From NCBI RefSeq assembly GCF_014336955.1, contig NZ_QRAI01000001.1, positions 186,001-250,000 on the forward strand: a stretch of 64,000 nucleotides of DNA, written 5' to 3'. Below the pieces are notes generated by a model. It did no database searches, had not been told where the DNA came from, and saw nothing but the letters and a program-made list of their open reading frames with translations. The stretch comes from Saccharophagus sp. K07 (GTDB lineage Bacteria > Pseudomonadota > Gammaproteobacteria > Pseudomonadales > Cellvibrionaceae). Numbering within the stretch: the first letter of the stretch is position 1; every line of letters starts with the position of its first letter. The position numbers and the translations under genes were made by a program. Of this stretch, positions 1-64,000 are shown one piece after another.

Positions 1-271
1 AGGGCGTACCCAACAGAGTCTGACCCTCATAGTCCAGAGTTCCGTAGGTTATTTGGCTTTGCACATTTAAATGCCAGGACGGCGAAAGAAATTTTCTATA
101 TTGAATTGTGGCCTGATGTGCCTTGCCTTTTTCGTTGACGAAAATTTTATCGTCCAGTTGCTCATGGTATTGCAGTGAGCGAGTGGCAATTTCAATGCTG
201 GCTTCAGGATTTGCATAAACCAAATAGCTTTTGGCAAATAATATGAGGAGCAGAAGCAGTTTTAATTTCAT
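1..271 (-). CDS. Exported protein, N-terminal fragment (cut by window edge)
   Basis: A reading frame open from an ATG at 271 down to base 1 gives the first 90 residues of a larger protein. Residues 1-20 form a signal peptide (MKLKLLLLLILFAKSYLVYA, cleavage probably after YA). The mature part begins NPEASIEIATRSLQYHEQ and later alternates polar and hydrophobic residues (for example SPSWHLNVQSQITYG), a pattern common in outer-membrane beta-barrels. I do not recognise the family. The IS element inserted 46 bases upstream of the start codon, so the native promoter may have been displaced or separated from the gene. The coding assignment is fairly secure from the signal peptide and the open frame; the barrel idea is only inference. 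Confidence 0.6.
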   Translation of the reverse strand, partial: MKLKLLLLLILFAKSYLVYANPEASIEIATRSLQYHEQLDDKIFVNEKGKAHQATIQYRKFLSPSWHLNVQSQITYGTLDYEGQTLLGTP

Positions 272-316
272 GGGCCGAAGTCAGAGCGGGCATATTTGCC
301 CGCTCGTCAGAGTTAG

Positions 317-338
317 GGAAGCTCTGATTAAGTTCAAA
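317..338 (+). repeat. Left terminal inverted repeat of the IS element
   Basis: This 22-bp end matches the right end at 18 positions and directly abuts the TTAG target duplication at 313-316. Confidence 0.85.
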
Positions 339-423
339 TTTTTTCACTCATATTTTTTGAATAATTCTCAATTTCATTCATGGCGGAAAAGGCATGATTT
401 TTCCCGTTTTTCCTACTTGTTTT

Positions 424-456
424 GCCTTAAATCTGGCCAATTGCCAGATTTAAGGC
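424..456. repeat. Perfect 14-bp hairpin inside the IS
   Basis: GCCTTAAATCTGGC and its exact complement surround a 5-base loop (CAATT). The hairpin lies 10 bases beyond the transposase stop codon and inside the element. No T-run follows on either strand, so it is not a standard intrinsic terminator. It may block read-through or processing, or shield the element from outside transcription. Confidence 0.7.
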
Positions 457-465
457 GCACTGACC

Positions 466-1410
466 CTAGGTCAGCAAGAATTTCTTGCAGGTAAGCAGGT
501 TTGCAAAACCCGCTAAAACATAAAGCCGGTTGGTATTTTTGGCGAGTCCCCGGTAACGCACTTTGGCATAGCCAAACTGCTGTTTGATCTTTAAAAATAC
601 GTGCTCTACTTTCGCTCGCACTTGGGCCTTGGCTTTTTCTGCCCGTGCGGCAATTCCTCTTAATGTTTTGCGAACACCGGGACGCTGACTAATTAGCCAA
701 TCCACTTCCACATCTTTTAGCTCGGGTCTTTTTTCTGCGCCGCGATATCCCGCGTCGCCCCAAACGGTACCCTCTTCGCCGTGCAGCAGTTCCGACAATT
801 GCGTTATATCGTGCTCATTGGCAGACGTGGTAGTTAGCGTATGAACAACACCCAAAGTATCATCCACGCCAACATGCATTTTCATCCCAAAATGCCATTC
901 GTTGCCTTTCTTGGTTTGATGCATTTCGGGATCACGCTCACCATTTTCATTTTTGGTCGAGGTGGGCGCTTCGATAATAGTGGCATCAACAATACTACCT
1001 TCTTTCAGTATTAATCCCTGTTTGTCGAGATGGTGGTTCACTTCTTTAAAAAGGGCTTCGCCTAAATTGTAGCGCTCTAACAAATGGCGGAATTTCAAAA
1101 TAGTGGTTTCGTCCGGTATGGAACCGCTCAAGCTCAAGCCTGCGAATCTGCGCATGGATTCGATCTCGTACAGTGAATCCTCCATAGCTGGGTCGCTGAG
1201 ATTGTAAAACAGCTGCATGCAGTGAACTCGCAGCATGACATTTAACGGGTAGGGATGGCGCCCTTGGCCATTTTTGGGGTAATGCCGCTGGATCTTGCGC
1301 TCCAATTGCTTCCAGGGAATCAGCGTATCCATTTGTTCGAGAAACTTTTCCCGCCGGGTTTTGCGCTTCTTTGCGTTATATTCGGCTTCGGCAAAAGTGA
1401 GCTGATTCAT
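466..1410 (-). CDS. IS5-family DDE transposase
   Basis: The 314-residue protein catalyses cut-and-paste movement of the surrounding element. It has an N-terminal IS5-type domain (residues about 20-110, including GRHPYPLNVMLRVHCMQLFY and SGSIPDETTILKFRHLLE). An RNase-H-like DDE core follows, with likely catalytic residues D142 (IVDATIIEAP), D219 (VWGDAGYRG) and E269 (AKVEHVFLKIK). The downstream Y-RGLAKN signature is typical of IS5 enzymes. The length is normal and no frameshift is seen. The assignment is very secure. Confidence 0.96.
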   Translation of the reverse strand: MNQLTFAEAEYNAKKRKTRREKFLEQMDTLIPWKQLERKIQRHYPKNGQGRHPYPLNVMLRVHCMQLFYNLSDPAMEDSLYEIESMRRFAGLSLSGSIPDETTILKFRHLLERYNLGEALFKEVNHHLDKQGLILKEGSIVDATIIEAPTSTKNENGERDPEMHQTKKGNEWHFGMKMHVGVDDTLGVVHTLTTTSANEHDITQLSELLHGEEGTVWGDAGYRGAEKRPELKDVEVDWLISQRPGVRKTLRGIAARAEKAKAQVRAKVEHVFLKIKQQFGYAKVRYRGLAKNTNRLYVLAGFANLLTCKKFLLT

Positions 1411-1454
1411 AATCGATTACCCTAAGAGTTGAGCTGTGCTAATTATGCCAAATT

Positions 1455-1476
1455 TTTGGACTTAACCAGAGGCTCC
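1455..1476 (-). repeat. Right terminal inverted repeat of the IS element
   Basis: This is the inverted partner of 317-338, followed by the second TTAG copy at 1477-1480. It lies upstream of the transposase start at 1410, so it should contain or flank the transposase promoter. Confidence 0.85.
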
Positions 1477-1495
1477 TTAGATCAACACAATGAGA

Positions 1496-2461
1496 TCAAT
1501 AGGAATAAACCCATGAATTTCCGTCTGCGTAATAAGTGAATTCACCGCAGCTGGTAAATTCAATTCGCATGTACAGTGAGCCATTAAGTGTTAACTCGAT
1601 AGTCCCGGTTCCAAGGCGACCGTTGTCGCATAAGCTGAGATTCTTGGCGGTCAAGGTGTACGTATTGGTTCGAGAATCGCTAATGACAACGCTGCCGGAA
1701 ATTTCATAGGTATTAGAGCTGGATTTTGTAACGGAGCTGTTATGCAACCTATAGCTGCTTCCATAAGTTGATCTATACCACGTGCCATCTTCGCAAGTTG
1801 TGTTGTTATTTTGAGTTACGCAGTATTGTGAATATTTGTATCGGTGCGCATCATTGGTTGTTTTTGATGTGAAGGTATAGTCATAAGACCAAGTCATTGT
1901 GTAGCTGGATTCGGAGGTATATTCTCCGTCCAGCCAGAATTTTCCATTTATGAGGTGGTTGCCACTACAGTAATTGCTGTAAGTGGATTCTGAATTTGTC
2001 GTGTAAGGGAAAATAACACCTAGCCGATCGGGCATAGTTACCGTCGTAACGGTTTTGATCTGACCACCGCAAGGTCCCGGTTTTACCGTTTCTGAGGTTC
2101 GAGAAGCGGAAGCCGGAATGGAGTTCAACAGGGCGACATTACTGGCAGCGATGCCTTCGGTTGGTGGGTCAATTTGCGGGCCGTCATATGACTCGATAGC
2201 ATTGAGCGCTAATTCTGTAATGGCTATAGCCACCTCTTCTTCCGTTACAACGGAGCCGCTGCTTGAGCTGCTGGAACCAGCGCTACTGCTTCCACTACTC
2301 GAAGTCGATCCGGGGTTGTCGATGTTGGGGAATTTTGTGCTGGGCTGGCCAGGCTTTCCGCCGCTCCCTCCGCTTGAGCACGCGGAAATGAAAAGGGTAG
2401 AGAAAAACAAAAAGAAAATGAGTGATGCGATTTTCCGATTGATAGCAATAATTGCTTTCAT
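1496..2461 (-). CDS. Ser-rich-linker lipoprotein of unknown function
   Basis: This 321-residue protein starts with a lipoprotein signal peptide ending in the lipobox FISAC, so C28 would be lipidated and the protein held at the outer membrane or cell surface. A Gly/Ser/Pro-rich linker (about 29-70) precedes a soluble domain with several cysteines (CGGQ, NYCSG, QYCVTQ, TTCEDG, SLCDNG, TSCGEF) that may form disulfides. The domain is rich in Tyr, Ser and Thr and is probably beta-strand. The family is not recognised. A good ribosome site (AAGG, seven bases upstream) supports the start. The IS element inserted just beyond its stop codon. Confidence 0.75.
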   Translation of the reverse strand: MKAIIAINRKIASLIFFLFFSTLFISACSSGGSGGKPGQPSTKFPNIDNPGSTSSSGSSSAGSSSSSSGSVVTEEEVAIAITELALNAIESYDGPQIDPPTEGIAASNVALLNSIPASASRTSETVKPGPCGGQIKTVTTVTMPDRLGVIFPYTTNSESTYSNYCSGNHLINGKFWLDGEYTSESSYTMTWSYDYTFTSKTTNDAHRYKYSQYCVTQNNNTTCEDGTWYRSTYGSSYRLHNSSVTKSSSNTYEISGSVVISDSRTNTYTLTAKNLSLCDNGRLGTGTIELTLNGSLYMRIEFTSCGEFTYYADGNSWVYSY

Positions 2462-3098
2462 AAGCCTACCTTGATTGTCCGTTAATTAAATCCGTCCTGC
2501 TTCTTCGATTCGTAACTTTTATTTGCAAACTTTTTTTATGAGATTTGAGGAAGGGAACGAGTGAATCCTTGGCGAAATGCGGTGGGTGAGGAAGAGATAG
2601 TGTCCAGCCAAAGGGTTTCATAAATTCCGTGCGATTTCCGCGCAAAAAAATCATCTATGGCGCAACAAATAATGCGCGCAATCTGGGATTGTTGTTTCTT
2701 CGAAGAAAAATGTTGGTTTGTCGAACCCCTCGATCCATCGGGGCTTGTCGAGTGTAGATAGGCAGGCGTGCTGCGCTGCAGTGTCTAGCCAACATATTGA
2801 AACTTGGCGCGACTATATTTGAAAAAGAACCTGACGCCAAGGTGAGAGCAAGAGCTGGGTGTATTCGAACGTATGTATGATTGAGCTGGCTTGGGACTGA
2901 TTTTGGTTGGCAGAAAGAGTTAGGCCTCAGGCGAGCCGTGAGTACTTCTTATATAGATGGGATGATCCTGTAGGGAGCATTCGAGCAGCACTGCTTGCGG
3001 ATTGGCTGCCTAGGGGGCGCCTGAGAATTGTCTGCCTCCCTGGCCTTTTGGTGTACAATTGCGCCCCTTCATTTGCCCCGACCCGTTTGAGGATGCCC
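2462..3098. other. 637-bp intergenic region upstream of glyA
   Basis: The region separates the lipoprotein start (minus strand) from glyA (plus strand), so it must carry divergent promoters. Apart from a TACAAT hexamer near 3054 I see no convincing gene, RNA or riboswitch. An in-frame extension of glyA back to 2907 is possible but has no family support. Confidence 0.6.
3054..3059 (+). promoter_or_regulatory. Candidate -10 box for glyA
   Basis: TACAAT lies 40 bases before the glyA start codon. No good -35 hexamer is found at 16-18 bp spacing (TTGTCT is 20 bp away), so this is tentative. Confidence 0.3.
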
Positions 3099-4364
3099 AT
3101 GTTTGATAAGTCCCTGACCCTCGCCCAGTTTGACCCTGAACTGTGGAACGCCATCGAGAGCGAAAGCCGTCGCCAGGAAGAGCACATCGAGCTGATTGCC
3201 TCGGAAAACTACGCTAGCCCGCTCGTCATGGTTGCCCAGGGCACTAAGCTGACCAACAAGTATGCTGAAGGTTACCCGAGCAAGCGCTATTACGGCGGTT
3301 GCGAATACGTCGACCAAGCCGAAGCTCTGGCCATTCAACGCGCCAAAGAACTGTTCGGCGCCGATTACGCCAACGTCCAGCCGCACTCAGGTTCACAAGC
3401 GAACTCTGCGGTTTATCAAGCACTGCTCAACCCGGGCGACACCGTATTGGGTATGAGCCTGGCTCACGGTGGCCACTTGACTCACGGCGCCAAAGTCAAT
3501 TTCTCCGGCAAGATCTATAACGCGGTCCAGTACGGTTTGAACCCGGAAACTGGTCTGGTGGATTACGAAGAAGTGGCCCGCCTGGCGCGCGAGCACAAGC
3601 CGAAAATGATCGTTGCCGGTTTCTCTGCCTACAGCCAAGTCATGGACTGGCAGAAATTCCGCGAAATCGCTGACGAAGTCGGCGCCTATCTGTTGGTCGA
3701 CATGGCGCACGTAGCCGGTCTGGTCGCCGCAGGTGTTTACCCATCGCCGGTGCAAATCGCCGATGTCACCACCTCCACCACTCACAAAACCCTGCGCGGT
3801 CCGCGCGGCGGCATCATCCTGGCGAAAGCCAACGAAGAGATCGAGAAAAAACTCAACTCCGCCGTATTCCCCGGCGGTCAGGGCGGTCCTTTGATGCACG
3901 TCATCGCCGCCAAAGCGGTGAGCTTCAAAGAAGCCATGAGCCCCGAGTTCAAGGCTTATCAGCAACAGGTCGTCAAAAACGCCAAAGCCATGGCGGCGAC
4001 CTTTATCGAGCGCGGTATCAAGATCGTCTCTGGCGGTACTGAAAACCACCTGATGCTGCTCGACCTGATCGGCAAAGAGTACAGCGGTAAAGACGCTGAC
4101 GAAGCTCTGGGCAACGCCAATATCACCGTGAACAAAAACGCGGTGCCGAACGACCCGCGTTCACCTTTCGTCACCAGCGGTCTGCGCGTTGGTACTCCGG
4201 CGATCACCACTCGCGGCTTTAAAGAAGCCGAGTGTCGCGATCTGGCGAACTGGATGTGCGATGTGTTGGAGAGTCTGGAAAATGGCACTTCAGCTAAAGT
4301 TATTCCGGAAGTCAAAGAGAAAGTTCTCGCCATTTGTGCCAAGTTCCCGGTTTACGGTAACTAA
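3099..4364 (+). CDS. glyA: Serine hydroxymethyltransferase
   Basis: GlyA is the cytosolic PLP enzyme that interconverts serine and glycine and charges tetrahydrofolate with a one-carbon unit. The 421-residue product is collinear with the family: [11 protein letters not shown] near residue 27, [16 protein letters not shown], the PLP lysine K230 in [15 protein letters not shown], and a C-terminal [17 protein letters not shown]. The ATG at 3099 is chosen because it gives the normal N-terminus ([15 protein letters not shown]) and has TGAGG at 3088-3092. An earlier ATG at 3093 or the long extension to 2907 is less likely. It is followed by a hairpin and then nrdR, as in many gammaproteobacteria. 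Confidence 0.97.
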
Positions 4365-4372
4365 TCCACTCC

Positions 4373-4400
4373 AGGCGGGGCGCAAGCTCCGCCTTTATCT
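4373..4400 (+). terminator. Weak terminator-like hairpin after glyA
   Basis: AGGCGGGG pairs with CTCCGCCT (one G-T wobble) across a 6-base loop and is followed by TTTAT only. It probably attenuates rather than fully stops transcription into nrdR. Confidence 0.4.
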
Positions 4401-4439
4401 GCGCCTCGCATGGGAAAGGGCGCCTTTAGGAGCCTGTTC

Positions 4440-4898
4440 GTGCATTGTCCATTCTGTAACCAAGCCGATACCAAAGTTATAGATTCCCGTCTGGTCGCCG
4501 ACGGCGCCCAAGTGCGTCGCCGCCGTGAGTGCCTGAGTTGTCACGAACGCTTCACCACCTTTGAAGTGGCCGAATTGTTGATGCCGCGCATCATCAAAAA
4601 CGACGGCACACGTGAACCGTTCGACGAGCAGAAGTTGCGCCACGGTTTGCTGAAAGCCCTGGAAAAACGCCCCGTGAGCGTGGAGCGCATCGAGGCCACG
4701 ATCAACTCCATCAAGCAGGATCTGCAGGCCACTGGCGAGCGCGAAGTAAAATCGCGTTATGTCGGGGAAAAGGTGATGGAAGCTTTGCGCTCGCTCGACG
4801 GTGTTGCCTATGTGCGGTTTGCTTCCGTGTACCGCAGTTTTCAGGACATCAGTGAGTTTCGCCAAGCGCTGGATCATCTGGAGAGCGCGCCGGAATGA
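4440..4898 (+). CDS. nrdR: Transcriptional repressor NrdR
   Basis: NrdR is the nucleotide-sensing repressor of ribonucleotide reductase genes. The 152-residue product has an N-terminal zinc ribbon (C3, C6, C31, C34: HCPFC and [10 protein letters not shown]) and an ATP-cone domain (about 49-139). The start is a GTG at 4440, preceded by AGGAG at 4428-4432. This gives the family's invariant M-H-C-P-F-C beginning, whereas the upstream ATG at 4410 would add ten foreign residues. The stop overlaps the ribD start by four bases (ATGA), so the gene is translationally coupled to the riboflavin operon. Confidence 0.95.
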
Positions 4899-6013
4899 CA
4901 GCCGGTTCCGACCAGTGGAGTTCCGCCGATCAGCACTGGATGCAGCGCGCCTGTGACCTCGCCCTTCGCGGGCTGAATTCCACTACGCCTAATCCGCGCG
5001 TCGGTTGTGTCCTGGTCAACAGCCGCGGCGAACTGGTCGCCGAGGGCTACCACCGCCGCGCTGGCGATGCGCATGCGGAAATTGATGCCTTGCGCAATGC
5101 CGGCGATGCCGCGCGCGGCTGTACTGCCTATGTCACGCTCGAACCCTGCAATCACCAGGGGCGCACCGGCCCCTGCAGTGAAGCCTTGATTACTGCGGGT
5201 GTAGCGGAAGTTGTTTACGGCATGGAAGACCCGAACCCCTTGGTCAGCGGCAAAGGTCTGCAGCGCTTGCGCGATGCTGGAATAAAGGTGAGAGGTCCCC
5301 TGCTGGAAGCGCAGGTGCGCGACCTCAACCCAGGATTTATCAAACGCATGACGACTGGCCGTCCGCTAGTGCGCTGCAAGCTGGCGATGAGTTTGGATGG
5401 CCGCACGGCGATGGCGTCGGGCGAAAGTTTTTGGATTACCGGCGAAGCGGCGCGGGCGGATGTGCAGCATTGGCGCGCGCGTTCCTGCGCAATCGTGACC
5501 GGTATTACCTCTGTAATGAAGGATGATCCGGCGCTGACGGTGCGTGATCCGGCGTTTGGAGAAAATCCGCGTCAGCCGTTGCGCGTGGTGGTCGACACCC
5601 GTTTGCGCACCCCTGAAGACGCGCGCTTGTTGCGTATGCCAGGCGCTACTGTTATTGCGACCTGTGCGTTGAATCGCCCAGCAATAGGGGCGGAAATCTG
5701 GGGCTTGCCCAGTGTGGTGGGTTCCGTCGACTTGAATGCCTTGCTGAAAAAGCTGGCAGAGCGCGGCTGTAACGAAATATTGGTGGAAGCGGGCCCGACC
5801 CTGGCCGGAAGTTTTTTGCGCGCCGGTTTGATCGATGAGCTGATCGTATATATGGCTCCCAAACTTCTCGGCAGTACGGCGCGGCCTTTGTTTGATTTAC
5901 CACTGTCGTTTATGTCCGAAGCTGTGCAACTGGATATCAAGGACGTAAAACAAATCGGTGCGGATTGGCGTTTTCTCGCTCAGGTTCAATACCCAGAACC
6001 TCAGATCATTTGA
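4895..6013 (+). CDS. ribD: Riboflavin biosynthesis deaminase/reductase RibD
   Basis: RibD performs the second and third steps of riboflavin synthesis: deamination of the pyrimidine intermediate, then NADPH-dependent reduction of its ribose side chain. The 372-residue protein has an N-terminal cytidine-deaminase-like zinc domain (H60-A-E62 and [11 protein letters not shown] with C85 and C94) and a C-terminal RibD reductase domain from about residue 150 ([20 protein letters not shown]). The length is normal. It overlaps nrdR by 4 bp and ends 11 bp before ribE. Confidence 0.97.
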
Positions 6014-6024
6014 CGGGATCCACT

Positions 6025-6684
6025 ATGTTTACCGGCATTATCGAAACCATAGGAACAGTCTCCGAAGTCAAAACCATTGGCGGTGACGTGCGTCTGACCG
6101 TGCGCGCGCCGAAGCTGGATTGGACGCGCGTGCGATTGGGCGACTCCATCGCCACCAATGGCATCTGTTTAACGGTGATCGAAAAACTCGCCGACGGTTT
6201 TCGTGCGGATGTATCGCGCGAGACCTTGAGTCTCACCACTCTGGGCAACTGGAAATCCGGAACCCAGGTGAACCTGGAGCAGGCGCTGACGCCCGAGTCC
6301 CGCCTGGGTGGTCATATTGTGAGCGGCCATGTGGACGGCATAGGTGAAGTGATCAGCCGTCACGGCGATGCGCGTTCCGAGCGCCTGCAAATCCGCGCCC
6401 CGGACAGCCTCGCCAAATACATCGCCCATAAGGGCTCGATTACAGTCGATGGCACCAGCCTGACAGTCAATGCGGTCAATGGAGCGGTTTTCGATCTCAA
6501 TATAGTGCCCCATACCCTGAAAGAGACTGTGATCCAGCACTATCACGTCGGCACCCAGGTCAATCTGGAAGTCGACGTGATTGCTCGTTATCTGGAGCGC
6601 TTGTTAATGGGCGACAAGGCTGCCCAGCCGGAGAAACCAGGGATAACCCCAGAGTTTTTGGCGCAGAATGGGTTTTATAAGTGA
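6025..6684 (+). CDS. ribE: Riboflavin synthase, alpha subunit
   Basis: This enzyme dismutates two molecules of 6,7-dimethyl-8-ribityllumazine into riboflavin and the pyrimidine precursor, the last step of the pathway. The 219-residue protein has the two tandem lumazine-binding domains: the first starts MFTGIIETIG and contains SIATNGICLTV, and the second contains LGGHIVSGHVDGIG and SITVDGTSLTVNAV. The ATG at 6025 gives the invariant MFTGII start. A longer frame from 5965 would overlap ribD and is rejected. Confidence 0.96.
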   Translation: MFTGIIETIGTVSEVKTIGGDVRLTVRAPKLDWTRVRLGDSIATNGICLTVIEKLADGFRADVSRETLSLTTLGNWKSGTQVNLEQALTPESRLGGHIVSGHVDGIGEVISRHGDARSERLQIRAPDSLAKYIAHKGSITVDGTSLTVNAVNGAVFDLNIVPHTLKETVIQHYHVGTQVNLEVDVIARYLERLLMGDKAAQPEKPGITPEFLAQNGFYK

Positions 6685-6797
6685 CCCGTCCAACCTCCCC
6701 TGGTGCTGTTCTCCCTCCCCTTGGGATGGGGTGGGGTCATTGTTATTCGTTGCCCAATAGGCTGAACCAGTTTTATCAGCATTCATAGGAGAGATCC
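6685..6797 (+). promoter_or_regulatory. 113-bp gap before ribBA with a G/C-rich imperfect hairpin
   Basis: CCCTCCCC and GGGGTGGGG flank TTGGGAT at about 6713-6736 and could form an imperfect stem. It might attenuate or insulate the second half of the operon. I see none of the conserved segments of an FMN riboswitch here. Confidence 0.3.
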
Positions 6798-7913
6798 GTG
6801 GCTCTTAATACCACTGCTGAAATCATCGAAGACATCCGCCAGGGCAAGATGGTGATCCTGATGGATGATGAAGATCGTGAAAATGAAGGCGATCTGATCA
6901 TGGCGGCGGAGAAGGTGCGGCCGGAAGATATCAACTTTATGGCGCGCCACGCCCGCGGTCTGATTTGTTTGACGCTGACGGAAGCCCGCTGTCGCCAGTT
7001 GGGCTTGCCGCTGATGGTGTCGGACAATCGCGCCAGCCATCGCACCAATTTCACTGTGTCCATCGAAGCGGCCGAAGGCGTTTCCACCGGGATCAGCGCG
7101 GCAGATCGCGCGCGCACTGTGTTGGCGGCGGTTGCCAAAAATGCAGAGCCCAAGGATATAGTTCAGCCAGGACATATCTTTCCTGTAATGGCGCAGCCCG
7201 GCGGCGTTCTTACCCGCGCCGGCCACACCGAGGCGGGATGCGATCTGGCGCGCCTGGCCGGTCTGGAACCTGCGGCCGTTATAGTCGAGATCATGAACGA
7301 CGACGGCACCATGGCGCGCCGGCCCGACCTGGAGAAATTCGCCAAGCATCACGGCATAAAGATCGGTACTATCGCCGACCTGATCCAGTACCGCACCGTG
7401 CACGAAAAAACCGTGGAGTGCATCAATGAGCGTAAGGTGCAAACGCTGCACGGCGATTTCCTGCTGAAGACCTACTTGGACGGCGCGCGTAACGAGCGCC
7501 ATTTTGCGTTGGTGAAAGGCAAGATAGAGCCGGAAGAGCCGATTCTGGTGCGAGTGCATGTGGGCAGTACCGCGCGCGATTTGCTGGGGCTATGGCCAGC
7601 GGGTGGTGCGGAAGAGAAACCTTGGACCTGCCAGGCGGCCATGCAGAAAATTGCCGCCGAAGGCAAGGGAGTTGTGGTACTCATCTGCCACAACGAAACC
7701 ACCGAAGAAATTGAAGAGAGTATCGATTGGATCATGACCGGCAAACCGCGCACGCCTTGCCGCCAATTGGCCTACAAACAAGTGGGTACAGGGTCGCAGA
7801 TACTGCAGGATCTCGGCGTCCAAAAAATGCGCCTGATGAGTGCGCCTTATCGCTTCAACGCCATTTCCGGCTTCAATCTGGAAGTGGTGGAGTACATCTC
7901 CAATAGTGATTAA
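6798..7913 (+). CDS. ribBA: DHBP synthase with degenerate GTP cyclohydrolase II domain (RibBX type)
   Basis: The N-terminal half (about 1-205) is 3,4-dihydroxy-2-butanone-4-phosphate synthase, which makes the four-carbon precursor of riboflavin from ribulose 5-phosphate. Its acidic metal/substrate loop MDDEDRENEGDLIMAAEKV is intact. The C-terminal half (about 211-371) is collinear with GTP cyclohydrolase II. However, the region that should read [18 protein letters not shown] is VHVGSTARDLLGLWPAGG, so all three zinc cysteines are gone and GTP ring opening is not expected. This matches the RibBX variant known in proteobacteria; an intact RibA lies at 10363. The GTG start at 6798 has AGGAGAG upstream. 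Confidence 0.93.
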   Translation: MALNTTAEIIEDIRQGKMVILMDDEDRENEGDLIMAAEKVRPEDINFMARHARGLICLTLTEARCRQLGLPLMVSDNRASHRTNFTVSIEAAEGVSTGISAADRARTVLAAVAKNAEPKDIVQPGHIFPVMAQPGGVLTRAGHTEAGCDLARLAGLEPAAVIVEIMNDDGTMARRPDLEKFAKHHGIKIGTIADLIQYRTVHEKTVECINERKVQTLHGDFLLKTYLDGARNERHFALVKGKIEPEEPILVRVHVGSTARDLLGLWPAGGAEEKPWTCQAAMQKIAAEGKGVVVLICHNETTEEIEESIDWIMTGKPRTPCRQLAYKQVGTGSQILQDLGVQKMRLMSAPYRFNAISGFNLEVVEYISNSD

Positions 7914-7949
7914 GCAAAGAAATATCTAAACAGCGAACACGGAAATTTT

Positions 7950-8411
7950 ATGAACGTAATTGAAGGTAATTTCCACTCCGTCAGCGGCCGTTATGTACTA
8001 CTGGTCAGCCGCTGGAACAGCTTTGTCGTGGAGCATTTAAAAGAAGGTGCAATCGATGCCCTGCGCCGCCACGGCGTCGACGACAAACAAATCGAGATCG
8101 TCTATGCCCCGGGCGCTTTCGAAATGCCGCTGGTCGCACAGAAGCTGGCGCGCAGCGGCAAGTACGATGCGGTCATTGCACTGGGCGCGGTCATTCGCGG
8201 TGGCACACCGCACTTTGAATATGTCGCGGGCGAATGCACCAAAGGTCTGGCGCAGGTTTCCCTCGACACGGGAGTTCCGGTCTCGTTTGGCGTGTTGACC
8301 GTCGATACCATCGAACAGGCGATCGAACGCTCTGGCACCAAGGCGGGCAACAAAGGCGCGGAAGCGGCGCTGGTGGCGCTTGAGATGGTTTCCCTGCTGG
8401 GCAAACTTTGA
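7950..8411 (+). CDS. ribH: 6,7-dimethyl-8-ribityllumazine synthase
   Basis: RibH condenses the pyrimidine and four-carbon precursors to lumazine and forms icosahedral or pentameric cages. The 153-residue product has the family's [20 protein letters not shown] opening, the [10 protein letters not shown] substrate loop, the [21 protein letters not shown] segment with the phosphate and catalytic residues, and the [20 protein letters not shown] helix. The length is typical. It lies 36 bp after ribBA and 24 bp before nusB, within one operon. Confidence 0.97.
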
Positions 8412-8435
8412 TTTTCGACTCCAGGCGGGAGCCTT

Positions 8436-8891
8436 ATGAGCAAAGAAGAATTCAGTACCCTTCCGGCCCAGCGAAGCAGAGCGCGGCATTACGCAATGCA
8501 GGCGCTCTATCAGTGGTCGGTCAGTAAAAATCCCCTCAGTATCATCGAGGCGGAATTCCATGCCGACAACGATATGAGCAAGATCGATGTCGCCTATTTT
8601 CATGAGTTGTTGCATCAGGTTCCGGCAAATCTGGCGGTGATCGAGACCGATTTCCTGCCGTTTGTCACCGATCTCACTCTCGACCAAATAGACCCCATCA
8701 CCCTGGCGTTGCTGCGCATGGGCACCTACGAGCTGCGCTACCGTCTCGACGTTCCCTATCGTGTGGTGATCAACGAAGCGCTGCGTCTGGCGAAAAAATT
8801 CGGCGCTACTGACAGCTACAAATTCATCAACGGTGTGCTCGACCGGGTTGCCGCCCGCCTGCGCACAGCCGAAATTCAGCAGGCGCGCTGA
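8436..8891 (+). CDS. nusB: Transcription antitermination factor NusB
   Basis: NusB binds boxA RNA with S10 (NusE) and supports rRNA antitermination. The 151-residue all-helical protein begins with an Arg-rich stretch (PAQRSRARHYAMQALYQWSV) and ends with VINEALRLAKKFGATDSYKF and NGVLDRVAARLR, both standard. The position between ribH and thiL is the usual gammaproteobacterial arrangement. Confidence 0.96.
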   Translation: MSKEEFSTLPAQRSRARHYAMQALYQWSVSKNPLSIIEAEFHADNDMSKIDVAYFHELLHQVPANLAVIETDFLPFVTDLTLDQIDPITLALLRMGTYELRYRLDVPYRVVINEALRLAKKFGATDSYKFINGVLDRVAARLRTAEIQQAR

Positions 8892-8899
8892 GGCTACCC

Positions 8900-9856
8900 A
8901 TGGACGAATTCGACCTCATCAACACCTACTTCGCTCGCGCTCCTCTCGGCACCGATGTGCTCTTGGGCATAGGGGACGACTGCGCAATCGTGCAGCCACC
9001 GGAGGGGCGGCAGTTGGTGATGTCGATCGACACCATGGTGGACGGTGTGCATTTTCCCCACGGGACAGCGCCGGAGCGCATAGGCGTACGCGCCATGTGC
9101 GCAGCGTTGAGCGACCTCGCGGCCATGGGCGCGCGAGCTCACTGGTTCACCATGGCGCTGACGCTGCCAGAGAGTGATCCGGAGTGGGTGTCAGCTTTTG
9201 CTGAAGGGGTGTTTTCCGTTGCCAACCGCTATGAGTGCAGCCTAATTGGTGGTGATACAACCAAAGGTCCCTTGTGCGTGACTGTGCAAGTGCACGGGTC
9301 CGTCGAACCCGGTAAAGCTTTGCGCCGATCCGGCGCCCGGCCGGATGACGTGATCTACGTTACTGGCAACCTGGGAGATGGCGCCGCTGCACTAGCGGTG
9401 ATCCAAAAACAGCTCACGGTCAGCGCTGGCACTTACAGCTACTTGCTGAAACGGTTCTACGCCCCGACCCCGCGAATCCCGGAAGGAGAAATGCTGGTTG
9501 GTATGGCTTCCGCAGCTATTGATGTGTCGGACGGGCTCTATGCCGATCTGGGCAAAATCTGTGAGGCGAGCGGAGTTGGGGCTGTTGTCGAGGTTACGAG
9601 TCTGCCCATCTCCGAGCATTGGCGCAGTTACACCACAGAAGGGCAAAGCCAGCAATGGGCTCTGACCGGTGGGGACGATTACCAACTATGCTTTACCGTG
9701 CCGAGTGAGCACGCTCCGCGACTGGACTCCTGGATTGCGGAAGGCCGTATCAACGCCACGGCCATCGGCAGAATTACCCACAAACAAGAACTGTTATTGG
9801 TCAAAAACGGCAAGCCTTTCGAACTGGAGCGCCGGGGGTATGATCACTTTGGCTGA
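8900..9856 (+). CDS. thiL: Thiamine-monophosphate kinase
   Basis: ThiL phosphorylates thiamine monophosphate to the active cofactor thiamine pyrophosphate. The 318-residue product carries the AIRS-like ATP/Mg motifs GIGDDCAIVQP, SIDTMVDGVHFP, SLIGGDTTKG and AIDVSDGLYADLGKI, and ends with LTGGDDYQLCFTV. Its 3' end overlaps pgpA by 17 bp, which suggests coupled translation. Confidence 0.96.
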   Translation: MDEFDLINTYFARAPLGTDVLLGIGDDCAIVQPPEGRQLVMSIDTMVDGVHFPHGTAPERIGVRAMCAALSDLAAMGARAHWFTMALTLPESDPEWVSAFAEGVFSVANRYECSLIGGDTTKGPLCVTVQVHGSVEPGKALRRSGARPDDVIYVTGNLGDGAAALAVIQKQLTVSAGTYSYLLKRFYAPTPRIPEGEMLVGMASAAIDVSDGLYADLGKICEASGVGAVVEVTSLPISEHWRSYTTEGQSQQWALTGGDDYQLCFTVPSEHAPRLDSWIAEGRINATAIGRITHKQELLLVKNGKPFELERRGYDHFG

Positions 9857-10337
9857 TGCAAACCCCAGCGCTCGCGATCTGCTGCGCGACCCCGTCGCGT
9901 TTCTCGCCTTCGGTTTTGGTTCCGGTTTAGCGCCATGGGTGCCGGGTACTGTAGGTACTTTGGCGGCGGTGCCGATTTATTGGTTGGCAGCCACCTATTT
10001 GCCGCTGACCGGCTATTTGGTGATGGTCGCAGTGGCGCTGGTGCTCGGTGTCTACCTCTGCCATCACACCGCATACAAACTGGGTGTTCACGATCACGGT
10101 GGCATCGTCTGGGACGAATTTGTCGGCTTCTGGCTCACCATGATTGCGGTGCCTTTACATTGGTATTGGGTATTGGCGGGATTTGTTCTGTTCCGCGTAT
10201 TCGACATGATCAAACCCTGGCCCATCAGCGTGATTGATCGCCGTGTGGGCGGAGGCGTCGGCATTATGTTGGATGACGTGCTCGCGGCCATACCTGCAGC
10301 GGCCTGTTTGCAGGCACTGATTTATTTTTCGGGCTGA
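9840..10337 (+). CDS. pgpA: Phosphatidylglycerophosphatase A
   Basis: PgpA is an inner-membrane phosphatase converting phosphatidylglycerophosphate to phosphatidylglycerol. The 165-residue product has the [22 protein letters not shown] start, the [10 protein letters not shown] metal-binding stretch, the [12 protein letters not shown] motif, and a C-terminal [14 protein letters not shown]. Several hydrophobic segments fit membrane location. The ATG at 9840 follows GGGGG and starts inside the last codons of thiL. An upstream frame from 9669 has no family support. Confidence 0.93.
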
Positions 10338-10362
10338 TGCCCATTTGGAGGTTGTATCCACG

Positions 10363-10953
10363 GTGGCCATTTCCTTCGTTGAATCGTCCAAATTGCCCAC
10401 CCCTTGGGGCATGTTTGAAATGCATGGCTTTAGTGACAGCGGCGCTGACAAAGAGCATGTGGTGTTAACTATGGGGGATTTGCGCACGCCTGAACCCGTA
10501 TTGATCCGCGTGCACTCGGAATGCCTGACTGGCGATGCGCTGTTCAGTTTGCGCTGCGATTGTGGCGCACAGCTGCAAGCGGCTATGCACAAAATTGCTT
10601 TGGAAGGGCGGGGAGCAATTTTTTATTTGCGCCAAGAGGGAAGGGGAATTGGCCTGCTCAATAAAATCCGCGCATATCATTTGCAGGACCGCGGAGCGGA
10701 CACTGTAGAAGCGAACGAGCAATTGGGATTTGGCGCCGATATGCGCGACTACTCTCTGCTGCGCCCCATGTTTGAGCATTTTGGTATTCAAAAAGTCCGG
10801 GTGATGACCAACAATCCCCGAAAAATCAAAGCGCTAAAAGAACAAGGTGTTGAAGTTGTTGAACGTATTCAGCATGTTACCGGGCGCAATCCGCATAACC
10901 AGCACTATCTCGATACCAAGCGAGGAAAGCTTGGTCACCTGTTGAACGAGTAA
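10363..10953 (+). CDS. ribA: GTP cyclohydrolase II
   Basis: RibA opens GTP to start riboflavin synthesis. The predicted 196 residues equal the usual length. The zinc ligands are present as C54, C65 and C67 ([18 protein letters not shown]), followed by [22 protein letters not shown] and [17 protein letters not shown]. The GTG at 10363 gives the family-like start ([15 protein letters not shown]); TGGAGG lies at 10346-10351. A TTG at 10345 is possible but would sit inside that ribosome site. This gene supplies the activity missing from the fused RibBA copy and closes the operon. Confidence 0.95.
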
Positions 10954-11408
10954 ATTAAATTGCTTTGAAGCTGCGGCAGAAAATGCTGCTCGTCTAGATG
11001 TCGCAAAAAGCCATGCGTTGCTTAATAAATGTTGAGTAGCGCGTGGCTTTGTTTTTTGGCTCTTAGGTTTGCACTCAAAAAATAATTTGAGCTGCGATTC
11101 GTCTTTTTGGCGTGCGGTTTTTATGCTTGGCTTCGAATATCTTTGGAAGTGTTCTGTAGGCGAAACGAAACATAAAAATTAACTTGTGCATTTTTATTTG
11201 TTCGCGATGCTTTCCTTTTCGGCTTGGTTTATCATGCGCCTCCTTCGCAGCGCATTTCGTAAAACGGCTCCAGAATTTCACAATCTTCGGTTTGACGCAG
11301 CCTGAATTTGTCGTCGCAGTTTTTGCCGAAACCGACCGCAGGGATCAACGATAGGGAAATATCGATAAGCGCTATCTTCATCGGAAACCAATAGTTGAGG
11401 ACCAACGA
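10954..11408. other. 455-bp intergenic region, ribA to TonB receptor
   Basis: Besides the terminator at 11007-11057 I see no supported gene. The last 100 bases should hold the promoter of the receptor operon, but no convincing -35/-10 pair stands out. Confidence 0.5.
11007..11057 (+). terminator. Intrinsic terminator of the rib operon
   Basis: AAAGCCATGCG pairs with CGCGTGGCTTT (one G-T wobble) across a 22-base loop and is followed by GTTTTTT. It lies 54 bases after the ribA stop. Confidence 0.75.
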
Positions 11409-13367
11409 TTGTCACGCGGCAGTTTTTACAGAGGTGCAGGTTACTTATCGTGCGCTTTCGCGTTGGCGCTGCCGTTTGGGATCGGATTGCCGATCTGTGT
11501 GCAGGCGGAGGACGATCGCCGCGATCTCGTGTTACTGGATCTGACTCTGGAAGAACTCTCCCAATTATCCGTAACCTCCGTGTCGCGTCGTCCAACACCT
11601 TTGGCTGCAGCGGCGGCCTCCATTTATGTCATCACCGGTGAAGAGATCCGCCGCTCTGGTTCCACTACCCTGGCGGAAGCGCTTCGACTCGCTCCCAATC
11701 TTCATGTCGCGCGCGCCAATGGGCAGAGCTACGCAATTTCTGCGCGCGGCTTCAATAATCGAATTTCCAATAAATTGCTGGTGCTTGTAGATGGTCGCAC
11801 CATCTATTCCAATTTATTTTCCGGAGTTTACTGGGATTCACAGGACCTTATTCTGGAGGATATCGAGCGCATCGAAGTGATCAGCGGGCCCGGCTCTACC
11901 TTGTGGGGAGTCAATGCAGTGAATGGCGTAATCAACGTTATCACGCGCTCCGCTGATGACACGCAAGGCACTTTGTTGAGCACCGGCAGCAGTACGGAAG
12001 AGCGGCAATTGGCAGCTCGTTATGGTGGTTCTGTAGGTGAAGCAGTGCATTACCGTGTGTATGCCAAACATCGTATTCAGGACGATGTGAAAACAGCGGC
12101 GGGTTTCGCCAGTCAGAGCGGCTTTCACCGCAGTTTGATCGGATTTCGCACGGATTGGGATCTACTTAAGCAGTTTGTGACCGTGCAAGGCGAGGCAATG
12201 AGTGGGCGTCTGCAACAACCGAGGTTCGAGGACTTGGATGCGCTCAATGTGAACTTGTTGGCGCGCGTCAAACATAGAGCAGGTCATAACTCTGAACTGA
12301 TGGTGCAGACCTATTTAGAACACCATCGCCGAGATCAGCCAGGCTTCACAAGTGAGCAGACCGATACCATCGACCTGGATTTGGTGCACAGCTTTCGTAT
12401 GGGGCGACGTCACCAACTGGTATGGGGCGGGGGTTATAGGCACGCTCAGGATGAGGTGGAGCAGCTCGATAACGGCCCCTATTTCTATGTCCCCTCCGCA
12501 AGGGCTCTCAACTGGGCAAATCTGTTTGCTCAAAATGACATAGACCTGTTTGATTCTGTGCATCTGACGCTGGGTGCGAAATTCGAGCGCAACCCCTACA
12601 CCGGGTGGGAATCTTTACCCAATGTGCGTCTGTCTTGGGCACCGGAACCCAATCGCTCGCTGCTGTGGGGATCCCTGGCCCGCTCGGTGCGCTCGCCATC
12701 CCGGCTCGAGCGCGATATGCATGTCAGCGAATCGGCCGCAGTTCTTCCTCATCGCGGTGGTCCTGAGTTTTTGTCGGAAATCGCCGAGGTGGCGGAATTG
12801 GGATATCGCTCCCAGCCATCCACAGCCCTGTCTTATTCCATCACCTTGTTTACCGGTCATTACGAGCGCCTACGGACCCTGGAGCCGATCGGCGAAGCAA
12901 CGGAATTTCGCAATTTAGCGACTGCAGATAGCTACGGCATCGAATTTTGGGGCAACTGGCAGGTAGCTGATCAATGGCGTTTAAGCGCTGGAGTGGTGGG
13001 GCAAAAAGTGGACGTGGAACTCGCTCAGTCCAGCCGTGATTCGCTGGAAGAATCCGGACTGACTTATGGCGACCCCGAAGTCTATTGGCAACTGCGCTCC
13101 AGTCATACCTTGACCGATACGCTGGAAGTCGATGCTTTCTTCCGTCGCGTTGGCAAGCTTGGTGCAGATAGGTTTGGTGCCGAGGTCGTATCGACACCCG
13201 CCTATTCGTCTTTGGACATACGCTGTGGCTGGCGGTTGACATCGGAGCTGGAAGTGTCGGTCGTCGGACAAAATCTATTGGATCACGCACATGCGGAATT
13301 TGGCTCTGCACCAAGCCACGCCGAATTCCGCCGCGCACTCTATGTGAAGTTGTTATGGGAGCTATAA
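11409..13367 (+). CDS. TonB-dependent outer-membrane receptor
   Basis: The 652-residue protein has a signal peptide (about 1-33, ending CVQA), then an N-terminal plug (about 45-175: LAEALRLAPNLHVARANGQS, ISARGFNNRISNKLLVLVDG, RIEVISGPGSTLWGVNAVNG) and a 22-strand-type beta-barrel. It ends with aromatic and leucine residues (VKLLWEL), as expected for outer-membrane insertion. The LEELSQLSVTSVSRR stretch before the plug is common in a receptor subfamily linked to signalling genes. The start is a TTG at 11409 with GAGGA seven bases upstream. It overlaps the YfiR-like gene by 13 bp; the substrate is unknown. Confidence 0.9.
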   Translation: MSRGSFYRGAGYLSCAFALALPFGIGLPICVQAEDDRRDLVLLDLTLEELSQLSVTSVSRRPTPLAAAAASIYVITGEEIRRSGSTTLAEALRLAPNLHVARANGQSYAISARGFNNRISNKLLVLVDGRTIYSNLFSGVYWDSQDLILEDIERIEVISGPGSTLWGVNAVNGVINVITRSADDTQGTLLSTGSSTEERQLAARYGGSVGEAVHYRVYAKHRIQDDVKTAAGFASQSGFHRSLIGFRTDWDLLKQFVTVQGEAMSGRLQQPRFEDLDALNVNLLARVKHRAGHNSELMVQTYLEHHRRDQPGFTSEQTDTIDLDLVHSFRMGRRHQLVWGGGYRHAQDEVEQLDNGPYFYVPSARALNWANLFAQNDIDLFDSVHLTLGAKFERNPYTGWESLPNVRLSWAPEPNRSLLWGSLARSVRSPSRLERDMHVSESAAVLPHRGGPEFLSEIAEVAELGYRSQPSTALSYSITLFTGHYERLRTLEPIGEATEFRNLATADSYGIEFWGNWQVADQWRLSAGVVGQKVDVELAQSSRDSLEESGLTYGDPEVYWQLRSSHTLTDTLEVDAFFRRVGKLGADRFGAEVVSTPAYSSLDIRCGWRLTSELEVSVVGQNLLDHAHAEFGSAPSHAEFRRALYVKLLWEL

Positions 13368-13987
13368 CGCTGACACGCCGTTTTTTTGCCGGGCAGAGTC
13401 TTTTAAAAAGGATTCTGCAATACCGCTTTCGCGTGTTGGTCACGGCGGTTTTGCTCGGCTTTAGCCTGTCGATTTTGCCGAATATGTCGGCGTCGGCCTC
13501 TCCTGTTGCCGCCAGCTTAGAGCGGCAGGTAAAGGCCGCCATGTTGTACAAATTTCTCGGCTATATCGAATGGCCCACTGAATTATTCAAAGATCCTCTC
13601 ACCCCTTACGTCATAGCTGTGGCTGGAGCGGCGGATATAGCAACCGAATTGCAGCAGATTACGGTCAACCGCACAGTGAACCACCGGCCGATTCAGGTAA
13701 AAAAAGTCACCATGAAATCGGATCTTAGCGATGTGCACATGCTGTTTATCGGTCAGGAGGTCAGTGACACGCGCGAGCGGAGCCTGTTGCAAAAGGCGGC
13801 GGCGTACAGTGTGGTAACGGTGACGGAAAGCGATATAGGTCTCGGCGCTGGCAGTATCATCAATTTCCGTTTCGTCGATGATCGGGTTGGTTTTGATGTT
13901 TCCTTGGTGAACGCCACTGCGCGCGGGGTAAAACTGAGCTCCCGGCTTCTAGCAGTGGCCGGCTATGTGGAGACCGGTGGCTTGTGA
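13355..13987 (+). CDS. YfiR-like periplasmic protein (DUF4154)
   Basis: The 210-residue product has a hydrophobic export segment (about 27-48) and then the YfiR/DUF4154 fold: QVKAAMLYKFLGYIEWPTE, a central VHMLFIGQEVSDTRERSLL, and the C-terminal IINFRFVDDRVGFDVSLVNA. In Pseudomonas, YfiR restrains a membrane diguanylate cyclase from the periplasm; here it lies between a TonB receptor and a hybrid kinase. It may therefore relay receptor or envelope state to the kinase (inference). It overlaps both neighbours (13 bp and 4 bp), giving a tightly coupled operon. Confidence 0.87.
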   Translation: MGAITLTRRFFAGQSLLKRILQYRFRVLVTAVLLGFSLSILPNMSASASPVAASLERQVKAAMLYKFLGYIEWPTELFKDPLTPYVIAVAGAADIATELQQITVNRTVNHRPIQVKKVTMKSDLSDVHMLFIGQEVSDTRERSLLQKAAAYSVVTVTESDIGLGAGSIINFRFVDDRVGFDVSLVNATARGVKLSSRLLAVAGYVETGGL

Positions 13988-15858
13988 AACCTATGCGATA
14001 CATCAGCCGCTCTGTATCGCGCAAGCTTATGCTGGTTGTGCTCGCAACGACTTTCCTCGCCCTACTGGCCTATGGTCTGATCATGCTGATCTACGATCTG
14101 CGCACTTATCACGACAACTGGGTAAAGGATCTGACCACCCAGGCCAATATCATTGCTGAAGTCAGTGCCCCGGCATTGGAATTCAATGATCCAATGGTGG
14201 CCCGCGAGACGCTCAACCTTCTCAGCACCCGCCGCTCGATTTTGCAGGCCGCCGTTTATTCCTCCACGGGGGCGGTGTTTGCGGATTATTCCATCAATGG
14301 CGAGCGGGCCAAGCCATTGGTGGCGGGGCCATCAGTCGGTTATTTCATCGATGGTGATCGGATATCGGTGGTGCATCCGATCGTCAAAAACGGCGTCACC
14401 CTCGGTGCTGTTTATATTTTGGCCCGTTATGAAGCGCGCGCCCGCCTGGCCAATTACGCCTTGATCCTGGCGGGTGTGATGGTGGCGAGCATGAGCCTCG
14501 CTCTATTGATTTCTTTCTGGCTGCAAGGCGCGCTTACCCGCCCGCTGTTTGCAGTGACCAATGTGGCGCGCGAAGTAATGCAGAAGCGGGATTTTTCCCT
14601 GCGCGCGGAAAAATACTCCCACGATGAGATCGGCCTTCTGGTGGATGCTTTCAACGATATGTTGAGTGAAGTGGAAAAGCGCGCGCGCGCGCTGGAGGAT
14701 TCCAATCGATCATTGGAACATGAAATGACTGAGCGGCAGGCGGCCGAAAGAGCGCTTTTATTAGCCGATCGCCGTAAAGATGAATTTCTTGCGACTCTGG
14801 CGCACGAACTGCGCAATCCACTGGCACCGCTGTTGAACGGTCTGCGCATTCTGCGGCTGGCCGAGCGCGACTCTCCCCAGGTTCGCGATGCGCAAGAGAT
14901 CATGGAGCGCCAGCTGCGCCAGATGGTCCGGCTGGTGGACGATCTGCTGGATGTATCGCGCATCACTACTGGCAAACTCACCATCAGCCATCAGTGCATC
15001 AGTATTCGCGAGGTGATGCAGGCGGCGGTGGAGACCTGCGGGGCCTTTATCGAATCCTGCGGCCACCGCCTGGAGGTGGATTTCCCCTCAGAACCCATCT
15101 GTGTCAGTGGCGACAATGTCCGTCTGGCGCAGGTTTTTGCTAATCTGCTAAACAACAGCGCCAAGTACACCAACGCCGGTGGGCTTATCCGCTTTACCGC
15201 GCGTCAGTCCGGCGAGTGGGTGATAGTGGAAGTCAGCGATAACGGTATCGGCATAGCGCCCGAGATGCTGCCGGAGATCTTCCATATGTTCACCCAGGTG
15301 GATTATTCCCTGGAGCGGGCGCACGCCGGTCTCGGCGTGGGACTGGCGCTGTCCAAGCGGCTGGTGGAATTGCACGGTGGAACCCTGGTGGCGGAGAGCG
15401 ACGGCATAGGGCGGGGCAGTCGTTTCCTGGTCACTCTGACTACTGTTCCCTGTCCGGAAGACGCCAAGGAAGATACCAAAGCCTCTGCGCCAGAATGCCC
15501 GTCACGGCGGATTCTGCTGGTGGACGACAATGTCGATTTCGTCAGCAGCATGGCCTCTTTGCTCAGTTTGCTTGGGCATGAGGTGCAGACGGTTCACGAC
15601 GGTGTGAGTGCCCTGACGGTAGCTGCCGAGTTTGCTCCGGATTACGCCTTTCTCGATATCGGCATGCCCGGGCTCAACGGTTACGACCTGGCGCGGCGGC
15701 TGCGTGAATATCCGGCGACAGCGAATTGTGTATTGACCGCTGTGACCGGGTGGGGACAGGAAAAGGATCGGGAGCTCTCCCGCGCTGCCGGGTTTGACCA
15801 TCATTTGGTCAAGCCCGTGGAGTTGGCTCAGATTATTGAAGTGCTAAATGGCGTCTGA
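13984..15858 (+). CDS. Membrane hybrid histidine kinase with receiver domain
   Basis: The 624-residue protein has a first transmembrane helix (about 14-37), a periplasmic CHASE8-like domain (about 40-155), a second helix (about 158-180), HAMP, a coiled segment (about 225-260) and HisKA with phosphoacceptor H274 (LAHELRNPLAPLLNG). HATPase (DNGIGIAPEMLPEIFHMF, GLGVGLALSKRLVELHGG) and a C-terminal receiver with D558 (FLDIGMPGLNG) follow. No separate response regulator or output gene is adjacent. The GTG start overlaps the YfiR-like stop (GTGA). Confidence 0.92.
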   Translation: MKPMRYISRSVSRKLMLVVLATTFLALLAYGLIMLIYDLRTYHDNWVKDLTTQANIIAEVSAPALEFNDPMVARETLNLLSTRRSILQAAVYSSTGAVFADYSINGERAKPLVAGPSVGYFIDGDRISVVHPIVKNGVTLGAVYILARYEARARLANYALILAGVMVASMSLALLISFWLQGALTRPLFAVTNVAREVMQKRDFSLRAEKYSHDEIGLLVDAFNDMLSEVEKRARALEDSNRSLEHEMTERQAAERALLLADRRKDEFLATLAHELRNPLAPLLNGLRILRLAERDSPQVRDAQEIMERQLRQMVRLVDDLLDVSRITTGKLTISHQCISIREVMQAAVETCGAFIESCGHRLEVDFPSEPICVSGDNVRLAQVFANLLNNSAKYTNAGGLIRFTARQSGEWVIVEVSDNGIGIAPEMLPEIFHMFTQVDYSLERAHAGLGVGLALSKRLVELHGGTLVAESDGIGRGSRFLVTLTTVPCPEDAKEDTKASAPECPSRRILLVDDNVDFVSSMASLLSLLGHEVQTVHDGVSALTVAAEFAPDYAFLDIGMPGLNGYDLARRLREYPATANCVLTAVTGWGQEKDRELSRAAGFDHHLVKPVELAQIIEVLNGV

Positions 15859-15916
15859 CAGGAATTCCTGAGCTGTCGGCGGTCGAACCTAAAGCCCCTA
15901 TTGCTGGAGATGCGCT

Positions 15917-16120
15917 ATGAAACCACGCCAATCGCAAACGCAGGCAGTGCCGGAGGTATCGGAATCCTCCCATGACGTTCAGCCAGAGGATTTTCATTGC
16001 GAGCGTGATCTCGTATTGACGCGCCGCGACGCCGCGGCAGGGGGACCGGCAGATGCCTCGGTCACTGGCGAGGAAGACCCGGGAGCAGGGCTTGAATTTC
16101 TGGTGAGAAAAGAACATTGA
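15917..16120 (+). CDS. Possible small hydrophilic protein (67 aa)
   Basis: A short frame follows the hybrid kinase by 58 bases. It has GGAG at 15906-15909, seven bases before the ATG, and is followed within a few bases by a hairpin. The product is hydrophilic and rich in Glu, Asp and Ala, with one Cys and no signal peptide or transmembrane segment. I recognise no family. The ribosome site and position as last gene of the operon are the only support. Confidence 0.4.
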   Translation: MKPRQSQTQAVPEVSESSHDVQPEDFHCERDLVLTRRDAAAGGPADASVTGEEDPGAGLEFLVRKEH

Positions 16121-16124
16121 GGTC

Positions 16125-16146
16125 GGGCGGTTTTCCTTCACCGCCC
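16125..16146. terminator. Hairpin between convergent operons
   Basis: GGGCGGT pairs perfectly with ACCGCCC over an 8-base loop, between the end of the kinase operon and the end of dxs. The U-tract is poor, so termination efficiency is uncertain. Confidence 0.45.
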
Positions 16147-16169
16147 CCAGTTATTTGCAGATTAGAGTG

Positions 16170-18083
16170 TTAGAGGTTGACTGCACCCACTCGCAGAATG
16201 GTTGGTTGTGGCAGTTTCGCCAGGCGCGCGGCTATGGCTTGCTCGATTCCGTTTCGATCCAGGCCAACTTCCCGCAGCTGCTGTGAGCGGCTGGCGTGTT
16301 CAATAAATTTGTCCGGGATACCCAATATCAAAATCGGTTTGACGGTCGCCTGGGCAGCCAGGAATTCCGCCACCGCTGCGCCAGCGCCACCGGCGATAGA
16401 CCCCTCTTCGACAGTCACAATCATGTCGTGCTGACTGGCAGCCTGCAGGATCAATTGCGTATCCAAGGGTTTGATCCAGCGCATGTCGTAGACGCTGTAA
16501 CCGTATTTTTCCGCCACCGCCTGAACTTCTGGCAGAAGTACACCAAAGTTCAACAGGGCTACGCGTTTGCCGCGCAGGATTTGGCGTCCTTGGCCGATGG
16601 GGAAGCGTTGCCATTCGGCGATTATGGGGACCCCCGTGCCGGTACCGCGGGGGTAGCGGACTGCCGCGGGGCCTTCGTAGTGGTAGGCGGTGCTGAGTAA
16701 TTGATGACACTCGTTTTCGTCGCTGGGCGCCGCCAGGATCATATTGGGGATGCAGCGCAGGAAGCTGATATCAAAGCAACCGGAGTGGGTCGGACCGTCT
16801 TCGCCTACCAGGCCTGCCCGGTCGATAGCGAAGGTCACGTCCAGATTCTGCAGGGCGACGTCGTGAACCAGTTGGTCATAGGCGCGTTGCAGGAAGGTGG
16901 AGTAGATGGCCACCACCGGCTTTAAGCCTTCACAGGCGAATCCCGCAGCGAGCGTTACCGCGTGTTGCTCGGCAATGGCGACGTCATAGAAGCGATCGCA
17001 GAACTGGCGGCTGAATTCCACCATGCCGGAACCTTCGCACATGGCGGGGGTGATACCGATCAGTTTGGAGTCGCGGTTGGCGATATAGCACAGCCAGTTG
17101 CCGAATACATCCTGGTAACGAATCTTGTTGGCGCTGACGGAGGCGCGTTTTTTCGGCTCGATTTTGTTGAGCGCGTGATAACCCACAGGATCGCGCTCTG
17201 CCGGGATAAATCCTTTGCCTTTTTGCGTAATTACATGCAGCAGCTTGGCGCCGGGCACATTGCTGAGGTTGCGCAGGTCGTGCGTCAGACGCGGCAGATC
17301 GTGGCCATCGATGGGGCCGACGTAGTAGAAGCCGAGTTCTTCAAACAAGGTGCTCGGTGATACCAGGCCTTTCATGTGCTCTTCCGCCTTGCGCGCCAGC
17401 TCGCGGGCTTGCGGCAGACTTTCGAGAACCTTTTTGCCACTCTCACGCAGGCTTGTATAAAACTTGCTCGCCCAGATGCGGGAGAAATAGGTGGCCAAAC
17501 CGCCGACATTGGGGGAGATCGACATGTTGTTGTCGTTGAGCACAACCAGCAGATCCGCTTTGGTGTGGGCGGCGTGGTTGATGGCTTCAAACGCCATTCC
17601 AGCGGTCATGGCACCGTCGCCAATAATGGCAACTGTCTTGCGATGGGCGTCCAGATCGCGGTTGGCGAGCGCCATGCCTAAAGCAGCGCTGATCGACGTG
17701 CTCGAATGGCCGACACCAAAGGTGTCATATGGGCTTTCGCTGCGTTTGGGGAAGCCGGAGAGGCCGTCAGCCTGGCGAATGGTCGCCATCTGCTCGCGCC
17801 GGCCGGTGAGAATTTTATGAGGGTAGGTTTGATGGCCGACATCCCACACCAGGCGGTCTTCGGGCGTATTCAAGACGTAGTGCAGAGCTATGGTCAGCTC
17901 CACCACGCCGAGTCCGGCGCCAAAGTGACCGCCGGTCTGACCCACGGTGTACAACAGAAACTGGCGCAACTCAGCTGCCAGCTGGGGCAGCTGTTTCTCA
18001 CTCAATGCGCGCAGGTCCGCACTGCTGTTAATGGTGTCTAGCAGTGGCGTCTGGGGCCGTTGTAGTGGGATCTCATCAAACAT
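16170..18083 (-). CDS. dxs: 1-deoxy-D-xylulose-5-phosphate synthase
   Basis: Dxs condenses pyruvate and glyceraldehyde 3-phosphate, the first step of the MEP isoprenoid pathway, and also feeds thiamine and pyridoxal synthesis. The 637-residue protein has the thiamine-diphosphate domain ([31 protein letters not shown] with the GDG-N Mg site), the transketolase pyrimidine domain ([30 protein letters not shown]) and a C-terminal transketolase domain. The length is typical. It is separated from apaH by about 120 bp. Confidence 0.97.
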
Positions 18084-18204
18084 GAATGCTCGAAACTCAG
18101 TGCCCGGTGGCGGTAACCGGGCATTCTATTGTTTAGAAAGGTGCATTAAAAGCGCGACAAGTAGGATTGTGAGCCAGTCGTTCTGCGCAGTCGCTCCGCT
18201 GGGG

Positions 18205-19020
18205 CTAGTTTTTCCCCTTGGCTGGGACCTGAAATTTCTGTCCGTCGTCCAGGCGCAGCGCGGTCAATTCGCCGCCCCAAACGCAACCGGTGTCCAGGGC
18301 GATAAATTTCGGCTTGCCGGTTTTGCCTTCTAGCGCAGCCCAGTGGCCAAACAGAAAAACACTGTAACGATCCGCATCATGACGCGGGTAATCGAACCAG
18401 GGCTTCATCCCTTCGGGCGCTTCATTGCTGCCCTTTTTTTCGTCGAAATTGAGGGTGCCGTCCGGGGCGATAAAGCGCATACGGGTGAAGTAATTGACTA
18501 TGACACGCAACCTTTCGTTGCCGCTCAGGTCGCCGCTCCAACGCGCCGGCTCGTTGCCGTACATCTCGCGCAAAAACAGCCGATAGTCCGGCTCCTGCAA
18601 ACGTTGGGACACTTCGCTGGCGTAGTTAGCGGCTTCCTCCGAGCTCCAGATATGCGGAATGCCCGCATGGCTGAGCACATAGGGGCCCTCCCGGTGGATC
18701 AAAGGTTGGTGCCGCAGCCACTCCAAAAGTTCGTCCCGGTCAGGAGCTGCGAAGATATCGTCGAGCGTGTCTTTTTTATTGGGTTTGCGCGCGCCGGCTT
18801 CGACGCCCAATAGATGCAGGTCGTGGTTGCCGAGCACGGTCAGAGCGCGATCGCCGAGGTTTTTGATAAAGCGCAGGGTGCTGAGGTTATCCGGACCCCG
18901 GTTGACCAAGTCACCAGCCAACCACAAACGGTCCTGCTCCGGAGCAAACGAGATTTTGTCCAGCAGTCTGCGAAAAGCATCGAAGCAGCCCTGGATATCG
19001 CCTATGACGTAGGTGGCCAT
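18205..19020 (-). CDS. apaH: Diadenosine tetraphosphatase (symmetrical)
   Basis: ApaH hydrolyses Ap4A and related caps to ADP. The 271-residue protein shows the metallophosphatase signatures in order: GDIQGCFDAF (residues 7-16), LAGDLVNRGPDN, VLGNHDLHLLG and later LSHAGIPH. It starts 5 bp beyond the apaG stop and is the last gene of the lptD-surA-pdxA-rsmA-apaG-apaH cluster. Confidence 0.96.
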   Translation of the reverse strand: MATYVIGDIQGCFDAFRRLLDKISFAPEQDRLWLAGDLVNRGPDNLSTLRFIKNLGDRALTVLGNHDLHLLGVEAGARKPNKKDTLDDIFAAPDRDELLEWLRHQPLIHREGPYVLSHAGIPHIWSSEEAANYASEVSQRLQEPDYRLFLREMYGNEPARWSGDLSGNERLRVIVNYFTRMRFIAPDGTLNFDEKKGSNEAPEGMKPWFDYPRHDADRYSVFLFGHWAALEGKTGKPKFIALDTGCVWGGELTALRLDDGQKFQVPAKGKN

Positions 19021-19025
19021 ACAGT

Positions 19026-19400
19026 TCAGTGCAAAAGATAAGGCGGGATAAGAGCAAACGCCGGTATGGGAGCCTCGAAGTCCGAGCCCGATTCCGTGCG
19101 CATCTGATAAGTACCGGTCATAGTGCCGGTTTCCGTGGAGAGAACCACTCCACTGGTATAGGTATAACTGGCGCCCGGCTCTAATACCGGCTGCTGGCCT
19201 ATAACGCCCATGCCTTTCACCTCCTGCACCGAGTTGTTGCCGTCAGTGATGATCCAGTGGCGACTGATCAGTTGGGCCGTCTCCTCGCCGCGATTGGTCA
19301 GGGTGATGGTGTAGCTGAAGACAAAACGCTCCTCTTCCGGCACGGATTGATCGGCCAGATATTGGGTTTTTACCTGTACGTGGATGTCAGGAGTCGTCAT
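19026..19400 (-). CDS. apaG: ApaG domain protein
   Basis: The 124-residue protein is a single beta-sandwich (fibronectin-III-like) ApaG domain with the conserved [40 protein letters not shown] and hydrophobic core positions. Its function in bacteria is still poorly defined. The ATG at 19400 overlaps the rsmA stop by four bases, and the product then matches the family length. An upstream start at 19532 would run inside rsmA and is rejected. Confidence 0.93.
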
Positions 19401-20209
19401 ATTTCGGTTCCGCTGGAGCGGAGGGATTGTAAATGGTTTGCCAGAGCCACGTAATCCTGCACCCGGAGTTCCTCCGGCCGGCACTGAGGATCTATGCCGA
19501 GCGTCGCCAATGACGCCTCCGCTGGCAACCACTGTTTGAGCGCATTGCGCAAAGTTTTGCGGCGCTGTTGGAAAGCAGTTTTGACCAGCGTATCGAGTAG
19601 CTTGGTGTCCTCAGCTTCGTAAGGCAGGGTGGCGTGCGGGGTCAACCGGACTATGGCGGAGTCGACCTTGGGCGCGGGGCGGAAACAGTGCGGGCCGACT
19701 TCAAACAAAAATTCCACCTGGCAGAAGTACTGACACATGATGCTGAGGCGTCCGTAGTCCTTGCTGCCGGGCTCTGCCGCCAAACGCTCCACCACCTCCT
19801 TTTGCAACATGAAGTGCATATCGGCAATCAAGCCGCGATAGCCGAGCAGGTGGAACAGCAGAGGTGTGGAAATGTTGTACGGCAGGTTGCCTACCACGCG
19901 CAGACGCTGACCTTCCGGCGGCAGTTTGGAGAAATCGAACTTGAGGGCGTCGGCGGCGTGAATGGTCAGGCCCGGGTAGCCAGAAAATTTTTGCTGCAGG
20001 ATCGGAATCAGATCGCGGTCGAGTTCCACCACCTGCAGGTTGGGGCAGGCGTCGAGCAGAAGGGCGGTAATCGCGCCCTGGCCGGGGCCGATTTCCACCA
20101 AATGATCGTTCGCCCGCGGCGCTATGGCGCGCACTATGCGTTGGATGATGTTTTGATCGACCAGAAAATTCTGGCCAAAGCGTTTGCGGGCCTGATGTTC
20201 GAAAGCCAT
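19397..20209 (-). CDS. rsmA: 16S rRNA dimethyladenosine transferase
   Basis: RsmA (KsgA) dimethylates two adjacent adenines near the 3' end of 16S rRNA during small-subunit maturation. The 270-residue product has [18 protein letters not shown], the SAM-binding [15 protein letters not shown], the catalytic NLPYNIST and the C-terminal rRNA-binding helical domain with [14 protein letters not shown]. It lies 13 bp after pdxA and overlaps apaG. Confidence 0.97.
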
Positions 20210-20222
20210 TGAGAGTGATTTC

Positions 20223-21221
20223 CTAGCGACGGTTGCGCGCCATCGCCAAAGCGGTGGAGAGAGCGGTTTCTAAACTGCCGAGATCGGCGCGGCCAGTGCC
20301 GGCCAGATCCAGGGCGGTGCCGTGGTCGACGGAAGTACGAATAAAGGGCAGTCCCAGAGTGATATTCACGGCCGCGCCGAAGCCTTTGTACTTCAACACC
20401 GGCAGACCCTGATCGTGATACATGGCGAGCACAGCGTCTGTGTGCTCGAGATGCCGCGGAGTAAACAGAGTGTCTGCTGGCAGGGCGTCGCTCAGGCGCC
20501 AGCCGTGTTGCTTGCGCAAGCGGGCGATCACCGGGTTGATCACTTCCAACTCTTCCCGCCCCAAATGGCCGCCTTCGCCGGCGTGGGGGTTGAGTCCGCA
20601 AATCAGAATATGCGGCTCGGCTATGCCGAATTGGGTCACCAGATCGTGATGCAGGATTTCAATGGTGCGGGTCAGCCCAGCCTCGGTGATGGCGTCGGCC
20701 ACTTCGCGCAGGGGAAGATGCGTTGTCGCCAGCGCCACGCGCAGACCTTCGCAGGCGAGCATCATCACTACCTGGTCGACGCCGCTGCGTTCAGCGAGAA
20801 ATTCGGTGTGACCGGAAAACGGGATGCCTGCGTCGTTGATAATGCCTTTGTGTACCGGGCCGGTGACCAAGGCTTTTAACGTGTGATCAAGGCAAAGGTC
20901 TGTGGCGCAACGCAGGGTATCCAGTACATAAGCCGCGTTTTCCACTTCCAGGCGACCCGTTGTGGTTGGCCGGCGCAGAGCGACCGGCACAATGCTCAAC
21001 CGGCCACTGCCGGATGGCGCTGGCTTGGCCGGGTCGAACTCATTCAGTTGCAGGGATAAACCCAAGCGCTGGGCGCTCTGTTGCAATAGGTCCGGATCGG
21101 CCACGGCGACCAGTTCCGCTGGCGGCAGTTCCCTCTGCGCCAGACGTACCACCAGTTCAGGGCCGATCCCGGCGGGTTCTCCGGGAGTGACGGCAAGGCG
21201 GGGTATGGACGCGTCTGTCAT
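20223..21221 (-). CDS. pdxA: 4-hydroxythreonine-4-phosphate dehydrogenase
   Basis: PdxA oxidises 4-phosphohydroxy-threonine in pyridoxal phosphate synthesis. The 332-residue protein has the N-terminal [18 protein letters not shown], the metal-binding [27 protein letters not shown] and the C-terminal [17 protein letters not shown]. Its start overlaps the surA stop by four bases. Confidence 0.97.
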
Positions 21222-22510
21222 AGAGTCAGAGTTTTGATTTGCACAAAGGCTTCGTCACGCATTTCGCGCAACCAGATTTGCAGTTCATCCTCGAAACGCC
21301 GTGAGGTCAGAATCCGCGCGGCTTTTTCACGCAACACCTCCTCCGTAATGTTTTCTTGGCGCCGCTCCTGCACTTGCAGAATGTGCCAGCCAAACTGGGT
21401 GCGGAAGGGCTGGCTGACTTCGCCAACTTCCATTTGCGCCATGGTGCGCTCGAATTCCGGCACGAACATGCCCGGTTTGCTCCAGCCCAGATCGCCGCCT
21501 GCCAGCATTGAGCCAATATCCTCGGAATGTTCTTTTGCCAGGGCGCCAAAGTCTTCACCGTCCAGCACTCGCTGCCGCAATTTCTCCAACTTGGCTTTGG
21601 CTTCTTCGTCGCTGAGGATGGCGGTGGTTTTGATCAAAATATGGCGGCTTTTGGTTTGCGTTTCCGTCTGCTGCTCGTCACCGCGTTTGTCGTACACCAT
21701 CAAAATATGGAAGCCGGCTGGGCTGCGCGCCGGCTCAGATACCTGTCCAGGTTCCAGTGCGGGCAGAAGATCTGCAAACAAACTGGGCAAGTCGCTGGTT
21801 TTGCGCCAGCCCAGATCACCGCCGTTCAAGGCTGTAGGACCATCGGATTCAGCAATGGCAATTTCGGCAAAATTGGCGCCAGCGCGAATGCGTTTCACCA
21901 TGTCTTCTGCGCGCCTGCGCGCCGCATCGACTTCTTCAGTGCTGGCAGATTGCGGCAGGCTGATCAGGATATGGCCGAGGTGATATTCGGGCGAAATCCA
22001 GAATTGGGCATCGGCGGATTTTAAGAAGTTGTCGATCTCCAACTGGGAAATCTGGATGCGCTGATTTACGACAATCTGCTGGATTTGCTGGAGTGTTATA
22101 TCCCGGCGCAGTTTGTTGCGCAGATCGTCCAAGGTCATGCCATCCATGCGCAATTGAGCGACAAGCTGCTCTTGGGTCAATTTGTTGTTGCGTCGAATCT
22201 GATCGACCGCAAGATTCACTTGGTCATCGGTAATTTGCAGGCCTACACGGCGCGCCATCTGCAACTGGAGATGCTCGCTGATCAAATGATCGATGACTTG
22301 TTTGCGCAGAACTTCTTCGCTGGGAAGTGCGAGTTTATTGCCGCGGGCATTCTGGATAACGCCGAACATGCGCTCCTCCAGCTCGGAAAGCATGATGACG
22401 TCTTTGTCGACGATCGCCACCACCTTATCCAGGGGACGGGGTTCCGCAAACGCCGGACCGGTGAGGGCAATGCAGACTGCAAAAAACAATTGATGGAGCG
22501 ATTTCTTCAT
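21218..22510 (-). CDS. surA: Periplasmic chaperone/peptidyl-prolyl isomerase SurA
   Basis: SurA escorts unfolded outer-membrane proteins, including LptD, through the periplasm. The 430-residue precursor has a signal peptide (1-22, ending GPAFA), the SurA N-domain ([19 protein letters not shown]) and two parvulin domains (about 170-270 with [20 protein letters not shown], and about 282-380 with [20 protein letters not shown]). Its location just after lptD is conserved in gammaproteobacteria. Confidence 0.96.
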
Positions 22511-22536
22511 AGGATCAGAATTCTGCTGGATGGGCG

Positions 22537-25047
22537 TTAATCACGGGATTGACGAAAGCCAGGTATGGTTTCGGCCAATAGTTTTTGTACTCGGTTGCCG
22601 GAACTGGCGAGGCCCTTGAGGTCGATCTCAAGAAAAATACCGTCGTCGTAGTAGCGTTTTTCGTCATTGACCAGAGAGGCGAGTTTACTGTCGAGCCAGC
22701 GGCGCGCCAACACGCGCAGGCGGTAACAACAATCGTCGTATTCGAAACCGATGAAAGCATCGAGTTCCCGCGACTCGTCGAGGTCGTAAAACAGTCTGCC
22801 GACAATTTGCCATTGTTCGCCAAAGGGCAGAGCAAAGGCGGTATCGATCTGGTCGACCGGCAAGGTCGCCAGTTCCACGCGATCTTCGCGCACATAGCGA
22901 TAATCGATGCGCAACCGCCGTCTGGCGTCGTCGCTGTATTCGAGACCGGTGGTGGCGCGCATCAGCCGATTGCTTTCCGGGTTGTAGAGAAAGTCGCTGC
23001 GCAGGCGAATGCGGTCGGACACGCGCGCGGAGATTTTGGTCGCCAGATCTGACTCTTCGATGGTTTGCGCGCGGTCGTTATGGGTCAGAGAGACTTCGCG
23101 GTCGCGGAAATAAATGACTTGTCCGAGGCTGATGGACGCCAGCGTCGTGGTGAGATCGCTGCTCAGCCAACGGGAGGTAATGCCGATCGCCAAGTGGTCG
23201 GCATCACCGATACGGTCGCCGCCGGCAAAGCGGCGGTCGCGAAACAGCTGGTCGTAACTGAATGTCAGCAAGGTGGTGTCGAAGTTGACGTCCTGGGAGG
23301 TCAAGGCATCGCCCGGCGTGACAGAGTACAAATCGCTGTGATCAGCCTGATCGCGATAGAGGTAAAAGAGCCGCGGTTCAAGGGTTTGGCGACCGCCGTC
23401 CCGCTCAAAGAACAGGCCAGTGTCCAGGCTGAAATAGGGGGCGCTGAGCGAGGGGTTGGCGTTGGCGCTGGGCAGCAGCTTGTCTTCATCCAGCTGATAG
23501 TAGATGGCCTGGACGCCGACGCTCGGTCGCGCGAATCCCCACTGCCATTGCTGGTTCCATTCCAGGTCATAGTCCATGGAAGCGCGCTGGCCCGTGACGT
23601 AGCTGGAGTCTTCGTGGGTGAACTTTACCCATTCATTACGCAGGGAAAGCCCGACCGGTCCCCAGTGATAGCGACCATTGGCTTGGATGCGCGGCAGCTG
23701 GCGATAGCTGGGCGGGACATCGACCAACAGGTTTTGGAACGATTGCAGTCGGGCGCTGACATTCCAGTTGTCCAGGTGGTAGCCGATGATGGCACCTTGG
23801 TTAAGGAAGGTACTGTTGGCCGTGGTAAAGCTTTCGGGTTGCAGATCGCGGAAATAATCCACGTCGCTGACCTTGGCGTAGTCAATTTCGGTGTACCACC
23901 GCGTATTGCGGCCACCTTGATGGAACAGGCTGGCGAGCCAGCGATTTTCCCCCTTGTAGGGGCGCAGGGTGCGCTCGTCGGCACCTTCGGCGATTAAGCG
24001 ATCTACATCCGGGTCGCCGCCGCCTTTATCGTTGTACAAACCCGCCAAATTAAGCGTGTTCATGGTATGGCGGCTGAGATAGCGCCACTCGGTTTCCAAC
24101 ATGGCGCCATGACCTTCCGCAAAACGCGGGGCGATAGTCGCGTCATAGTTGGGGGCGATGTTCCAGTACCAGGGCACGGTGATGTCTATGCCGCCTTCAC
24201 TGGTGCTGATCGAGGGCACCAAAAGTCCCGACTGGCGCTGATCGCCCACTGGGAAAGTGATATAGGGGGTATAGAGAACCGGGAATCCTGCGAGTTCTAC
24301 AGTCACGCCATGGCCGCTGCCCTGTTGTTTGACCGGGTCGACGCTCAAGCGCCGGCCTTTGATCAACCAGGATTCCCGTCCAGGTTCGCAACTGGTGATC
24401 CGGCCGTCATTCAACACCACAACGCCGTCGGAGAGGTGCTCGATGCTGCCAGCACTGCCGCGCATATGTTGCTCGTGCATCACAAACTCGCCGCCGACAA
24501 AACTCGCATCCCGACCGCCGAAATTGACTTCGGCTTTCTGGCCGCGCACCAGCATTCCCGGCTGGCGGATTTCCACTCCGCCGTCGAGCGCTGCTCGTTC
24601 GGTGATCTTGTCGTACACCATGCTGCCAGCCTGAATTTGCCGGCTGCCTTGGCTGATGGCGACATTGCCGTCCAGCGAAATCAGGTTTGCCCCCATTTCC
24701 GTGCGATCGGCTTCTATGTCGATGTCAGCATTGAGAGGATCAACAACTTCGCTGGCGGAGAGTGGATCGAGATAGACACCGCGACAGGCGTACGAACGGC
24801 GGGCTTGCTGTTCGTCCGTCAGGTCTTCCACGGGTACCCAGTCGTAGCGGCGCTGTTCTTCTGTTGCCTCTGCCCAGCCGCTGTGGCTGACAAACAGGCT
24901 GAGCGCGCCTATGGCAGCTGCCAGGCTCTTGGCTCTGAAGAACTTGTTGCGCAGCAGTGGACTAAGCAAGGCGGGACCCGAATCGCGGTTTTTAAGGAGG
25001 AGGCGATTGTAATGGCGACGCCGCGGGATTACTACCGGCGCGGGCAT
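22537..25047 (-). CDS. lptD: LPS-assembly protein LptD
   Basis: LptD is the outer-membrane barrel that, with LptE, inserts lipopolysaccharide into the outer leaflet. The 836-residue precursor has an N-terminal OstA jellyroll domain (about 105-235: ADRTEMGANLISLDGNVAIS) and a large C-terminal barrel. The paired cysteines of the family's inter-domain disulfides are visible as SYACRGVY and TSCEPGRE in the N-terminal part and DDCCYRLRV near the C-terminus. The start at 25047 leaves about 30 residues before the hydrophobic export segment, and no strong ribosome site is seen. A slightly later start is therefore possible. Confidence 0.94.
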   Translation of the reverse strand: MPAPVVIPRRRHYNRLLLKNRDSGPALLSPLLRNKFFRAKSLAAAIGALSLFVSHSGWAEATEEQRRYDWVPVEDLTDEQQARRSYACRGVYLDPLSASEVVDPLNADIDIEADRTEMGANLISLDGNVAISQGSRQIQAGSMVYDKITERAALDGGVEIRQPGMLVRGQKAEVNFGGRDASFVGGEFVMHEQHMRGSAGSIEHLSDGVVVLNDGRITSCEPGRESWLIKGRRLSVDPVKQQGSGHGVTVELAGFPVLYTPYITFPVGDQRQSGLLVPSISTSEGGIDITVPWYWNIAPNYDATIAPRFAEGHGAMLETEWRYLSRHTMNTLNLAGLYNDKGGGDPDVDRLIAEGADERTLRPYKGENRWLASLFHQGGRNTRWYTEIDYAKVSDVDYFRDLQPESFTTANSTFLNQGAIIGYHLDNWNVSARLQSFQNLLVDVPPSYRQLPRIQANGRYHWGPVGLSLRNEWVKFTHEDSSYVTGQRASMDYDLEWNQQWQWGFARPSVGVQAIYYQLDEDKLLPSANANPSLSAPYFSLDTGLFFERDGGRQTLEPRLFYLYRDQADHSDLYSVTPGDALTSQDVNFDTTLLTFSYDQLFRDRRFAGGDRIGDADHLAIGITSRWLSSDLTTTLASISLGQVIYFRDREVSLTHNDRAQTIEESDLATKISARVSDRIRLRSDFLYNPESNRLMRATTGLEYSDDARRRLRIDYRYVREDRVELATLPVDQIDTAFALPFGEQWQIVGRLFYDLDESRELDAFIGFEYDDCCYRLRVLARRWLDSKLASLVNDEKRYYDDGIFLEIDLKGLASSGNRVQKLLAETIPGFRQSRD

Positions 25048-25129
25048 AAGCGGCGGTCGTTCTTGTGATCGCTTCCGCCCTGTATCATCCTAGGCGCCTT
25101 TAACCTCCAAACGACTTCCAAGGAGTTTC
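25048..25129. promoter_or_regulatory. Divergent promoter region lptD / amgK
   Basis: Eighty-two bases separate two divergent start codons. TATCAT at 25083-25088 may be a -10 box for amgK, but its -35 is weak. AAGGAG just upstream of 25130 is a clear ribosome site for amgK. Confidence 0.4.
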
Positions 25130-26218
25130 ATGCAAACTGTCAGCGACGAATTGCGTCAGTGGGTAGACGCTCAATGGCCGCATCTTCAACTTAATGATTT
25201 TACGGTCCGTCCGGGACTTCGAGGTGTTGGCCACCAGGCACCTGAATGGCAGCCCCTGCCCGGGGATGCGGGCTTCCGCCGCTATTTTCGCCTAGCGAGC
25301 GAACCTCCTCTGCTCGCGGTCTTTTCGCCCCCGCAGACAGAACCCAACGAAGTTTTCCTCAAACTCAGCCGTCATTTGCGCCACCACGGGGTGTTGACTC
25401 CGGCAGTTGCCGCCGTGGATCTGGAGCGCGGCTTCTTTTTGCTGGAGGATTTAGGTCACACACTGCTGTTACAGGAGCTTAGAGCCGAAGGTGCTGATGG
25501 TATTGCGGGCATTGCCATCGCAGAAGGTTTGTACGCCGAAGTGCTGCATTGTTTATTGCGCCTGCAGCAGTGCCCGGTCGAGGGACTTGATTTGCCGCCC
25601 TATAACCGCGATCGGCTGCGCGTGGAAATGAATCTGTTCTGTGAGTGGTTCGTACCGCGCCTGCTCGGTTACCAGCCCAATGCAGGCGAACTGCGCATGC
25701 TGGACCGCTGGTTCAGCCAGTTGGAGGACTCCGCCCTGGAGCAGCCGCAGGTGCTGGTGCATCGCGATTTCCACTCGCGCAATTTGATCTACCGCGCCGA
25801 TGGTCCTCCGGGGGTTATAGATTTTCAGGATGCGGTAGTCGGCCCGGTGACTTACGACTTGGTGTCGCTGCTGCGCGATTGTTATATCCGCTGGCCGCAG
25901 GAGCAGGTCAAACGCTGGGCGCTGAGCTATGCCGAAGTTGCGCAGCAGGCGGGGGTACTGCCGCAAGTGGAGGAAAGCCAATTCCTGCGCTGGTTTGACT
26001 GGATGGGACTGCAGCGCCATATCAAAGTACTCGGCATCTTTGCGCGTTTGTCGCTGCGCGATCAAAAGCATGGCTATCTCAACGATCTTCCTTTGGTGAT
26101 CGATTACACCCTGGAAGTGGCGCGGCGTTATGAAGAGGGTGAGGAGTTTGTCGCCTGGTTCGAGGAAAAATTGCTGCCACTGGTGCGGGAACAGCCTTGG
26201 TGGAATGCGCGTAAATGA
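25130..26218 (+). CDS. amgK: N-acetylmuramate/N-acetylglucosamine anomeric kinase AmgK
   Basis: AmgK phosphorylates recycled MurNAc or GlcNAc at C1, part of the cell-wall recycling shortcut that bypasses fosfomycin-sensitive MurA. The 362-residue protein belongs to the aminoglycoside phosphotransferase fold, with the catalytic loop LVHRDFHSRNLIYR (H211, D213) and the metal-binding GVIDFQDAVVGPVTYDL. An AAGGAG site precedes the ATG. The stop overlaps the murU start (ATGA). Placement next to lptD is as in Pseudomonas. Confidence 0.92.
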   Translation: MQTVSDELRQWVDAQWPHLQLNDFTVRPGLRGVGHQAPEWQPLPGDAGFRRYFRLASEPPLLAVFSPPQTEPNEVFLKLSRHLRHHGVLTPAVAAVDLERGFFLLEDLGHTLLLQELRAEGADGIAGIAIAEGLYAEVLHCLLRLQQCPVEGLDLPPYNRDRLRVEMNLFCEWFVPRLLGYQPNAGELRMLDRWFSQLEDSALEQPQVLVHRDFHSRNLIYRADGPPGVIDFQDAVVGPVTYDLVSLLRDCYIRWPQEQVKRWALSYAEVAQQAGVLPQVEESQFLRWFDWMGLQRHIKVLGIFARLSLRDQKHGYLNDLPLVIDYTLEVARRYEEGEEFVAWFEEKLLPLVREQPWWNARK

Positions 26219-26877
26219 AAGCGATGATCCTGGCGGCGGGCGAGGGCCGTCGCATGCGGCCTTTGACCTTGGCGACGCCCAAACCTTTATTGCAGGTCAA
26301 AGGCATCAGTTTGATCGAGCACCATATCCGCCGCTTGAAAGCCGCAGGTATTAGCGAGTTCGTCATCAATATCGCCTATCTCGGCGAACAAATTCGCACA
26401 GCTCTGGGCGATGGTTCGCAATGGAATGTGCGCATCGACTACTCCGCCGAGCCCGAACCTCTGGAAACTGCGGGTGCCATATTGCATGCGTTGCCTCTGC
26501 TTGGCGACCAACCCTTTTTATTGGTCAATGGCGATGTCTGGACCGATTATCCCTTCGCGCGCTTGATACAGGCGCCAATCCGCAAAAGGGGCCATTTGGT
26601 TCTGGTGGAAAATCCAGCGCATAAATTGACGGGCGATTTTTCTCTGGATGCTAATAACGCCATTCAAGAACTCGACGGCGAAACCAGTTTTACCTTTAGC
26701 GGCATCAGCGTTTTAACGCCGAGTTTAATCGCTGAATATCCGCAAAAACGCGCGCAATTTCCGCTGCGTGAAATCTTCAGCTGGGCGATCCAAAATCGCC
26801 AATTGACGGGTGAATTTTATGAAGGCGTCTGGTGTGATGTCGGCACCCCGGAACGTCTGCAGGAACTGAATCGCTAG
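26215..26877 (+). CDS. murU: N-acetylmuramate alpha-1-phosphate uridylyltransferase MurU
   Basis: MurU turns MurNAc-1-phosphate into UDP-MurNAc, the step after AmgK. The 220-residue nucleotidyltransferase begins with the signature MILAAGEGRRMRPLT and LATPKPLLQVKGISLIEHHI, and has LVNGDVWTDYPF (metal-binding Asp) and EGVWCDVGTPERLQEL at the end. It is coupled to amgK by a 4-bp overlap. Confidence 0.93.
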   Translation: MKAMILAAGEGRRMRPLTLATPKPLLQVKGISLIEHHIRRLKAAGISEFVINIAYLGEQIRTALGDGSQWNVRIDYSAEPEPLETAGAILHALPLLGDQPFLLVNGDVWTDYPFARLIQAPIRKRGHLVLVENPAHKLTGDFSLDANNAIQELDGETSFTFSGISVLTPSLIAEYPQKRAQFPLREIFSWAIQNRQLTGEFYEGVWCDVGTPERLQELNR

Positions 26878-26930
26878 TTCAACAGAATAAGAGAAACACA
26901 AAATCCGACTTTTTTACTCACGCCAGCTTA

Positions 26931-26958
26931 AGCGGTGGAAAACGCTCTTTCCACCGCT
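26931..26958 (+). terminator. Strong hairpin after amgK-murU
   Basis: AGCGGTGGAAA pairs perfectly with TTTCCACCGCT over a 6-base loop, 53 bases after murU. No U-run follows, so it may terminate only partly or act as an RNA-stabilising 3' structure. Confidence 0.5.
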
Positions 26959-27056
26959 GATGCCTCTCCCTCGTTTCCTTCCGGGTTCGTCTATATTTAC
27001 AACAGCGCCTATGACGGCGCATTGCCTTATAACTTTTTGTCAGTTGGCTGAGCATT

Positions 27057-28088
27057 ATGTTGGGAAATTGGCTATTGAAAGCGTGTTGCGCGGGATTGGT
27101 TATTATCGCGGGAATGAGTGCTACTTTTGCGCAAGCTGTAACGGTAAAGTCCATTAGTGTAGATGCACGGGTGATGAAATTTCCGCGCATTTCCCTCGAT
27201 GGTATTGCCTATGATGCCCTCGCTTTTGAATACGCCACCCAAGGTAAAACAGAAATAATCGCCGTCAATGCAGCTATGGAAACGCTGCAATGCAATGGCA
27301 AGGCGAAGCAAAATCACTATTTCGCGGTAGATTACCGCGGCCCCGAAATCATTTTTCGTATTACCGATCAACGCAAAAATCGTGTGCTGCATTTGGAACA
27401 GTTGGCGACCGATGGAACGTCGTTTTACGGGCAGGGCGCTTGCGAGGGCAATGCGGAATTAAAAACGCGATTTGAGCGGGAAAAATCCGCTTGGTTGGCC
27501 AATCTGGAAAAGCAGTTGCTTGCGAAGGCGCGCAAGCAGATGGAAGAATTTATCCAAAACAACAGTGCGTTGGATTATCAGGATTTACAATTTCCCCTGT
27601 TTTATTTTGCTGCGGAAAACTCCCGTTTCGATAATGCCAATCGCGCCTTTGATCGCGCGCGTGAAGCTTTTGGTTTGTCCATGCAATTTGGCATCACCAA
27701 AGAAGCAGAAGATACACTCAAGTCGGTGACAGCCACCTGGGAGCAGGAATTAACCCATTTGCTCACCAGTAAAAAGACATCGGCCGATATGGAGCAAGTG
27801 CGTATGGCATTGCACCGCAATTTATCCAATGCCTATTTTTTTATCCGCAAATATGATTTGGCCCGCCGCCACGATGCCATGGCTATCTCCAAAGGCATGA
27901 AACAGGAAGAATCAATACAGGGCCTTATTCTTGAGCATGAGCAACGCACCATTCTCAGTCCACAAGTCGCCGCCAACGTAGTGCTCACTGCGAATCTCTA
28001 CCGCTTCGGACGAAATGCCATTCGCTCGGCACAATTGGAGGAGATCAACAATTTTGCCGAATTGAAGCGAGCGCTTAGTCAGCTCTGA
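27057..28088 (+). CDS. Exported protein of unknown function, helical
   Basis: The 343-residue protein has a signal peptide (about 1-26, ending ATFAQA), a first domain with three cysteines (TLQCNG, GACEGN) and alternating strands, and a long charged helical C-terminal part (about 140-343). That part shows TPR-like spacing (FDNANRAFDRAREAFGLSM, VRMALHRNLSNAYFFIRKYD). The family is not recognised. It lies 196 bp upstream of the ABC exporter genes on the same strand, separated by a hairpin, so co-function is possible but unproven. Confidence 0.7.
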   Translation: MLGNWLLKACCAGLVIIAGMSATFAQAVTVKSISVDARVMKFPRISLDGIAYDALAFEYATQGKTEIIAVNAAMETLQCNGKAKQNHYFAVDYRGPEIIFRITDQRKNRVLHLEQLATDGTSFYGQGACEGNAELKTRFEREKSAWLANLEKQLLAKARKQMEEFIQNNSALDYQDLQFPLFYFAAENSRFDNANRAFDRAREAFGLSMQFGITKEAEDTLKSVTATWEQELTHLLTSKKTSADMEQVRMALHRNLSNAYFFIRKYDLARRHDAMAISKGMKQEESIQGLILEHEQRTILSPQVAANVVLTANLYRFGRNAIRSAQLEEINNFAELKRALSQL

Positions 28089-28107
28089 GATAAGCGCCCT
28101 CGAATAA

Positions 28108-28139
28108 ACGCTAGGAGAAAATCACATTTCTCTGAGCGT
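28108..28139 (+). terminator. Imperfect hairpin between unknown exported gene and ABC operon
   Basis: ACGCTAGGAGAAA and TTTCTCTGAGCGT can pair except for two central positions, with a 6-base loop. No U-tract follows, so it is only a weak terminator candidate. Confidence 0.35.
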
Positions 28140-28284
28140 CTGCCCGCCGCCGGATTTTTCTTTCCTTGCCTGCTTTAGGATGGTGCAACTAAACTTAGTC
28201 CTTTCGTAACGGACCAGCGCCTGAGCGTAGAACGGATGCCTGCTACCGTTGTCCGACTAAATCCGACGTGCCGATGGCGATTCC

Positions 28285-28977
28285 ATGATTGAGCTTGACG
28301 ATATTCATAAATACTACGGTCAGGGCGACCGGCGCTTGCATGTGCTGAAGGGCATTTTCCTGAAGATCCATGAAGGTGAAATGGTTTCCATCATGGGGTC
28401 GTCGGGGTCGGGCAAGTCCACTCTGCTCAATATCCTCGGTTTGCTCGACAGCCATGATAGTGGCCGTTATAAGCTCGCCGGTATTCCCATCAGCAACCTC
28501 AAAGAAAGCCAGGCGGCTGCGTTGCGCAATCGCCATATCGGATTTGTTTTCCAATCGTTTAATTTATTGCCCTTCAAAAACGCTACAGAAAATGTGGCAC
28601 TGCCTTTGTACTATCAAAATGTCAGCCGGCGTGAGCGCAACAAAAAAGCGCGTGAATTATTGGAAATGGTCGGTTTGGGTGACCGTGCCGAACATATGCC
28701 GAATCAAATGTCCGGTGGGCAGAAGCAACGTGTTGCCATTGCGCGCGCATTAGTGACCAATCCTAAAGTGATTCTCGCGGATGAGCCTACCGGCGCACTC
28801 GACAGCGCAACTACGCAGGAAGTCATGGCGTTGTTTAAACAAGTCCATAGCCTTGGCAAAACCTTGGTGATCGTCACCCACGAGCAGGATATCGCCGAGC
28901 AAACCCAGCGCATCATCACCATTAAAGATGGACTGATTACGCGCGATCGTTATGTCAACGCGGAGCCGACAACTTGA
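28285..28977 (+). CDS. ABC transporter ATP-binding protein (MacB/LolD type)
   Basis: The 230-residue ATPase powers the exporter encoded downstream. Walker A (GSSGSGKSTLLN), the Q-loop region (FVFQSFNLLPFKNATENV), the signature (MSGGQKQRVAIARAL), Walker B (VILADEPTGALDS) and the switch histidine (IVTHEQD) are all present. It belongs to the MacB/LolD/FtsE-like group that works by mechanotransmission. The stop overlaps a TTG start of the next permease gene. Confidence 0.92.
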   Translation: MIELDDIHKYYGQGDRRLHVLKGIFLKIHEGEMVSIMGSSGSGKSTLLNILGLLDSHDSGRYKLAGIPISNLKESQAAALRNRHIGFVFQSFNLLPFKNATENVALPLYYQNVSRRERNKKARELLEMVGLGDRAEHMPNQMSGGQKQRVAIARALVTNPKVILADEPTGALDSATTQEVMALFKQVHSLGKTLVIVTHEQDIAEQTQRIITIKDGLITRDRYVNAEPTT

Positions 28978-30215
28978 TTCCGGATGGTTTGCAGGAAATT
29001 CTCTATTCGCTTCAGCGCAATAAACTCCGCACGACCTTGACTGCGTTCGGTGTTTTTTGGGGGATTTTTATGCTGGTGCTTTTGCTGGGTTCCGGCAAAG
29101 GCTTGCAGCGCGGACTGGAAAAAGGTTTTAGCAGTGATGTGCGCGACAGTCTATGGATTCGCACCACCAAAACATCGGTGCCTTATAAGGGACTCGCGCT
29201 CGGCCGCAAGGTTCAGCTTACAGAATCCGATATTACCGCCATTCGCCAGATGGTGCCGTCCGTTGGTTTAATTTCCGCAGAAAATTCATCGGGTTCAACC
29301 CGGCTAGTGACCTACGAGCAAAATTCCGGGACTTTCACCCTGCTGGGCGCAGGCAAGAATTATTTTGAGATCAAACGCTACCAGGAATATCGTATGGGGC
29401 GGAAGCTCAACAATCTCGATGACGATGAGCAGCGCAAAGTCGCGGTTATTGGAACCGTGGTAAAAGACCGATTATTTGGCGATAAAAATCCGCTGGGTGA
29501 GCAAATTGTTGTCAATGGTGTGAACTTTAAAGTGGTCGGTGTGTTTTACGACAGCGGTTGGGAAGGGCGCATGTCGGAACGCTTGTATATACCGCTCAGC
29601 ACTTTCCAGAAAACCTTTGGCGTCGGCGAAAATATTAGCGTGATTACAGTCACTCCCGCGCCGGGTTATACGGGTGATGATGTTGCGAAAGATATAGAGG
29701 CTGTGCTCAAGCAGCGGCATAACATAGCGCCGGAAGACCGCAAAGCCATTTTTGTGTTTGACCTTGCCAAACAGTCTGCGCAGATCAGTGGGACCTTAAA
29801 TGCAATCACTTGGTTTATCTGGTTTGTTGGACTGGGTACTTTAACCGCGGGAATTGTTGGCATCAGCAATATCATGATCATCACCGTGCAGGAACGCACG
29901 GTGGAAATCGGCATTCGCAAAGCACTGGGTGCGCCTCCGTGGAATATTATTCGCACCATTCTGCTGGAAGCAGTGTTGGTGACTGCGGTTGCGGGTTATA
30001 TGGGATTGGTGCTCGCGGTCGGATTATTGGAACTGGTGAATTACGCCATGACATCGATGAATATCGATTTGCGCTTTTTCTCCCGGCCGGAAGTGGATTT
30101 TTCTGTGGCTGTAGCCTCACTCATTATTCTTGTCGGTTGCGGCGTGTTGGCTGGGTTTTTCCCTGCTTGGCATGCAGCGCGTATTTCTCCCATTGAAGCC
30201 ATGCGAGCGCAATAA
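28974..30215 (+). CDS. MacB-type ABC permease (first copy)
   Basis: The 413-residue protein has one N-terminal transmembrane helix (about 20-42), a large periplasmic MacB_PCD domain, and a C-terminal FtsX domain with three helices (about 278-305, 330-360, 370-395). The conserved ISNIMIITVQERTVEIGIRK and FPAWHAARISPIEAMRAQ stretches are visible. The ATPase domain of true MacB is encoded separately here. The start is a TTG overlapping the ATPase stop (TTGA). It is a paralogue of the next gene. Confidence 0.9.
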   Translation: MIPDGLQEILYSLQRNKLRTTLTAFGVFWGIFMLVLLLGSGKGLQRGLEKGFSSDVRDSLWIRTTKTSVPYKGLALGRKVQLTESDITAIRQMVPSVGLISAENSSGSTRLVTYEQNSGTFTLLGAGKNYFEIKRYQEYRMGRKLNNLDDDEQRKVAVIGTVVKDRLFGDKNPLGEQIVVNGVNFKVVGVFYDSGWEGRMSERLYIPLSTFQKTFGVGENISVITVTPAPGYTGDDVAKDIEAVLKQRHNIAPEDRKAIFVFDLAKQSAQISGTLNAITWFIWFVGLGTLTAGIVGISNIMIITVQERTVEIGIRKALGAPPWNIIRTILLEAVLVTAVAGYMGLVLAVGLLELVNYAMTSMNIDLRFFSRPEVDFSVAVASLIILVGCGVLAGFFPAWHAARISPIEAMRAQ

Positions 30216-30217
30216 AC

Positions 30218-31477
30218 GTGTTTGATCTCGATAATTGGCAAGAAATATACGCAACCCTGAAAAAGCATAAATTGCGCTCGGGTCTAACCGCTTTTGGCGT
30301 GATTTGGGGCGTATTCATGCTGGTGGTATTGCTGGGGGCTGGCAATGGTTTGCGCAATGATGCACTGGGAAACTTCGGCGGCAATACCAATACCGTTTAT
30401 GTGTGGAGTTCGTCGCGCACCCAATTGCCTTATCAAGGGTTTGATCGCAATCGCTGGATTCCTCTGCGACCAGCGGATGCGGAAGCAATTAAAGCGCGTA
30501 TTCCGGAAGTGGACGTGGTTATCGGTATTAACGAAGTGGGCGGTTGGCAATCTCCGCAGTATGTGGTGCGCGGCGATAACAGCGGTTCATTTACCTCGCG
30601 TGGCGCGCATCCGGAAGTTTTGCGAATGCAGTCACTCAAGATTTTACAGGGGCGCTTTTTCAACGCTCTGGATAACGCCGAGTTGCGCAAAGTTGCCGTT
30701 ATCGGCAGCAAAGTTTATGAAACCTTATTTGAGCCGGATGAAAATCCGATTGGTGAGAGCATCAGCATCGGTGGAGTGGATTTTCAGGTGGTGGGGGTTT
30801 TTCATCCCGGGGCTATTGGGGAACAAGCCATGCAGGATGCGGAATTGGTGATGATCCCCAATGAAACGCTGCGCCACACCTTTAATCAACTCTGGTATTA
30901 CGGTCATATACGCCTGATTCCCAAACTCGGATACTCTTCTGCTGTTGTGGAAGAAAAAGTGCTGAATTTATTGCGCGAACGCCACAAGGTTCACCCGCAG
31001 GATACCGGCGTTTTTGGCAGTTTTAATACAGAAAAGGTTTACCAGCAGGTACAAGGATTGTTTACGGGGATTGCCGCATTTAGTTGGTTTGTTGCCATGG
31101 GAACCATACTCGCGGGGGTGATTGGGGTCGGCAATATCATGCTGATTACGGTAAAAGAACGCACGCGTGAAATTGGCCTGCGCAAAGCGCTCGGAGCAAC
31201 CGCAGGTTCGATCGTTGCAATGATTGTGCAGGAAGCGGTAATCATTACCGCGGTCGCTGGTTATATGGGGTTGGTGCTGGGGGTGCTGGTGCTGGAATTG
31301 GTTCGCTCCATCGCCCAGGATGCGCCGGGAGCGCGTTTTCTGGCATTGGTGGAAATCGATTTTAAAACCGCGATTACGGCCATTGTGGTGTTGGTTATTG
31401 CCGGCTTTTTTGCGTCATTGCTGCCCGCCAGCAAAGCAGCCAAAGTAAATCCCATCATTGCGCTGCAGGATGAATAA
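30218..31477 (+). CDS. MacB-type ABC permease (second copy)
   Basis: The 419-residue paralogue of the previous gene has the same plan: one N-terminal helix (about 20-40), a MacB_PCD periplasmic domain, and three C-terminal FtsX helices with GVGNIMLITVKERTREIGLR and LPASKAAKVNPIIALQDE. The GTG start lies two bases after the previous stop. The two permeases probably form a heterodimer around one ATPase dimer, as LolC/LolE do, although the membrane fusion protein downstream argues for a MacAB-like efflux role. Confidence 0.9.
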   Translation: MFDLDNWQEIYATLKKHKLRSGLTAFGVIWGVFMLVVLLGAGNGLRNDALGNFGGNTNTVYVWSSSRTQLPYQGFDRNRWIPLRPADAEAIKARIPEVDVVIGINEVGGWQSPQYVVRGDNSGSFTSRGAHPEVLRMQSLKILQGRFFNALDNAELRKVAVIGSKVYETLFEPDENPIGESISIGGVDFQVVGVFHPGAIGEQAMQDAELVMIPNETLRHTFNQLWYYGHIRLIPKLGYSSAVVEEKVLNLLRERHKVHPQDTGVFGSFNTEKVYQQVQGLFTGIAAFSWFVAMGTILAGVIGVGNIMLITVKERTREIGLRKALGATAGSIVAMIVQEAVIITAVAGYMGLVLGVLVLELVRSIAQDAPGARFLALVEIDFKTAITAIVVLVIAGFFASLLPASKAAKVNPIIALQDE

Positions 31478-31512
31478 ACACAAAAACAATTATTGCGATC
31501 CAAAGAGGACAC

Positions 31513-32586
31513 ATGAAAAAGTTTTTTCTGGCATTGGTAGGAATTCTGATTCTAGCAATGTTTGTCGGCACTACCGTATTTCTCTACCGTAAATCTCAGG
31601 AAGCGCCGGTGATTTACCAAACGGTAAAGCCTTTTCATACCGACATAGTGCGCAAAACCGTCGCCACGGGCAAAATCGTCCCGCGCAAGGAAATCGCCAT
31701 AAAATCGCGCGTCCCTGGTGTTATTGCGGAGATCTACGTTGAAGCGGGTCAGCAAATCGAAAAAGGCGAGAAAATTGCCAGAATCGAATTGCTGCCAGAT
31801 TTGCAATTTTTAAATAGCGCAGAATCCGACTTGGAAAAAGCCAAGATCAATCTGGAAAATGCCAAACGGGATTATGAACGGCAGAAAGCCCTGTTCCGCG
31901 ATAAATTGATTTCCGAAACAGATTTTAACCGTTACGAAGTGCAATACCGTTTAGCCGAAGAAGCTGTGCGCGGCGCTGAGGATAATGTCGCACTGATTCG
32001 CGATGGCGCCACCAAAAAATCCGGCATGGTATCCAATATCGTTATGGCAACCGCATCTGGAATATTGCTCGATGTGCCAGTAAAAGAAGGTGGTTTTGTT
32101 ATCCAGAGCAATACCTTCAACGAGGGAACCACCATCGCCACAGTCGCCAATATGGAAGATATGATTTTCGAAGGTCGGGTGGATGAATCCGAAGTCGGCA
32201 AATTAAAAGAGGGGATGCCGCTGGAATTGCGCGTCGGTGCCATCGGTGATCCACGTTTTTTTGCAAATCTGGAATACATCGCTCCCAAAGGGGTGGATGA
32301 TCAAGGCACCATTAAATTCGAAATCCGCGCAGCTGTGGTGTTGGATAAAAATACCTTTCTGCGCGCCGGCTACAGTGCCAACGCCGATATAGTGCTGGAA
32401 AAGCGCGAAAACGTGTTGGCGATCAATGAAGGCAATTTGATTGTCGACGGCAATAAAACCTACGTGGAAATCGAAAAAGGCCCGCAACAGTTCGAACGCC
32501 GCGAAGTGGTTGTGGGGCTTTCTGATGGAATCAATATTGAGATTGTCAAAGGTCTGAGCGAAGGCGAGGCGATTAAAAAATTGTAA
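31513..32586 (+). CDS. Periplasmic membrane fusion protein (MacA/HlyD-like)
   Basis: The 357-residue adaptor has an N-terminal membrane anchor (about 4-24), a biotinyl-lipoyl-like barrel sandwich (IAIKSRVPGVIAEIYVEAGQ, GEKIARIE), an alpha-hairpin (about 96-155) and a beta-barrel domain. It would link the inner-membrane permeases to an outer-membrane channel such as TolC, which is not encoded here. The gene lies 35 bp downstream of the second permease with AGAGGAC as ribosome site, and ends 5 bp before the convergent rep gene. Confidence 0.9.
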   Translation: MKKFFLALVGILILAMFVGTTVFLYRKSQEAPVIYQTVKPFHTDIVRKTVATGKIVPRKEIAIKSRVPGVIAEIYVEAGQQIEKGEKIARIELLPDLQFLNSAESDLEKAKINLENAKRDYERQKALFRDKLISETDFNRYEVQYRLAEEAVRGAEDNVALIRDGATKKSGMVSNIVMATASGILLDVPVKEGGFVIQSNTFNEGTTIATVANMEDMIFEGRVDESEVGKLKEGMPLELRVGAIGDPRFFANLEYIAPKGVDDQGTIKFEIRAAVVLDKNTFLRAGYSANADIVLEKRENVLAINEGNLIVDGNKTYVEIEKGPQQFERREVVVGLSDGINIEIVKGLSEGEAIKKL

Positions 32587-32591
32587 GGAGT

Positions 32592-34610
32592 TTAATCAAA
32601 CATATTGAGAATATTGCTAATCGTCTCACGCCCTTTTTGCTCCACCTGTTCTTTGGTGGCTTTGCCGAAACCTTCCATAACCACGTCTTCAGCCGGAATT
32701 TCTTCCAAAAACCGGCTGGGCGTGGTTTCCATTTTTTCGCCGAACTGTTTGCGGCTTCCGGCCAATGTCAGAGTAAGCGTGCGTTGCGCGCGGGTGATGC
32801 CGACGTACATCAAACGCCGCTCTTCTTCGATATTGTCTTCTTCGATGCTGGTGCGGTGAGGCAATAAATCCTCTTCCATACCGACGATAAAAACGTGGGG
32901 AAATTCCAGACCTTTGGAGGCGTGCAGCGTCATCATCTGCACGCGGTCGCTCTCGTCTTCTTCCTGCTGGCGATCCAATAAATCCATCAGCATCATTTTG
33001 GCGATGGCGCTGGTGAGATTTTCTTCGTTGTCTTTGCTTTCGTCTTCGTTGCGCGCCAGGGTTTTGCCGATGGAGTCCACCAGATACCAAACATTTTCCA
33101 TACGTCGCTCTGCCACTTTGGGCGAGCTGGCATTTTGGTGCAGCCAACCTTCGTAATCGATATCTTCGATCATCTCGCGTATGGCATCGACCGGATTATG
33201 GTTGTGACAGTTGTAGCGCACGCGCTCCAGCCAGGCACAAAATTCGCGCACGCGATCCAGGCCTTTTTCCGGCAAGACTGCTTGCAAACCCACTTCCTGA
33301 CAGGCCGCCAGCAAACTGATTTCGCGCTCATTAGCGTAACGTCCCAGCGCTTCCAAAGTGCCAGTGCCTATGGCCCGACGCGGCGTATTGATAATGCGCA
33401 AGAATGCATTGTCGTCGTCCGGATTCACCAGCAGCCGCAAGTACGCCATTATGTCTTTGATTTCCGTGCGAGCAAAAAAGCTGGTGCCGCCGCTGATGTT
33501 GTAGGGAATTTGATATTGCTGCAATTTGACTTCCAGCAGGCGCGACTGGTGATTGCCGCGATACAAAATTGCAAAGTCGCGGAATTCACATTGTCTGCGC
33601 AAACGCTGATTCAGAATTTCCGTGGCGACTCTGTCCGCCTCGGCATCTTCGGTGGGGCAGCGAATAATGCGCAAAGGTTCGCCGACACCTAATTCACTCC
33701 ACAGATTTTTGGTGAATTCGTGTGGGTTATTGGCAATCACCGTGTTGGCAACTTTCAAAATGCGCGCGGTGGAGCGGTAATTTTGTTCCAGTTTTACCAC
33801 GTGCAGATTGGGAAAGTCCTGTTTGAGCAAACTGAGATTTTCCGGCCGCGCGCCACGCCACGCATAAATACTCTGGTCGTCATCGCCCACGACGGTCAGA
33901 GCGCCGCGATGGCCGATCAATTGTTTGACCAGTAAATATTGACTGGTATTGGTGTCCTGATATTCATCCACCAATAAATAACGAATACGATTTTGCCAGC
34001 GCTCCAGCACATCTGGATTTTGGCTGAATAATTCCGTGGGCAAACGGATCAAATCGTCAAAATCCACGGCGTTATAGGCGTGCAGTGCCTGATTGTAGCG
34101 CTCATATAACAAAGCCCATTTTTGTTCGCCGTCGCTACTGGCTTTGCTCAGCGCATGTTGCGGCGAAATTTGGGCGCTTTTCCAATTGGAAATTTGATGT
34201 TGCAGCTGATCCAATAAATCCGTGTTCACATCCTCGTCGCGCAGCATCAATTCTTTCAGCAGGGCGCGTGCGTCTTCGGAGTCGAAAATCGAAAATCCGG
34301 ATTTCAGTCCAAGGGATTTATGTTCGCGGCGAATAATATTCAGGCCCAGGTTGTGAAAGGTGCTGACGGTGAGGCCGTGCGCCTCTTTGCCGCGCACCAG
34401 CTTGCCGACGCGCTCCTTCATTTCCCGCGCGGCCTTATTGGTAAAGGTTACCGCGGCTATATGGCGCGCCGGGTAGCCGCATTCCTGGATCAAATAGGCG
34501 ATTTTGCGGGTGATAACGCTGGTTTTACCGCTGCCCGCACCGGCCAGTACCAGGCAGGGGCCATCGATATAACGGGCAGCTTCGGCTTGGCGGGAATTGA
34601 GTTTGGTCAC
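32592..34610 (-). CDS. rep: ATP-dependent DNA helicase Rep
   Basis: Rep is a 3'-5' superfamily 1 helicase that clears proteins ahead of the replication fork. The 672-residue protein has LNSRQAEAARYIDGPCLVLA, Walker A GAGSGKTSVITRKIA, motif II LLVDEYQDTNTSQYLLVKQL, VVGDDDQSIYAWRGA, LEQNYRST, MTLHASKGLEFPHVFIVGME and EERRLMYVGITRAQ. Length and motif spacing fit Rep better than UvrD. Its 3' end nearly touches the convergent fusion-protein gene, with no terminator in the 5-bp gap. Confidence 0.95.
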   Translation of the reverse strand: MTKLNSRQAEAARYIDGPCLVLAGAGSGKTSVITRKIAYLIQECGYPARHIAAVTFTNKAAREMKERVGKLVRGKEAHGLTVSTFHNLGLNIIRREHKSLGLKSGFSIFDSEDARALLKELMLRDEDVNTDLLDQLQHQISNWKSAQISPQHALSKASSDGEQKWALLYERYNQALHAYNAVDFDDLIRLPTELFSQNPDVLERWQNRIRYLLVDEYQDTNTSQYLLVKQLIGHRGALTVVGDDDQSIYAWRGARPENLSLLKQDFPNLHVVKLEQNYRSTARILKVANTVIANNPHEFTKNLWSELGVGEPLRIIRCPTEDAEADRVATEILNQRLRRQCEFRDFAILYRGNHQSRLLEVKLQQYQIPYNISGGTSFFARTEIKDIMAYLRLLVNPDDDNAFLRIINTPRRAIGTGTLEALGRYANEREISLLAACQEVGLQAVLPEKGLDRVREFCAWLERVRYNCHNHNPVDAIREMIEDIDYEGWLHQNASSPKVAERRMENVWYLVDSIGKTLARNEDESKDNEENLTSAIAKMMLMDLLDRQQEEDESDRVQMMTLHASKGLEFPHVFIVGMEEDLLPHRTSIEEDNIEEERRLMYVGITRAQRTLTLTLAGSRKQFGEKMETTPSRFLEEIPAEDVVMEGFGKATKEQVEQKGRETISNILNMFD

Positions 34611-34685
34611 GGGAACAACACAGTAGTGAACAACGGTGGATGCAAGGCCGGGGATTGTACGTGCTCCCCGGCGGCGGGTGCAAAA

Positions 34686-35378
34686 TCAGATGCTGTCCTT
34701 TGTGATCTGCAACCGCAAGGATTTGGGGAATCCCTCCATGGTGGCCTCCAGAAGATCGCCCGCCACAACCGGGCCAACGCCTGCGGGAGTGCCAGTAAAG
34801 ATCAGGTCTCCCGGCTGCAAGGCAACGTAGCGTGAGATGCGCTGGAGCAGCTCGGGCACGGACCAGATCATGTCGCGCCAGTGTCCCTGTTGCACGATTG
34901 CGCCATTCTTGCGCAGCGTCATGGTTCCCAGGCGTGCCAGGTCGTTGATGGTGCCCTGGGCTATGGGAGAGCAAGGGGCGGAGCCGTCAAAGCCTTTGGC
35001 CAGCTCCCAGGGGCGCCCGGCTTCCTTAGCTTGCCGTTGAATATCGCGGCAGGTCATATCCAGGCCGATACCAAAACCCGCCACACATTGACGCGCCTGC
35101 TGTTCGGTCAAATTGCGCCCGCCCTGGTCCACGGCTACCAATAACTCCAGCTCGTGGTGCACTTCCTGGGAATAGCTGGGCAACACAAAAGCCCCGTCGC
35201 GCGCCAGAGCGGTGATGGGCTTAAAGAAAAAGAACGGCGCTTCGCGCGCCGGATCATGCCCCATTTCCTTCGCGTGGTCCGCGTAGTTGCGGCCGATACA
35301 GATGATGCGAACGGGGCGGAAGTAATCGTTCAGCAGCTCGCCGTCGCTCAGGCGACAGCAGGGCAGTTGAGTGGGCAT
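34686..35378 (-). CDS. Fumarylacetoacetate hydrolase family protein
   Basis: The 230-residue protein is a single FAH-fold domain, with ICIGRNYADHAKEMG, FFFFKPITAL, the metal ligands in VHHELELLVAV, AKGFDGSAPCSPIA and LIFTGTPAGVGPV. Members hydrolyse or decarboxylate acylpyruvates and oxaloacetate, and the exact substrate cannot be told from sequence. A GGGAG site lies seven bases before the ATG. It sits between comM and rep on the same strand and may be co-transcribed with rep. Confidence 0.88.
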   Translation of the reverse strand: MPTQLPCCRLSDGELLNDYFRPVRIICIGRNYADHAKEMGHDPAREAPFFFFKPITALARDGAFVLPSYSQEVHHELELLVAVDQGGRNLTEQQARQCVAGFGIGLDMTCRDIQRQAKEAGRPWELAKGFDGSAPCSPIAQGTINDLARLGTMTLRKNGAIVQQGHWRDMIWSVPELLQRISRYVALQPGDLIFTGTPAGVGPVVAGDLLEATMEGFPKSLRLQITKDSI

Positions 35379-35468
35379 GGGGGTCTCCCTTAAGAGGTGA
35401 GTTGTGAAGTGCTCTGCAAAGCTTATATCACTCCGGCCAATTCAGTCGGATTGTTTGCGCCAATCGGG

Positions 35469-36968
35469 TCAATTCGGTGGGCGGTCCAGCATGCGGTAAG
35501 CCAGTGCTTCGCTGATATGTGGCGTCTCTACGCTGTTGCTGCCCACCAGATCTGCCAAGGTGCGTGCCACACGCAGAATCCGGTCGTAGGCGCGGGCGGA
35601 CAGGCGCAGGCGGTCCATCGCCACGGCCAATAACTTCTGTGAGTTTTCATTCAAGCGGCAGTGGCGGTGCAGCTCGCGGCCGCGCAAGTGTGAGTTCGTC
35701 CGCCCCTGACGATCCAGCTGGCGTTGGTAAGCCGCCAGCACACGCTCGCGCACGGCAGCGCTGCTCTCCCCTTGGGGCGTGTCCTGCAAATCGGTGATGG
35801 GTAGGGCATTGACCTGAATATGCATATCAATCCGGTCCAGCAGCGGCCCGGACACTTTGCTTCTATAGCGTTTGATTTGCGTTGGTGTGCAACTGCAGCG
35901 ACCGTCTTTATCACCGAGAAAACCGCAAGGGCAGGGATTCATGGCGGCAATTAATTGAAATTGCGCGGGATAACTAACCTGTGCATTAGCGCGGGAAATA
36001 TGAATGCAGCCACTTTCCAACGGCTCGCGCATAACCTCCAAAACACTGCGCGGAAATTCCGGCAATTCATCCAAAAATAAAACGCCTTTGTGAGCGAGAG
36101 TAATTTCTCCTGGTCTCGGATGTGCTCCGCCGCCTACCAGGGCAATAGCAGATGAGGTGTGATGCGGGCTGCGAAAAGGGCGAGTGCGCCAATTTTGAAT
36201 GACGTTGCCGCCAGCAATGGAGCCTATGGAAGCGACTTCCAATGCTTCATGTTCCGCCAGTGGTGGCAAAATACCGGGCAGACGACTCGCCAACATGGAT
36301 TTTCCCGCGCCCGGTGGACCGAACAGCAGTAAATTGTGCCCACCTGCTGCGGCCACTTCCAATGCGCGCCGCGCTTGCGCCTGACCTTTTACATCCGCCA
36401 GATCGAGGCCGATGGTGTGTTCACTCAGTGCTAGCGGTTGTGAACTCGGTAAATTTTCCCGCCGATGCAAATGCGCACAAACACTTAACAAATGATTGGC
36501 CAATAAATGAGGTGCATCACGACATAAACTCGCTTCCTCGGCATTATCGACCGGAACAATACAGGTGCGCCCAGCTTTTCCACTGGCTAACACCGCCGGC
36601 AAACAACCGCGCGCCGGACGAATATCGCCGGACAGGGCAAGCTCGCCGATAAATTCATAATCATTTAATTGATCAGCCGGAACCTGCTCCGACGCCGCCA
36701 AAATGCCAATGGCAATCGCCAAATCATAACGACCACCTTCCTTGGGCAAATCCGCAGGCGCGAGATTGACGGTAATGCGCTTGATGGGAAATTCAAAATG
36801 GCTATTCAAAATAGCACTGCGCACCCGGTCCTTACTCTCCTTAACCGCCGTCTCCGGCAACCCGACAATGGCAAAACCGGGCAAACCATTGGAGAGGTGA
36901 ACTTCGACGGTAACCTGAGGGGCGTCAATGCCTAATTGGGCACGGGTGTGGACTATGGCGAGTGACAT
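35469..36968 (-). CDS. comM: YifB/ComM family Mg-chelatase-like AAA+ ATPase
   Basis: ComM is a hexameric helicase that extends branch migration during natural transformation. The 499-residue product has the N-terminal ChlI domain (VEVHLSNGLPGFAIVGLPET), Walker A GPPGAGKSMLASRLPG, the RSPHHTSSAIALVGGG sensor stretch, FLDELPEFPRSVLEVMREPL and a four-cysteine cluster (CPCGFLGDKDGRCSC). The C-terminal domain contains the usual SARAYDRILRVARTLADL. It overlaps no neighbour; a 500-residue length is typical. Confidence 0.94.
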   Translation of the reverse strand: MSLAIVHTRAQLGIDAPQVTVEVHLSNGLPGFAIVGLPETAVKESKDRVRSAILNSHFEFPIKRITVNLAPADLPKEGGRYDLAIAIGILAASEQVPADQLNDYEFIGELALSGDIRPARGCLPAVLASGKAGRTCIVPVDNAEEASLCRDAPHLLANHLLSVCAHLHRRENLPSSQPLALSEHTIGLDLADVKGQAQARRALEVAAAGGHNLLLFGPPGAGKSMLASRLPGILPPLAEHEALEVASIGSIAGGNVIQNWRTRPFRSPHHTSSAIALVGGGAHPRPGEITLAHKGVLFLDELPEFPRSVLEVMREPLESGCIHISRANAQVSYPAQFQLIAAMNPCPCGFLGDKDGRCSCTPTQIKRYRSKVSGPLLDRIDMHIQVNALPITDLQDTPQGESSAAVRERVLAAYQRQLDRQGRTNSHLRGRELHRHCRLNENSQKLLAVAMDRLRLSARAYDRILRVARTLADLVGSNSVETPHISEALAYRMLDRPPN

Positions 36969-37218
36969 AGATACGGGTCCTTGTGGTGGTGATTCCTAAG
37001 GAGGGAATTCTAAGGCCAGAGGGCGGAGTTGTCAGCTGCGAGGCCAAAGCGCGGAGGATGCTCGGCGGCTGCTGTCTGCCGAGCCCTCTTTGTGTCGTTT
37101 CGGCGCATTTGCCAGACTATTTGGATTTTATTCCCTTTATTATCAAGAGTTTATTTGATGGTTTCACTATTCGATGCTGTCGGGCAATTTATAAAAAGCA
37201 TTTGATAGTTTTTAGCAA
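36969..37218. other. Intergenic region between comM and the toxin-antitoxin unit
   Basis: This stretch carries the comM promoter side and becomes AT-rich towards the toxin gene. Apart from the operator entry that follows I see nothing specific. Confidence 0.5.
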
Positions 37219-37280
37219 TTGGTAAAGCTTCATCAGACTGCCTAATATAGGTCCAGGCCTATATAGGTTTTGGTCTATAT
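37219..37280 (+). promoter_or_regulatory. Promoter with nested palindromic operator of the toxin-antitoxin unit
   Basis: A promoter of TTGGTA (37219-37224), 18-bp spacer and TAATAT (37243-37248) is overlapped by the dyad ATATAGG-6-CCTATAT (37245-37264). The perfect palindrome CCTATATAGG (37258-37267) and a further CTATAT half-site (37275-37280) follow. This layout is what a self-regulating antitoxin would bind, and it ends 12 bases before the toxin start. Confidence 0.65.
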
Positions 37281-37292
37281 GAAGGTGCTGGG

Positions 37293-37646
37293 ATGATGTG
37301 GCAGGTCGAAACTACGGATGTATTTGATGATTGGTACGATTCGCTCAATGATACCGATAGGGAGAGCGTACTCGCAGCACTTATATTGCTTCGAGAAAAA
37401 GGGCCGCTTCTTCCTAGGCCACATGCTGATACGGTCAAGGATTCATGTCATACCAACATGAAAGAGCTGAGAGTTCAAAGTAAAGGAGATCCGATTAGGG
37501 CATTCTTTGCTTTTGATCCATTGCGTCGAGGAATACTGTTGTGTGCAGGTAATAAGACGGGAAACGCGAAGCGCTTTTATAAACAGATGATTCCAATTGC
37601 CGATAAATTATTTACGGAGCACTTGGAGAAATTGAAAGAGAGGTAA
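37293..37646 (+). CDS. RelE/HigB-family toxin
   Basis: The 117-residue protein fits the phage Gp49/HigB-like RelE-fold toxins, which cleave mRNA at the ribosome. It shows VFDDWYDSLNDTDRESVLAA, GPLLPRPHADTVKDS, MKELRVQSKGDPIRAFFAFD, LLCAGNKTGNAKRFYKQMIP and a C-terminal helix. Basic residues in KELRVQ and RAFFAFDP are where such toxins carry functional side chains. As in higBA, the toxin gene comes first; the antitoxin starts 5 bp later. Which mRNA it cuts is unknown. Confidence 0.85.
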   Translation: MMWQVETTDVFDDWYDSLNDTDRESVLAALILLREKGPLLPRPHADTVKDSCHTNMKELRVQSKGDPIRAFFAFDPLRRGILLCAGNKTGNAKRFYKQMIPIADKLFTEHLEKLKER

Positions 37647-37651
37647 GCACC

Positions 37652-37954
37652 ATGGCTCGTACATTAGATCAGTTGTTAGCGGCAGAAAAACCCGCAGTCG
37701 TAGCAAGGGCTCAAAAAAAAGCCGACGAAATTCTTTTAAATATTCATCTCGCGGAATTGCGACAGCTTGTTCAAAAAACACAAAGTGAGGTCGCTGATGC
37801 TATGGGAGTAAAACAACCTACGATTGCCGAAATGGAAAAAGTAGGCCGAGATCTTAAACTTTCTTCAATAAAGAAATATGTTGAATCGACCGGAAGCAAA
37901 ATGCGGATAGATATCGAACTTCCTAATGGAACCCATTACGGTTTTCAACTTTGA
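37652..37954 (+). CDS. HTH-domain antitoxin (XRE type)
   Basis: The 100-residue partner has a helical N-terminal part and an XRE-type helix-turn-helix (about 35-85: LRQLVQKTQSEVADAMGVKQ, PTIAEMEKVGRDLKLSSI), then a short C-terminal strand (MRIDIELPNGTHYGF). It should neutralise the toxin and repress the shared promoter through the palindromes upstream. The start has an AGAGAGG ribosome site. Confidence 0.86.
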   Translation: MARTLDQLLAAEKPAVVARAQKKADEILLNIHLAELRQLVQKTQSEVADAMGVKQPTIAEMEKVGRDLKLSSIKKYVESTGSKMRIDIELPNGTHYGFQL

Positions 37955-37984
37955 ATAAAAAGCTACTCTTTGTAGCTTTTTATT
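37954..37984. terminator. Bidirectional terminator closing the toxin-antitoxin unit
   Basis: AATAAAAAGCTAC pairs perfectly (13 bp) with GTAGCTTTTTATT over a 5-base loop, starting at the last base of the antitoxin stop codon. A- and T-runs on both sides allow action in both directions. Confidence 0.85.
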
Positions 37985-38221
37985 CGTCTGCCTTTAGTCA
38001 TTTCTCTGTCTTCGGTCGAGATATATGGGAATCACTTGAAGTCGGCAGATCTATTGATCTGTCGCTTAGGAAATTTATCTGTATTTATGGCAGCTTCTTC
38101 CCAGAAGCAATCCAGCCGTCCCGGCCACTTGGGTATATTCCCCTCGCAAAGCGCCCATCACGTTGAGCGCGTATACGGCAAATTTTTTATGCCGAGAGTC
38201 AGCTTAGATCATTGGATCTCC
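37985..38221. other. Intergenic stretch, no gene seen
   Basis: Two short overlapping open frames occur here but neither has a ribosome site or recognisable product. It separates convergent units that end in terminators on both sides. Confidence 0.5.
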
Positions 38222-38261
38222 AAAGAAAAAACCGCGGCAGCCGGTTAAAACTGTCGCGGCT
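38222..38261 (-). terminator. Terminator of the CBM6-CE1 esterase gene
   Basis: Read on the minus strand, CCGCGACAG pairs with CTGCCGCGG (one wobble) across a 10-base loop, followed by TTTTTTC. It lies just beyond the esterase stop. Confidence 0.7.
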
Positions 38262-38283
38262 TTTAATACGGAACGGTTCTAAC

Positions 38284-39909
38284 CTAAAACTGCGAGAAAA
38301 ACTTCCAGGATTCTTTAGGTACCCAGGAATTTAAACCGTCGCTGCCGCTGCCGCCATCGTAGGGTGCCGGGTCGTGGCCGCCGTTGTAGGTGCAGACTTT
38401 GACGGGATAATTTTCCTTGCATCCCTGGTAGTCGTAGCAAATATGGCGTGATGGGCTGGATTGGTTCCAAGTGGGAATATTCACTGCAGTACAGCCGTTA
38501 TCCTGCGCGCGTCGCTCGGCGGCGTATTTTGCGCCGCGGCCGTTACCGCCATCCCATGGGGTTGTGCCATCGCTCATGCCGGTGGTGCTCATCCAGGCGA
38601 TAGGATCGCGAGGAATTGGGTTGGGCAGCCAGATATTGTAATTGGCAGGGCTGATACCCACGGCAGCGCGAATTTGTTTTTGATGGGTTGTCGACAGTGA
38701 GTAGGTGATCATGCCGCCAAAGCTAAAGCCAGTGGCAAACACGCGCGACTCATCAATACAGAGACTGCTCTTCACTTTTTGCAAAATGTCATTGAACAAA
38801 TATTTGTTGTCTTTTTCTTGCCAAGTTGCGCCGTCCGCCTGCGGTGCAACAAAAATCGCTGGCTGGCCCGCCGCCAGTGATTCACGACGCAAACCATAAT
38901 AGCTCCAGTTAGCGGCGCTTTTATTTCTCATGTCGTGATCGCCGGTGGCGACGGCATTGTCGGTACTGCCAATCCAATGCGAGGTGTAAAACAAGCGATA
39001 GGGTTTGTTTTTGTCGTAATCCGCAGGGATATCGATAATGTATTCGCGGCTCTGATTATTGCTTTGGATTCTGAGCTGAGTTGAGGTCGGCAAGCCGCCA
39101 CTCACTGATGTTCCGCCGGCGAGTAAGGTCGATTTTCCATCGGTACCGCAGCCAGAGCTTTTTACCGGCGGATTGCCCAACGGATAGTCACCCGGAACAC
39201 CCGCGCCCACTGTATCGATCGGACCTGTATAAGGGCCTATGTGCAGCCAATCGAAATCCACGTCGGCAGCCGCACCCACTTTCACGCGAATGACTTGGAC
39301 TCCTTTGGTTAAACGAATTTTGCCGGCGGACAGGGTTTTAAATTCGCCCCAAGCGCTCACTCGCGGCACATTGAATGCGTCGATCAGCACCTTGTCGCAC
39401 TGCAACACTTGCAGGGTGCGACCGGATTCAACTGCACCTGCGCGGATGGTCACATCGTACTCACCGTCCTCAGCCACATAGACTGTGTATTCCACCCATT
39501 CGCCTACGGTCATCCAACCTATGGCGTAACCGCCATCAATTTGTTTGATGTCGACATCGGTATCGGTGCGATAAGCGCCGCCTTCGTTATTGCTGGTGCT
39601 GTCAAAATAGCCATTGGGATCAAAATCTTCAGCTTCGATTCTGCCCGGCAAATTGATGGCGCGATTTTGATAAGCATTGCGCGCATCACCGGGGCAGGAT
39701 GCATGGACAACACCCGAGCTGCTGCTCGAAGATGAAGAGCTGGACGAAGAGCTTGAACTTGAAGAGGAACTGGAAGACGTTGAGCTGGATGATGAACTCG
39801 AGGAAGACGAAGAACCCGTCTGATTTCCTCCGCCGCAACCAGCCGCCGTGAGCAATGACAGTAAGCAAGCACTGGCGATAGCCCGCTGTGCCGTGAATAC
39901 GCTTTTCAT
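38284..39909 (-). CDS. Lipoprotein carbohydrate esterase: Ser linker, CBM6, CE1
   Basis: The 541-residue protein has a lipoprotein signal (LTAAGC, C25), a poly-Ser linker (about 33-66), a CBM6/35-like binding module (about 80-225: NLPGRIEAEDFDPNGYFD, GGYAIGWMTVGEWVEYTVYV, DVDFDWLHIGPY) and a C-terminal alpha/beta-hydrolase of the CE1/feruloyl-esterase group. Its nucleophile S396 is in GFSFGGM; the probable acid and histidine lie near DGTTPWDGG and YNGGHDPAPYDGG. It probably removes feruloyl or acetyl groups from xylan at the cell surface. The catalytic domain is paralogous to that at 58721. Confidence 0.88.
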   Translation of the reverse strand: MKSVFTAQRAIASACLLSLLTAAGCGGGNQTGSSSSSSSSSSSTSSSSSSSSSSSSSSSSSSSSSGVVHASCPGDARNAYQNRAINLPGRIEAEDFDPNGYFDSTSNNEGGAYRTDTDVDIKQIDGGYAIGWMTVGEWVEYTVYVAEDGEYDVTIRAGAVESGRTLQVLQCDKVLIDAFNVPRVSAWGEFKTLSAGKIRLTKGVQVIRVKVGAAADVDFDWLHIGPYTGPIDTVGAGVPGDYPLGNPPVKSSGCGTDGKSTLLAGGTSVSGGLPTSTQLRIQSNNQSREYIIDIPADYDKNKPYRLFYTSHWIGSTDNAVATGDHDMRNKSAANWSYYGLRRESLAAGQPAIFVAPQADGATWQEKDNKYLFNDILQKVKSSLCIDESRVFATGFSFGGMITYSLSTTHQKQIRAAVGISPANYNIWLPNPIPRDPIAWMSTTGMSDGTTPWDGGNGRGAKYAAERRAQDNGCTAVNIPTWNQSSPSRHICYDYQGCKENYPVKVCTYNGGHDPAPYDGGSGSDGLNSWVPKESWKFFSQF

Positions 39910-40488
39910 ACAGGTTCTCTCTTTATTGTTAGATGACGTGGGATGAGTATTTGTGACCGGCCTTAGCCAAGACGCTCCCGGTCGTTTTGTATTCCCGCGA
40001 GCAGCATACTGGGAAAGAGAAAAAATATATGCGTTATTAGTCTTACATTCTTTGAGATTTCGGTTTGTATAAGGATTTGGTGCTTTTCGTTAAATCGAAC
40101 GCGCCAAATTTTGGGCTGTTCAGCTGGGAAAGGGAAAAACAGCGGCTAGTAACGTCGAAGAGATCTCAATTTGATTGGGCTGTAGATCACAGTGGCTTCG
40201 CCGCCGCGATTTATTTCCGCTGTAACTGTAGCGTCTCAATACATTGCGCGATGCGCTTTTTCCGAATATGAGACCCGCGAAAACCCCCACTAATCCCACT
40301 CCCGCCACTCTCGCCACTATCCAAGTATGCTCAGCTGTCTTTTGCGTTACGCTAATAGCGCTATCTTTTGCTTTAGCGCCAAAGCGCCCATGATCTTCGT
40401 GCAATCCGGGGGCGGGATGTTCCAAGTTCCCATCTTCTTGTGAATAAGTGATTTTTGCCCCGTCAGTTTTGTTTAAAAATTGAGGTTT
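39910..40488. other. Intergenic region with a doubtful small membrane ORF
   Basis: Nearly 600 bp separate the esterase start from the glycosyltransferase-like genes. On the minus strand, 40120-40425 could encode 101 residues with one hydrophobic helix (WIVARVAGVGLVGVFAGLIF). There is no clear ribosome site or family match, so it may be a remnant. The esterase promoter should lie near 39920-40060, but no convincing boxes were found. Confidence 0.35.
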
Positions 40489-40516
40489 AAAAACGCGGTT
40501 TTATAGCCGCGTTTTT
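40489..40516. terminator. Bidirectional terminator after the tandem glycosyltransferase-like genes
   Basis: AAAAACGCGG pairs with CCGCGTTTTT over an 8-base loop. On the minus strand it overlaps the stop codon of the gene ending at 40515 and is followed by T-residues. Confidence 0.8.
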
Positions 40517-41321
40517 ACTCCCTCCAATACTCACCCACCCAATCCGTAGGCCGAATGTAATGCCGTAAGTGGCTGAGCGGGCCAACTTCGGATTTCCAGA
40601 TTTCTTTTAAATGATCTCGCACATTGTTTGGCTTGTTCGGGCCGTAGCGACCTTCTATGGCGTGTTGGGGATGGAGGCCACCGGGGAAGATGACGACGCG
40701 GGTGCCTTTGGGTAATTTGGGGGCAAGAAAATAATTGAGCGGAAACGGTCTGCGGCAGTGATGGCGGAAATGGCGCACCCAGTTGCGCGGAAATAATTTG
40801 ATGCCGCCGGGAGCGTTGCGGGTGACAAAGCGTTGTTCGAAGCGATATTCGTCGGCTATGGCTTGCGGATTTTCGCGGAATTTTTCCTGCAGGGGAAAAA
40901 GTTTGCCGACGGGAAAACGAAATAAAGAGGTTTGGCCTAGGCGTTCAAGGGGTTTGGCCGGATTGCGTGACAAAATAATATCGCCCGGCTCGCCAAATTC
41001 AAAAAAGGGATCAAGACTGTCGACGATTACCATATCGAGATCGAGAAATAATACATCGCCTTGCAAATTGCCGAGTTCTTTTCCCCACAGCCGCGCTTTC
41101 GGCCAAATACCCAAAGTGCGCACCGGCATAACCACATCGAGCTGCGGCAGCGGTTCGCAAAGCACTTCGGGCCGTATTCCTGCAGTGTTGTCAGTAAAGC
41201 AGGTAAAAGTAAAAGGCGGCGTAATATTTCTTGCCACCATGCCGTAAAGCCGGTTGATAAAAGGCGGACCGTATTTGGTGCCCCAATTAATACAAATAAC
41301 TTGTTTTACGGAAGTATTCAT
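40515..41321 (-). CDS. Glycosyltransferase-like protein (tandem copy 2)
   Basis: The 268-residue protein begins VICINWGTKYGPPFINRLYG and has CFTDNTAGI and a DxD-type motif in GDVLFLDLDMVIVDSLDPFF, the usual metal/sugar-nucleotide site of GT-A fold enzymes. The C-terminal HCRRPFPLNYFLAPKLPKG and VIFPGGLHPQHAIEG are shared with its neighbour. There is no signal peptide or membrane segment. Donor and acceptor are unknown. It starts 7 bp after the paralogue, and the pair is probably co-transcribed and used for surface glycan synthesis (inference). Confidence 0.72.
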   Translation of the reverse strand: MNTSVKQVICINWGTKYGPPFINRLYGMVARNITPPFTFTCFTDNTAGIRPEVLCEPLPQLDVVMPVRTLGIWPKARLWGKELGNLQGDVLFLDLDMVIVDSLDPFFEFGEPGDIILSRNPAKPLERLGQTSLFRFPVGKLFPLQEKFRENPQAIADEYRFEQRFVTRNAPGGIKLFPRNWVRHFRHHCRRPFPLNYFLAPKLPKGTRVVIFPGGLHPQHAIEGRYGPNKPNNVRDHLKEIWKSEVGPLSHLRHYIRPTDWVGEYWRE

Positions 41322-41328
41322 TTTGATA

Positions 41329-42051
41329 TCAATACCAGTACCGGGAGATCCACGAGGTCGGTTTTAAAAAGCGATACCATTTGCCGGAGCGGCCTTCAAT
41401 GGCCGCATGAGGGTTTGGGTGGCCGTGAAAAACGATAATTTTGGCTCCGGCTGGTAAAGTCGGCTCTTTAAAAATCGATAGCGGAAAAGGGTGCATACAA
41501 TGACGTTTAAAACTCTTGCACCAAGCATCTGGCCAGTATTTGAGTGCATTTTTTTGCAGAAGAATTGCTGAGATAAACTCCTGCTCATTGCGATATTCCT
41601 GTTTGAGTGCCGGCCACTGCTTGATAAATTCTTCTAATACATAAGTGTGTTTGCCGACCTCAAAACGATAAATCGAAGAATTCCCGGTGCCATCGTGTTT
41701 CAACCAGTCGCGAATGATCAATACATCGCCATCGAGGGTAAAAAATTCGTCGATGGAATCGAGAATAATCAGATCCAAATCAAGAAACAGACACTTGCCT
41801 TGTAAGTCGTAGAGGGTTTCGCTAAAGGTCAGGATTTTGGTCCAGCCACGTTCCGGGCCGCTGATATCCACTGGCATTGACGGGAGTGGAAAAATTTCCA
41901 CACCGGCATCGATTCCGGCTGGGTCATCCGTCAAACAGATAAACCGATGCGGCAGCGAAAGGTGGCGCGCCACGGCGCGGTAAAGCTTGTTGACATAGTC
42001 GGCGGAGTATTTGACTCCCCATTTCATGCACAGAACATTGACGGGCGGCAA
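41329..42051 (-). CDS. Glycosyltransferase-like protein (tandem copy 1)
   Basis: The 240-residue paralogue of the previous entry has the same order of motifs: VLCMKWGVKYSADYVNKLYR, CLTDDPAGI, GKCLFLDLDLIILDSIDEFF, HCMHPFPLSIFKEPTLPAG and IVFHGHPNPHAAIEGRSG. The start is a TTG at 42051 with GAGG six bases before it. It is shorter than its partner mainly at the C-terminus. The family resembles GT8/GT-A proteins of proteobacterial surface-glycan loci; the precise reaction is unknown. Confidence 0.72.
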   Translation of the reverse strand: MPPVNVLCMKWGVKYSADYVNKLYRAVARHLSLPHRFICLTDDPAGIDAGVEIFPLPSMPVDISGPERGWTKILTFSETLYDLQGKCLFLDLDLIILDSIDEFFTLDGDVLIIRDWLKHDGTGNSSIYRFEVGKHTYVLEEFIKQWPALKQEYRNEQEFISAILLQKNALKYWPDAWCKSFKRHCMHPFPLSIFKEPTLPAGAKIIVFHGHPNPHAAIEGRSGKWYRFLKPTSWISRYWY

Positions 42052-42264
42052 GTGGACACCTCACCTGATGGGTGAATTGGGTCCGGCATTATAACGAAAG
42101 ATCCAAGGTCTGCTAGGGTAGGGGACCGCGTTGCCGTTTATCCATTTGCTGGAATTCATTATTGAGCCGAGATACTGCATAAGCGAAGATATTTGTCATC
42201 AGCAAGCGTGTGTTTCGCCTGCTGATACTGGATTTTAATATTGATAAATTGGAAGGGTATTCGA

Positions 42265-42837
42265 ATGAAAAAGCGCTTTTTTATTGCTATGGGAATTTTG
42301 TGCGCAGGTGCGGCTCAAGCGCAGGTAAAACTCGACATGAAACCGGGCCTTTGGGAGCATAAAGTAAAACTCTCCGAGCAAAGCGATGCCGCCTACAACG
42401 CAGAAATAAAAGCGGCGGTTGAACAAATGAAAAAGCAATTGGAAAACTTGCCGCCGGAGCAGCGAGAAGCTCTGGAAAAGGCCATGGGGGGGGTGAATGT
42501 TACGGAACAGGGCGTGGAATTTGAAGGTGGGAGTGTGGTTGCCGGTAAGGATGGAATGGTGATCACCCATTGTGTGACGAAAGAGCAAATCGAGGCAGGT
42601 GATATAGCGGATGTTGAAGATGACTGCCAGTCCACTTTCACCAAATTGGATAAAAAGCGTTATAAGTCTGTACAGGTGTGTGATGGGATGACGACAGAGT
42701 CCATCATGGAGTTTCATTCACCCACACATTTCACCGGGCAATCGAAAACCATTGATAAAAGAGACGGGAAAACGCAAGAAATCATTGCCAATATGGAAGG
42801 CAAGTGGCTGGCAAGTGATTGCGGGGATAAAAAATAA
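42265..42837 (+). CDS. DUF3617 family exported protein
   Basis: The 190-residue product starts at ATG 42265 (AAGGG seven bases before). It has a short signal peptide (MKKRFFIAMGILCAGAAQAQ) and then the DUF3617 pattern: KLDMKPGLWEHKVKL at the N-terminus, a charged helical insert (EQMKKQLENLPPEQREALEK), ITHCVTKEQIE, CQSTFTKLDKKRYKSVQVC and GKWLASDCG at the end. The four conserved cysteines probably form disulfides in the periplasm. The function of the family is unknown. An 18-bp near-tandem repeat (GATAAAAAATAAAGCG twice) spans the stop codon. Confidence 0.8.
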   Translation: MKKRFFIAMGILCAGAAQAQVKLDMKPGLWEHKVKLSEQSDAAYNAEIKAAVEQMKKQLENLPPEQREALEKAMGGVNVTEQGVEFEGGSVVAGKDGMVITHCVTKEQIEAGDIADVEDDCQSTFTKLDKKRYKSVQVCDGMTTESIMEFHSPTHFTGQSKTIDKRDGKTQEIIANMEGKWLASDCGDKK

Positions 42838-42873
42838 AGCGTGATAAAAAATAAAGCGAGATTAAATAAAGAT

Positions 42874-42897
42874 AAGCCCCCATCAGGGGGCTTTTTC
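42874..42897 (+). terminator. Terminator of the DUF3617 gene
   Basis: AAGCCCCC pairs with GGGGGCTT over a 4-base loop and is followed by TTTT. It lies between two convergent genes. Confidence 0.85.
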
Positions 42898-42910
42898 GTT
42901 TTGAGGTGAA

Positions 42911-45130
42911 TTATTCGTCGGTGTACATGTTCAGTGGCTCATGGACGACCAAAATGACCGTATCAACAGGCGTCATTTTATCGTGGCTGTCTTTTATGCT
43001 GCCTTTTATGGCGAGTGTTGCTGAATTGCCAATGTCGGCATCGAGAGCAATTTCGACCATAGCTACACCGTACCAGAAAGGTGTATCGTCATCATCGCCA
43101 ACAATGCGCTGAATTTCTCCCGCAACAGTGTCGAGTGTTTGCCCTTGTGGTGTCTGGATGGTCAGTTGGTAAGTCATTGGAAAATTGTCGCTGTGGCCGA
43201 AGACAAACAGCAGCATTTTTTTATCGACCGTTGAATAGACGGCGGGTTGGAGCGTGGTTGGTATAGGATCGACCGTCGCGGTTGGCAGCGTGACCATCTC
43301 CCCGCTGTCCGCTTGCTCGTCGCCTGCCACTGTACCGTCGACATTTACTGCATATTCAAAGGTTTTATTGAGTGAATAGGCAGACACTGTGTAATTTTTT
43401 TCACAGGTTGCATTTACCCAATATTCTCCGTTGGCGTCGGTGCCGGTAAAGTCGAAATAATCTCCCAATCTCCATTCCGTTGGCAGTGACATAACGGGAT
43501 GGCGAGTTGCTGGAGTGCCGTCTGGATAGACCAATTTGCCGTGTACCTGGCAGAGGCGGGGTAAATCCACTGTCACCACTTGAACTTGTGGACTAGCACA
43601 ATTGCGCGATAAAACGACTTCGCCAGTGAAAATTCTTTCGTCAATGATGGAAACACTGGCAGAGATAGTGTCTCCGATATCCGCAGCTTCTACTTCGATG
43701 CGGGCTGCGCCATTTTTATCAGACACAAAATAGTGGCTGACGAAGTCGCCCGCGGTGCCGTAAATAAATCCGTAGCGGCCGTTAAGCGGTTGTTGATCTT
43801 CGTTCTGTAAATGAATTTGCGCGCAATATTTTACTGGCTCAGAAAAAATCAACGGATAGTCCAGATTCCACCAGTCGCTTGCCAGAATCTGGCTGGTGAC
43901 GGCAATTTCCAATACATATTCGCCGTCTTCACAATCGTCACCGACGGAATTAATGGGCGTGCCATTGGGTGCATAAACAGTGCCGTGGCCCAATAATTCC
44001 CACAGGCCTCGACCGCTGTCATAGGAATATACAGGGATTTGAAAGCCTGCTTGTGCGGCGTTGGAATCGCCCAGGCGTCTTAAGGTTGCGCAACTGGCGG
44101 CGGGAATATTGCGGTTGATGATAACGGCTTCTTCGGCTTCGGCGGCGCTGCTGAGCGCCGATAATTTTTGCTGTGCGCGTGCTGCAACCAAAGCACCTAA
44201 ATCCTGGCCGTCAGTTGTACGAATGTCGGCAAAATTGAAAGCAACAGAAACCAGATTATTGCCGTCGGTATCGGCGTAAGCGCCGGGGAAATTTTGTGCG
44301 TCGACTGGATCATTCGGATCAAACGAGCGGATTTCGGCGATCAAATTTGTGGTGCCTTCCGGCACGAGCGAACGGGGAATGGCGACAAAAATATCACCTT
44401 CGTTACCCATGGCCGGGACAGATAACGCGAAGCCGTCAATGGCCGTACCGGAAATACTGGTGCTTTGCGTTGGCGCAACCGTAATAGCTTCGACACCCAG
44501 CAATTCGGCATTTAAATAAATGGCTTCTTCTGCAACCAAGCGGCGTGAATAACTGGTGTAGCCGGGGTGATTGACGTTGACGACAAGAATTTCAGCTCCA
44601 TTCAACGCAATTGGACTGGTGACTTTCAACAAATCCCGTCCACCGCCGTTCTGCGGGGCTGCCTGGAGAATTTTTTGTTCGACGGATTCACCGTTTTCAT
44701 CCAATAAATCGACGGTGATAAGCAGTTCTGCTGGCGATAGAGGAATGCCGTCGATTCCTCGTACTGCGAGACTTAAAAAGCTTTCAGAAAAGGATACGCC
44801 GCTAGAGCTTGAAGAACTGGACGAACTAGACGAGCTGGATGAGCTGGAAGAACTGCTTGAAGAGCTGCTTGAAGAACTCGAAGAGGAACTCGAGGATGAG
44901 CTTGAGGAGCTGGAGCTGTTGCTTGAACTCGACGAGCTGCTAGTAGAAGAGCTTGCGGTACTGGACGATGAGCTGGAAGAACTGCTGCCGACGGGTGAGG
45001 GGTTTTCCGCTTTCGACTTCGAGTCGCTGCACGCGGTAATCAATGCCAGACAAATCGACAGTCCCATGCAGCGTAAAATTTTGCTGAGAGAGGCTCTATC
45101 ACCCGGGAAATTCCTAGAAATACATTTCAT
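42911..45130 (-). CDS. Large Ser-linker lipoprotein of unknown function
   Basis: The 739-residue protein has a lipoprotein signal ending LALITAC (C34), a long poly-Ser linker (about 48-110) and then a multi-domain beta-rich extracellular part. The first section resembles a carboxypeptidase-regulatory-like fold (LAVRGIDGIPLSPAELLITV), and several later repeats begin with strands around CQVHGKLVYPDGTPATRHPV. Paired cysteines are spread through the C-terminal two-thirds. No catalytic motif is recognised; a surface adhesin or substrate-binding role is possible. A strong AAGGAGTT site supports the start. The reversed Ser codons make a strikingly Glu/Leu-rich antisense frame that is not a gene. Confidence 0.78.
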   Translation of the reverse strand: MKCISRNFPGDRASLSKILRCMGLSICLALITACSDSKSKAENPSPVGSSSSSSSSSTASSSTSSSSSSSNSSSSSSSSSSSSSSSSSSSSSSSSSSSSSSSSSSSSSSSGVSFSESFLSLAVRGIDGIPLSPAELLITVDLLDENGESVEQKILQAAPQNGGGRDLLKVTSPIALNGAEILVVNVNHPGYTSYSRRLVAEEAIYLNAELLGVEAITVAPTQSTSISGTAIDGFALSVPAMGNEGDIFVAIPRSLVPEGTTNLIAEIRSFDPNDPVDAQNFPGAYADTDGNNLVSVAFNFADIRTTDGQDLGALVAARAQQKLSALSSAAEAEEAVIINRNIPAASCATLRRLGDSNAAQAGFQIPVYSYDSGRGLWELLGHGTVYAPNGTPINSVGDDCEDGEYVLEIAVTSQILASDWWNLDYPLIFSEPVKYCAQIHLQNEDQQPLNGRYGFIYGTAGDFVSHYFVSDKNGAARIEVEAADIGDTISASVSIIDERIFTGEVVLSRNCASPQVQVVTVDLPRLCQVHGKLVYPDGTPATRHPVMSLPTEWRLGDYFDFTGTDANGEYWVNATCEKNYTVSAYSLNKTFEYAVNVDGTVAGDEQADSGEMVTLPTATVDPIPTTLQPAVYSTVDKKMLLFVFGHSDNFPMTYQLTIQTPQGQTLDTVAGEIQRIVGDDDDTPFWYGVAMVEIALDADIGNSATLAIKGSIKDSHDKMTPVDTVILVVHEPLNMYTDE

Positions 45131-45546
45131 TGCTTATAACTCCTTTTCAGTTAAAACAGGCAGCTTTTGCCTAAAAAAGGCGCCTATGAAGCAACAAAAA
45201 AGCGAAGCAGTCTGTAAAAGAGTGTAGGCGGTAAGAAATTGCCATTAAGTCGTCCTATTTGGATTGTTCGGACGCTGGAAGAGCAATGAACAGCGCGGGC
45301 GTTAGCGCTCACTTGTGTGTTTTTGTAGAACCAAGTCGCGCCTGGGCGCTTGCGAATCGTTTATTTTTGTGCGCGCCATTGAATCCGGCCTTAGGCGAGG
45401 CTAACCTGCCGTCTGGCTCTGATTGTCGCCTTCCGTCGGCGAAGGTCGCCATAGGCTGAGGGTGGACGTAACCTAAGGCAACAGAGACGCGGGCTTTTAT
45501 TGATGCAGGCTCTGTTCAATCTAATAACGAGACAACGATCACAATT
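45131..45546. other. 416-bp divergent intergenic region
   Basis: It separates the large lipoprotein (minus) from the membrane methyltransferase-like gene (plus). A small hairpin (TTGTCGCC / GGCGAA near 45420-45450) is visible; otherwise no gene, RNA or clear promoter is seen. Confidence 0.45.
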
Positions 45547-46971
45547 ATGAAGCATAAATCTGAGCAAACCGCTGTCGGCAGTGAACAGACGTCTGCCGTT
45601 TCTCGCTACGACCAACCTTGGATAACCGATGGTGCCTGGATAACCGGCGTGATCGGTACAGTGGTACTCCTGCTTATGGGCATTTATTTTGGGCTTCAGC
45701 GCGCCCACCTTAACGGCGTGCCCTGGCTGGATTTGGAGCTAAAGCAGGAAAAATACGCCGTAATGTTGGTCACGTTGGGCGTGGTTGGGGCGTGTATGGT
45801 GATAGTGGAATTGATTCGGCTTGCTCGATTTCCCGGTTATCAATTTATCCGCCGTGATCCATTATTGGTTGAAGGCAAAGTCGTGCAGTTTTTGGCGGAG
45901 TGCCTGAAAAGCTATTTGCTGTTAATCGTTTTGTTTGCCGTATGCCGTTGGGCCTATCATTCATTTAACGAATACGGTTTTCGTCCAAATCACTCTTATT
46001 ATCAGCCATGGTTCTACACCCTGGATTTTTTGTGGCAGTTGTTTCTGATTGGCGGCTTTCCCTATATTGCCTTGACGCGCGCGTTTAAATACAACCCTGC
46101 GGAAGATAAAAAAGATTATGCGTTATTGACGCAGCGGGTGTTGTGCTACCTCCTTTCGGCAATTCCTGCATTTGCTTCTCTGCGGCCGCAGTTCACCATC
46201 GACGATAAACGCGCTGCGCGCGGTCTTGCGGTGAAATTTTTCTTTGCGCCTGTGATGACGGTGTTCTTTTTCGACAATTTCCATCACATGCAGAACAACG
46301 CGGATTACCTGATTTCCAATGCCATTCCCAAATGGATAGACGGCACCTACAACATGGCCAATTTTGGCAAGGATATGGGGAATGTTCTCACCAATCTGAT
46401 TTTCACCATTGACGTAGGCTTGGCATGGTGCGGATATGTCATTTCATCCCGCTGGGTGGATAACAACACGGTTTCCGCCGAGCCCACCACTCTGGGCTGG
46501 CTGGTGTGTTTGATCAGCTACCCGCCGTTCCGGGTTATCGGTGGCTGGTTCCTTACTGGTCCGGGTGAGTCCCTGTATACCCAAATCCCTTATCAAGGGC
46601 TGGTAATGTTCTTTGGCACTTTGATGGTGTTGAGTTACTTCTTCTACATGCTGCCTACCATCTGGTTCGGTCTGAGATTCTCCAACCTGACTCACCGCGG
46701 CATCATCCGCAAAGGTCCGTTTGCGGTTGTGCGCCACCCGGCATACGCGGCCAAAAACCTGGCCTGGTGGTTGGTCGGTCTGCCCTCGGCAATCTATGCC
46801 GGGTATATCGATGGTTTCGGTCAGGCCGTCTTTTATGTCGGTGGATTGATCCTGCTGACTGCCATTTACTACGCCCGGGCGATTACCGAGGAGCGTCATC
46901 TGAGCTTCGATCCGGATTACGTCGAATATTGTAAGCATGTGAAGTACCGTTTTATTCCGGGCGTAATCTAA
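45547..46971 (+). CDS. ICMT/ERG24-like polytopic membrane protein
   Basis: The 474-residue protein has about ten hydrophobic segments. Its C-terminus carries the SAM- or cofactor-binding signature of the isoprenylcysteine methyltransferase/sterol reductase superfamily: IRKGPFAVVRHPAYAAKNLA, then AITEERHLSFDPDYVEYCKH and VKYRFIPGVI. The last stretch resembles the sterol C14-reductase (ERG4/ERG24) ending. Whether it methylates a prenyl or phospholipid substrate or reduces a lipid is unknown. It is followed 77 bp later by a DUF155-like gene on the same strand. Confidence 0.72.
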   Translation: MKHKSEQTAVGSEQTSAVSRYDQPWITDGAWITGVIGTVVLLLMGIYFGLQRAHLNGVPWLDLELKQEKYAVMLVTLGVVGACMVIVELIRLARFPGYQFIRRDPLLVEGKVVQFLAECLKSYLLLIVLFAVCRWAYHSFNEYGFRPNHSYYQPWFYTLDFLWQLFLIGGFPYIALTRAFKYNPAEDKKDYALLTQRVLCYLLSAIPAFASLRPQFTIDDKRAARGLAVKFFFAPVMTVFFFDNFHHMQNNADYLISNAIPKWIDGTYNMANFGKDMGNVLTNLIFTIDVGLAWCGYVISSRWVDNNTVSAEPTTLGWLVCLISYPPFRVIGGWFLTGPGESLYTQIPYQGLVMFFGTLMVLSYFFYMLPTIWFGLRFSNLTHRGIIRKGPFAVVRHPAYAAKNLAWWLVGLPSAIYAGYIDGFGQAVFYVGGLILLTAIYYARAITEERHLSFDPDYVEYCKHVKYRFIPGVI

Positions 46972-47009
46972 CGAACGGGCCATAACCGGGAGGCTATACT
47001 CGAATAAGA

Positions 47010-47033
47010 GGGTGATGTTCTTGAACATCACCC
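47010..47033 (+). repeat. Near-perfect palindrome/hairpin between two membrane-linked genes
   Basis: GGGTGATGTTC and GAACATCACCC are separated by two bases. It could be an operator or an RNA hairpin ahead of the next gene; no U-run follows, so a terminator is less likely. Confidence 0.55.
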
Positions 47034-47048
47034 GATAACTAGCGAGGG

Positions 47049-48185
47049 ATGTGTTTGAATCTTCCGGATATCGTTCAAGGTGGCTTTTACGCCTACCGAT
47101 TATTTGAAGTGGCGGAAGAAATCAATTTACGCCACTTGGAGCGGTTAAGTTTTCCTGTTCCTGTCAGTGTACGGCCAGGGAAGCTGACCTTCTTTGGCCG
47201 CTTGCGCTCTCTGCTCAACGTGGTTGTGTTGGGCAGTCGGGAGCTGCAGCTGGAGAATGGCCTCACCATTCAGGTCGACTGCACCGTCCTGGTGTTCAAT
47301 TTCGGTGTATTGGCGCCGTGTTTTTATATCCCCATCGGCCACTCCAATTCTGTCGCTCCGGTTGCACCAGCATTGAGTGCGGCGCAGGCGGCTTCTCTGA
47401 TTGCCCAATTGAATGACAGCCGGGCGCTGACTGAGCTAGGGCGCTCCCTGTCCGCCACAGTGGCGGAAATGATCGCCCCGGCGATTGTGCGGCCGATCCA
47501 ATACGATGAGTACGAAAGCTATACCTTGCTGAATATCCAGCGCTTCGCGGAGCCAGTCTCAATCGACAAGGTTTTGCGCTCTGAGGATCTTGCGCGTCTG
47601 CTGCTGGGTGAAACCCCGGACTGGGTGCCGGCACCGAGTTTTCTCGAGCAGTTGGTCAAACACCACTACCGCTACAGCGTCGACGATTTATGTGTGATCG
47701 ACTGGAATGCAGCCGTTAATATCGAGCCCAATCCCACCGAAGATATTCCAGATCTCATCGCTCTTGCCTTGACCCAACTGCTGGAGTATCAGCGTTACGA
47801 CAGTATTTTGGAAACCGAGCTGGATCTGCTCTACGAATGGACCTCTCAGGGCAAAGGCGTAGTGCGCTGGTGGCGACCGGGGCTGGCGCAGAAGGGCGTG
47901 GATAGGGTCAATCAGGTCCTGCTCGACATAGGCGATTTTATCGACCGCTCACAAAATGCCTTCAAGATTACCGAAGATGCTCACTATGCGCGGATTTATC
48001 GCGGTGCAATCGAGCGTTTTCAGATTCCGGCCTGGCGCAGCACTGTGGTGGCGCGCCAACAAGCGGTCGCGGAAGTGGCGCGCGCCATGTACGACCGTGC
48101 TCATCTCAGCCTCGCGCACTCTTTGGAAATCATCATTATTCTGCTGATCGCGTTCGAAATCGTGTACGCGTTTTTTGAGCATTAA
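47049..48185 (+). CDS. DUF155/RMND1-like protein with C-terminal membrane anchor
   Basis: The 378-residue protein has a beta-rich N-terminal half (LENGLTIQVDCTVLVFNFGV), a long helical middle, and ends in one transmembrane helix (SLEIIIILLIAFEIVYAFF). This topology matches the RMND1/Sif2 (DUF155) family; the helical IYRGAIERFQIPAWRSTVVA and RQQAVAEVARAMYDRAH precede the anchor. I am only moderately sure of the family. The start may be the ATG at 47049, which directly abuts GAGGG, or the TTG at 47055, which has better spacing. Confidence 0.65.
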   Translation: MCLNLPDIVQGGFYAYRLFEVAEEINLRHLERLSFPVPVSVRPGKLTFFGRLRSLLNVVVLGSRELQLENGLTIQVDCTVLVFNFGVLAPCFYIPIGHSNSVAPVAPALSAAQAASLIAQLNDSRALTELGRSLSATVAEMIAPAIVRPIQYDEYESYTLLNIQRFAEPVSIDKVLRSEDLARLLLGETPDWVPAPSFLEQLVKHHYRYSVDDLCVIDWNAAVNIEPNPTEDIPDLIALALTQLLEYQRYDSILETELDLLYEWTSQGKGVVRWWRPGLAQKGVDRVNQVLLDIGDFIDRSQNAFKITEDAHYARIYRGAIERFQIPAWRSTVVARQQAVAEVARAMYDRAHLSLAHSLEIIIILLIAFEIVYAFFEH

Positions 48186-48204
48186 TCCGAAACTGTGCTC
48201 CAAA

Positions 48205-48233
48205 AACAAAAAAAGCCGCGATCGCTCGCGGCT
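48205..48233 (-). terminator. Terminator of the CE6-type esterase gene
   Basis: AGCCGCGA and TCGCGGCT form an 8-bp stem with a 4-base loop. On the minus strand it is followed by TTTTTTTG. It lies between convergent genes. Confidence 0.8.
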
Positions 48234-48252
48234 GGAGTACAAGAGAAAACGC

Positions 48253-49944
48253 TTATTTGACGAAACGGCGTCGCGCCAGCATAGGCAGTCCGACCAGCAT
48301 CAAGAACCACAAGTTGACGCTGCCACCACCGGATGACCCAGGTGAATCCGTACCCGCACCGCCACCAGAGGAGCCAGAGCCGGAAGAGCTGCCAGGTTGT
48401 CCTGGTCCATTGTTTCCAGAGGAAGAGTTTGCACCAGAAGAAGATGAGCTTGAGCTGCTGGAGGAGCTGGAACTGCTCGAACTGGAGCTGGAGCTAGAAC
48501 TGCTTGAGCTGGATGACGACACAGTGCGCACAACGATGCCGGCCAGTGTTCCGTTATCAACGCTGGAGGTTACGGCGATGCTCAAGCTGGTGTCGGTGAC
48601 GTTGGTGATGAACGGCGGCGGTGTATAAGCCACGTCATGTCCTGCCAATTGGAACAGGTCAATATTGTTCAGCACCGGCGTGCCTTCAATGGACACGCTG
48701 AAGGCGCGACGACCAGTAGCGGTTTGATAAATTTCCGCCATTTGCAATTCCACACTGTAAGTGCCGTTGGGTACGCGGATTTCGTAGCTGAAATCGCCGT
48801 AGCGTTCGGTCTGGAATACGGAGCTGCCGTTGGTAATAGTGTCCGAGGTGGAATTCGGCATGCCGCCGACGAAATCCCGGTCAGCCTGGTAGTAAATGCC
48901 GTTGTAAGATGCACCGCCTTGAGAAGCACCTACGTCTATGGCAACGACAACGTCCGCAGGATTGGGTGGGACGTAGCCGCGGGTGCCGTCAGTGACCAGA
49001 CACATTTTTCCGTCTTGGGTGCCCCAGCCATCGCCATCCGGGTCAGCGCTGATATCACAGCAGATAGCGTTGCCATCTTTGGTGCCGCAGTCAGCCGGGC
49101 CGGTTTTCACCAGGGTCAGCATTTTTTGTGCGTAGCGCTTACCCATGACGCGGACGGCAGCGGAGTTCCAGTGCAGGCGGTCGCCAATATCCCCGAGGGT
49201 CTGGCCATTTTCGGGGCCAGCGGAAACCACATGGGCGTTTTCAATAACGCTGGGCAAGCGGTTGACTTGGGTGTTGTGGCTCATGCAGCAGCCGGTGTAG
49301 GGCAGCTCGCCGGCGATAAAGGGGCTGTCCGCCGCTGAGAGACCCAAATCGCGGCGCAGATCGGTGACCAGGGTGTTTACCTTTTGCGGCCAGTCCTGTT
49401 GACCGGAGTTGCTTTCACCTTGGTGGAATATAAAGCCTTTAATCACACCCACTTGCTGCGCTTTCTTGGCGAGGTCGACGATCCAGTCGTAGCCGCGGGT
49501 GCCATTGTTGGGCGCGCCGGTAATACCGCCGTAGGGCGGAGTACAGTCGCTGCCGCAGTTCTTCAAAAAGTATTCAATCTTGGCACCGCCGTAGGCCGCC
49601 CCCACCAAACCAATTTTGATATGGTCTGGGGTGTTTTCCGCTATGTAATCACCAAAAGTATCACCGGGGCCAAGTCCACCGCCGTTGCGCGGGCAGCGAA
49701 TCAAGGTCGGTAATGCCGGGCGCCAAGTGCCATAGGCATTGTTGCCGCAGGTCTGGCTCTGCAACACCTGTACGCGCGGATGGGTGGAGTTGTCTTGGGC
49801 CTCAATAGGAGCGGCCCCTTCCATATTGGACTGGCCGATCATCAAATAAATATGGAAGTTTGGATCTGGCGCTGCGTTGGCGGCGAACGGTAACGCCATC
49901 AGCGCACCGACAAGCGCAAACTTGCTCAGGATTTTTTTGTTCAT
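48253..49944 (-). CDS. CE6-type acetyl esterase with malectin domain and GlyGly-CTERM tail
   Basis: The 563-residue precursor has a signal peptide (1-24, ending AANA). A sialate-O-acetylesterase/CE6 SGNH domain follows, with nucleophile S39 in LMIGQSNMEGAA, FIFHQGESNS and the C-terminal block GDRLHWNSAAVRV. A Cys-rich DPDGDGWGTQDG link and a malectin (CBM57) domain (about 330-470: AIDVGASQGGASYNGIYYQA, SSVFQTERYGDFSYEIRV) come next. The protein ends in a poly-Ser linker and a GGGS-hydrophobic-RRR tail fitting GlyGly-CTERM sorting. It probably deacetylates xylan. M at 49944 gives the normal signal peptide; the longer frame is rejected. Confidence 0.88.
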   Translation of the reverse strand: MNKKILSKFALVGALMALPFAANAAPDPNFHIYLMIGQSNMEGAAPIEAQDNSTHPRVQVLQSQTCGNNAYGTWRPALPTLIRCPRNGGGLGPGDTFGDYIAENTPDHIKIGLVGAAYGGAKIEYFLKNCGSDCTPPYGGITGAPNNGTRGYDWIVDLAKKAQQVGVIKGFIFHQGESNSGQQDWPQKVNTLVTDLRRDLGLSAADSPFIAGELPYTGCCMSHNTQVNRLPSVIENAHVVSAGPENGQTLGDIGDRLHWNSAAVRVMGKRYAQKMLTLVKTGPADCGTKDGNAICCDISADPDGDGWGTQDGKMCLVTDGTRGYVPPNPADVVVAIDVGASQGGASYNGIYYQADRDFVGGMPNSTSDTITNGSSVFQTERYGDFSYEIRVPNGTYSVELQMAEIYQTATGRRAFSVSIEGTPVLNNIDLFQLAGHDVAYTPPPFITNVTDTSLSIAVTSSVDNGTLAGIVVRTVSSSSSSSSSSSSSSSSSSSSSSSSSSSSGANSSSGNNGPGQPGSSSGSGSSGGGAGTDSPGSSGGGSVNLWFLMLVGLPMLARRRFVK

Positions 49945-50465
49945 TGGTGTCACCCAGTTGTTATTGTTAATTAGGCTTTCGCCGTGGGCATTCAATTTCT
50001 GCGGAAACGGCAAGCAGGAACAAATTCAGGAGTGCTACGACTTTGCTGACACTGATTTTTACCCGCAGCAGTTAGTATTTTTGTTGCTGCAACATATCTA
50101 TTTTGTACTGCTGCCGCATCGCCGCCAAAATTATCACACCCATCAAGCCCTTATCGGCATTCTAATAGCGTGCTCTTAGTACTCAAATGATGTTGGTTGT
50201 ACTCGATAGTGAATCAATTCACACTTTTGTTTCAGGGATGTGATTTTTCTTCACAATTTGTGTCGCAGTGAGAATTTTGATTTTTCGCCCTTGTTAAGGT
50301 GATTTGGAAAATATCCAAGGCGAAAAAATTCGGGATTTTGCGTGTTTGTAGGGCTTATTGTGTGTTGGGGTGACGGGGAAAGCCAAAATTATTGTGTGCT
50401 GCTGTTAGCAGCCGATGTCGAAAAACAAAGGCTGCTAACGGATACCTACAGAATATTGTGCTGTC
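49945..50465. promoter_or_regulatory. 521-bp upstream region of the CE6 esterase with palindromes
   Basis: GTGAATCAATTCAC (50209-50222) is a perfect 6-bp-arm dyad. Close to it, TGTGA and TCACA occur with a 7-base gap (50239-50255), one base longer than a standard CRP site. They lie 265-310 bp upstream of the esterase start. They may be operators; no boxes could be fixed. Confidence 0.35.
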
Positions 50466-52106
50466 CTAGCTTATAGCGCGATCCACAATTTCCTGAGCTT
50501 CGCTAATCAATTCCTGTAAATGTTCTTTTCCTTTAAAACTTTCTGCGTAGATTTTGTAAATATCCTCAGTGCCAGATGGGCGCGCGGCAAACCAGCCTGA
50601 AGCGGTACACACTTTAATTCCTCCGATAGCAGCGTTATTTCCGGGTGCTTCGGTAAGTATTTGTGTGATTTTATCTCCCGCAAGGAAAGTGGACGTAATT
50701 TGCAGCGGGGAGAGTTTGGATAACGCAGCTTTCTGCGCACTATTTGCCGGTGCTTCCACGCGCGCTTCTGCAGCGTGGCCAAATTCATTGGCAAGTTGCG
50801 CATAACGTTCGCCGGGATCGCGGCCGGTATTGGCTCTGATTTCCGCGGCCAACAGGCAGGGAATAATTCCATCTTTATCTGTCGCCCATACAGTGCCGTC
50901 TTTGCGTAAAAAAGATGCCCCCGCGCTTTCTTCGCCGCCAAAACCGAGTGAGCCATCGAATAATCCCGGTGCAAACCATTTAAAGCCCACCGGTGTTTCG
51001 TGCACGCGGCGACCCAATTTTTCCGCTACGCGATCGATCATGGCGCTGCTGACAACGGTTTTTCCCACCGCAGTTGTAGCGCTCCATTGCGGGCGATTCT
51101 GGAATAGATAATCCACCATCACCGCCAGATAATGATTCGGTGGAAGCAATCCGCAACTCGGTGCGACTATGCCGTGGCGATCGTGGTCGGTATCGCAGGC
51201 GAACGCGACTTGGTATTCGTGGCGGCGGCCGATCATGGATTGCATGGCGTAGGCCGATGAAGGATCCATGCGAATTTTTCCGTCCCAATCCGCCGTCATA
51301 AACGAAAAGGTTTTATCGATGCCGGAATGCAAAACCTGCAAATTCAAGTTGTATTGAGCGGCAATGGCCGGCCAAAAATTAACACCTGCACCACCGAGAG
51401 GATCGACACCCATCAATACATCAGCACCGCGAATGGCATCCATATCGATCACATTGCCCAGGTCGGCAACATAATGGCGAATATAATCGTGATGGTGCGT
51501 GGTATCCGCTTTGAGCGCTTGCTGATAGGCCAAACGCTGCACGCCGTTCAAGCCGTCTTTTAATAATTCATTAGCGCGATTTTGAATCCAGCTGGTGATG
51601 TCGCTGTCCGCAGGACCGCCGTGCGTTGGGTTGTATTTAAAGCCGCCGTTGTCCGGTGGGTTGTGCGAAGGTGTGATCACAATGCCATCGGCCAGGCCAC
51701 TGGTTCTGCCGCGGTTGTAGGTCAGAATTGCATGAGAAATGGCGGGGGTTGGCGTGTACTCACCGGCATTGGCCAGCATTAGGGTCACGCCGTTGGCGGC
51801 GAGCACTTCTACTGCGCTGATTTGCGCAGGTTCGGATAAGGCGTGGGTGTCTATGCCGAGATAAAGTGGACCGTCGATGCCTGTCTGCTTGCGGTAATCG
51901 CAGATGGCCTGGCTGATGGCCAGAACATGATTTTCGTTGAAGCTGCCATTCAACGCAGAGCCGCGATGGCCGGAAGTACCGAAGCTTACTCTTTGTTCCG
52001 GTATCGCCGGGTCCGGTTGGACCGCATAGTAAGCGTCAATTAATTTGGGCAGGTCCACCAACATGTCATGCGGCAGAATTTTTCCAGCGTGCGGACTTAA
52101 AGACAT
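50466..52106 (-). CDS. pgm: Phosphoglucomutase (alpha-D-glucose)
   Basis: Pgm interconverts glucose 1-phosphate and glucose 6-phosphate, linking glycogen/UDP-glucose metabolism to glycolysis. The 546-residue protein has SFGTSGHRGSALNGSFNENH, the phosphoserine loop ITPSHNPPDNGGFKYN (S147), the metal loop FACDTDHDRHGIV and the sugar-binding GFGGEESAGASFLRKDG. The ATG at 52106 with AGGAG seven bases upstream gives the usual length; the longer frame from 52142 is rejected. It is followed by the CE6 esterase gene 521 bp later, without evident linkage. Confidence 0.96.
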   Translation of the reverse strand: MSLSPHAGKILPHDMLVDLPKLIDAYYAVQPDPAIPEQRVSFGTSGHRGSALNGSFNENHVLAISQAICDYRKQTGIDGPLYLGIDTHALSEPAQISAVEVLAANGVTLMLANAGEYTPTPAISHAILTYNRGRTSGLADGIVITPSHNPPDNGGFKYNPTHGGPADSDITSWIQNRANELLKDGLNGVQRLAYQQALKADTTHHHDYIRHYVADLGNVIDMDAIRGADVLMGVDPLGGAGVNFWPAIAAQYNLNLQVLHSGIDKTFSFMTADWDGKIRMDPSSAYAMQSMIGRRHEYQVAFACDTDHDRHGIVAPSCGLLPPNHYLAVMVDYLFQNRPQWSATTAVGKTVVSSAMIDRVAEKLGRRVHETPVGFKWFAPGLFDGSLGFGGEESAGASFLRKDGTVWATDKDGIIPCLLAAEIRANTGRDPGERYAQLANEFGHAAEARVEAPANSAQKAALSKLSPLQITSTFLAGDKITQILTEAPGNNAAIGGIKVCTASGWFAARPSGTEDIYKIYAESFKGKEHLQELISEAQEIVDRAIS

Positions 52107-52253
52107 AAGTAACTCCTGGTGGCAGAGGTTGTCAGCCGCCATAGTTTACCGGAAGCCAGCGCTTCGGGAGATGTCTTCAATAAGATTTATTGCGGGAATA
52201 ACGAGGCGAAGTGGACTGTTTGCTTATCGTCAATAAATCCATTTCATTTCCAA

Positions 52254-52298
52254 GAAATAAAAAGCCTCCATGCACCTTTGGTGTGCATGGAGGGCTTT
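52254..52298 (-). terminator. Terminator of leuA
   Basis: The arms 52261-52275 and 52283-52298 form a long stem with one bulged base. On the minus strand it is followed by TTTTTATTTC. It lies 15 bp beyond the leuA stop. Confidence 0.88.
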
Positions 52299-52313
52299 TA
52301 ATTGGTGAAATGT

Positions 52314-53972
52314 TTAGTCTCTATAAGAACGGTTGATGCCGTTCAGCAAGGCTTTGAGTGCGGCAACAATAATATTGTTGTCCTGGCCCACGCCAAAAAT
52401 TGGTTTGCCCTGGTCCACTTTCATTTCGATATAGCTGACCGCCGACACATTGGAGCCTTCACCTACTGCGTGTTCCTGATAATCCACCACACTTACTTCG
52501 CAGCCTATATGCCGACTGATTGCGTTTGCTGCGGCATCGATTGGGCCATTGCCTTTTCCGGTCAAGATTACAGGTTTATCGCGATAGTCGCTTTCGATGG
52601 TAATTTCCACCTCTTCGGCATTTTCGCTGATGGTCGAATGACGAAAACGGAAGGGTTTATCAACGGCTAAATATTCGCGATTAAATACTTCGACGATTTC
52701 CTTGCTTTTGACTTCTTTGCCGGTGCTGTCACTGATTTTTTGCACTATGCCGCTGAATTCAATTTGCAAGCGTCGCGGCAATTGCAAGCCGGCTTCCTTC
52801 TGCAACAAAAAGCTCACGCCGCCTTTGCCAGATTGGCTATTCACACGCACTACAGCATCGTAGCTGCGATTCACATCTGCAGGATCGATTGGCAAATAAG
52901 GTACTTGCCAAATTTCCCCTGGTTTTTGCGCGGCAAACCCTTTTTTAATGGCGTCCTGGTGCGAGCCGGAAAACGCGGTGAAAACCAATTCGCCCGCATA
53001 CGGATGGCGTGGATGAACCGGTAATTGATTGCATTCTTCCACCAATTTTCGCACTCGGTCGATATCGGAAAAATCCAATCCCGGATGAATGCCTTGAGAA
53101 TACAAATTCAACGCCAGAGTCACCAGGTCGACATTGCCGGTGCGTTCGCCGTTGCCGAACAGACAGCCTTCGACGCGATCCGCGCCTGCCATAACCGCTA
53201 ATTCTGCTGCGGCCACCGCAGTGCCACGGTCATTGTGTGGATGCACGCTGAGAATAATGCTGTCGCGGTGATTGAGATTGCGATGCATCCACTCGATTTG
53301 ATCCGCATAAGTATTCGGCGTGCTCATCTCGACGGTTGCCGGCAAATTCAAAATCATTTTTTTCCCCGGCGTTGGTTGCCATATTTCGGCAACAGCGTCG
53401 GAAACTTCTTTGGCGAATTCGATTTCCGTGCTGGAAAAAACCTCGGGAGAATATTGGAAAATCCAGTCAACTTCCGGAGCTTCGGCGGTCAATTCCTTAA
53501 CCCAGCGAGCGCCCTGTATCGCAATGTTTTTTACCCCTTCTTTATCGGTGTTGTAGACGATTTTGCGAAACGTCGGAGCGAGTGGGTTGTAGATATGCAA
53601 AATGGCCCGTTTGGCACCGCGCAAACTTTCCACGGTGCGTTTGATCAAGTCGTAACGCGCTTGCACCAATACCTCTATGGTGACGTCGTCCGGAATATGA
53701 TCGCCTTCGATCAATAAACGGGTGAAATCAAAATCGATTTCCGATGCGGACGGAAAGCCAATTTCAATTTCTTTAAAACCAATGGCGACCAACTCTTTGA
53801 AGAAGCGCAATTTCGTTTGCACGGACATAGGGTCGATTAGCGCCTGATTGCCGTCGCGCAGATCGGTGCTCATCCAGATGGGCGGTTTTTCGATGACCTT
53901 GTTGGGCCATTGGCGATCGGGCAAGGATATGCCTGCAAAACGAGCGTATTTGCTGGCGGGATTGGCAATCAT
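52314..53972 (-). CDS. leuA: 2-isopropylmalate synthase
   Basis: LeuA commits 2-ketoisovalerate and acetyl-CoA to leucine synthesis. The 552-residue long-type enzyme has [20 protein letters not shown], the HMGL-like catalytic barrel with [18 protein letters not shown] and [20 protein letters not shown], and a C-terminal regulatory LeuA dimer domain (about 420-552) that binds leucine for feedback inhibition. The start at 53972 has GGAG seven bases upstream. It is divergent from an Lrp-family regulator. Confidence 0.95.
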
Positions 53973-54281
53973 GGGTGGTCTCCAGTGGTGTGAAAGAAAA
54001 ATCGGGTCCCTGATCACGCCAATGCCTGGTGGGCTTTGGTTGGTTCGGCGCAGCTTGTGGCTTTGCCTGGCACCGTTTCACGGCTGGTGATTCGGTGAAG
54101 GACTTAATCAGTATAGTGGTGGTGCTCGGGCAGAAAATTGCCAAAATGATCTAATATAAAGAAATTGCGCAATTTAATTGCGCAGAAAGTGTATAAATTG
54201 AAATAAATTGCTATATGCGGGGCGAGGCAGAGCAAAAGCCTCGTCGACTAGCCAATTTTTCCATCAACTTCCGGAGATTTT
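53973..54281. promoter_or_regulatory. Divergent leuA/lrp region with AATTGCGCA repeats
   Basis: AATTGCGCAATT (54163-54174) is a perfect 12-bp palindrome, followed by a second AATTGCGCA (54176-54184). The region is AT-rich around it. This is the best candidate for an operator of the Lrp-type regulator or a shared leucine-control site. No classic leader peptide with a run of Leu codons was found. Confidence 0.5.
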
Positions 54282-54743
54282 ATGGAGCTCGATCGCTACG
54301 ACCGCATGATCCTGGAGCGCCTGCAACAGGATGGTCGCATGTCCAACCAGGAACTGGCTGATGCCATCAACTTGTCACCATCGCCATGTCTGCGCCGTGT
54401 CCGCCAATTGGAGGAGGACGGGTTGATTCGAGGTTATGTGGCACTGCTCAACGCGCGCAAACTCGGCCTGACCTTGATGTCGTTTATCCATATCAGCATG
54501 GACAAGCACACGCCGGAGCGTTTTGAAGCCTTTGAAAAAACCGTGGAAAGCTTTCCGGAAGTGATGGAGTGCCACCTGATCACGGGGCAGAGCGCCGACT
54601 ATCTGTTGAAAGTCATAGTGACGGATATGGATGCTTACCAGCAGTTCCTGCTGCAAAAGCTCACCCGCATCAAAGGGGTCAGCGGCGTTCACTCTTCCTT
54701 TGTATTGAAATCCCCGGTGGTTAAAACCGCGTTACCTGTATGA
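54282..54743 (+). CDS. Lrp/AsnC family transcriptional regulator
   Basis: The 153-residue protein has the N-terminal helix-turn-helix (about 1-55: LDRYDRMILERLQQDGRMSN, SPCLRRVRQLEEDGLIRGYV) and the C-terminal RAM ligand-binding domain (CHLITGQSADYLLKVIVTDM). A GGAG site supports the start. Its position divergent from leuA suggests control of leucine or branched-chain metabolism and autoregulation, but the ligand is unknown. Confidence 0.93.
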   Translation: MELDRYDRMILERLQQDGRMSNQELADAINLSPSPCLRRVRQLEEDGLIRGYVALLNARKLGLTLMSFIHISMDKHTPERFEAFEKTVESFPEVMECHLITGQSADYLLKVIVTDMDAYQQFLLQKLTRIKGVSGVHSSFVLKSPVVKTALPV

Positions 54744-54816
54744 CGCAGCAATATCCGGGTCGCTTTGCCCCAGGCTGAGCGGGATAATCAAGGGACGATT
54801 TAAGCAAGGTGAGATC

Positions 54817-55638
54817 ATGAACGACTACGACCGTATCAGCAGCGCCATAGCCTTTATGGTGACGCATATGGTGGAACAACCATCGCTCGAGGCAATCGCT
54901 GCCCATGTGGGGCTGAGTCCTTACCATTTTCAGCGTCTGTTTTGTCGCTGGGCTGGTGTGACGCCTAAACGATTTCTGCAGGTGTTGACGGTCGAGCGGG
55001 CGAAGACCTTGTTGCGCGAATCCATTCCGTTGCTGGAGGTAGCGGATACGGTTGGGCTGAGCAGCGGCTCGCGCCTTTACGACCATTTTGTGCAGTTGGA
55101 GGCAATGACTCCGGGGCAATTCAAAGCCGCAGGAGAGGGGCTTGCGATCGACTACGGCGTGCATAGCACGCCTTTTGGCGAGGCATTTATAGCGATTACG
55201 CCGCGAGGTATTTGCCGGTTGGCGTTTTTGGGCGAGGGCGGTATCGATGAGCAATTTGCGGAACTGCGTCGCCATTGGGGGCAGGCTGCTCTACAGGAAA
55301 ATCCGGGTAGCACTGAAACGTTGATTCAGCAGGTGTTCGCGGACACCAAACCGGACCGCCCCCTATCGCTCTGTGTGGCAGGAACCAATTTCCAAGTTAG
55401 CGTCTGGCGCGCACTCCTGCGTATCCCGCCGGGCGCTTTGGTCAGCTACAACCAGATCGCCCAGGCCATAGGTCATCCCAAAGCGGCGCGGGCAGTGGGT
55501 ACAGCTGTCGGCGCCAATCCCATAGCGGTTGCAATTCCCTGTCACAGGGTGATTCAGCAAAGTGGAGCGTTAGGAGGGTATCGTTGGGGCGAGATCCGCA
55601 AGCATGCGCTACACGCATGGGAGGCGGCGAGGTATTAA
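54817..55638 (+). CDS. Ada-like fusion: AraC HTH plus O6-methylguanine methyltransferase
   Basis: The 273-residue protein fuses an AraC-type DNA-binding domain (about 8-104) to a suicide DNA methyltransferase (about 112-270) whose acceptor cysteine is C242 in AIPCHRVIQ. It lacks the N-terminal Ada zinc domain, which senses methyl phosphotriesters in E. coli Ada. It should repair O6-methylguanine directly, but the inducing signal for transcription must differ. AAGGTGAG precedes the ATG. It lies 73 bp after the Lrp gene. Confidence 0.92.
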   Translation: MNDYDRISSAIAFMVTHMVEQPSLEAIAAHVGLSPYHFQRLFCRWAGVTPKRFLQVLTVERAKTLLRESIPLLEVADTVGLSSGSRLYDHFVQLEAMTPGQFKAAGEGLAIDYGVHSTPFGEAFIAITPRGICRLAFLGEGGIDEQFAELRRHWGQAALQENPGSTETLIQQVFADTKPDRPLSLCVAGTNFQVSVWRALLRIPPGALVSYNQIAQAIGHPKAARAVGTAVGANPIAVAIPCHRVIQQSGALGGYRWGEIRKHALHAWEAARY

Positions 55639-55703
55639 GGAGCATTTGGCTGGATCTTTTGCCTCCAACTGTGACGCCTTTGGCAGCTGGTAAGCGAAAA
55701 CAA

Positions 55704-55734
55704 AAAAGGGGCATTAAGCCCCTTTTGTTTTTTT
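55704..55734. terminator. Bidirectional terminator between ada-like gene and GH16 gene
   Basis: AAAAGGGGC pairs with GCCCCTTTT over a 5-base loop, followed by GTTTTTTT. A-runs on the left make it work for the convergent minus-strand gene as well. Confidence 0.88.
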
Positions 55735-55748
55735 GCAGATGTCGCGAA

Positions 55749-56786
55749 TCAAGCTTTGGTGCGGCGAGCGCGGCCCAGGGCCAACAAGCTCAACATGGAC
55801 AGGAGTGCAGCGAAATCAAATGCGCCGCCTTTGGCACCGCCGCTGGAGCCGTTGCCTGGGGGGTTGCTGCCGCTTGAAGAGCTGGAGCTGCTGCTGGATG
55901 AGCTAGAGCTGCTAGAGCTTGAAGAGCTGCTGGAAGACGATGAAGAGCTGCTGCTCGACGAGCTTGAAGATGAAGAGCTCGAAGAGGATGAGCTGCTGCT
56001 GGATGCAACGTCAGCCGGCGGAGTGCCGTTGTAACCCTCTTGGCCTTCGCGGGTCATCGCCAGAACCAGATAGCCATTGCGTACTACAGCGTTGTTCGGG
56101 TGGAAGTCCGCCCGGTTTTCATCAAAGGTCCAGTCGGCCTTGCCCCAGCGGTTGGTATCAAAGCTGTTGAAGTCATCGCGCCACGCGAATTGGAAGCCGT
56201 CGCCGGTCCAGCGGTGGAACTCGATCCAGTTAACGAACATATAAACAGGCAGGATGCTGTCGTTCCAGTCGCCTACCCAGGCTGGGTTGTTTGGTGGCCA
56301 GAAGTTAAAACGGAATTGGGCGTGGTTCGTAAGGTCACGGGCCTGATCGCCAGTGGTAGTGCGAACGACTTGGTCATCCACCAGCCAGCGTACGCTGTCA
56401 GGTCGCCATTCCAGAGTGAAGGTGTGGTACGCGTCACCAAATGAGAAGGGGTGTTGGTGTACTTGCTCGGAATGACGAGTGGTGCCATGGCCGGTGATGA
56501 TGTTGCTCTGCCAGGATTGGGCGTTGTTTTTGCCGAATACCTCGACGTCCACTTCTTCCCAGAACACTTCTGGCAATTCTGAGCCGTCTTTCCATAAGAA
56601 GAAGTTGGAGATAATCCCGCTACCTTTGGCGGCACGCATGCGCACGACGTATTTGCCGTAGAGTTCCGCGTTCAGCGTATAGATTTCCGCAGATTTATAA
56701 GGTTTGGCCAGAGCGGGAACGGATACGCCCACCAAGGCGCATAACAGGGAGGCGCCGAGAAGCAGTCGTTTATTAAAAGAGTTCAT
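55749..56786 (-). CDS. Circularly permuted GH16 beta-glucanase with GlyGly-CTERM tail
   Basis: The 345-residue precursor has a signal peptide (1-27, ending PALA), then the GH16 fold starting in the middle of the usual sequence: SAEIYTLNAELYGKYVVRMR, the catalytic stretch WEEVDVEVFGKN (nucleophile E78, D80, acid/base E82) and VGDWNDSILPVYMFVNWIEF. The segment that is N-terminal in Bacillus lichenases (FNSFDTNRWGKADWTFDENR, RNGYLVLAMTREGQ) follows at about 215-265. This order matches the naturally permuted Fibrobacter 1,3-1,4-beta-glucanase. A poly-Ser linker and a GGA-hydrophobic-RARR tail (GlyGly-CTERM-like) end the protein. An AGGA site supports the start. Confidence 0.92.
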   Translation of the reverse strand: MNSFNKRLLLGASLLCALVGVSVPALAKPYKSAEIYTLNAELYGKYVVRMRAAKGSGIISNFFLWKDGSELPEVFWEEVDVEVFGKNNAQSWQSNIITGHGTTRHSEQVHQHPFSFGDAYHTFTLEWRPDSVRWLVDDQVVRTTTGDQARDLTNHAQFRFNFWPPNNPAWVGDWNDSILPVYMFVNWIEFHRWTGDGFQFAWRDDFNSFDTNRWGKADWTFDENRADFHPNNAVVRNGYLVLAMTREGQEGYNGTPPADVASSSSSSSSSSSSSSSSSSSSSSSSSSSSSSSSSSSSSSSSSSSSGSNPPGNGSSGGAKGGAFDFAALLSMLSLLALGRARRTKA

Positions 56787-57111
56787 AGTTATCCTCGTGC
56801 ATCAGCTGTGCATCAAATGGGTTTGCCGCCTGCGGTCTGTCCAAGAGGGTTGACCGCTAACGGTCAAGGCTGCGCCCGGTCACATGGAGTGTAAAGTCTC
56901 AATACCCTCTGGGAGCAAATTGAGACGATTGACGGCGGGTTTCGCGGCCTGAGCGCCCGAAAACATCATTTTGCGATGCACTTACGGAGGTTAATCTGAG
57001 ACCCAAAATCCTTGGTTCGAAATGGAAGAAAAAGAAGGAAGATTAAAAAGACGAAATGGTCCACAAGCGCCTATTCGGCGCTCGTCGGTTCAGAGGAAGA
57101 TTGGGATTGTC
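56787..57111. promoter_or_regulatory. Upstream region of the GH16 gene with two dyads
   Basis: TTGACCGCTAACGGTCAA (56850-56867) is a perfect 7-bp-arm palindrome 64-81 bp upstream of the start codon. GTCTCAAT at 56896-56903 is mirrored by ATTGAGAC at 56919-56926, and TGAGAC recurs near 56997. These are good candidates for operator sites of a glucan-responsive regulator, possibly the AraC protein encoded just upstream. Confidence 0.5.
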
Positions 57112-58338
57112 TTAATGAGAGTTTTGCGGCACCAGCTCAGCGTCTATGTCATGCCTCTGCTGGTAGTCGTTTGCTTGCTCGCGGTATGCGGTGGGTGTTA
57201 CGCCAACAAAAGATTTAAAAAAACGATTAAAGGTTGCTTTGCTGTTAAAACCGGAACGCTGACCAACTTCCAAAATCGTCAGTGCCTGGGATGTGGGATC
57301 GCGCAGTAGGCGCTTGGCTTCTTCAATCCGGAATCGGTTGATGTATTCCTGATAATTCTGTTCAAAACAACGGTTGATCGCGAGCGATACTTGGCGCGGC
57401 GGAGCCTGTAAAAGATGCGCGAAACGCTCCAGGGTCAGGCGTGAATTTAAATAAGGTTTTTCCGCCAGCATAAAACGGTCGATGCGTTGTGCAAGGGTGA
57501 GAATGTCTGCGTCGAGTTCTGCGTCGGTTGAGGGAATTGGTTCGGCGGTTTCGAGAGGATTTTCTGCAATTTCCTCTCGTGTAACCGGTATTGGTATCAA
57601 CGAGCTTGATGCTTCGGTATTGCTAAACCACAGTGCAATCACCAGCGTGAGGGTCATGTAATTGCCGAAAATACCCATCACATCGGCAGTGCCGACCGGC
57701 AACTGCTGGCCGAGAATGTGGGTCATTAAAATCCAGCCCCAGATAATGCAAAAGCCGGCGTAAAGAGAGAGTGCGCGCTTGGCTTTTGCGGGTAAATCCG
57801 AGTGGGTTTTTAAATATTCAAAAATAAGTGTGACACAGGTAACGCCGTAAATCAGTGGCATTAATTTTTTGAGGGTCAGGAATAGCAAAAAATAAGCCTC
57901 GGTTTTACCAAAAATGGCCATTTCCAGAACCAAGTCAATTTGCTGATCGAGAGGATACCTGTAGCAGGCCCAATATAAATACACAGGCGTGGCCAATGCG
58001 GGTAGCAAATGGAATAAATCCGCCCGCCGAATGGGATTTTCCGGCTCGGTTTGTGAACGGATCAACCAATATAAAACCGGACCTATGGCAAAGGAGGCGA
58101 AACTGAAAATGGTGGGCAGCCAAGGGGAGAGATTAAATGCTGCGTATTTGATCGAATCGCCCCAAAACAGCAATGTGTCTATGCAAATAAAGGCATTCAG
58201 CAGGAAAAAAATCGCCATAGAGGTGCGCACAGCTCGAGCCAGGCCCGTAGAAAGCGCCGAGCGCAGAGACAGCATAAAGCTGATGCCGATCACCAGCATC
58301 AACACAACATCATGGCCGTTAAATAAAAGATCTTTCAT
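57112..58338 (-). CDS. AraC-family regulator with membrane-spanning N-terminus
   Basis: The 408-residue protein has about seven hydrophobic helices in residues 1-240 and a C-terminal AraC DNA-binding domain (about 290-395: ERFAHLLQAPPRQVSLAINR, TILEVGQRSGFNSKATFNRF and VGVTPTAYRE). Such one-component membrane regulators often sense extracellular or lipid-soluble signals. It lies between GH16 and a malectin-CE1 esterase, so control of these polysaccharide genes is plausible but unproven. Confidence 0.88.
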   Translation of the reverse strand: MKDLLFNGHDVVLMLVIGISFMLSLRSALSTGLARAVRTSMAIFFLLNAFICIDTLLFWGDSIKYAAFNLSPWLPTIFSFASFAIGPVLYWLIRSQTEPENPIRRADLFHLLPALATPVYLYWACYRYPLDQQIDLVLEMAIFGKTEAYFLLFLTLKKLMPLIYGVTCVTLIFEYLKTHSDLPAKAKRALSLYAGFCIIWGWILMTHILGQQLPVGTADVMGIFGNYMTLTLVIALWFSNTEASSSLIPIPVTREEIAENPLETAEPIPSTDAELDADILTLAQRIDRFMLAEKPYLNSRLTLERFAHLLQAPPRQVSLAINRCFEQNYQEYINRFRIEEAKRLLRDPTSQALTILEVGQRSGFNSKATFNRFFKSFVGVTPTAYREQANDYQQRHDIDAELVPQNSH

Positions 58339-58720
58339 GCCTTTATTTATTGTCTTCCAGTACTAGTCAGATTTGCGAAAACTGCAGCGTCGCGCCGCAG
58401 CGCCCATTAACTAAAAACCAGAAAGAATCCGCGTCTTTTGTCTGATATTTGAGATTGGCAAATAAGAAGGGGGTTGTCGTTGATGCTGATCACAAGCTGA
58501 TCGCTGGTAATCGGCAATAGATTTTGTGCGCTATGTCTTGGAAAACCTGAGTTAAGCTTCCCATAAACATTATCATAATATGATATTGTTTCCCCCATAT
58601 ATAGCTAGAAGTCTCGCAAAATTCCGGTAAGCGCCGGCATTTTGTGATGGCTTCTAATAACTCTGGGACCAGTGCGGCAGAGAGTCGCGCTTGGCTCGTC
58701 TGATTATGGGGAAGCAAATA
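58339..58720. promoter_or_regulatory. Divergent region between AraC regulator and CE1 esterase
   Basis: TATCATAATATGATA (58571-58585) is a perfect dyad located about 135 bp upstream of the esterase start. The region is otherwise without gene or RNA. GGGGA near the ATG at 58721 serves as ribosome site. Confidence 0.4.
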
Positions 58721-60229
58721 ATGAAGAGCTGCGAAATACTAACGCGATTGGCGGGAATCGCTGTCGCCACAAGTTTGACTTTGACCGGATGTGGAAGCCC
58801 AGGTGGCTCCTCGTCTGGAGAACCTTCATCGAGCAGTAGTTCATCATCCAGCTCGTCGTCTTCCAGTTCCAGCAGCTCCTCATCGAGCAGTTCATCCAGC
58901 AGCAGTTCTTCAAGCAGCTCATCCAGTTCTTCATCGGGCGGCGGTATTCCGGCTGGTTCGACTTTGGTTTATGCGTTAAATGCTGGCGGCGCTGCAGTGA
59001 CCGCTGGTGGAATCCAGTACAACGCGGACCGATTTGCAACTGGCGGTTCACCCAACTCCACGACCGATACCATCAGCGGCACGGATGTAGGCGTGTTGTA
59101 TCAGACTGAGCGCTACGGCAAATACAAATATGAAATTCCGGTAACCAATTCTTCTTACAGCCTGAAATTGCGTTTTGTGGAGTTGTTTCAAACCGCAGCT
59201 AACGCCCGACTGTTCAGTGTAACGGTGGAAGGTCAGCCCGTATTTACCGACCTGGATTTGTATACAACAGTGGGCCACGACAAGGCTTACGACGTAGTAG
59301 TGCCGCCAGTGCAGGTGGCGGATGAAAGTCTGACTATTGAGCTGACTGCCAGCATCGACAACGCCACTATCAGCGCCGTGGAAGTTTATTCCAACACCGG
59401 CGGTAAATTTGTTGAGCCACCTGAGCCTGAGCCGGGCGCCGTTGTGCCCAGCGCCGGTTGCGGTAAGGCGCGCACCGTGCAAGATGGTCGCATCAACATC
59501 AATGTCGGTGGCACCAACCGTTCTTATATCCTGCGTACGCCCAGCAACTACAACAACCAGACACCTTATCGCTTGATCTTCGCTTATCACTGGCTGGGAG
59601 GTAACGCGAACCAGGTTGCTCAGGGCGGTCAGGGCGGTTCTACCGAAGATCCTTTCTACGGTTTGTGGGACTTGGCTAACAACTCCACTATTTTCGTTGC
59701 GCCGGAAGGTCTGGACTCTGGCTGGGCTAACACTGGCGGTCGCGACTTGGCGTTGACCGATGAAATCCTCAATCAAGTGCAAAACGGTCTGTGTATCGAT
59801 AAGTCACGCATTTTTGCCACCGGATTCAGTTACGGTGCCGGTATGTCGAACGCAATCGCTTGTGCTCGCGCGGATGTTTTCCGCGGTGTTGCTCTTTACG
59901 CTGGTGCACAGTTGAGTGGTTGTGACGGCGGTACTGCACCAATCGCATATTTCGGTGCGCACGGCATCTTTGACTCAGTGTTGAATATTTCTCAAGGCCG
60001 CTCAATCCGCGACCGCATCGCGCGCAACAACGGCTGCGCCGCAACCAATGCGCCTGAACCAGCACGCGGAAGTGGTACACACATTTGTACATCCTTCCAA
60101 GGCTGCCGCGAGGGATATCCAGTGCGCTGGTGTGCATTTGACGGTGACCACAACCCGACAGAAAAAGATCGCGGACAAGCCAAATCCTGGATTCCTGGAG
60201 AAGCTTGGCAATTTATCAGTCAGTTCTAA
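58721..60229 (+). CDS. Lipoprotein esterase: Ser linker, malectin domain, CE1
   Basis: The 502-residue lipoprotein (lipobox LTLTGC) carries a poly-Ser linker (about 35-72), a malectin (CBM57) domain (about 82-228: VGVLYQTERYGKYKYEIPV) and a C-terminal CE1/feruloyl-esterase hydrolase with nucleophile S370 in GFSYGAGM. Its final GEAWQFISQF mirrors KESWKFFSQF of the esterase at 38284. The malectin domain is close to the one in the CE6 protein at 48253, which shows module swapping. It probably acts on feruloylated or acetylated xylan at the cell surface. ATG 58721 is chosen over 58691 because it gives the normal signal peptide. Confidence 0.88.
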   Translation: MKSCEILTRLAGIAVATSLTLTGCGSPGGSSSGEPSSSSSSSSSSSSSSSSSSSSSSSSSSSSSSSSSSSSSGGGIPAGSTLVYALNAGGAAVTAGGIQYNADRFATGGSPNSTTDTISGTDVGVLYQTERYGKYKYEIPVTNSSYSLKLRFVELFQTAANARLFSVTVEGQPVFTDLDLYTTVGHDKAYDVVVPPVQVADESLTIELTASIDNATISAVEVYSNTGGKFVEPPEPEPGAVVPSAGCGKARTVQDGRININVGGTNRSYILRTPSNYNNQTPYRLIFAYHWLGGNANQVAQGGQGGSTEDPFYGLWDLANNSTIFVAPEGLDSGWANTGGRDLALTDEILNQVQNGLCIDKSRIFATGFSYGAGMSNAIACARADVFRGVALYAGAQLSGCDGGTAPIAYFGAHGIFDSVLNISQGRSIRDRIARNNGCAATNAPEPARGSGTHICTSFQGCREGYPVRWCAFDGDHNPTEKDRGQAKSWIPGEAWQFISQF

Positions 60230-60235
60230 TCATGT

Positions 60236-60256
60236 GCGGCCAGATTTTCTGGCCGC
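60236..60256 (+). terminator. First hairpin after the malectin-CE1 gene
   Basis: GCGGCCAGA pairs perfectly with TCTGGCCGC over a 3-base loop but is followed by A-residues, so it is probably accessory to the stronger terminator next to it. Confidence 0.4.
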
Positions 60257-60266
60257 TGAAAAAACC

Positions 60267-60297
60267 AAAACGCCGCTGATTTTAGCGGCGTTTTTTT
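60267..60297 (+). terminator. Terminator of the malectin-CE1 esterase gene
   Basis: AAAACGCCGCT pairs with AGCGGCGTTTT over a 6-base loop and runs into further T residues. It also insulates the convergent response regulator gene. Confidence 0.88.
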
Positions 60298-60327
60298 ATG
60301 CGTTTTTAAATTGAGAAAGATGGGTCA

Positions 60328-60996
60328 TTAAATCAATTTATAGCCAAAGCCATAAACCGTTTTAATCAATTTATCTTCTGTTAATGGATGAAGTTTGCGG
60401 CGCAGGTTTTTGATATGGAAATCGATGGAGCGAACGGAGGATTCGGAATATTCAATATGGCAGCCCTCCAATAATTCTTCGCGGGAATATACTCGCGAGG
60501 GGTTGGACAGCAACACTTCCAGCAGACGAAATTCCACCTGCGTCAAGGTTATCGGCTGGCCGCTGACTTTGACGGTCCGTTCATCCAAATCCATATGGAT
60601 GGTTCCGTAGGACAGCAAGCGCGGTTCGCTGGGCGATGCCCGGCGCAACACAGCTTTGATGCGCGCCATTAATTCGCGCGGATTGAAAGGCTTGCAAATA
60701 TAATCATCCGCGCCTATGGAAAAACCTTCGAGGCGATGGGATTCTTCACTCAGCGCGGAAACCATAATCACCGGCACATCGGATATGGCCCGAATTTTCT
60801 GGCAAACTGCGGCGCCATCAATGGATGGCAACATCAAATCGAGAATAACCAAATTCGGTTTGGTCTTTTCAAATAATGTAATAGCGTCGAGGCCCGTGCG
60901 CGCCACGTGATAGGCGTAGGATTCCATCTGCAAATATTTGCAGATGAGGCTTGCAATACGTTCATCATCTTCCACCACGAGGATGGTTTTACTCAT
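60328..60996 (-). CDS. OmpR-family response regulator
   Basis: The 222-residue protein has a receiver domain with phosphorylatable D53 (VILDLMLPS), acidic D10/D11 and the T/S and K switch positions (VSALS, KPFNPREL), and a winged-helix DNA-binding domain (about 125-222: QVEFRLLEVLLSNPSRVYSR, VRSIDFHIKNLRRKL). It overlaps the kinase gene by 8 bp. The pair resembles BaeSR/CpxAR-type envelope-sensing systems, but the target genes are not visible here. Confidence 0.94.
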   Translation of the reverse strand: MSKTILVVEDDERIASLICKYLQMESYAYHVARTGLDAITLFEKTKPNLVILDLMLPSIDGAAVCQKIRAISDVPVIMVSALSEESHRLEGFSIGADDYICKPFNPRELMARIKAVLRRASPSEPRLLSYGTIHMDLDERTVKVSGQPITLTQVEFRLLEVLLSNPSRVYSREELLEGCHIEYSESSVRSIDFHIKNLRRKLHPLTEDKLIKTVYGFGYKLI

Positions 60997-62440
60997 GGGT
61001 TTCCCTCAGGGTTATTTCAATTCTGAGTCCGCCGTGTGCACCCTGTTTGGCGATAATGGCTCCGCCGTGCGCCAGAATAATTTCTTTACTAATGGTCAGT
61101 CCCAGGCCGGAACCTCCGTTGTGCGAGCGGGAGGGCGATTCGATCCGGTGAAAACGTTCGAAAATTTTATCCAAGGACTCCTCAGGAACGCCGGGGCCTG
61201 AGTCTTCTATTGCAATCTGCACTCCAGCGCTGGAAATTTCTTCGCGGATAAATAAATGTCCAGGCGCCTGTGAATAGCGCAGACAGTTTTCCAATAAATT
61301 GCAAAAAACCTGTGCAATTCTATCGCCATCGGCCATCACCATGTGAGGGTTTTCGAGATAAGTTTCGTGTATTTCGATTCCTTTTTGCTGGAAGCGTCCG
61401 TAGTAGTACAGCACTTTTTCTTGCAAGATCGACTGCAGGGAAATGGGTTGCGGCTTTAAGGGAATGCCGTGCTCATCAATCAGGCACAATTGATGGAGGT
61501 CGTCGGCGATGCGTTTGATTCGCAGTGCTTCACTTTGCAGCAGCTCGGCCGTGGTTTCATCGCATTTGGAAAGATCGTCGCAAATCGCGAAAACTTCACC
61601 CACCAAAACCGTCAGCGGTGTTTTGAGCTCATGGGAAACGTCTGCCAGCCATTGTTTCTGCCGGCGTTGGTAGAGATCCAGCTCGCGCGACGCGTAGTTA
61701 AAACCCTCAGCCAATTCCTGCAATTCATCGCGTGTTTGAATATCGACCTGGCTGCGAAAATCGCGTTTGGCGATGCGTCGTGCCATAGCCGTGAGGTGAG
61801 TGATCGGTGCGGTGATATGGCGAGACAGCGTGAAACTCAACAAAATGGCGAGCAGTCCGCCGAGCAGACATGACCAGTAGACAATTCGGAGTTGCTGATC
61901 AAAAAAATACTGCGCCAGCGGCAGCATATCCACATTAATGCTACCCACTCTGAGCCAGCCGACCGTTTTGCCTTTGACTTTTATCGCTTTATAAGTCGCC
62001 GCCTGATTGAAAATTTCCGGCTCTATCAACGCATTTTTTTGCGAGTCGAGCAAAGAAAGTCTTTGTAAAAAAGTGCCGAAGGGAAATTCCCATTTGGGCA
62101 TATCCTGGTATTCCGGCGGAGCCATACCCATTGCCATAGGTGCGCCTATATCCTTGGCGGCTTTGGCCATCAAGGAAAAAAACACGGAAAAAAAGGTTTT
62201 ATCGACGGTTTGTTGCCATTGAGAAGGGTTGCTGGTGAAGGCATCCCAGGACTGATGCTGGCTGTAGTGTTCGCTCAAGGTTTTGGAGAGAACATCCATT
62301 ACTTCGCGGTCGATCCCGTTGAGCGCATTGCTGTACATGCTCTTACTGGAGAAATAACTGAGGGATATAAAGGCCGCAGTCAAGATGAGCATGATGCTCG
62401 CGTTAATCAGGAACAGTTTGTGGGCCAATTTGACTCGCAT
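60989..62440 (-). CDS. Membrane sensor histidine kinase
   Basis: From ATG 62440 the product is 483 residues: transmembrane helix 1 (about 8-31), a periplasmic sensor region (about 32-180), helix 2 (about 187-210), HAMP, HisKA with H270 (DVSHELKTPLTVL), and HATPase with N, G1 and G2 boxes (NLLENCLRYS, EDSGPGVPEESL, GGSGLGLTISKEI). A start at 62509 would put 23 extra polar and Cys residues before the membrane helix and is less likely. The partner regulator follows with an 8-bp overlap. Confidence 0.93.
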   Translation of the reverse strand: MRVKLAHKLFLINASIMLILTAAFISLSYFSSKSMYSNALNGIDREVMDVLSKTLSEHYSQHQSWDAFTSNPSQWQQTVDKTFFSVFFSLMAKAAKDIGAPMAMGMAPPEYQDMPKWEFPFGTFLQRLSLLDSQKNALIEPEIFNQAATYKAIKVKGKTVGWLRVGSINVDMLPLAQYFFDQQLRIVYWSCLLGGLLAILLSFTLSRHITAPITHLTAMARRIAKRDFRSQVDIQTRDELQELAEGFNYASRELDLYQRRQKQWLADVSHELKTPLTVLVGEVFAICDDLSKCDETTAELLQSEALRIKRIADDLHQLCLIDEHGIPLKPQPISLQSILQEKVLYYYGRFQQKGIEIHETYLENPHMVMADGDRIAQVFCNLLENCLRYSQAPGHLFIREEISSAGVQIAIEDSGPGVPEESLDKIFERFHRIESPSRSHNGGSGLGLTISKEIILAHGGAIIAKQGAHGGLRIEITLRETHE

Positions 62441-62904
62441 AACGGGGCATCCAGCGCAATAAATAAGCGAAATATTACCGCACCGATACCTTCCATATCC
62501 AAAACTCAATCACGCAGCCCGTTTGCGCTGGCCCGGGAACGGGAATGTAGGCTTAGGTTGTTCTAAGGGATTTTTCTTGGAATCCATTCTTTTCCGTTAT
62601 AAAGAAGGGTGGAACTTTCAATGCTTATAAGCGAAATGGCGTCTAAACTGGCTTAAGCAGAACTCTATTTATGCTTAGTTAAGACTAGAGGTCATCTCAA
62701 ATCACGGCTGAGATGCAAGACGACTTCTAGCTCGTTGAACTCGTGAGTAACCCGGCACAGTTAAGGCATCAACTTATACATGAATTTAATTGACCAAATA
62801 GGCAGCAAAGCGGAAGAGGGGAGATCTCACGGAGGATGCCGCGCAAAGGTTTTTGAATTGGGAATGCTTTGGGAAGAAAACAGTAGGTTGGAAGGAACAG
62901 GCCA
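62441..62904. other. 464-bp divergent region, sensor kinase / GGDEF-like gene
   Basis: A short inverted repeat (CATCTCA at 62693, TGAGATG at 62709) is seen; otherwise no gene. I looked for a c-di-GMP riboswitch before the GGDEF-like gene and did not find its conserved core. Promoters could not be fixed. Confidence 0.4.
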
Positions 62905-64000
62905 ATGCTAAGCAAACGGTCCTCCCGCCTATTTAATATTCTCTATCTGTTCGTTGCGGCATTCCTGGCGGCTGGCATTCTGGCGGCATTTGTCAGTCCG
63001 AAGGAAACCCTCGTGCTCTATCCGCAGAAAGGCGTTGCCGCGCATCTGTTTTCGGACTCTGCCGAGCCACAAGGCGCCAGCGCGGTTTCCTGGGTGGATA
63101 GAACCAGTACATTCTATGAATGCCGCATTGCTTACGGCCTTCCCAGCCCTTATTGCGGTATTGTCATCAAATACAAAAATCCCCGCTCAAAAAACTATGA
63201 TTTTCCGGATTATTTTGAATTCGGCGATGGCCGGGCGATCGATTTGTCCGGCTATGATGGATTGCAGATTTCCTACGAATATTCAGGTAAGAATAAAGTT
63301 TTAAGATTTTATATGCGCAACTCCAAGGTATTGCCGCGCAGCGATGCTGAATATGATCGGGTTCCCTATCTCATCACGGATTTTGAAATCAAAGGCAATA
63401 CCGCCTATATCGACTTCGGACAAATTGAGGTTGCGCAGTGGTGGATTAACCGCTTCAACCCGCCGGAGGATTTGCGCCGTCCCAAATTCGACTCAGTTTT
63501 TGAGCTGGGGGTGAATTTTCCCAGTGAGCCGGTTGAAGGTGTGCACCGAATCAAGCTGAGGGAGATTCTCGCGGTAAAATCGGTGATATCTCGTACTGCA
63601 CTGGTGGCTTGGATCGCCTTGTCCGTAGCTGCAGGACTGCTGTTGTTTGCTGCGCAAACCTACTTGCGACGCAAAGGACAGATGCATGGTGATGAGGGGG
63701 TTGATCGCGAGCTGAATTGCCCCAATCGCACGGGTGTAAAAGCGGCGGCAGAGCGCACTTTTCCGGTGGAAACCCCTAATATGTACGTTATGGCGGTGGG
63801 CTTGGGCTGTGCCGCCAGAACAGATAAGGTGCTCGAGACTGAAGCGCTGAAAAAATGTGCGGCGGCCATAGCGAAAGAACTTCGCAGCAGTGACTTGTTC
63901 GGCCGTTGGGAAAGGGCCGAGTTTGTGATCATTTCCCGTATCAATCGGGACAATCTGGACAGCCTCATAGTGCGCTTAGTCAGTTCAGTGCAGAGCAGTG
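62905..64000 (+). CDS. Membrane sensor with degenerate GGDEF-like domain (cut by window edge)
   Basis: The frame stays open from ATG 62905 (AAGGAA upstream) to the end of the window, 365 residues. A transmembrane helix (about 11-32) is followed by a beta-rich periplasmic domain (about 40-225). Stretches such as GRAIDLSGYDGLQISYEYSG and VEGVHRIKLREIL resemble galactose-binding/CBM11-like folds. A second helix lies at about 232-252, and from about 295 the cytoplasmic part fits a GGDEF fold. The signature GGDEF reads E-R-A-E-F (residues 336-340) and the upstream metal-binding D-x-D is missing, so cyclase activity is not expected. Domains beyond the window (for example EAL) are unknown. Confidence 0.7.
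   Translation, partial: MLSKRSSRLFNILYLFVAAFLAAGILAAFVSPKETLVLYPQKGVAAHLFSDSAEPQGASAVSWVDRTSTFYECRIAYGLPSPYCGIVIKYKNPRSKNYDFPDYFEFGDGRAIDLSGYDGLQISYEYSGKNKVLRFYMRNSKVLPRSDAEYDRVPYLITDFEIKGNTAYIDFGQIEVAQWWINRFNPPEDLRRPKFDSVFELGVNFPSEPVEGVHRIKLREILAVKSVISRTALVAWIALSVAAGLLLFAAQTYLRRKGQMHGDEGVDRELNCPNRTGVKAAAERTFPVETPNMYVMAVGLGCAARTDKVLETEALKKCAAAIAKELRSSDLFGRWERAEFVIISRINRDNLDSLIVRLVSSVQSS

Follow-up and report, generated by a model that had tools for sequence, protein, structure and literature searches.

The open reading frame at 55749-56786 of the window (the whole stretch of DNA analysed, 64,000 nucleotides) is confirmed as a natural circular permutation of one GH16 jelly-roll, with its blocks in the order of the Fibrobacter succinogenes glucanase. 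Our overall reading, held with considerable confidence, is that the gene encodes a secreted and probably surface-anchored GH16 endo-beta-glucanase, that its fold is a permuted Bacillus-type licheninase fold cut at the same place as in the Fibrobacter enzyme, and that this permutation arose once. The features of the gene and its surroundings are given in Table 1.

Table 1. Features of the glucanase gene and its flanks (positions in the window; aa, residues of the glucanase)
Feature	Position	Strand	Basis
Permuted GH16 glucanase ORF, 345 aa + stop, ATG start	55749..56786	-	ORF reading
Probable signal peptide, aa 1-27	56706..56786	-	cleavage after ALA, read by eye
Catalytic block, aa 28-195 (at the C-terminus in Bacillus lichenases)	56202..56705	-	PF00722; aligns to native 1gbg residues 56-214
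Catalytic motif E78-V-D80-V-E82 (EXDXE, no beta-bulge)	56541..56555	-	alignment; E78 (nucleophile) and E82 (acid/base) assigned by homology
Displaced block, aa 196-259 (at the N-terminus in Bacillus lichenases)	56010..56201	-	similarity to L001 N-terminus; block order CN
Poly-Ser linker, 44 uninterrupted serines, aa 262-305	55872..56003	-	sequence
GlyGly-CTERM-like tail, aa 316-345	55752..55841	-	tripartite (Gly-rich/hydrophobic/basic) by eye
Terminator-like hairpin just past stop codon, T-rich tails on both strands	55704..55726	.	sequence scan
Membrane-type AraC-family regulator gene, upstream of glucanase	57112..58338	-	PF12833, 62.5 bits

Block order and fold of the glucanase

The reading frame contains a single Pfam family, GH16 PF00722 (83.3 bits against a cut-off of 22), as one domain spanning residues 27-259 of 345, and this domain is 79-80% identical in both same-genus genomes searched. 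In the alignment the mature protein starts level with the solved Fibrobacter domain.

Among solved structures, the best six distinct sequences were all F. succinogenes 1,3-1,4-beta-glucanase (E 1e-65 to 6.8e-64). These matches, led by 1mve (E=1e-65), whose structure paper reportedly calls it a natural circularly permuted jelly-roll in its title, are colinear over the whole domain (residues 27/28-259). Native Bacillus-type lichenases, in contrast, match one block only, within residues 18-191 (E 1.8e-20 to 2.6e-15). Since the native lichenases match a single block and the Fibrobacter enzyme matches end to end, the order is the catalytic block (residues 28-195) followed by the N-type block (196-259). 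The first-pass annotation had proposed from the letters alone that the block standing N-terminally in Bacillus enzymes lies behind the E-V-D-V-E block, in the Fibrobacter order; both points hold, the second down to the same junction.

The same genome encodes a normal-order GH16 cousin, L001 (G000:C2:226827-227411). In its native order the window domain aligns with L001 at a score of 160 and covers only L001 63-234, whereas after rotation the score rises to 230 and the alignment covers L001 1-234. Taken by itself, the displaced N-type block reaches a score of 88 with the L001 N-terminus, compared with a mean of 27.8 and a maximum of 46 over 500 shuffles (Z 13.1). With the displaced block scoring so far above the shuffles, and with the gain upon rotation, the permuted order is not a matter of chance. 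Against the normal-order beta-glucanase model of NCBIfam (BglS, NF047856) the window domain reaches 100.4 bits, below the cut-off of 300.

A structural model generated using AlphaFold2 on 30 aligned permuted sequences is one compact jelly-roll (pLDDT 96.5, pTM 0.92), the fold of GH16 members, with its termini at the permuted site; this was the structural check named in the annotation, and no separate domains appeared. In the model of L001 (7 sequences, pLDDT 81.8) the strands of the N-type block come first. Structure comparison (VIA) placed the window model on Fibrobacter chains at Z 36.2-37.5 over 231-233 residues at 1.1-1.2 A (for 3axd, Z 37.5, 231 residues, 1.1 A). It also placed the model on the engineered permutants 1cpm and 1cpn at Z 29.3-29.4 over 204-208 residues (for 1cpn, Z 29.4, 204 residues, 1.6 A). 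Native 1gbg gave Z 17.8 over 158 residues only, with model residues 1-167 on chain residues 56-214. The nearly full match to 1cpn and 1cpm set against the partial match to 1gbg isolates chain order as the difference and puts the natural cut in about the same loop as the engineered one. For the engineered proteins the permutation site is given as residue 59 of 2AYH (PMC2395249), and the natural cut falls within about three residues of it. The new termini are placed in the loop around residues 56-59 of the Bacillus enzyme, and a short loop at about residues 194-198 joins the old termini.

Distribution of permuted genes and possible transfer between phyla

In the window's family, a match at E up to 1e-28 occurs in 9 of 32 genera and in 41 of 144 genomes, that of G402 being partial. 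The family appears to be Cellvibrionaceae, since matches in G003 and in G384, the genome with the Cellvibrio mixtus J3-8 locus L113, fall at the same positions. Five of 293 genomes drawn from the order match, all within this family. At the level of the class, 11 of 274 genomes match at 1e-10: the window's own, G238 with locus L118, one with the normal-order L119, and eight in which only the catalytic block was detected. L118 is divergent; its assignment as permuted was made by eye, the profile having missed its tail block.

In a wider search of genome contigs with a Fibrobacter-type profile, permuted genes came from records with the labels Fibrobacter and relatives, Sorangium and Polyangiaceae; among the matches listed are also Cytophagales, Flavobacteriales, Paludibacteraceae, Prevotella, Verrucomicrobia, Kiritimatiellae, Colwelliaceae and Cellvibrio, and labels of metagenome-assembled genomes may be wrong through binning. 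All of the best 80 of 383 relatives have at their loci an ORF with the catalytic block before the N-type block (CN) and no other order, a figure that shows presence and no order frequency, as the ranking was against a permuted query headed by the Fibrobacter enzyme. In a survey of block order, 220 ORFs with a catalytic block above 15 bits comprised 179 CN, 21 of normal order (NC) and 20 with the catalytic block only; the loci overlap, and the distinct catalytic stretches number 126, 17 and 20, respectively. The last class means that the N-type block was missed by the profile and says nothing on order, and the CN assignment of L186 was made on marginal scores of 15 and 16 bits. Intermediates of permutation with a doubled block (NCN or CNC) were absent from 2237 ORFs of at least 120 residues in 189 loci. 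Sorangium-type genomes hold normal-order cousins too (L154, L155, L180, L181). Viral contigs yielded one relative among 200 stretches, in normal order, and none of 11 matching plasmid records covered 80% of the query.

Several of these loci have features of their own. The window's genome holds a second permuted GH16, L030 (G000:C2:714768-715502), a deep branch of the permuted group within an 899-residue ORF in which CBM6/CBM35-like modules follow the domain. Permuted GH16 genes stand in tandem pairs, with some 0.5-0.6 kb between the two domains, at G003:C14:9886-11884, G034:C1:947141-949102 and G051:C2:597250-599198. Divergent permuted branches (L152, L118, L150, L183, L149) in Bacteroidota, Gammaproteobacteria, Polyangiaceae and Chitinispirillaceae keep the catalytic motif intact. 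In the viral contig L116 and the Aliarcobacter plasmid L189, a normal-order GH16 domain stands at the C-terminus of a long protein, the N-terminal part of which presumably resembles a family 25 glycosyltransferase. Finally, a gene in a record labelled Prevotella sp. (L086:4001-4720) is 83% identical to the Fibrobacter glucanase, with a C-terminal part that is different and Prevotella-looking by eye; unless the record is mis-binned, this is likely a recent transfer.

To place the window gene, trees were built with the blocks rotated into register, in sets of 76 and 72 rows. The larger set includes five identical-row pairs, four of which are one ORF taken twice from overlapping loci and one (L179/L113) the same gene. 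The smaller set drops L033, which has a very long branch, and L108, L113 and L115, which are the same as or near others; its rows, 53 permuted and 19 of normal order, were chosen by hand from the loci, with L118 placed as permuted by eye. Here the window gene falls into a clade of nine rows (100/100) that is distinct from the Fibrobacter clade. In approximately unbiased (AU) tests, for which the groups were named after the first tree had been seen, the window clade was joined in turn to L001-type cousins, the Fibrobacter clade and the Cellvibrio clade. The join with the Fibrobacter clade (13 rows, of which two carry a Bacteroidota label) was not rejected (p-AU 0.17), nor was that with the Cellvibrio clade (10 rows; p-AU 0.42).

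The scatter of permuted genes over phyla suggests transfers, and to this extent the gene transfer raised in the first-pass annotation may have taken place; a Fibrobacter source in particular is less likely. Direct horizontal transfer from a Fibrobacter relative into the window's family would suit the patchy presence of the gene there, the sister relation that the AU test retains and the existence of the Prevotella-labelled record. It is nevertheless unlikely: the free tree puts the window clade nearer to Sorangium-type sequences (weakly, 75/57) with the Fibrobacter clade apart, the window gene is 48% identical to Fibrobacter L036 versus 50-57% to Sorangium-type sequences, and the locus is syntenic in a same-genus genome. 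Most likely the permuted gene was passed on by descent within the window's family together with gene transfer between phyla, in one direction or the other.

Active site, C-terminal tail and neighbouring regulator gene

The three motif residues E78, D80 and E82 align with E56, D58 and E60 of the Fibrobacter enzyme, and the equivalents of Fibrobacter F40, W54, Q70, N72, E85, R137, W141, W148 and W203 are kept. Other positions have changed from Fibrobacter to the window protein: Y42 to W65, N44 to D67, Q81 to T103 and V18 to E41. Mutants of the Fibrobacter glucanase at F40, W203, V18 and E85 are named in PDB titles. With cleft positions changed, the fine specificity could differ from that of the Fibrobacter enzyme.

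The usual GH16 retaining mechanism is expected, because the permutation would leave fold and cleft intact. E78 would act as the nucleophile and E82 as the acid/base, and beta-1,4 bonds would be cut in mixed-linkage beta-1,3-1,4-glucan of the cereal type, which is probably the substrate. A GH16 enzyme of another specificity, for example for beta-1,3-glucan or xyloglucan, is distinctly improbable. Several cleft positions are unlike those of the Fibrobacter enzyme, and the family, whose catalytic motif is EXDXE or EXDXXE, is described as functionally diverse in the GH16 subfamily roadmap (PMC6827312); against this reading, the window protein has the EXDXE motif without the laminarinase beta-bulge and its best solved matches are 1,3-1,4-glucanases.

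Behind the domain, the poly-Ser linker announced in the annotation is present as described. The GlyGly-CTERM tail claimed there is more ambiguous: it has the tripartite look and a rhombosortase is encoded in the genome (128.9 bits for TIGR03902, whose cut-off of 84 is reached in none of 14 control genomes), but the GlyGly-CTERM model TIGR03501 does not match the tail, for which no family was found at E up to 10. A search of the whole genome with TIGR03501 hit three other places, two of them over the cut-off, and not the window gene. Surface anchoring of the glucanase via rhombosortase is what we infer from the tail and the enzyme together. In 6 of 8 permuted relatives scanned, CBM2, CBM5/12, CBM10 or CBM6 modules follow the domain, where the window gene has the serines and the GlyGly-CTERM-like tail. 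Two other poly-Ser proteins are encoded in the window: a SASA esterase with a malectin domain (48253-50013), whose GlyGly-CTERM-like tail scores 14.8 bits against a cut-off of 15.5, and a malectin and esterase-like protein (58691-60229).

The AraC-type protein encoded upstream has hydrophobic stretches at residues 4-31, 36-61 and 220-238 and a C-terminal helix-turn-helix. A homologue adjoins the glucanase in the window and in 10 of 11 close relatives, which makes 11 of the 12 loci L006-L017; the exception, L017, has no AraC-type neighbour within its 1.5 kb flank. In one same-genus genome (G002) the genes conserved around the glucanase are Ada-like, Lrp, leuA, phosphoglucomutase, SASA esterase, malectin-esterase and AraC-type; in the other (G001) they are Ada-like, AraC-type and malectin-esterase-like. 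In each of four genomes from other genera, the only neighbour found in place beside the glucanase is the AraC-type gene, and two of the four have malectin or esterase matches at least 3 kb away. The window's genome holds only one other AraC-type copy, 30% identical, so that the pairing with the glucanase is no effect of abundance. This recurrent adjacency suggests that the AraC-type gene controls the glucanase. No promoter-like sites were found in 55600-57200. AraC-type homologues also stand beside Cellvibrio permuted genes and beside the normal-order GH16 genes L022 and L162; if the control is real, the regulatory pairing would be independent of chain order.

Origin of the permutation and comparison with known systems

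Permutation arising once, long ago, is the most likely course. All permuted rows, the window gene among them, fall on one side of one branch, with support of 100/97 in the 76-row tree and 94/97 in the 72-row tree, which answers the phylogenetic check named in the annotation. Support for the deep branches within the permuted group is weak. The 72-row tree, where support for the group falls to 94, carries a warning that long branches meet (L024; L189/L116), which makes the root of the permuted group unsure. The junction is also shared: of the 179 CN ORFs, 155 open on position 1-2 of the catalytic profile and 166 run to position 64-65 of its N-type counterpart; the others may be truncated at contig ends or divergent.

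The annotation's other suggestion, a second permutation event, is unlikely. In its most specific form, the window lineage would have been permuted independently of the Fibrobacter enzyme, from an L001-type normal-order GH16 of the same genome. Such a gene is indeed at hand in L001, and similar cousins occur in Sorangium-type genomes. The prospect is nonetheless very remote: holding the window clade (9 rows) with the 7 normal-order L001-type cousins is rejected (p-AU 0.0104, lnL 41 lower; groups named once the tree had been seen), the junction is common to the aligned permuted rows, and the window domain is 47% identical to the Fibrobacter enzyme over 232 aligned residues versus 27% to L001 over one block. 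There is next to no chance that the two blocks are separate domains, or that their order comes from misassembly or a frame error, given the single compact domain predicted and the recurrence of CN order across independently assembled genomes.

A single origin also frames a broader picture, for which we put the chances at about even. The permuted enzymes would form a large GH16 clade of single ancient origin in at least four phyla, whose divergent branches (L150/L183-type in Polyangiaceae; L152/L118-type in Bacteroidota and a gammaproteobacterium) may have new specificities, and which in the window's family is tied to a membrane AraC-type regulator also found beside normal-order GH16. Both chain orders of one enzyme fold are kept in a single genome, and the natural permutation has counterparts in Bacillus permutants that were engineered and solved. 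The wide clade and its living normal-order cousins provide a clean set for asking how a permutation gets fixed and what it does to stability and specificity; the same set serves the question of how often such genes move between plant-polymer degraders.

Compared with known systems, the window enzyme is closest to the F. succinogenes 1,3-1,4-beta-D-glucanase (1mve, 1zm1, 3axd). Like it, it is a single domain in which the catalytic block precedes the N-type block, with the same cut and junction, the same fold and the same catalytic residues. It differs in its phylum, in several cleft residues, in its poly-Ser and GlyGly-CTERM-like tail and in the adjoining AraC-type gene. L001 is homologous in both blocks, but has the normal order, an N-terminal poly-Ser linker and a separate clade. 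In fungi, a circular permutation of a beta-glucanase has reportedly been described for TOS1. Bacillus-type licheninases (1gbg, 3o5s, 2ayh) share the jelly-roll and the EXDXE site, with the catalytic block aligned over 158 residues, but have the normal order, their first ~55 residues corresponding to the C-terminal block of the window protein; 1GBG is assigned to CAZy GH16_21 in the roadmap (PMC6827312). The engineered 1CPM/1CPN match the window model structurally over nearly its full length, but are man-made and 27-28% identical. A literature search at title and abstract level, with subscription papers mostly outside it, found no report of a permuted bacterial GH16 outside Fibrobacter, and the terms 'permut' and 'Fibrobacter' are absent from the main text of the roadmap in a term search (PMC6827312). 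The window enzyme is thus a member of an already known permuted kind, and the clade to which it belongs is wider than the Fibrobacter example alone suggests.
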